Assembly: GCA_016872875.1 (NCBI GenBank)
Contig: VGYW01000101.1
Span: 1-21,184 of the forward strand
Reading direction: 5' to 3'
DNA length: 21,184 nt
Origin: Planctomycetota bacterium
GTDB lineage: Bacteria > Planctomycetota > PUPC01 > DSUN01
Of this stretch, positions 1 to 21,184 are shown in pieces. Both the position numbers and the translations under genes were made by a program. The number at the start of each line of letters is the position of its first letter. The stretch's first letter is position 1. Under the pieces are notes generated by a model, which saw only the letters and a list, made by a program, of their open reading frames with translations, did no database searches and had not been told where the DNA came from.

Positions 1-83
1 CTAAGGGCCACCGCGTCATGACCACGGCACTCCTCTTTCGTCGGAGCGACCTCCGTCTCCTCCTCTCGAAAAAGGCCGCTTGA
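1..83 (+). CDS. 3' end of an unidentified protein (partial)
   Basis: Of the three plus frames, only the one starting at base 3 stays open from the window edge; it ends at a TGA at 81-83. The other two hit stops within the first 21 bases. The roughly 26 residues are basic and leucine-rich, ending in RLLLSKKAA. Most third codon positions are G or C, as in the real genes of this window, which supports coding. The fragment is too short to assign a family. It lies upstream of and co-directional with an oligopeptide ABC ATPase, so a partner transporter subunit is possible, but nothing in the residues shows it. Confidence 0.4.
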   Translation, partial: KGHRVMTTALLFRRSDLRLLLSKKAA

Positions 84-492
84 AATCTTTCCGAAAAACA
101 CGATTCTGGATGTTTGTAGCACAGAGGGAAGACACTGAGAAGACAGAAGAAGAAAGGAGAGCTGCAATCGGCAGGAACACCGTGCCACCGGTATTGGGAT
201 CAACCCCCGGGCGCCTCGCTGTCCTGCTCCCGAAGGGAGCGCAGTGGGTTGCCGGCGGCTTCAGCCGCCGGACTCGGGCGCTGGAACCACCGAAGTCCCG
301 AAGGGACGGCAGACAGGGGCCCAGGACGCCGCGCCGTGTGATTCTGCCGTCCCTTCGGGACTGGTCCCGGTGTTGGCTCCTGATCCGGCGGCTGAAGCCG
401 CCGGCAACCCACTGCGGTCCCTTCGGGACTTCTCAGTGTCTTCCTCTGTGCTACAAACATGCAGAATCTTGTTTTCCGGAAAGACTTTTCCT
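82..492. repeat. Large nested inverted repeat filling the gap before the ABC ATPase gene
   Basis: This covers almost all of the 468-bp gap between 83 and 552. Three arm pairs are visible. The outer pair, 82-142 with 429-490, holds TTTGTAGCACAGAGG and its complement. The middle pair is 228-272 with 384-428. The inner pair is 294-313 with 343-362. The middle and inner pairs share a centre at about 328; the outer pair is centred near 285 because 143-227 has no partner. The arms contain smaller palindromes, for example GTCCCGAAGGGAC. Short open frames inside it are by-products of the palindrome, not genes. Confidence 0.85.
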
Positions 493-551
493 CCGCGTTT
501 GGTTGCGGCTTGCCGCGATGGGTCCTCAGTGCCCTCTGTGGTGACCCTCTT

Positions 552-1556
552 ATGACTTCTCTTCTCACCGTCCGCGACCTCAAGAAGCACTTCCCCATCC
601 TCGGCGGCGCGTTCCGTCGGGTCGTCGGCCATGTCCGGGCGGTGGATGGTGTCAGCTTTGAGCTGCGCGAGGGCGAGTGCCTGGGCCTCGTGGGCGAGAG
701 CGGCTCAGGGAAGACCACCGTCGGCCGCTGCATCCTGCGCGCCATCGAGCCGACGAGCGGCCAGGTCCTCTTCCGCGTAGGCGAGCAGACGGTGGACGTT
801 CGGGCCGTGCCTCCACGCGAGCTAAAGGAGTTGCGCCGCCACATGCAGATGATCTTCCAGGACCCCTACTCCTCGCTCAACCCGCGAATGACGGTGCTCG
901 ACATCATAGGCGAGCCGCTCCTCGTCCACGGCATGCGGCGGCGGCGGGCGCGCGAGGAGCGGGTGCGCGAGCTCCTCGACCAGGTCGGCCTGAAGCCGCA
1001 ACACCTCCGCCGCTACCCCCACGCCTTCAGCGGCGGGCAGCGGCAGCGCATCGGCATCGCCCGCGCCCTGGCCCTCCACCCCAAGCTCATTGTGGCCGAC
1101 GAGCCGGTCTCGGCTCTCGACGTCTCGGTTCAGGCCCAGGTGCTCAACCTGCTTGCGGAACTTCAGGAGCGGCTTGGACTTACGTATCTCTTCATCGCCC
1201 ACAACCTGGGCGTCGTCCGCCACGTCACCGACCGCGTGGCCGTGATGTATGTCGGGCGCCTGGTTGAACTTACGGCGGTCGATCGCCTCTTCGCCGCCCC
1301 GAAGCACCCCTACACCGAGGCATTGCTCTCCGCCGTGCCCGTGCCCGAGCCGGGCCGCAGGCGGGACCGCGTGCTCCTGACGGGCGAGGTGGCCGACCCG
1401 AGCAACCCTCCGCCCGGCTGCCACTTCCACCCCCGCTGCCGCTACGCCGAGGCCGAGTGCCGGGCGCAGGTGCCCGACCTCCGCGAGGTCGCCCCCGGCC
1501 ACTTCGCCCGCTGTCTCCTGGCCGAGCGTCTCTCGCTCGCCGGCCTCCCGCCGTAA
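552..1556 (+). CDS. Oligopeptide/dipeptide ABC transporter ATP-binding protein (OppF/DppF type)
   Basis: A 334-residue ATPase that would power import of peptides or similar solutes through an inner-membrane permease pair. Visible motifs in order: Walker [11 protein letters not shown]-loop with [11 protein letters not shown], signature [15 protein letters not shown], Walker [13 protein letters not shown], the D-loop, and switch histidine in IAHNLGVV. The C-terminal oligopeptide-transporter extension is present ([12 protein letters not shown] and a Cys-rich segment [14 protein letters not shown]), as usual for the Opp/Dpp/Nik group. The start is set at ATG 552 because [14 protein letters not shown] matches the family N-terminus; an in-frame ATG at 459 would translate the repeat. 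Shine-Dalgarno is weak. No permease or binding protein is in view, so the substrate is unknown. OppF versus DppF cannot be decided from sequence. Confidence 0.93.
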
Positions 1557-1681
1557 GTGCTGACAGCCTGGCCGCTTACAGCCAAGGCTTGGGGGGCGGG
1601 TGGGAGTGGTGTAAGTCTCGAATCATCAAAGACCTACGCGGGCCTCGCTCCGGTCGTCGCCCATGCTGTCACGGGGCAGAA

Positions 1682-1702
1682 AAAGACTCCTGGAGTCTTT
1701 TC
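1682..1702. repeat. A4GAC-type palindrome (possible terminator)
   Basis: Arms AAAAGACTCC and GGAGTCTTTT pair perfectly (10 bp) around one T. The A-tract, stem and T-tract would fit a bidirectional intrinsic terminator 125 bp after the ABC ATPase gene. The same family also occurs inside the toroid gene (8123-8194), so it is primarily a dispersed repeat and terminator function is only possible. Confidence 0.75.
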
Positions 1703-1792
1703 TCCCTGGGGCGCGGCGCCTCGTCTGGGGTTGGATAGCCGTTTCGGAGGCCGCCGCTGGAGCGCGCGGGCGTACAAGGAAGAGGCGTCGGC

Positions 1793-1811
1793 CGCAGGCG
1801 GGACGCCTGTG
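1793..1811 (-). repeat. CACAGGC-family hairpin, minus orientation
   Basis: Arms CGCAGGCG and CGCCTGTG with loop GGA, followed by CCACC. This is the reverse-oriented form of the 19-bp hairpin seen in the radical SAM gene and in the gene at 19333. One arm position is a G-T wobble relative to the perfect copies. Confidence 0.75.
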
Positions 1812-1856
1812 CCACCGAACACTCTCTCCCTCCACCGTCACCGGCGCACGGGGCCG

Positions 1857-1885
1857 TTGGCGCCAGCGCGTCCGTCCGCTATAAT
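1857..1885 (+). promoter_or_regulatory. Sigma70-like promoter for the propeller-ferredoxin-radical SAM-isoprenoid set
   Basis: TTGGCG at 1857-1862, a 17-base spacer, and a perfect TATAAT at 1880-1885. Transcription would start about 50 bases before the TTG start at 1942. A consensus -10 is conspicuous in such GC-rich DNA. No other promoter of this quality was seen before 8876, so the five downstream genes may share it. Confidence 0.6.
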
Positions 1886-1941
1886 GGAGGCATCGCCGCA
1901 GGCTCAGCGACGCAAGGCATTGTCGCAAAGGACCAAGGGCA

Positions 1942-3219
1942 TTGGACAGGCTCTTCCTGGCTCTGCTTCTGTGCGCCGCGAACGCCGCGTTGGGGGCCGA
2001 GTGGCCCCATTGGCGCGGCCCGAGCCGCGACGGGGTGGTGCCCGAGGCCTCGGGCTGGCCCAGCGGCTGGCCCCCCAGGAAGCTCTGGAGCGGCCGCGTC
2101 GGAATGGGCTGCTCCTCGCCCATCATCGTCGGCGGAAAGCTCTACGCGATGGGCTGGTGGGACGGGCAGGACACCCTCCACTGCCTCAACGCCCGCACGG
2201 GGGCCGAGCTCTGGCGGCAGTCCTACCGCGCCCCCCGCTACGGCCGCCACGCCACCGGCGATCAGGGGGAGTATGGCGGCCCGTCGTCCACCCCCGCCTT
2301 CGACGCCGCGACGGGGCTCCTCTACACGCTGAGCCTCGATGGCGGCCTGCGCTGTTGGGACGCCGCGAAGGACGGCAAGCCGGTCTGGGCGCTCAACCTC
2401 TACGACAGCTTCAAGGCGCCGCAGCGCCCGGACGTCGGCGGCGGGCGGCGCGACTTCGGCTATCCAACCTCCCCGCTTGTCCGCGGCGGCCTGCTCCTCG
2501 TCGAGGTCGGCGCGCCATCCGGCACCGTGATGGCCTTCGACAAGCGGACCGGCGAGCGGCGCTGGGCCTCGCAGTTCAGCGGCCCAGCCGGCCACACGGG
2601 CACGCCAGTAGAGATGAAGGTCGGCGAGGTCCCCTGCCTCGCCCTCCTCGCGCTTCAGCACCTGGTGGTGATGCGGCTCGATGCGGGCCACGAGGGCAAG
2701 ACCCTCGCCACCACCCCCTGGCACACCGAGTTCGCCTGCAACATCTCCACCCCCGCCGTCGCCGGCAGCCGCATCCTCATCACGTCGGAGTACAATCATT
2801 CGGCCTCCACGCTCTTCGAGGCCACGCCCGGCCGCCTCCGCGAGGTCTGGACCTCGAGGGTCCACGGCGTGTGCAGCAGCCCGGTCATTTTCCGCGACCG
2901 CATCTTTCTCATCAACCAGCCCATCCAGTGCATCGAGCTGGCGACGGGGCGGCTGAAGTGGCGGGGCGGCGACTTCACGAACGGCTCGTGCCTCGTCACC
3001 GCGGCCGACGGCAAGCTCATCGTCTTCGGCAGCCGCAAGCTCGCCCTCCTCGACGCCCTGGCAGACAAGTACCACGAGCACGCGCGCCTCGACCGCGTGG
3101 TGCCCGGCACCTGCTACCCGCACCTGGCGCTCGCCGACGGCGTGCTGTGCTGCAAGGACCGCGACGGGAACCTGGTGTGCTTCTCCGTGCGAGGGGCCGA
3201 CGCGAAAGGTAGGCATTGA
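1942..3219 (+). CDS. Secreted PQQ-like beta-propeller repeat protein
   Basis: A 425-residue protein with an N-terminal signal peptide (MDRLFLALLLCAANAALGA, cleavage probably after ALGA). The mature protein starts with EWPHWRGPSRDGV, a signature of the PQQ-binding-like propeller proteins abundant in Planctomycetota. Propeller blades recur as an aromatic residue, an acidic or asparagine residue, then a TGxxxW unit: LNARTGAELW, FDKRTGERRW, LATGRLKW. Such proteins are BamB-like periplasmic propellers; whether this one binds PQQ or has enzymatic activity cannot be told. The TTG start is supported by an AAGGA about nine bases upstream, the signal peptide and the promoter at 1857-1885. The stop overlaps the next gene's ATG (TGATG), implying coupled translation with the ferredoxin gene, although the functional link is unclear. 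Confidence 0.85.
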   Translation: MDRLFLALLLCAANAALGAEWPHWRGPSRDGVVPEASGWPSGWPPRKLWSGRVGMGCSSPIIVGGKLYAMGWWDGQDTLHCLNARTGAELWRQSYRAPRYGRHATGDQGEYGGPSSTPAFDAATGLLYTLSLDGGLRCWDAAKDGKPVWALNLYDSFKAPQRPDVGGGRRDFGYPTSPLVRGGLLLVEVGAPSGTVMAFDKRTGERRWASQFSGPAGHTGTPVEMKVGEVPCLALLALQHLVVMRLDAGHEGKTLATTPWHTEFACNISTPAVAGSRILITSEYNHSASTLFEATPGRLREVWTSRVHGVCSSPVIFRDRIFLINQPIQCIELATGRLKWRGGDFTNGSCLVTAADGKLIVFGSRKLALLDALADKYHEHARLDRVVPGTCYPHLALADGVLCCKDRDGNLVCFSVRGADAKGRH

Positions 3220-4130
3220 TGGCGGACACGCCGCGCGCTCTGCTCTGCGAATGCGCCTTCACCGATCTGGTGCCCGAACCAGTGAAGGCGGAAGCCGTCC
3301 AGCGCCTGCGCGATGCGGGCGTGGACTTGGAGACGGTGCCTGACCTTTGCGAGCTGGCGGCCCGCCGCGACCCCAGCCTCAAGGCCCTCGCCGAGAGCGG
3401 CGAGGCCCTCATCATCGCTTGTTACCCGCGCGCCGTCCGTTGGCTCTTCGCCTCCTCCGCCGCCCCCCTCCCCGATTCCGCCCGAATCCTCAACCTCCGG
3501 GCGCAGCCCCCCGAGGCCATCCCGCTCGAAGCAAGAGAGTCTCACGCAGCGGCAGAGGAGACAGCAGAGAAGAGGGAGCCCGGGGCTGAAATCGCAAATC
3601 GCAAATCGCAAATCGCAAATCCGAAATCTCCCTGGCTCCCCTGGTTCCCCGTCATTGACCGCTCCCGCTGCAACGGCTGCCAGCAGTGCCTGAACTTCTG
3701 CCTCTTCGGGGTCTACGCCCTGGGCGCGGACGGCCAGGTGGAGGTGAGGAACCCCGCGAACTGCAAGACGAATTGCCCGGCCTGCGCCCGCATCTGCCCC
3801 GAAGTGGCCATCATCTTCCCCAAGCACAAGACGAGTCCCATCAACGGCGCCGAGGTGACGCCCGAGCACCTTGCCGGCCGCGAGGTGCGGGTGGACCCCA
3901 GGAGCCTGGGGCAGGGCGACGTCTACGGCGCGCTCCGCCGCCGAAGCGAGCGCGCCAAGGCCGCCGCCGCCGAGCAGATCACGGAGGACCAGGCCGCCAA
4001 GCTCTGCCCCTGCATGATGGAAGAGCTACAGAAGGAGCTGGGCATCCCCCCCGAGGTCCTCAAGACCCTCCCCTTCGGCGACATCCAGGCGAAGCTGCGC
4101 GCAGCCCGCGAAGAGAAGAGGACCTCATGA
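3219..4130 (+). CDS. Ferredoxin-type protein with two 4Fe-4S motifs and a Cys-containing N-terminal domain
   Basis: A 303-residue protein. The N-terminal 100 residues carry scattered cysteines (10, 12, 44, 69) and I cannot name the domain. The middle has C151-x2-C154-x2-C157-x3-C161 and C182-x3-C186-x2-C189-x3-C193, a typical two-cluster ferredoxin layout suited to delivering electrons. The two parts are joined by a low-complexity linker (residues 103-138) containing an in-frame seven-base tandem repeat (3591-3628). The start is ATG 3219, overlapping the upstream TGA by one base; a TTG three bases earlier is in frame but less likely. Its place before a radical SAM gene suggests it supplies electrons to that enzyme or to the DUF116 protein. 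This is inferred from context. Confidence 0.82.
   Translation: MADTPRALLCECAFTDLVPEPVKAEAVQRLRDAGVDLETVPDLCELAARRDPSLKALAESGEALIIACYPRAVRWLFASSAAPLPDSARILNLRAQPPEAIPLEARESHAAAEETAEKREPGAEIANRKSQIANPKSPWLPWFPVIDRSRCNGCQQCLNFCLFGVYALGADGQVEVRNPANCKTNCPACARICPEVAIIFPKHKTSPINGAEVTPEHLAGREVRVDPRSLGQGDVYGALRRRSERAKAAAAEQITEDQAAKLCPCMMEELQKELGIPPEVLKTLPFGDIQAKLRAAREEKRTS
3591..3628. repeat. Seven-base tandem repeat (ATCGCAA) inside the ferredoxin gene
   Basis: About four units of ATCGCAA and one of ATCCGAA run in tandem and are read as a stretch ending IANRKSQIANPKSP. The unit is not a multiple of three, so gain or loss of one unit would shift the frame. The same type of repeat is in the DUF116-synthase gene at 7607-7639. 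It lies in a linker between domains. Confidence 0.85.
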
Positions 4131-4183
4131 GCCTGCAACCCCCACCGACGCTCGCGCATGCTCAGCGAGGGGAGGCAAGCCTT

Positions 4184-4299
4184 CCCCCTCTCCCTTGGGG
4201 AGAGGGCGGGGGTGAGGGTGCTTCGCCCCCCGTGGATCTCGGAAGGCACCCTCACCCGCCCGCCCTTGGCGGGCGACCTCTCCCCAAGGGAGAGGTGGG
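4184..4299. repeat. Nested inverted repeat between ferredoxin and radical SAM genes
   Basis: CCCTCTCCC-TTG-GGGAGAGGG type hairpin at 4186-4206, then GGGGTGAGGGTG at 4209-4220 pairing with CACCCTCACCC at 4247-4257, and a closing CCTCTCCCCAAGGGAGAGG at 4277-4295. A further small hairpin (CGCCC-TTGG-CGGGCG area, 4261-4276) lies inside. It fills most of the 183-bp gap and ends just before the radical SAM ribosome-binding site. An open frame extends through it from 4158 but this reads repeat, not protein. Confidence 0.85.
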
Positions 4300-4313
4300 A
4301 GCTGGAGAAGCCA

Positions 4314-6041
4314 ATGGCGAGTGACAAACGCCCCCTGCGCCCCGCAGTCGTCCTGGTGGCCGACAGGACCCTGAGCGCGCGCTACCGCGTGCTCTTCGAG
4401 GGGGTGTTCGCCACGATGCAGACGACCAAGGTGCCCGAATGGGCGATGCGCCACGTCGTGGCGCCGCCCGTGGCCACGGACAGCCAGGGGCGGGCAAAGG
4501 TGGCGCCCGTCGGCCTCCGCCGGGTGGAATCTGCGCTCCTCGGCCACACGCCACTGACCCGCGACGACGTGGTGGTGACCACCCCCGAGGCCCTGCCCCG
4601 GCTCCTCGGCCCCTGGGTGAAGGTCGTGGGCGTGAGCTCCAGCGACCCACTCGGCTACGGCATGAGCAACACCACGACCTCGGCCTTCTGGAGCGGCGAG
4701 CTTTACACCCGGCACTGGACCGCTCGCATGATGGCGCAGCTCCGCGAAGCGAAGGCGAGGCACGGCTTCCGCATCCTCGCCGGCGGCGCGGGAACCTGGC
4801 AGTACGTCCAGCACCCCGAAGAGGCCCAGGGTATTGATGTGCTCTTCGAGGGCTACTTCGAGAACGCCGGCCCCGGCCTGGTTCTCGACCTAGTCGAAGA
4901 CAGACTCCCAAGCACACACAGGCTGGAAGCCTGTGCCACCACCCCACAGGCTGGAAGCCTGTGCCACCGCCGGGAGATACATGTCCCCGGTGGCACAGGC
5001 ATCTTGCCTGTGACAGGGGTTCCTGGTGGCACAGGCATCTTGCCTGTGACAGGGGTTCCTGGTGGCACAGGCATCTTGCCTGTGACAGGGGTTCCAGGTG
5101 GCACAGGCATCTTGCCTGTGTTCAGCGAGGGGGAGCCGTGCGTGGAGCGCATCCGCCCGATCGCGGGCGCGTCGCTCCTGGGGGTGGTCGAGCTCTCGCG
5201 CGGCTGCGGCAATGGCTGCGGCTTCTGCACGATGGCCTATCAGCGCATGGGCCACCTGCCGCCCCAGACCATTGTTGCAGACCTCGCCACAAATGTGGAA
5301 AATGGCGTCCGAGCCGTCGTGAGCGGCAGCGAGGACTTCCTCCGCTACGGCGCGACGGGCCACAAGGTGGACTTCGAGCGGCTACGCGGGCTCCTGGCCG
5401 AGATGCGCCGCGTGCGAGGCCTGGCCTTCATGCAGATTGACCACGCAAACGTCTCAAGCGTCCTTCAGTTCGACGATGCGCAGCTCGGCGAAATCCGCCG
5501 CCTCCTCACCTGGGAGGCCCACAGCGACTTCCTCTGGCTCAACCTCGGGGTCGAGAGCGCCAACGGCCACCTCGTGAAGGCCAACAGCCCCGGCAAGCTC
5601 GGCCACATCGCGCCCGACGACTGGGAGGACGCCGTGGCCGAAGCGGGCGACCGCCTCGCCCGCAACGGCTACTTCCCCGTCTTCAGCCTCATCCTGGGCC
5701 TGCCGGGCGAGACGCCCGACGACGTGACCCGCACCCTCCGCCTCGTCAAGCGCCTCGCCGCAAAGCGTTGCGTCACCTTCCCCGTCTTCCACGAGCCGGT
5801 GCGCGATGGGCGCGGCCAGCCATTCAACCTGGCCGCAATGACCCCCGAGCACCTCGACCTCTACACGGCGTGCTACGAGATCAACTTCAAGGCCGTGCCC
5901 CAGCTCTACTGGGACAACCAGCGCGCGGGCGGCGTCCCCTGGCTCAAGCGGGCCTTCATGCAACTCCTCGGCCGCGCCGAGACGCGCGCCTGGCGCCGCA
6001 ACTTCGCCCGCGTGCACAAGCAGATGTCCAGAGGAGGATGA
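4314..6041 (+). CDS. Radical SAM protein with B12-binding-like N-terminal domain
   Basis: A 575-residue protein. Residues 10-195 resemble the Rossmann domain of B12-binding radical SAM enzymes: [27 protein letters not shown] and the [11 protein letters not shown] to VLFEGYFEN stretch. The slot of the usual DxHxxG is D111-P-L-G-Y-G116, with Leu replacing the cobalt-binding His, so cobalamin may bind without a His ligand or not at all. Residues 290-575 form the radical SAM barrel with RGC298GNGC302GFC305 (CxxxCxxC) and GLPGETPDD. Residues about 197-270 are encoded by an inserted repeat block between the domains. ATG 4314 is preceded by GGAG at six bases; an upstream in-frame ATG (4158) would translate an intergenic repeat. 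The stop lies in the next repeat. Substrate unknown; neighbours point to isoprenoid chemistry. Confidence 0.87.
4917..5120. repeat. Six CACAGGC-family hairpins inserted in frame in the radical SAM gene
   Basis: Two copies in minus orientation (4917-4935 and 4945-4963, arms CACAGGCT/AGCCTGTG, loop GGA) are followed by four plus-orientation copies (4994-5012, 5030-5048, 5066-5084, 5102-5120; arms CACAGGCA/TGCCTGTG, loop TCT). The four plus copies form an exact 36-bp tandem period, read as the 12-residue unit [12 protein letters not shown]. There are no variable spacers, so it is not a CRISPR array. The block joins the two enzyme domains without a stop or frameshift. Confidence 0.95.
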
Positions 6042-6216
6042 ATGGATGGGTGGATGAATGGATGATCCAGGCAGCGGATGAATGGATGTATGGATGTATG
6101 GATGAATGGATGTATGGATGAATGAGAGAGCGAATCTCTCCGACATCCATCCAGCCATCCACTCATCCATCCAGAGCTTTCTGACCCATCCACCCATCCA
6201 CTCATCCATTCATCCT
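6034..6216. repeat. ATGGATGA-type repeats folded as a large inverted repeat
   Basis: The left arm is a run of GGATGAATGGATG-like units from 6034; the right arm is made of CATCCATCCACTC-like units to 6216; a small GAGAGA/TCTCTC stem sits at the centre near 6125. It fills the 194-bp junction between the radical SAM and DUF116-synthase genes. The radical SAM stop codon (6039-6041) lies inside the left arm. Confidence 0.9.
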
Positions 6217-6235
6217 CTCCCAAGGAGCGGCTAGG

Positions 6236-7930
6236 TTGGCTGAGCAGCAGACCATCACGCAGACAGCCGGCCCGGCGCTGCATCGGGCGCGCCCGCCGCT
6301 CGACGGCGTGCCGCCGAGCAAGGCGGAGCGCGAGCGGCTCCTGGGCGCCGCGCGCCGCTACGTGGCCGCCGAACGCCTCGTGCCGCCCCTGCCGCTGGCC
6401 GAGCTGAAGGCCCACGCCGACCGCGTGCTGGCCCTGGCGGGCAGCGACGCCCGCTTCCGCGACTTCGCCACCGTCCTCATCGGCAACGCCGCCTGGAGCG
6501 AGGGCCTGGCGGGCATCCCCTTCGACCGCCGCCTCCTCCTCCTGCCCCAGTGCCTGCGCGACAAGGCGCGCTGCAAGGCCGAGATTGACGAGTTCGGCCT
6601 CCTGTGCCACCACTGCGGCGCCTGCCCTATCCACGAGCTTCAGGCCGAGGCCGAGCGCCTCGGCTACGTCGTCCTCGTCGCCGAGGGCACCACCATCGTC
6701 ACCTCGCTCATCCAGGAGGGCAAGATCGAGGCCGTCGTCGGCGTCGGATGCCTCGCCGGCCTCGAGCGGGTCTTCCCCTACACCGAGGCGGCGGCCGTCC
6801 CTGGCGTCGCCGTGCCGCTCCTCAACGACGGCTGCGCGGAGACGAGCGTGGACCTCGACTGGGTGTGGGACACGATGCAGCTCACGCGGGCGGACCGCAC
6901 TCGGCGGCTTGACCTCGATGCGTTGCGGGCGGAGGTAGAGGGCTGGTTCACCCTCGACGCCCTTGAGGGCACGATGGGGCCTGCCGCCACTTCGACCGAG
7001 CGGCTCGCGCGTGAATGGCTCGCGCGCTCGGGCAAGCGCTGGAGGCCCTTCCTCGCCCTCTGCACCTTTCAGGCCTGCCGACCTGACCCCGATGAGCCGC
7101 TGCCGGCCGACTTCCGCAAGATCGCCGTCGCCGTCGAGTGCTTCCACAAGGCGTCGCTCATCCACGACGACATCGAGGACGACGACCCGCAACGCTACGG
7201 CGAGGACACGCTCCACAAGGCCCACGGCGTGCCCATCGCGCTGAACGCCGGCGACCTGTTGCTGGGCGAGGGCTACCGCCTCATCGCCGAGTGCGCGGCC
7301 CCCGACGCCGCGAAGGCGGCCATGCTCCGCGCCGCCGCCGGCGGCCACCGCAGCCTCTGCCTCGGCCAGGGCGAGGAGCTCGCCTGGGCACGCACCCCCA
7401 GCCCGCTCGCCACCGAGCAGGTGCTCGCCATCTTCCGCCAGAAGACCGCCCCCGCCTTCGAGGTCGCGCTCCAGCTCGGCGCACTCTACGCCGGCGTGAG
7501 CGACGGCGTCTGGCAGGTCCTCCGCCAGTGCAGCGACGCCCTCGGCATCGCCTACCAGATTCGCGACGACATGGACGACCTTTGCGGCGAAGCCGCTGAG
7601 GACGGGAATCCGAAATCCGAAATCCGAAATCCGAAATCGCCGAGCCCCGCCTTCAGCGGGCCGTCCATCCTCCTCGCCATCGCCCACGAGCGCGCGTCGG
7701 GGCCGGCGCGGGACCTCCTCGATGCCCTGTGGCGCATCCCGTCGCAGGTCAGCCGGCGGCTGCCCGAGTTGCGGGCTGTGCTCAGGTCGCTCGGCGTCGA
7801 GGACGCCGCACGCAAGATGCTCGAGTCCTATCGCGACGAGGCGGTCCGCTCCCTCCGCCCCCTCGACAACCCCAGCCTCAAGGGCCTCCTCCGCCGCGTG
7901 ATATGCAAGATTTTCAACGAGCTGTCCTGA
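6236..7930 (+). CDS. DUF116 domain fused to an isoprenyl diphosphate synthase
   Basis: A 564-residue two-domain protein. Residues about 95-215 match DUF116 in style: LLLLPQCLRD, C113, C124HHC127GAC130, VAEGTTIV, VVGVGC172L and LLNDGC200AETSVD; the clustered cysteines suggest an iron-sulfur site. Residues about 250-564 are a trans-isoprenyl diphosphate synthase: SGKRWRP (diphosphate binding), first Asp-rich motif D311DIED315, and second D444DMDD448 in YQIRDDMDD. Small residues (Ala, Ser) at positions 5 and 4 before the first motif usually go with longer products (C20 or more), a weak prediction. The usual Arg-Arg after the first motif is reduced to QRYG. TTG start 6236 has AAGGAG eight bases upstream. 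Residues 458-470 come from a seven-base repeat. The next gene starts one base after the stop. Confidence 0.88.
   Translation: MAEQQTITQTAGPALHRARPPLDGVPPSKAERERLLGAARRYVAAERLVPPLPLAELKAHADRVLALAGSDARFRDFATVLIGNAAWSEGLAGIPFDRRLLLLPQCLRDKARCKAEIDEFGLLCHHCGACPIHELQAEAERLGYVVLVAEGTTIVTSLIQEGKIEAVVGVGCLAGLERVFPYTEAAAVPGVAVPLLNDGCAETSVDLDWVWDTMQLTRADRTRRLDLDALRAEVEGWFTLDALEGTMGPAATSTERLAREWLARSGKRWRPFLALCTFQACRPDPDEPLPADFRKIAVAVECFHKASLIHDDIEDDDPQRYGEDTLHKAHGVPIALNAGDLLLGEGYRLIAECAAPDAAKAAMLRAAAGGHRSLCLGQGEELAWARTPSPLATEQVLAIFRQKTAPAFEVALQLGALYAGVSDGVWQVLRQCSDALGIAYQIRDDMDDLCGEAAEDGNPKSEIRNPKSPSPAFSGPSILLAIAHERASGPARDLLDALWRIPSQVSRRLPELRAVLRSLGVEDAARKMLESYRDEAVRSLRPLDNPSLKGLLRRVICKIFNELS
7607..7639. 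repeat. Seven-base tandem repeat (ATCCGAA) inside the DUF116-synthase gene
   Basis: Four units of ATCCGAA plus a partial one, read in frame as NPKSEIRNPKSP just after the second Asp-rich motif of the synthase, where other family members have a variable loop. Related in sequence and phase behaviour to the repeat at 3591-3628. Confidence 0.87.
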
Positions 7931-7931
7931 T

Positions 7932-8876
7932 ATGACGCTTCGCCAGGAGATGCTCGCGGCGGCCGGGAGGGCACCAAGGCTGCTCGGCGATTCGCGCCGC
8001 GCCGTAGCCGCCTTCCTCCGAGCGCAGCAGAACGCCGACGGCGGCTTCCGAGGCCGCGGCGAGGCGAGCGACCTCTACTACACCGTCTTCGCCATCGAGG
8101 GCCTCATCGCCCTCGGGCAGGGAAAAGACACCAGGAGTCTTTTGCCGTCCACGGCCCTTCGGGTGCTGAGCACAAAAGACTCCTGGTGTCTTTTCCCCAT
8201 CCGCCGCTACCTCGCCTCGTTCGGCGATGGCGCGGGCATCGACTTCGTCCACCTCGCCTGCCTTGCCCGCTGCTGGGCCGACGCCGGTGGCCTGCCGCCT
8301 GAGACCGGCGCGGCGTTGGCGGGGCGGATCGAGGGCTATCGCTCCGCCGACGGCGGCTACAGCCCCAACCCCGGCGCCGAGCACGGCACGGCCTACGGCT
8401 GCTTCCTCGCCCTCGGAGCGCTCGAAGACCTGGGGATGCAGGAGATTGACCTCGGGGCGATTCGCCGCTGCCTCTTCGCCCTTCAGCGCGACGACGGCGG
8501 CTATGCCAACGAGCGCGCCCTGAAGGCCAGCACGACGCCGGCCACCGCCGCCGCCGTGAGCGTGGCCAAGCACCTGACCGGGACGGCGGACAAGGCGGCA
8601 GTGGGCTTCCTCCTCGCCCGCGCCGCGGCGGAGGGCGGCTTCTTCGCGACCGCCTCCGCGCCCTTCCCAGACCTCCTCTCCACCGCCACCGCCCTCCACG
8701 CCCTCGCCGGCCTCACGCGGCACTCGCGGGACTTCGCCCAGGCCTGCGTCCAGTTCGTCGAGGGCCTCCGCGCCGATGGCGGCGGCTACCGCGGCGCGTG
8801 GCTCGACGAGGAGCCCGACGCCGAGTACACCTTCTACGCCCTCCTCGCCCTCGGACACCTCAGTCCACTCCTCTGA
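7932..8876 (+). CDS. Alpha-alpha toroid protein of the prenyltransferase/squalene-cyclase repeat family
   Basis: A 314-residue protein built from toroid repeats with the family's GGF/GGY turns: QQNADGGF, YRSADGGY, LQRDDGGYA, and LRADGGGY near the C-terminus. No DxDD acid motif of class II terpene cyclases is present. The zinc sites of protein prenyltransferase beta subunits also appear lost: the D-x-C site corresponds to P246-F-region residues PDLLS, and the usual His is Tyr in DAEYTFY (296-302). It is therefore neither a standard cyclase nor a standard protein prenyltransferase; binding or converting a product of the upstream synthase is an inference. Residues 64-89 are encoded by a pair of inverted A4GAC repeats. 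ATG 7932 follows the preceding stop by one base, implying translational coupling. Confidence 0.82.
   Translation: MTLRQEMLAAAGRAPRLLGDSRRAVAAFLRAQQNADGGFRGRGEASDLYYTVFAIEGLIALGQGKDTRSLLPSTALRVLSTKDSWCLFPIRRYLASFGDGAGIDFVHLACLARCWADAGGLPPETGAALAGRIEGYRSADGGYSPNPGAEHGTAYGCFLALGALEDLGMQEIDLGAIRRCLFALQRDDGGYANERALKASTTPATAAAVSVAKHLTGTADKAAVGFLLARAAAEGGFFATASAPFPDLLSTATALHALAGLTRHSRDFAQACVQFVEGLRADGGGYRGAWLDEEPDAEYTFYALLALGHLSPLL
8123..8194. repeat. REPIN-like pair of A4GAC repeats inside the toroid gene
   Basis: One 21-bp element at 8123-8143 (AAAAGACACC ... GGAGTCTTTT) and its exact reverse complement at 8174-8194 (AAAAGACTCC ... GGTGTCTTTT), 30 bases apart. Two short palindromes in inverted orientation are the layout of REPIN elements. 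The block is read through in frame between toroid helices. Confidence 0.92.
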
Positions 8877-8884
8877 AAGCCACC

Positions 8885-8999
8885 GAGGCTGTGAAGAGAC
8901 GACACGGACCCACACGGCCGGACACGGACACACGCCTGTCGCCGAGGAATCTGCCCGTCCGTGCTTGTCCGTGGGGGTCCGTGTGATTTCTTCACAAGC
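8885..8999. repeat. Inverted repeat with CACGGAC units after the toroid gene (possible terminator)
   Basis: The left arm holds CTGTGAAGA and ACACGGACCCACACGG; the right arm holds TCCGTGGGGGTCCGTGTG and CTTCACAAG. The arms pair over most of their length around a loop near 8940. It begins nine bases after the toroid stop, so it could end transcription of the plus-strand operon, although no T-tract follows. It looks like a dispersed repeat rather than a dedicated terminator. Confidence 0.7.
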
Positions 9000-9041
9000 T
9001 CAAGGCGTTGCAGCATCATGGCGCCTGCCTCCACAGGTGAA

Positions 9042-9155
9042 CTCAGTGTCGCTCAGTGTCGCCCAGTGTTGCTCAGAGTCGCTCACTCGCCGTTTGGCGA
9101 TTCTCGCCATTCCGGCTCAGTGTTGTCCAGAGTCGCGCAGAGTCGCTCACCATTG
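9042..9155. repeat. Ten-base-period array (CTCAGTGTCG type)
   Basis: About four tandem units of the CTCAGTGTCG type (9042-9089) and a second set of similar units (9115-9155) flank a short hairpin, TGGCGA-TTC-TCGCCA (9095-9109). The units vary at two positions (GTGT/GAGT and C/T). The period of ten bases is close to one helical turn. No function can be assigned. Confidence 0.8.
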
Positions 9156-9243
9156 CGCGCGCGCCGCTCTCGGAGGGGGGGCGGGGGCTCTCCCTCGCCC
9201 CCGATTCTCTTCCCCCACCTTATGACGCCAGCGCCATGCCGTG

Positions 9244-9318
9244 CCAGGCAGTACAGGCCACAAACGTCCGCAATGACGGCACTTATGCCTTTTCGACGTA
9301 CTGTCTGGTACTGCCTGG
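9244..9318. repeat. Inverted repeat with 11-bp perfect arms
   Basis: CCAGGCAGTAC (9244-9254) and GTACTGCCTGG (9308-9318) are exact reverse complements separated by 53 bases. The right arm is preceded by a near-direct copy, GTACTGTCTGG. The region between encodes nothing recognisable. It could be a small non-autonomous element or a structured RNA. Confidence 0.75.
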
Positions 9319-9413
9319 ACCCCGTTTGGTGCTGATCTGGGCCGAAGAAGATGGCGTGGACAGAGAAAGAAAGCGGGTATCTTTTTCGCAAGCGGCTATC
9401 TCTTTCGCAGGCC

Positions 9414-9526
9414 TCATGGCTTGGGCGGCGGGGCGTCGAGCTTCCAGCGCTCGCGCTCGATGAGGGGGGTCTGGAAGGCGGCCTGGATGCGGCCGGCCTT
9501 CTCCAGGTGGTCGAGGCAGGCGGGCC
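9414..9526 (-). pseudogene. Duplicated 3' end of the QueG-like gene, distal copy
   Basis: The minus strand reads CLDHLEKAGRIQAAF and IERERWKLDAPPPKP before a stop at 9414. This is the same C-terminal segment as in the gene at 9930-10823, with a longer tail that may be the ancestral ending. It is joined upstream to the 22-bp repeat, so no start or upstream domain exists. It is not expected to be expressed on its own. Confidence 0.75.
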
Positions 9527-9921
9527 AAAAAGACAGCGGGTATCTTTTCTGCGCGCCCCCAACGTCTACAGCCGTAAACCTGTTATAGATTGGTGTTTGC
9601 GTCTTCGTAGGCTGGACTGGATAGAAAAAGACAGCGGGTATCTTTTTCGCGGGCTCAATCGAGCTTCCAGCGTTCGCGCTCGATGAGGGGGGTCTTGAAG
9701 GCGGCCTGGATGCGGCCCGTCTTCTCCAGGTGGTCGAGGCAGGCGCGGGCCAAAAAGACAGCGGGTATCTTTTCTGCGAAGGTGGTCGAGGCAGGCGGGC
9801 CAAAAAGACAGCGGGTATCTTTTCTGCGCGCCCCCAACGTCTACAGCCGTAAACCTGTTATAGATTGGTGTTTGCGTCTTCGTAGGCTGGACTGGATAGA
9901 AAAAGACAGCGGGTATCTTTT
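9527..9921. repeat. Tandem 275-bp duplication carrying five 22-bp repeats
   Basis: A 22-bp repeat of form AAAAAGACAGCGGG followed by TATCTTTT occurs at about 9527, 9625, 9752, 9802 and 9900. The copies at 9527 and 9802, and those at 9625 and 9900, are each 275 bp apart. The stretch between (including CAACGTCTACAGCCGTAAAC) is duplicated almost exactly. Its A4GA...TCTTTT ends resemble the A4GAC palindromes elsewhere in the window. Degenerate versions lie at about 9366-9408. Confidence 0.9.
9655..9751 (-). pseudogene. Duplicated 3' end of the QueG-like gene, middle copy
   Basis: The minus strand reads CLDHLEKTGRIQAAF and IERERWKLD then stop at 9655, nearly identical to the end of the intact gene. 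The 22-bp repeat lies on both sides. Confidence 0.77.
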
Positions 9922-9929
9922 TCGCGGGC

Positions 9930-10823
9930 TCAATCGAGCTTCCAGCGCTCGCGCTTGATGAGGGGGGCCTGGAAGGCGGCCTGGATGCGGCCCGTCTTCT
10001 CCAGGTGGTCGAGGCAGGCGCGGAGGCAGCCGCGGCCGACGCAGATGGCGAGGTGCCGGAAGCGGTCGGTGAGGAAGCGGCTGTAGCTGGGCCGCTCGCC
10101 CTCCTTCTCGGAGCCGGTCCAGAAGGGGGAGAAGCGCGGGTCGTCGCCGCAATGGACTCGCCCGCAGGCATTGGGGTCGAAGGGGGCGTGGGCGAACTCG
10201 CGGCCCTCGATGGTGAACTTCACCTCGCGCTTCCCCCCGATGGCGCAGGCTTCGCAGGCCTTGACGCAACTCAGGCAGCCGTCGCACACCTTGCCCTGGA
10301 AGAGGGGCGTCGGCTCGAGCTCCGCGTCGGTAAGGACCGCGAAGACACGCTGCCTGGGGCCGAACTGTGGGGTGAGGAGGAGCTTGGAGTGGCCGAGCTC
10401 GCCGAGGCCCGCCGCGACCGCGGCCACGCGGAGCGAGAGCATGCCGTCGGGGCCGGCCGGCTGGTCGGCGCGGATGCGGCGGCCAGTGTGCGGGTGGAAG
10501 GGGTTGTGGACGGGGACGCTTGTGAAGCCGCGCTCCTCGAGGGCGAGCACGATGCGGCGGAGGATGGTGGTGGAGAGCACCTCGTTCAGATACCAGTAGG
10601 AGTCGCAGTTGTAGGCTTGCCAGTAGGTGCCTTCCTCGACGGCCTTGAGCGCGCCGCGCAGTTGGCGGGTGGCGATGGCGATGAGGGTGCGGGTCTGGGG
10701 GAAAATGGTGCGGGGATGGAGCTCGGGCGGGGCGGCATCGAAGCGCGAGACGGGCGCGAAGCCCACGAGGTCGGCCCCTGCTTCCCGCGCCATGCAGCGC
10801 ACTTGTTCGGCGAGATCAGCCAT
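9930..10823 (-). CDS. QueG/reductive-dehalogenase-like 4Fe-4S protein
   Basis: A 297-residue iron-sulfur protein. The N-terminus (AREAGADLVGFAPVSRF) and the central YWYLNE region resemble the QueG (epoxyqueuosine reductase) and reductive-dehalogenase superfamily. Iron-sulfur ligands include CDGCLSCVKAC (CxxCxxCxxxC), a C..C pair in DPNACGRVHC and CVGRGCLRAC near the C-terminus. Orthologous QueG function is not established: the second cluster is not the usual QueG pattern and the protein lacks the C-terminal HEAT-like part. ATG 10823 is chosen from the conserved N-terminus; the Shine-Dalgarno is poor. It follows the NIPSNAP gene on the same strand across a palindromic array. The stop at 9930 directly precedes a repeat, and the last about 28 codons are duplicated twice downstream. 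Confidence 0.83.
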   Translation of the reverse strand: MADLAEQVRCMAREAGADLVGFAPVSRFDAAPPELHPRTIFPQTRTLIAIATRQLRGALKAVEEGTYWQAYNCDSYWYLNEVLSTTILRRIVLALEERGFTSVPVHNPFHPHTGRRIRADQPAGPDGMLSLRVAAVAAGLGELGHSKLLLTPQFGPRQRVFAVLTDAELEPTPLFQGKVCDGCLSCVKACEACAIGGKREVKFTIEGREFAHAPFDPNACGRVHCGDDPRFSPFWTGSEKEGERPSYSRFLTDRFRHLAICVGRGCLRACLDHLEKTGRIQAAFQAPLIKRERWKLD

Positions 10824-10833
10824 GGCTTCGTGC

Positions 10834-10883
10834 GCTCGATCGAATCGATCGATTCGATCGAATCGATCGATTCGGTCGAATCC
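10834..10883. repeat. GAATCGATC palindromic array between NIPSNAP and QueG-like genes
   Basis: Alternating CGATCGAATCGATCGATTCG units fill almost the whole junction. The array is self-complementary at many offsets. It belongs to the same family as the arrays at 15719 and 16531 and, like them, sits between two minus-strand genes. Confidence 0.9.
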
Positions 10884-10884
10884 A

Positions 10885-11667
10885 TCAAACCTGCGAATAG
10901 GCCGTCGGCTTGAGGACCAGGTTGGTGATGTTCGACACGGTGTTCTTGTATTGCGGGTCGCTGCTCATCTTCTTCCAGTCGGGATGGGCGAGGAACTTTG
11001 CCCAGGCCTCCTTCTGGGCGGCCTCGTCGTCGAAGCCGAGCATGTAGGTGAGGTTGGGCATCTTTGGGCCGGCGAGGGTCTCGCCGAAGAAGACGATCTG
11101 GAGTCCGACCTTGCGGAAGAGGGCGATCTCGCCGCCCTCGTTGAACATGGCGACCTTTCGGCGCGCCCGCTCGTCGCAGTGGCTCTCGTAGATGCGGAGC
11201 TGGAAGACCCGCGTGTCCTTCTTCGTGGGCGTCTCGGCCTTCGGCGCGGCGTCGAAGGCGAGCATGAGCGTGGTCTCGACCCGCTTGTAGACCGGCTCGT
11301 TCTTCGGGGTATCGAGGGCTGCGGCGCCGGCCTTCTGGTAGTCGGCGTCGGCCTGGAGCTTCCGGGCGGCGGTGGCGAACGACTCGATGCTCTTGTGGGG
11401 CAGGAGGACGTAGAGGTCGGCCACCTTGGGATCGGCGGAGGCGAAGACGCCGACGGGCTGGATGCCGAGGCGGTTCCAGGCGGGGAGGGCGGCCTCGGCG
11501 AGGAACTTGTCGAGCTTCTCGCGCATCGGCCCGGCGTCGGCCTTGTAGAGGCGCAGTTCGAGGAACTCCTTGGCTGCTGGGGCAGGGGCCTCGGCGGCCG
11601 CAGCCGCGCCGCCGGCCGCCGCAGCGCCCGCCGCACACGTCGTCCCCAGGAAATCGCGTCGCTTCAT
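10885..11667 (-). CDS. NIPSNAP family protein with Tat-type leader
   Basis: A 260-residue protein. The N-terminus MKRRDFLG is a twin-arginine-type leader followed by an Ala/Gly-rich segment, suggesting export of a folded protein. Two NIPSNAP-like ferredoxin-fold units follow: FLELRLYKADAGPMREKL with GIQPVGVFA, and VFQLRIYESHCDERARRKVAMF with LTYMLGFDD and WAKFLAHPDWKKM. This double-domain form is common in Planctomycetota; the biochemical role is unknown. ATG 11667 is set by the leader and by GGAGAG upstream; a longer frame upstream has no leader and crosses the promoter. It probably heads a two-gene unit with the QueG-like gene. A promoter is visible at 11720-11747. Confidence 0.87.
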   Translation of the reverse strand: MKRRDFLGTTCAAGAAAAGGAAAAAEAPAPAAKEFLELRLYKADAGPMREKLDKFLAEAALPAWNRLGIQPVGVFASADPKVADLYVLLPHKSIESFATAARKLQADADYQKAGAAALDTPKNEPVYKRVETTLMLAFDAAPKAETPTKKDTRVFQLRIYESHCDERARRKVAMFNEGGEIALFRKVGLQIVFFGETLAGPKMPNLTYMLGFDDEAAQKEAWAKFLAHPDWKKMSSDPQYKNTVSNITNLVLKPTAYSQV

Positions 11668-11719
11668 CCGTCGCTCTCCTTTCGCCAGTGTCAGCGGTTC
11701 TCCACACAAGATGGCAAGC

Positions 11720-11747
11720 AGTATAGCCGTCTCGGCGGGATTTTCAA
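11720..11747 (-). promoter_or_regulatory. Sigma70-like promoter for the NIPSNAP gene
   Basis: On the minus strand TTGAAA (11747-11742), a 16-base spacer, and TATACT (11725-11720). It lies about 50 bases before the start codon, a spacing similar to the promoters at 1857 and 19286. Confidence 0.55.
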
Positions 11748-11764
11748 GGGGGGAAGGGCTGTGA

Positions 11765-11809
11765 CGAGAACGCCCTCCCGCGGCTTGGCTCCTGCGGGAG
11801 GGCGTCTCG
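11765..11809 (-). terminator. Strong GC hairpin after the coiled-coil gene
   Basis: CGAGA-A-CGCCCTCCCGC (11765-11781) pairs with GCGGGAGGGCGTCTCG (11794-11809), with one bulged A and a 12-base loop. It lies 37 bases beyond the stop of the coiled-coil gene and before the next promoter, which fits transcription termination. There is no clear T-tract, so it may be an RNA-stabilising hairpin instead. Confidence 0.5.
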
Positions 11810-11845
11810 GGTTGCGTGCTGCCGCGCGGCAACGGGCCGTGCGGG

Positions 11846-12877
11846 CTACTTCTTGCTCGCCGCGCGGATTTTCTTGTCGGCCTCGTCAATCTTGGTGCGG
11901 AGTTCGTCGCGCTCCTTGGCTAGAGCGGCGGCCTCCTGGTTGGCGGCGAGGAGCTCCTTGACCTTCGCGGACGTGGCCGCGTGGGCCTCGGTGACCGTCT
12001 TGCGGGCGGCCTTGAGGGCGTCGCTGTTCTGGGCCTCGTAGGCCGCCTTGGTGGCCGCGGCGACCTTCTCCTGGGCAGCCTTGAGGTCGGCGTCGCCGCC
12101 GGTCTCCACCTTGCGTCGGGCGGCGGAGAGGTTCTTTGTGGCCTCGGCCTCGGCGGCCTTGAGGTCGGCGCGGCCCTTCCTTGCGGCCTCGATGCGTTCG
12201 ATGGCCTTCTTGGCCTCGGGGAGGGCCTCCCGCTTGGCCTTGCGGGCGTCGTCGTAGGCCTTGCGTGCCTTGTCGCGGGCCTCCTTGTCGGCGGCCTGGA
12301 AGGTCGCGTCGCGCAGCTTCGCAAGGTCGGCGTCCTTGTCGAGCTGGACGTTGATGGGCGACGAGGGGTGTTCGAGTTCGAGGCGTGCGAGGGCCTCCTG
12401 GAAGGCGAGCTCGGCCGCCTTGTCGCCCATGCCGGCGAGCTCGGCCAGGATGGCCTTGACCTCTGGGTTGGCCGCGGCCTTCTCCTGGAGGAGCTTGGTG
12501 AAGGCGGCCATTGCCTCGGCCTGGGCCTTGAGCGCGGCGGCGTAGGCCGGGTCGCCCTTGCGCTTCTCGTCGTAGGCCTTGTCGGCTGCGGCCTCGGCCT
12601 CGCGGAGCTTCGCGGCCTCGGGCGAGGCCGCGGCCTTCGCGCGAATGTCGTCGAGCTTGGCCTGGAGCGCCTTGCTCTTCTCCCTGAGCTCTTGTGCCTG
12701 CTTCTTCAGGGCGTCGAGGTCGGGCGCCGGGGCGGGCTCCGCCGCCTTCTCGGGCGCCTTCTCCGCGGCCTTGGCGGGGGGCGCTTCCTCCTTGGCGGGC
12801 GCCGCTTCGCCCGCCCACACCACCCCTGCCACGCACAACATCATCACCAGAAGAATCCCCGCCATGACCCCACGCAT
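11846..12877 (-). CDS. Secreted Ala/Lys/Glu-rich coiled-coil protein
   Basis: A 343-residue protein with a signal peptide (MRGVMAGILLVMMLCVAGVVWA, cleavage likely before GEAAP). A Pro/Ala/Lys linker follows (about residues 23-50), then nearly continuous alpha-helical, charged, alanine-rich sequence with heptad-like spacing, for example LKKQAQELREKSKALQAKL and ELLAANQEAAALAKERDEL. Cysteines are nearly absent in the mature part. Such proteins may be periplasmic spacers or peptidoglycan-associated; no family was recognised. ATG 12877 is set by AAAGGAG about eight bases upstream and the signal peptide; an upstream in-frame ATG at 13009 runs through the promoter. It has its own promoter (12944-12972) and a downstream hairpin (11765-11809), so it may be monocistronic. 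Confidence 0.8.
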   Translation of the reverse strand: MRGVMAGILLVMMLCVAGVVWAGEAAPAKEEAPPAKAAEKAPEKAAEPAPAPDLDALKKQAQELREKSKALQAKLDDIRAKAAASPEAAKLREAEAAADKAYDEKRKGDPAYAAALKAQAEAMAAFTKLLQEKAAANPEVKAILAELAGMGDKAAELAFQEALARLELEHPSSPINVQLDKDADLAKLRDATFQAADKEARDKARKAYDDARKAKREALPEAKKAIERIEAARKGRADLKAAEAEATKNLSAARRKVETGGDADLKAAQEKVAAATKAAYEAQNSDALKAARKTVTEAHAATSAKVKELLAANQEAAALAKERDELRTKIDEADKKIRAASKK

Positions 12878-12943
12878 GCGTGTTTCTCCTTTCGCAGCAA
12901 CGGGGCTCCCCCAACAGGCGCTCCGGGCGCCGACGGACCTCAT

Positions 12944-12972
12944 AGGATACGAAATCGCGCCAGGACATGCAA
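12944..12972 (-). promoter_or_regulatory. Sigma70-like promoter for the coiled-coil gene
   Basis: On the minus strand TTGCAT (12972-12967), a 17-base spacer, and TATCCT (12949-12944), about 65 bases before the start. A small GGCGC/GCGCC hairpin lies in the leader near 12917-12932. Confidence 0.5.
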
Positions 12973-13009
12973 ACCAGCCCGCGGCCTCCGCAGATGGGCA
13001 GGAACCCAC

Positions 13010-15706
13010 TCAGTTCGGCGAACAGGTCTCCTCGGCGGACCAGGTGGGGTCGAGGCGCACGACGCGGCGGTTGGCGGAGTCGGCGACGTAGATGTGCTTG
13101 AACGATGCCTTGGCCGCAACGGGGTAAGCAAGGGGGATGGCGGGCTTGGGGGCGACGCTCTGAGGCCCCTGGCTGTCGTGGTTGCCGTACTCGCCGAAGG
13201 TGAGGATCGGGTTGCCCGCGTTGTCCACGACCGCGACGGTGCAGGTGAGGGCGTTTGGGAGGTAGAGGCGGCCGTAGTCGTCAACGTCGAAGCGCGGGGT
13301 CTGGCAGGCGCACTGGTTGCTGAAGGGGGCGAGGAGGGGGTAGGCCCGCAGGCCGCCCTCGATGTGGATAGTCCAGGGGGCGGAATACCAGTCGAGCCGC
13401 TGCCCCGAGGCCATCTTGATGCCGTCCTCCAGCTTGTCGGGCACGGTGGAGAGGATGGGCCAGTATTTGTCCACCTTGTATTGCTGGCCGGGCTTGAGGT
13501 TGTCGGGGACCATTCCGCCGCCGGAGGGCTTGAACTTGATGACGCAGCCGAGGGACTCGGCGAAGTGGCGGTAGCGTTTGGCGGCGTCGGCGAGGCCAGC
13601 GGGGAGCGCGTAGTCGCGCGGCAGGATGCGCACGCCGGCGTAGAGGTTCCCCTGCTGGTCAATCTCAACTCCGCCGCTCTGGTCCTGGAGCCAGCCGATG
13701 AGAGCGCCGTCGAAGCCGGCCTTGACGCAGTGGGGGGAGATTTTGCCCGAGGCGAACTCGGCGCGGAGGCGCGGGGTGCGCCCGGCCGAGCCGTCGGTCT
13801 TGACCTCGAAGATGCCGTTGACGCGGAAGGTGAACATGCCGTTGTAGTAGAGGGTGCCGTCGGGGGTCACGCAGGAGCCCTGGTTGCCGAAGTATCCGCC
13901 GCCCATCTTGCCGTAGCGGTCGGAGAACTGCTTCTGGCCGCCGGGCAGCGGGGCGTCGGTGAGGTCGCGGTTCAGGCGGCGCCAGGGGCCGGAGTAGCCG
14001 CCGCCCGCGTAGTCGTGCCCTGAGAGATAGACCATGCCGTCGCGTCGGATGCAGAACTCGGAGCCGATGAGCGGCTTGGGGCGGCCCTCCTTGTCGAGCG
14101 GGCCGGCATACTCGCCGGTCAGCCCGTTGTAGCGCACGATGTACGCCCAGCCGTTGTGCACGTAGGCCAGGTCCGCCTCGGGGTCAACGTCCAGGCGGCA
14201 GGCGAAGCCTGCGGCGAGCTTGCCGCGGTCGGCAAGGTCCTCGACGGCTTCCAGCTTGTCGCCCTTGTCCGCGATGCGCAGCAGGCTGTTCTCGCGGGGG
14301 CAGCCGCTGAGCCAGAGCTGGGGGGTATCACCAGTGAAGTCGGCCGCGAGGAAGGGGTCGAGGGCCACCCCCCGCTCGGCGAAGTCGAGCCGAGCCACGA
14401 CCTTGGCGTCGGGCGCAGTCCCGCTCAGTTTCACGAGAGACCTCGCGCGCTCGCCCTTCTCTGTGTTCCGCCGCGTCAGGACGTAGAGCGCGCCGGTCTT
14501 GTCGTCGGGGACGACCATGTGCGGGTGCGTGATTGGGATGGAGGTGACGACGGTGCCGTTGGACGAGAGGACCCACACCTTCCCGCCCGCGGCGTCGCAG
14601 ACGAGGACGCTGCCGTCCTTCCCCACGGCCACGCCGTGGAGGGGCTGTGTGTCGGCCAGGACGTTCCAGCCTCGCTGGGGCGGCGAGGCGTCGTCGGGCA
14701 GGGGAATCTCGGCGAAGGGGGCGGCCCTCCCGCCGAGGGCCAGCTTGTAGACCCGGTTGCTGGGCCAGGCGGGGTGCTGCTTCTCGCCCTTCTTGGGGCT
14801 TCCCGCGTAGCCCGCGAAGAAGCAGGTCTTGCCGTCGGGGGCGACGGCGCCCATGACCGGGCCGACTGCGGCGTAGCCGGCCAGCTTCGTCGCGGCGTCC
14901 CAGAGCGGCTCGGCAAACGCCTCGCCCACTGCGCCCCCATCGCTCTTGCGGATGCGGTAGAGCGAGGCGAACGACTCGGCCAGGAGAATCACCGCGTCAT
15001 CCGTGGGATGAACGGCCATCAGCTTGATGGCGAGGTCGTTCACCCCTTCGGGCTTGGGCGCGACGGGGTAAAAGGTTGGCCAGAGGCTATGGTAGTTCAT
15101 CGGGGCCTTGGCGTCGGAATCCGGGACGGCTACGGAGCCGAAGGGCTCGCGGCTCTTGGCGTCGAGGGTGGGCGGGTAGGGCATCAGCTCGCGGAGGTAC
15201 TTCCCCTCGCGGTCGTAGACGCGCAGGAAGTAGAGCGCGCCGTCGCGGGTCTTCTTGGCCATGAAGTGCAGGTCGCCGTTCTTGCGGTCAACGGCCAGGC
15301 CGCGGCAGACGGTTTCGTTGAGGTTGTGCGGGCTGTCGGCGAGGATTCGCCCGAACCGCACGCCCATGCCGAGGCGGACGCGCGCCTTGAAGGGACCGCC
15401 CTCGGCCTTCTTCCCCCAGTCCCCCTGGCCGTCCCACTCGATGGCCTGCGTCAGCCCGGGCCGGAGCGGCTCGGGCGGCGGGTTCTTCGCGCCGAGCGCT
15501 CCCGCGGCGAGGTGGCGGACCACTCTCCCCTGGGCGTCGAGGATGGCCACCTCCACATCGGCGGGGGCAGAAACCGCGAAGGCGATCCGCGCCTTCTCCC
15601 CGGCCAGGGCCATCGTTGGCTTGGCGGAGAAGGACACCTCGCCGGCAAGCGTCGGCGAGAGAGCCGCCACGAGAGCGCTCAGAAAGGCCGTTGTCCTTAC
15701 CTTCAC
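13010..15706 (-). CDS. Large secreted beta-propeller protein with FlgD-like N-terminal domain (paralogue 1)
   Basis: An 898-residue secreted protein. A signal peptide (KVRTTAFLSALVAALSPTLAG) is followed by a FlgD/Ig-like domain (ADVEVAILDAQGRVVRHLAAG, then AIEWDGQGDWGK) and a long NHL/SMP-30-like propeller region: GLAVDRKNGDLHFMA, GVAVGKDGSVLVCDAAGGKV and the C-terminal YVADSANRRVVRLDPTW. It ends AEETCSPN, almost the same ending as the paralogue at 16596-19226. Function is unknown; this architecture is typical of extracellular or periplasmic Planctomycetota proteins. The start is GTG 15706, with AAGGAG nine bases upstream and the signal peptide; the frame upstream to 15850 reads a repeat array. 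It is last of three co-directional genes. Confidence 0.82.
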   Translation of the reverse strand: MKVRTTAFLSALVAALSPTLAGEVSFSAKPTMALAGEKARIAFAVSAPADVEVAILDAQGRVVRHLAAGALGAKNPPPEPLRPGLTQAIEWDGQGDWGKKAEGGPFKARVRLGMGVRFGRILADSPHNLNETVCRGLAVDRKNGDLHFMAKKTRDGALYFLRVYDREGKYLRELMPYPPTLDAKSREPFGSVAVPDSDAKAPMNYHSLWPTFYPVAPKPEGVNDLAIKLMAVHPTDDAVILLAESFASLYRIRKSDGGAVGEAFAEPLWDAATKLAGYAAVGPVMGAVAPDGKTCFFAGYAGSPKKGEKQHPAWPSNRVYKLALGGRAAPFAEIPLPDDASPPQRGWNVLADTQPLHGVAVGKDGSVLVCDAAGGKVWVLSSNGTVVTSIPITHPHMVVPDDKTGALYVLTRRNTEKGERARSLVKLSGTAPDAKVVARLDFAERGVALDPFLAADFTGDTPQLWLSGCPRENSLLRIADKGDKLEAVEDLADRGKLAAGFACRLDVDPEADLAYVHNGWAYIVRYNGLTGEYAGPLDKEGRPKPLIGSEFCIRRDGMVYLSGHDYAGGGYSGPWRRLNRDLTDAPLPGGQKQFSDRYGKMGGGYFGNQGSCVTPDGTLYYNGMFTFRVNGIFEVKTDGSAGRTPRLRAEFASGKISPHCVKAGFDGALIGWLQDQSGGVEIDQQGNLYAGVRILPRDYALPAGLADAAKRYRHFAESLGCVIKFKPSGGGMVPDNLKPGQQYKVDKYWPILSTVPDKLEDGIKMASGQRLDWYSAPWTIHIEGGLRAYPLLAPFSNQCACQTPRFDVDDYGRLYLPNALTCTVAVVDNAGNPILTFGEYGNHDSQGPQSVAPKPAIPLAYPVAAKASFKHIYVADSANRRVVRLDPTWSAEETCSPN

Positions 15707-15718
15707 CTGGGGCTCCTT

Positions 15719-15780
15719 TCGAGTGAATCGAGCGAATCGAGCGAATCGAATCATTCGATTATTTCGATTCTCTCGATTCG
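15719..15780. repeat. GAATCGA palindromic array before the propeller paralogue 1 gene
   Basis: Units of GAATCGAGC on the left side face complementary CGATT units on the right around AATCATTCGATT. It lies between the four-helix-bundle gene and the propeller gene, and supplies the last codons and TAA stop (15759-15761) of the four-helix-bundle gene. It matches the array at 16531 in layout and orientation. Confidence 0.9.
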
Positions 15781-16517
15781 GCCCACCCAATCTCCCTCGC
15801 GCCTTTGCACTCCGGGTAGCCCGTGCAACCCCAGAACTCCTTCCCCGCACTCCTTCCGCTTCTGGCCCTGCGCCGCGTCATCGGCTTGCCGCACTGCGGG
15901 CAGGCAGGCGCGGCTTCCTGCTTCGCCCGGGCCTCGGCCCGGATGCTCGTGAGCTTCTCCCGGAACCCGCCCTCTTGCTCGAAGGTCTCGCCCTGTTTCT
16001 CCATCTGGTGGTTGAGCATGTTGATCACTCGCGCGATGAGAATCAGCAGGCAGTTCGCCATCGCCTCGTCGTTCCCGGACTCCAGCCACTTCGCAAACTT
16101 CTTCTTCTTCTGCGCCAGGATGTGCGCGCAGGCGTCGCGAACGACGTCCTCGCCATAGTTCGGCTTGTCGAGCCGGATGGCATACACTTCGCGGGCCTCA
16201 GGACTCTCCTTGGCCCACGGCACCCGTTCCTGATTCAGCAGCCAGTTCAGGAAGTCGCCCGCCAATTCCGCCAGGCTCGAGCGCGCCACGTCGGTGAGCT
16301 TCATCTCGGTCTCCCTGGACGTCGCCCGCCGCGCCGAGCCTTCCGCGATGTTGGCGCACCCGGACCGCGCCGCCTGCGTCATCTGGTCGTATTGGCGTCC
16401 GTTGGGATCGTTCGTACGGTTCAGAAACCGCCGGCAGAACTGCTGGGTGCCAAGCTGCACGATGTTCGCCAGCACCCATGAATCCAGCCGGAAATATCCG
16501 CATGTGCCGCCAAACAT
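15759..16517 (-). CDS. Four-helix-bundle suffix-domain protein with C-terminal topoisomerase-type zinc ribbon
   Basis: A 252-residue protein. The N-terminal half matches the four-helix-bundle family (related to 23S rRNA intervening-sequence proteins): FGGTCGYFRLDSWVLANI, then AARSGCANIAEGSARR and MKLTDVARSSLAELAGDFL. Residues to about 200 carry the suffix region (EQEGGFREKLTSIR). The C-terminus has CPQCGKPM and FWGCTGYPECKG, a four-Cys zinc ribbon like the tail of DNA topoisomerase I, suggesting nucleic-acid binding. ATG 16517 has GAGGAG eight bases upstream; the frame further up reads a repeat array. The final ESRESK and stop are encoded by the array at 15719. The role is unknown. Arrays on both sides suggest that the gene may move as a cassette. 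Confidence 0.85.
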   Translation of the reverse strand: MFGGTCGYFRLDSWVLANIVQLGTQQFCRRFLNRTNDPNGRQYDQMTQAARSGCANIAEGSARRATSRETEMKLTDVARSSLAELAGDFLNWLLNQERVPWAKESPEAREVYAIRLDKPNYGEDVVRDACAHILAQKKKKFAKWLESGNDEAMANCLLILIARVINMLNHQMEKQGETFEQEGGFREKLTSIRAEARAKQEAAPACPQCGKPMTRRRARSGRSAGKEFWGCTGYPECKGAREIGWAESRESK

Positions 16518-16530
16518 TTGCAGGTCTCCT

Positions 16531-16590
16531 CGAATGAATCGAGAGAATCGAGGGAATCGAATCATTCGATTGACTCGATTCGCTCGATTC
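16531..16590. repeat. GAATCGA palindromic array between propeller paralogue 2 and the four-helix-bundle gene
   Basis: GAATCGAGAGAATCGAGGG units face CGATTGACTCGATTCGC units around AATCATTCGATT. Its layout is nearly the same as the array at 15719, about 810 bp away, so the two are direct repeats of a palindromic unit. Confidence 0.9.
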
Positions 16591-16595
16591 CGCGG

Positions 16596-19226
16596 TCAGT
16601 TGACCGTGCAGGTCTCCTCTGCCGCGTGAGTGGGCACAACCCGCACCCCTCGGCGGTTGTAGGTGTCGCAAACGTAGATGGCGTCGCGGCTGACCCCCGC
16701 GCCCGTGGGCCAGCCGAGCGGGATGTCGGGCACCGACACCGTGGAGTGCAAGGAGTCGAAGTTGCCATACTTCCCGAACTCCAGGATTTGGTTGCCCGCG
16801 TTGTCCACGATCCGCACCGAGTTGGTGATGGCGTTGGGCAGGTAGAGGCGGCCGTAGCGGTCGAGGTCGAAGCGGGGCGTGCGGCAGGTGCAGCACAGGT
16901 TGCTGCCCCAGCTCGAATGGCTAAACGGGCCATACCCTGGGTAGGCGGCCAGGGCGCCCTCGACGAATGCCTCGGCGAACACATTGGTGTCGCGATAGCC
17001 GGAGCGCGCTTCTATCCCCTTGGCCCCTGGCGGGCGCAAGGCGTCGAGCTTCTCGCCTTTGGCTGGCGCATGCACCGCGCCGCCGTCGGGGCCGAGCTTG
17101 AAGACGCTGCCCGTCGTGGCCAGATAAGGCAAGTCCTTCGCCCACTTCGCAGGCACGGGCGCGTCCTTGGGCCAGTTCCAGAGGCCGAGGTAGATGTTGC
17201 CCGCGAGGTCAACGCGGATGCCGCCGTTGGCGGGGTTCACTGGGCCGATGGTGGCGCGGCCGCGGCTCTTGCCCTCCTTGTCCTTCACCTCGAGGTGTTG
17301 CCCGTCCTGGAACTTGCCGTCGGGGCCGTAGCAGACGACCCAATAGGTCGCCCAGTCGTACATGAAGGAGATGTAGCTGCGACCGTCGGGTCCGACGCCG
17401 AGGCCGCGCTCGGCGTAGCCCGGCCCCTCGCGGCTGTAGATGTGCTTGCTCAGGACGTGGGTGCCCGTGCCCGCGAAGGGGGCGGGCGCCAGCTCGCGCG
17501 TGTAGCGCGCGAATGGGCCGGAGTAGTCCTGGAACTCCGGCGCACCCGTCCCCTGCCGCACGTAGAGCAGCCCGTCGTAACCAACAGCGAGGTCTTGCGA
17601 CCAGAACTGCTTGCCGTCCTTCGCGAGCATGGTGCCTTTGCCGGTCTTGCCGTCGTAGCGCCACATGCCCACCGTGCCGTCGCTGCCATAGACCTCGTCG
17701 CGGTCGTAGTCAACCGCCAGCCGGTGCCAGCCCCATTGGGAGTCTGGCCTGGGCTGGTAGGCGGTCTGGACTGGCTCGAACGCCTTCCCCTTGTCTTCGA
17801 GGGCGAGGAGGCTGTACTTTCCGGCCTTGGTGAGGCTGGTACGAAGCCAGCAGAGGGCGCGGCCGGCGGGGAAGCTGAAGGCCATCGCCACGAGGTCGGC
17901 GGTCTTGGGTATCTCGTGCTCCGCCGCGGGCTTGGCGTCCGCCCCAAGGGTGTCGAATCGCATCAGCCTGAGGTCCACGCTCTTGCGGGGGACGATGCGC
18001 TTTTCGAGGACGTAGAGCGCGCCCGTCCGCGGGTGGACGGCGAGCTGGTCGGGCCATCTGACGGGCACGTGGCCGACCTCTTTGCCGTCTGCGTCGAAGA
18101 CCGCAACGCGCCCCCGCTCGCGGTCGGCGACGTAGACGCGGCCCTTGGCATCCACGGCCACGCCGTGGACTGGCCCCTTTGGCGCGCCGGCCAGGCTGTA
18201 GGCCGACCAGTCGCCGCCGTCCTGAGTCCAGTTCCCGCCCAGGCCGTCCTTGTGCTCGACCTTGATAGCCGCGAATGGCTCGGCAGGGCCGTCGCCATCG
18301 AGCTTGAGCCGATAGACGACCCCCGGCGGGTAGCGCGGGTCGTAAGGGTGGCCGTACTGACTCTTCGCCGAGTAGGGGCCGCTGAGGTAGAGGGTCCTGC
18401 CATCGGGCGAGAGGGCGGCGTAGGCGTGGCCGCACCGCGGCGGGGTGCCCGCAGGCCAGAGGGAGCGCGCCCTGAACTTCTCGCCGGGCACGGCGCCGCG
18501 GGCGTCGAGCCGGAACAGGCTTCTGCCATCGGTGAGCAGGACGCCGTGCTCCTTCGTTGCCGCGACGAGGTGCAGTGTGACCGAGGGCGTCATGCCGCTG
18601 CCGTTGCCGCCCATGAGGAGATAGAACTGGACGTTTGTGCTGCGGTAGTTGCGGGGCCGGAAGCACTTGCTCTCTTCATCCCAGGCCGCTACATCCTTCA
18701 TCGCTCCCGGTGCCAGGTCGGCCGGGAAAGGCATGAGGGTGCGCAGGTACTTGCCTTCCGGCGAGAACGCCCTCAGGGTCATGCAGGTCAGCGAGTCCTC
18801 CTCGCGGTAGCCCATGACGTAGAGGTTGCCCGCCTCGTCGCTGGCCATCGAGGCCACGAGGCCGAAGGTGTAGGGGTCGTCGCCGCCGATGAAACGGCTG
18901 AAGCGCACGCCCATTCCCGCGCGGACCCGCACACGGAACGGCCCGCCCTGGGCCGGCCTCCCGAAGTCGTCGAGGAGGTCCCACTCGATTGCCTGCGCGA
19001 GGCCCGGCTTGAGGGGCGGTGGTGGCGCCTTCTCGCCACCCAGCACCCCCGCGGCGAGGTGCCGCACCACCTTGCCATCGGCGCTCAGGATAGCCACCTC
19101 CACGTCCGTCGGCGCGGGAACGGCGAAGCGGACCCTCACCTTGTTGCCTTCGCGGACAGCCTCCGGCTTGGCCGCGAACGCGGCCGGCCCCAGAGCCGTC
19201 AGCAGCAGGATGGCCCTAATCCTCAT
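16596..19226 (-). CDS. Large secreted beta-propeller protein with FlgD-like N-terminal domain (paralogue 2)
   Basis: An 876-residue paralogue of the gene at 13010-15706. Signal peptide MRIRAILLLTALGPAAFA; FlgD-like domain with TDVEVAILSADGKVVRHLAAG and AIEWDLLDDFGRPAQGG (both near-identical to paralogue 1); then propeller blades such as SMASDEAGNLYVMG, GVAVDAKGRVYVADRERGRV and a C-terminal YVCDTYNRRGVRVVPTHAAEETCTVN-type end. Function is unknown. ATG 19226 is preceded by AGGAG four to five bases upstream. It is the first gene of the minus-strand set and has a candidate promoter at 19286-19313. A very long antisense open frame covers it but has no start signal, family motif or codon pattern and is a shadow. 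Confidence 0.84.
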   Translation of the reverse strand: MRIRAILLLTALGPAAFAAKPEAVREGNKVRVRFAVPAPTDVEVAILSADGKVVRHLAAGVLGGEKAPPPPLKPGLAQAIEWDLLDDFGRPAQGGPFRVRVRAGMGVRFSRFIGGDDPYTFGLVASMASDEAGNLYVMGYREEDSLTCMTLRAFSPEGKYLRTLMPFPADLAPGAMKDVAAWDEESKCFRPRNYRSTNVQFYLLMGGNGSGMTPSVTLHLVAATKEHGVLLTDGRSLFRLDARGAVPGEKFRARSLWPAGTPPRCGHAYAALSPDGRTLYLSGPYSAKSQYGHPYDPRYPPGVVYRLKLDGDGPAEPFAAIKVEHKDGLGGNWTQDGGDWSAYSLAGAPKGPVHGVAVDAKGRVYVADRERGRVAVFDADGKEVGHVPVRWPDQLAVHPRTGALYVLEKRIVPRKSVDLRLMRFDTLGADAKPAAEHEIPKTADLVAMAFSFPAGRALCWLRTSLTKAGKYSLLALEDKGKAFEPVQTAYQPRPDSQWGWHRLAVDYDRDEVYGSDGTVGMWRYDGKTGKGTMLAKDGKQFWSQDLAVGYDGLLYVRQGTGAPEFQDYSGPFARYTRELAPAPFAGTGTHVLSKHIYSREGPGYAERGLGVGPDGRSYISFMYDWATYWVVCYGPDGKFQDGQHLEVKDKEGKSRGRATIGPVNPANGGIRVDLAGNIYLGLWNWPKDAPVPAKWAKDLPYLATTGSVFKLGPDGGAVHAPAKGEKLDALRPPGAKGIEARSGYRDTNVFAEAFVEGALAAYPGYGPFSHSSWGSNLCCTCRTPRFDLDRYGRLYLPNAITNSVRIVDNAGNQILEFGKYGNFDSLHSTVSVPDIPLGWPTGAGVSRDAIYVCDTYNRRGVRVVPTHAAEETCTVN

Positions 19227-19285
19227 GAGGCTCCTCACTTGCACAGGACGCCGTCTTCTGGTTAGCATGGTGGCCTGTAGGTCTC

Positions 19286-19313
19286 ATTCTACTCATGATC
19301 GCCTTTGCCACAA
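19286..19313 (-). promoter_or_regulatory. Candidate promoter for the propeller paralogue 2 gene
   Basis: On the minus strand TTGTGG (19313-19308), a 16-base spacer, and TAGAAT (19291-19286), about 60 bases before the start. The 106-bp divergent gap must also hold the promoter of the gene at 19333; TTGCAC at 19239-19244 with TAGCAT at 19263-19268 is a possible plus-strand pair, but its 18-base spacer and weak match make it unsure. Confidence 0.4.
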
Positions 19314-19332
19314 GTGGTGGAGAGGATAGGCA

Positions 19333-21184
19333 ATGAAGGCACACGGGATCGCCCTGGGCGCGCTCCTGGCGGCGTGGTCCGCTGCCAGGGGCGAGGTGGC
19401 CACGCGGCGCTTCAGGCCAGCCGCGGGCCAAGCGGAGAAGGTCCTCAAGTTCGACCTGTCGGGCCTCCCTGCCGGCGCAAGGCTCTTCAGAGCCGACCTT
19501 GTCCTCGTCCGCTCCGGCCCGGTCATGGGCAATGAAGACGATGCAATGGTCAAGGTCGAGGTCCACACGGTTCCTGGTGGCACAGGCGTCTCGCCTGTGG
19601 GGAGCAAGCCCCTGGCCCTCCGCGGCCCGTGGTTCGACCGCCTGGACGCGACCGAAGCGGTGCGTGCCGCGTGCCGCGTGCCGCGTGCCCAGGCCGAGTT
19701 CACGGTGAAGGCGTGCCCAAAGTTGGCGGCCGAGGCAACTTGCCTGGATGTGGTCTATGAGGGCAAGGCCGAGAACCCGCCGCCCGCCATCAAGGGCGTC
19801 AAGGCGCTTCATCGGGGCGGGCTGACCTTCATCACGTGGGCGGAGATCGAGGACCCCCTGGGCGGGAAGACGCCCACGCTCGACGAACTCAAGGCCGCCA
19901 TCAGGAAGATGAGCCAGGTATGCTATCGGGTCTACAGACACAGCGGGCGGATTGACGCGAAGACCATCGCCGAGGCTGAGCTTCTGGCCGAGGTCGCGCC
20001 GCTCTCCGGCTACAACGCCCGCGGCGTCTCCACCGACCACGTCATCCACCAGCGGCAACTGCGGGCGATTGACGACGGCCTCTACGCCCGCAGCATCGCC
20101 CCCGACCCCTTCAAGGTCTCGCCCGACACCCCCGAGTTGGGCGCTCTGCCCGTGCGACGGCTTGCCATCGAAGATGGCAAGCCGCTCCCGCCCGGCGTTG
20201 GCCTCTACGTCCATCGGCCGGAGAAGGCCGGGCGGGCCTTCTACGCGGTCGTGGCGTGCGTTGACGGCGTCGCCAATATGCGCGAGCCGTCGGGCCTGGA
20301 TGCCCCGGTGGCGGAAGAGGTGGGCACCGGCGAGCCGGTCTTCCAGAACGTCGAGGACCTCAAGGTCTTCTACGACTATGCCGGCGAGCGTCGCCACTAC
20401 GTCCAGTGGTGCGCGCCGCCTCTTGCCAACCTGCCGAACCGATACTACAACTGGAGCCTATTCAGTGGCACAGGCGTCCCGCCTGTGGGGGTCACAGGCA
20501 AGATGCCTGTGCCACCGCAAGATGCCCGTGCCACCAAAACGGAGCCGCTGGCGCTGGGCATCTACTTCCAGGACTGGCGCGGCTTCTACCTGCGCCCCCG
20601 CTGGCCCCACAAGGGCGACCAGGTTTTCATCGCCACCGACGACTCGCCCTGGCCGTCGTTCGGCTACGGCTACCACGAGGCCCTCGGCACCCTCAAGTCG
20701 TTCGGCGAGGGCGCGGTGCGCGACTACACCGGCGCGCGGATTGATGCCTTTGTGGCCTGGACGCGCAAGAAGTTCGCCATTGACCCCGCCCGCATCAGTT
20801 GCCACGGCCTGGGCACCCTCGGCGGCACGGCCGCCGTCCAATACGCCTTCCGGCACGTAGTTGTGGGCGGGACGTCCCCGTCCCGCGACACGCGGCGTGG
20901 GGACACGCCGCCCACAGCCTGGGTAGTGGCGGGCTACTTCGACGCCAGCCCCGGCACCTGCCCGGCAACAGTCGCGTCGGACAAGCGCGAACTGAAGACC
21001 CATCTGCCCCAAATGGAGGCCGTCTGGGGCAAGCGGGAGTGGGACCTCAAGACCGCCAGTGGCACAGGCGTCCCGCCTGTGAGCATCTGGCGGGACCGCG
21101 ACCTGACGGCCTGGGTGCGGGCGAACCCGAAGGCGTCGCTCCCCTTCCTCTCAATTGGTGCTGGCACCCTCAGCCCGGTCTGGA
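19333..21184 (+). CDS. Large secreted protein, possible degenerate alpha/beta hydrolase (3' partial)
   Basis: ATG 19333 opens a frame of 617 codons with no stop before the window ends. The start gives a signal-peptide-like MKAHGIALGALLAAWSAARG. Residues about 20-150 resemble a carbohydrate-binding DNRLRE-like beta domain (FDLSGLPAGARLFRADLVLV, WFDRLDATEAVRAACRV). Residues about 155-430 are extracellular-type sequence without a clear family (RGVSTDHVIHQRQ). After about 440 comes RISCHGLGTLGGTAAVQYAF, similar to the nucleophile elbow of planctomycete esterase-like hydrolases, but the catalytic Ser is Thr495 here, suggesting loss of activity. Four repeat insertions lie in frame (19576, 20469, 20862, 21063). 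GGAGAGG lies upstream of the start. Function is not assigned. Confidence 0.8.
   Translation, partial: MKAHGIALGALLAAWSAARGEVATRRFRPAAGQAEKVLKFDLSGLPAGARLFRADLVLVRSGPVMGNEDDAMVKVEVHTVPGGTGVSPVGSKPLALRGPWFDRLDATEAVRAACRVPRAQAEFTVKACPKLAAEATCLDVVYEGKAENPPPAIKGVKALHRGGLTFITWAEIEDPLGGKTPTLDELKAAIRKMSQVCYRVYRHSGRIDAKTIAEAELLAEVAPLSGYNARGVSTDHVIHQRQLRAIDDGLYARSIAPDPFKVSPDTPELGALPVRRLAIEDGKPLPPGVGLYVHRPEKAGRAFYAVVACVDGVANMREPSGLDAPVAEEVGTGEPVFQNVEDLKVFYDYAGERRHYVQWCAPPLANLPNRYYNWSLFSGTGVPPVGVTGKMPVPPQDARATKTEPLALGIYFQDWRGFYLRPRWPHKGDQVFIATDDSPWPSFGYGYHEALGTLKSFGEGAVRDYTGARIDAFVAWTRKKFAIDPARISCHGLGTLGGTAAVQYAFRHVVVGGTSPSRDTRRGDTPPTAWVVAGYFDASPGTCPATVASDKRELKTHLPQMEAVWGKREWDLKTASGTGVPPVSIWRDRDLTAWVRANPKASLPFLSIGAGTLSPVW
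19576..19599 (+). repeat. CACAGGC-family hairpin in the gene at 19333 (copy 1)
   Basis: GGTGG followed by arms CACAGGCG and CGCCTGTG around TCT, read in frame as GGTGVSPV. It falls in the N-terminal beta domain. Confidence 0.9.
20469..20535. repeat. Three CACAGGC-family hairpins in the gene at 19333
   Basis: A plus-orientation copy (20469-20487, loop TCC), a minus-orientation copy (20493-20511, arms CACAGGCA/TGCCTGTG, loop AGA) and a decayed copy (about 20517-20535, GATGCCCGTGCCACC). They encode [17 protein letters not shown] in frame between two domains. Confidence 0.88.
20862..20916. repeat. Three-way-junction repeat in the gene at 19333
   Basis: TGTGGGCGG (20862-20870) pairs with CCGCCCACA (20908-20916). 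Inside are GGGACG-TCCC-CGTCCC (20869-20884) and GGCGTG-GGGA-CACGCC (20894-20909). It is read in frame as VVGGTSPSRDTRRGDTPP and interrupts the putative hydrolase domain soon after its nucleophile elbow. Confidence 0.85.
21061..21081 (+). repeat. CACAGGC-family hairpin in the gene at 19333 (distal copy)
   Basis: Arms CACAGGCG and CGCCTGTG around TCC (21063-21081), read in frame as GTGVPPV. Confidence 0.88.

Follow-up and report, generated by a model that had tools for sequence, protein, structure and literature searches.

Organization of the locus

Five genes lie head-to-tail on the + strand of the window, the 21,184-nucleotide stretch of DNA analyzed here. The first (1942..3219) encodes a BamB-like protein with a PQQ_2 β-propeller (Pfam PQQ_2, 82 bits). 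It is followed by FD (3219..4130), an N-terminal domain joined to a dicluster 4Fe-4S ferredoxin (Fer4_10, 27.7 bits against a cut-off of 25.5); RS1 (4314..6041), a radical SAM enzyme with a CX3CX2C motif and an N-terminal domain (Pfam Radical_SAM, 40.4 against 29.5); PPS (6236..7930), a fusion of DUF116 with a polyprenyl synthase (117.7 against 25 for DUF116, 138.2 against 27 for polyprenyl_synt); and TOR (7932..8876), a single α-α toroid (Pfam Prenyltrans, 46.3 against 26.5). A preliminary description had presented the last four as co-directional genes, and this arrangement holds, all being on the + strand with each part matched by Pfam above its cut-off.

The junctions are, as had been claimed, tight except at repeats. 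Start codons for FD are present at 3216 (TTG) and 3219 (ATG), with a TGATG shared with the stop of the BamB-like gene, and TOR starts one base past the PPS stop. Repeats occur in both wider junctions: a repeat-like filler with inverted CTCTCCC copies between FD and RS1 (4158..4313, + strand), and tandem repeats of an 8-bp unit filling the space between RS1 and PPS (6036..6219, + strand). The RS1 open reading frame opens at 4158, and relatives align from approximately MASDK, at 4314; the filler can be read as extra N-terminal sequence of RS1. A 36-bp in-frame repeat (4989..5120, + strand; 3.7 copies) precedes the radical SAM core of RS1, at a site where one of 20 aligned relatives has a shorter insert. 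A PQQ_2-cluster gene on the same strand, at most 300 bp upstream of FD, was found at 26 of the 55 loci with clustered FD.

Features of the encoded proteins

The eight ferredoxin cysteines of FD are invariant (18/18), and the protein is predicted to be a low-potential electron donor. In RS1, which matches PF04055, the three Cys of the CX3CX2C motif are invariant in 20/20 relatives. In the N-terminal domain, previously labeled B12-binding-like, Pfam detected no B12-binding family at E 0.1, and the nearest NCBIfam model for B12/radical SAM proteins, TIGR04013, reached 53.4 bits, its cut-off being 251; the B12-binding role of this domain is thus putative.

PPS combines a Cys-rich, flavodoxin-like DUF116 domain (PF01976) with a trans-polyprenyl diphosphate synthase (PF00348). 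Its Asp-rich motifs are highly conserved, with DDxxD in 71/71 sequences, D445 in 71/71 and D448 in 65/71. Positions -5/-4 of the first Asp motif are Ala-Ser in 71/76 and 19/19 sequences, the remaining five being outside the search pattern, and the corresponding residues are Tyr-Ser in the GGPP synthetase 1wy0, the top PDB match. In the DUF116 domain, for which no close solved fold was found, Cys 106, 113, 124, 127, 130, 172 and 200 are each present in 70 or 71 of 71 sequences, a pattern that fits a putative Fe-S cluster. At least two PF00348 matches are present in 39 of 40 cluster genomes, so PPS is an extra, dedicated synthase.

TOR adopts the α-α toroid fold of the RabGGTase β subunit. In protein prenyltransferase β subunits, the zinc ligands are Asp, Cys and His. 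Alignment of 30 TOR sequences revealed no invariant or near-invariant Cys or His, and TOR contains no DXDD motif; TOR is therefore more likely to bind or present an isoprenoid chain than to cyclize it. Of the two roles previously offered for the toroid, binding is thus favored, and cyclization passes to another protein, C2, described below.

Conservation of the cluster and a partner cyclase

Had the four families not been co-located in other genomes, the preliminary description would have regarded the operon as accidental. They are clustered elsewhere too. In 80 genome loci collected through RS1 alone, the partners found were PPS (78), FD (67), TOR (63) and a further protein, C2 (61), always sharing one strand with RS1; approximately half of the missing partners fall at contig ends. 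FD is absent at 13 of the 80 loci, nine of which have less than 500 bp of contig upstream, leaving four, the closest relative of the window included, where it is truly missing. The commonest orders are FD-RS1-PPS-TOR-C2 (36 loci) and FD-RS1-C2-PPS-TOR (10 loci).

C2 is a diverged two-domain squalene-cyclase-like protein that forms a separate family. The DXDD motif, as DXDDT/S, is present in 76 of 77 C2 proteins, and both representatives scanned contain the N- and C-terminal SQHop_cyclase domains. These two representatives scored 115.7 and 142.1 bits with the squalene-hopene cyclase model TIGR01507, and did not pass its cut-off of 431.1. PDB matches included squalene-hopene cyclase (148.5 bits), lanosterol synthase (81.8) and ent-copalyl diphosphate synthase (48.8). 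With its DXDD class II motif, C2 rather than TOR is the probable cyclizing enzyme. C2 was not found within the window. It is present in 18/18 cluster genomes searched, and the closest relative of the window carries it on another contig; a PQQ_2 gene also follows C2 in this relative. Candidatus Uabimicrobium amorphum SRT547, a relative available in culture, likewise has both the cluster and C2. C2 is unlinked at nine RS1 loci with more than 1 kb of room, and 13 of the 20 Verrucomicrobiota regions read have C2 without adjacent PPS, FD or RS2 (see below), some being short contigs.

At some loci RS1 is replaced by RS2, a radical SAM enzyme of another family that lacks the N-terminal domain of RS1. 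The two were never found together in one genome among 199 Planctomycetota. On the PPS tree (trees were quick, with a midpoint root), the radical SAM family swaps at least five times, counting as RS2 ten loci that lack a radical SAM gene nearby but whose genomes have RS2 elsewhere, and leaving out L122 and L131, loci of untested genomes. Since RS1 is replaceable by an enzyme of another family without its N-terminal domain, a B12-specific step is unlikely as the common chemistry.

Components of the cluster were found in 48 of the 199 Planctomycetota genomes, 42 of which have a radical SAM enzyme, C2, a fusion-size DUF116 (an open frame at the match of at least 480 aa) and TOR. Of the 48 Planctomycetota genomes having C2 or the fusion-size DUF116 frame, 44 have both, and among 194 Verrucomicrobiota genomes (frame of at least 500 aa) the two coincide in 31/31 of those having either. 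Profile searches verified the synthase half in 19/19 Planctomycetota regions and 7/20 Verrucomicrobiota C2 regions read. Thresholds were chosen after wide score gaps had been seen: accepted RS2 matches range from 3e-137 to 5e-76, with weaker relatives only (1e-60 to 1e-76) in 12 other genomes, and accepted C2 matches from 1e-155 to 2e-36, with weaker matches only, probably canonical cyclases, in nine others. For genomes with many candidates, the best 6 to 12 were scored. The counted genomes are mutually related, so that Fisher p values overstate the significance, and many are metagenome assemblies and possibly incomplete. The operon is not accidental, and the association is beyond chance. Co-location and co-inheritance across genomes strongly support the redox-linked isoprenoid operon first proposed, and the four genes are part of a widely conserved, apparently undescribed bacterial pathway, which very probably includes C2.

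Of 40 cluster genomes, 25 gave no match to the squalene/phytoene synthase family PF00494. The family was found in the other 15, which include all 12 genomes with a strong canonical cyclase match. Among Planctomycetota, it occurs in 34/48 pathway genomes and 86/151 others. A squalene-type substrate is excluded only in the genomes where PF00494 is missing, many of which are metagenome assemblies and may be incomplete.

Proposed pathway

We consider it reasonably probable that a cyclic terpenoid is made by a dedicated route independent of squalene, and that the window cluster encodes the front half of this route. The content and order of the genes, their co-inheritance, the DDxxD and DXDD motifs, the interchange of radical SAM families and the presence of the cluster in genomes with no squalene/phytoene synthase detected are direct observations; the substrate length, radical step, step order and product that we infer are as follows. 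The synthase half of PPS would form a trans-polyprenyl diphosphate whose chain probably exceeds C20. FD, the Cys-rich DUF116 and the radical SAM enzyme may then perform low-potential reductive or radical chemistry on or close to the allylic diphosphate terminus; the result would most likely be a diphosphate-free or coupled chain. TOR would hold and present this chain, while C2, presumably encoded elsewhere in the window's genome, as in the closest relative, would protonate the far end and close the rings to give a polycyclic terpenoid.

Within this scheme, the placing of the radical or reductive step ahead of cyclization is evenly balanced. C2 could instead act first, as a copalyl-synthase-like class II cyclase that retains the diphosphate of a polyprenyl diphosphate, with the radical SAM enzyme, DUF116 and FD later modifying, reducing or dephosphorylating the product. 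Diphosphate-keeping DXDD cyclases exist, C2 has a PDB match to one ent-copalyl diphosphate synthase structure, and the 10 loci with C2 ahead of PPS agree with this order. However, C2 is most like squalene-hopene cyclase and next lanosterol synthase, neither of which is known to bind diphosphate, and the fusion of a Cys-rich domain to the synthase suggests a redox step directly after chain synthesis. Early cyclization is a possible but less likely order.

It is improbable that TOR is a prenyltransferase, loading the polyprenyl chain onto an acceptor (a protein, a peptide or a quinone-like molecule) that the radical SAM enzyme matures. The 30 toroids, without invariant Cys or His, show no sign of a zinc site, neither an α subunit nor a precursor peptide family stood out among the listed conserved neighbors of at least 90 aa, and the DXDD cyclase would be left unexplained. 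Tailoring of ordinary squalene-derived hopanoids by an HpnH-like enzyme would account for an SHC-like cyclase alongside radical SAM, for a weak HpnH match of the L101 RS2 protein (42.7 bits, cut-off 225) and for the frequency of PF00494 among RS2-type genomes, but is the least probable reading, as none of the 25 genomes in which PF00494 was not found has a canonical cyclase match above 320 bits, the cluster brings its own prenyl synthase, and the two C2 representatives reach 116 and 142 bits where the hopene cyclase model requires 431.

Discussion

The near-perfect co-inheritance of these genes in approximately a quarter of the sampled Planctomycetota (48/199) and a sixth of the Verrucomicrobiota (31/194) implies a common, undescribed terpenoid. 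The cluster offers a genetic handle on the Cys-rich DUF116, on a pathway with mutually substituting radical SAM families, and on a cyclase family in genomes without detected squalene synthase. A postulated prokaryotic 'tricyclohexaprenol' route has been mentioned as one way in which tricyclic terpane fossils might have arisen (PMC10319793). We regard it as a speculative and rather unlikely extension that Fe-S and radical SAM chemistry makes a regular polyprenyl diphosphate cyclizable, so that the DXDD enzyme forms a polycyclic polyprenoid membrane lipid, and that this could be a route of the 'tricyclohexaprenol' type across Planctomycetota, Verrucomicrobiota, Armatimonadota, Omnitrophota and Acidobacteria. 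If the product were a cyclized regular polyprenoid, the biological source of petroleum tricyclic terpane biomarkers would become directly testable.

A fusion of the same type as PPS, the DUF116-polyprenyl synthetase Psta_0175 of Pirellula staleyi, was mentioned in a single sentence in 2015, in work proposing that DUF116 acts in electron transfer (PMC5898192); unlike PPS here, it is described in that sentence without a tie to ferredoxin, radical SAM, toroid or cyclase. TOR shares its fold with the β subunits of RabGGTase and protein prenyltransferases, but differs in lacking invariant Cys or His for zinc, and no α subunit was noticed. The hopanoid pathway is likewise bacterial and employs a DXDD class II two-domain cyclase on a long isoprenoid, and a radical SAM enzyme takes part in its tailoring. 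The present system differs in that squalene/phytoene synthase was not found in many cluster genomes, in that C2 lies far under the hopene cyclase cut-off, and in having its own DUF116-fused prenyl synthase, with FD and radical SAM in the core. In the C35 sesquarterpene pathway of Bacillus, an SHC-type tetraprenyl-β-curcumene cyclase derives its substrate not from squalene but from a regular polyprenyl diphosphate of considerable length, after removal of the diphosphate by a non-redox enzyme. The proposed pathway would similarly feed an SHC-type cyclase from a regular polyprenyl diphosphate, with ferredoxin, DUF116 and radical SAM in place of the non-redox enzyme.

The gene cluster in the window

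Five genes run head to tail on the + strand of the window: a PQQ_2/BamB-like propeller (1942-3219, +), the dicluster ferredoxin FD (3219-4130, +), the radical SAM protein RS1 (4314-6041, +), the DUF116-polyprenyl synthase fusion PPS (6236-7930, +) and the single toroid TOR (7932-8876, +). The ferredoxin, radical SAM, DUF116-prenyl synthase fusion and toroid families named in the preliminary description were all confirmed. The B12-binding-like domain it assigned to RS1 was not recovered: Pfam gave no B12 match, and the nearest B12/rSAM NCBIfam model scored far under cut-off.

FD, RS1, PPS and TOR all carry in-frame repeats (3589-3628, 4989-5120, 7607-7638 and 8125-8192) with 7-bp, 36-bp and palindromic units; that of RS1 (4989-5120) sits between its two domains, and that of the toroid (8125-8192) overlaps residues 66-80, the sole part of the TOR model with pLDDT <50. 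At 9505-10023, a 244-nt unit is repeated with 275-nt spacing and 98% identity, and the ORFs scanned across it gave no Pfam match above cut-off. Two long NHL-repeat proteins (13010-15850, -; 16596-19268, -) share a 138-nt stretch that is 78% identical, and are perhaps partly paralogous.

Conservation of the cluster and its C2 partner

Related loci were fetched from public genomes by RS1 relatives alone, and the best 80 of 102 were kept. Profile scans of these 80 detected PPS in 78, FD in 67, TOR in 63 and C2, a squalene-cyclase-like partner, in 61. The upstream contig was <500 bp in 9 of 13 FD-less loci, and the contig ended <=3 bp away in 8 of 17 TOR-less loci and within ~630 bp in 10 of 19 C2-less loci; the remaining misses are local absences, including that of FD in the window's closest relative, L001. 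The genes are linked: at every locus all members found lie on a single strand, most commonly ordered FD-RS1-PPS-TOR-C2 (36 loci) or FD-RS1-C2-PPS-TOR (10 loci). Of the six adjacencies, PPS/TOR has a median profile-to-profile overlap (-22 bp), and the other five have median gaps between 2 and 80 bp. The groups given in the record titles are Planctomycetota, Verrucomicrobiota, Omnitrophota, Acidobacteria and Armatimonadota.

C2 has a median length of ~620 residues, and the class II cyclase acid motif DXDD is present in 76/77 sequences. Squalene-cyclase N and C domains were found in the two representatives scanned, with scores of 116 and 142 bits against a hopene cyclase cut-off of 431 bits. No C2 gene lies in the window. 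Profile search detected C2 in 18/18 cluster genomes; in the genome most closely related to the window, with 82% identity in PPS, it is on another contig, adjoining a PQQ_2 gene, and in Uabimicrobium it is ~0.44 Mb from the cluster.

Co-occurrence and two radical SAM families

Among 199 Planctomycetota genomes, C2 occurs in 46, a fusion-size DUF116 frame (>=480 aa) in 46, TOR in 47 and RS1 in 7. RS2, a second radical SAM family occupying the RS1 slot of some loci, was detected in 40 (E <1e-130); no genome holds both, and their union is 47. A radical SAM gene, C2, the fusion and TOR are all held by 42 of the 48 genomes with any part, and the other six each miss one part. Pairwise Fisher p values (1e-39 to 1e-43) are overstated because the genomes are related. 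In 194 Verrucomicrobiota genomes, C2 and the fusion-size frame (>=500 aa) occur in exactly the same 31, with 163 lacking both. The 20 C2 regions read, from 19 of these genomes, had PPS (7), FD (6) or RS2 (5) nearby, and 13 had none of the three.

RS2 gave no match to the RS1 profile and shows a weak resemblance to SPASM-type enzymes. Explaining how the two radical SAM labels (RS1, 72; RS2, 24) are distributed over a tree of 96 PPS proteins requires 7 changes, at least 5 of them forced by well-supported branches; a first tree of 98 proteins gave the same outcome for the RS1 label. RS1 and RS2 thus seem to serve one function in a single pathway. Cobalamin chemistry is unlikely as their common step, since RS2 lacks the RS1 N-terminal domain.

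Possible electron supply

Several loci of Phycisphaerae type have redox genes ahead of FD: a NuoEF-like fusion, a NuoG/GltD-like gene and a NapH-like gene (one representative of each scanned). In L014, L017, L020 and L033 they immediately precede the cluster. A GcvH-like protein is close to FD in 11/19 loci of RS2-bearing genomes (L102, L103, L107, L109, L110, L112, L113, L116-L119), with a lysine aligned in 11/11 and a GCV_H score of 72.8 bits for the one scanned; several loci have a CobW-type GTPase gene beside it. The GcvH-like protein is possibly a lipoyl carrier in electron supply, and both sets of neighbours would fit a need for low-potential electrons. FD may itself be a two-domain protein with separable parts, since L110, L116 and L117 carry a small separate gene (cluster c11) resembling, by eye, its N-terminal domain. 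At the expected FD place, L001 has an 885-aa ORF (L001:7241-9898) that by eye resembles an acyltransferase-carrier protein-AMP ligase fusion.

Proposed pathway and relation to known cyclases

The linkage of the genes and their motifs are observed, and from these we infer the following order, chemistry and product. PPS would form a long polyprenyl diphosphate, on which FD, DUF116 and RS1 or RS2 would carry out a reductive or radical step; TOR would hold the chain, and C2 would protonate it, leading to cyclisation. In the main rival, the polyprenyl diphosphate would be cyclised first.

No match to the squalene/phytoene synthase family PF00494 was detected in 25 of the 40 cluster genomes, most of them metagenome assemblies that may be incomplete. 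Strong canonical cyclase matches (>320 bits) occur in 12/40, and each of these 12 belongs to the 15 that have PF00494. Across the larger Planctomycetota sample, this family is neither required nor avoided, being present in 34/48 pathway genomes versus 86/151 others. At least two matches to the polyprenyl synthase family PF00348 are present in 39/40 cluster genomes, so PPS is an additional synthase.

In the literature, the DUF116-polyprenyl synthase fusion has a one-sentence mention (PMC5898192), and a squalene-hopene cyclase gene from an isolate of the Phycisphaerae is ascribed to possible hopanoids (PMC7783415). Tricyclohexaprenol is cited as a possible source of tricyclic terpanes in PMC10319793, and we speculate that these compounds could be tied to the pathway proposed here.
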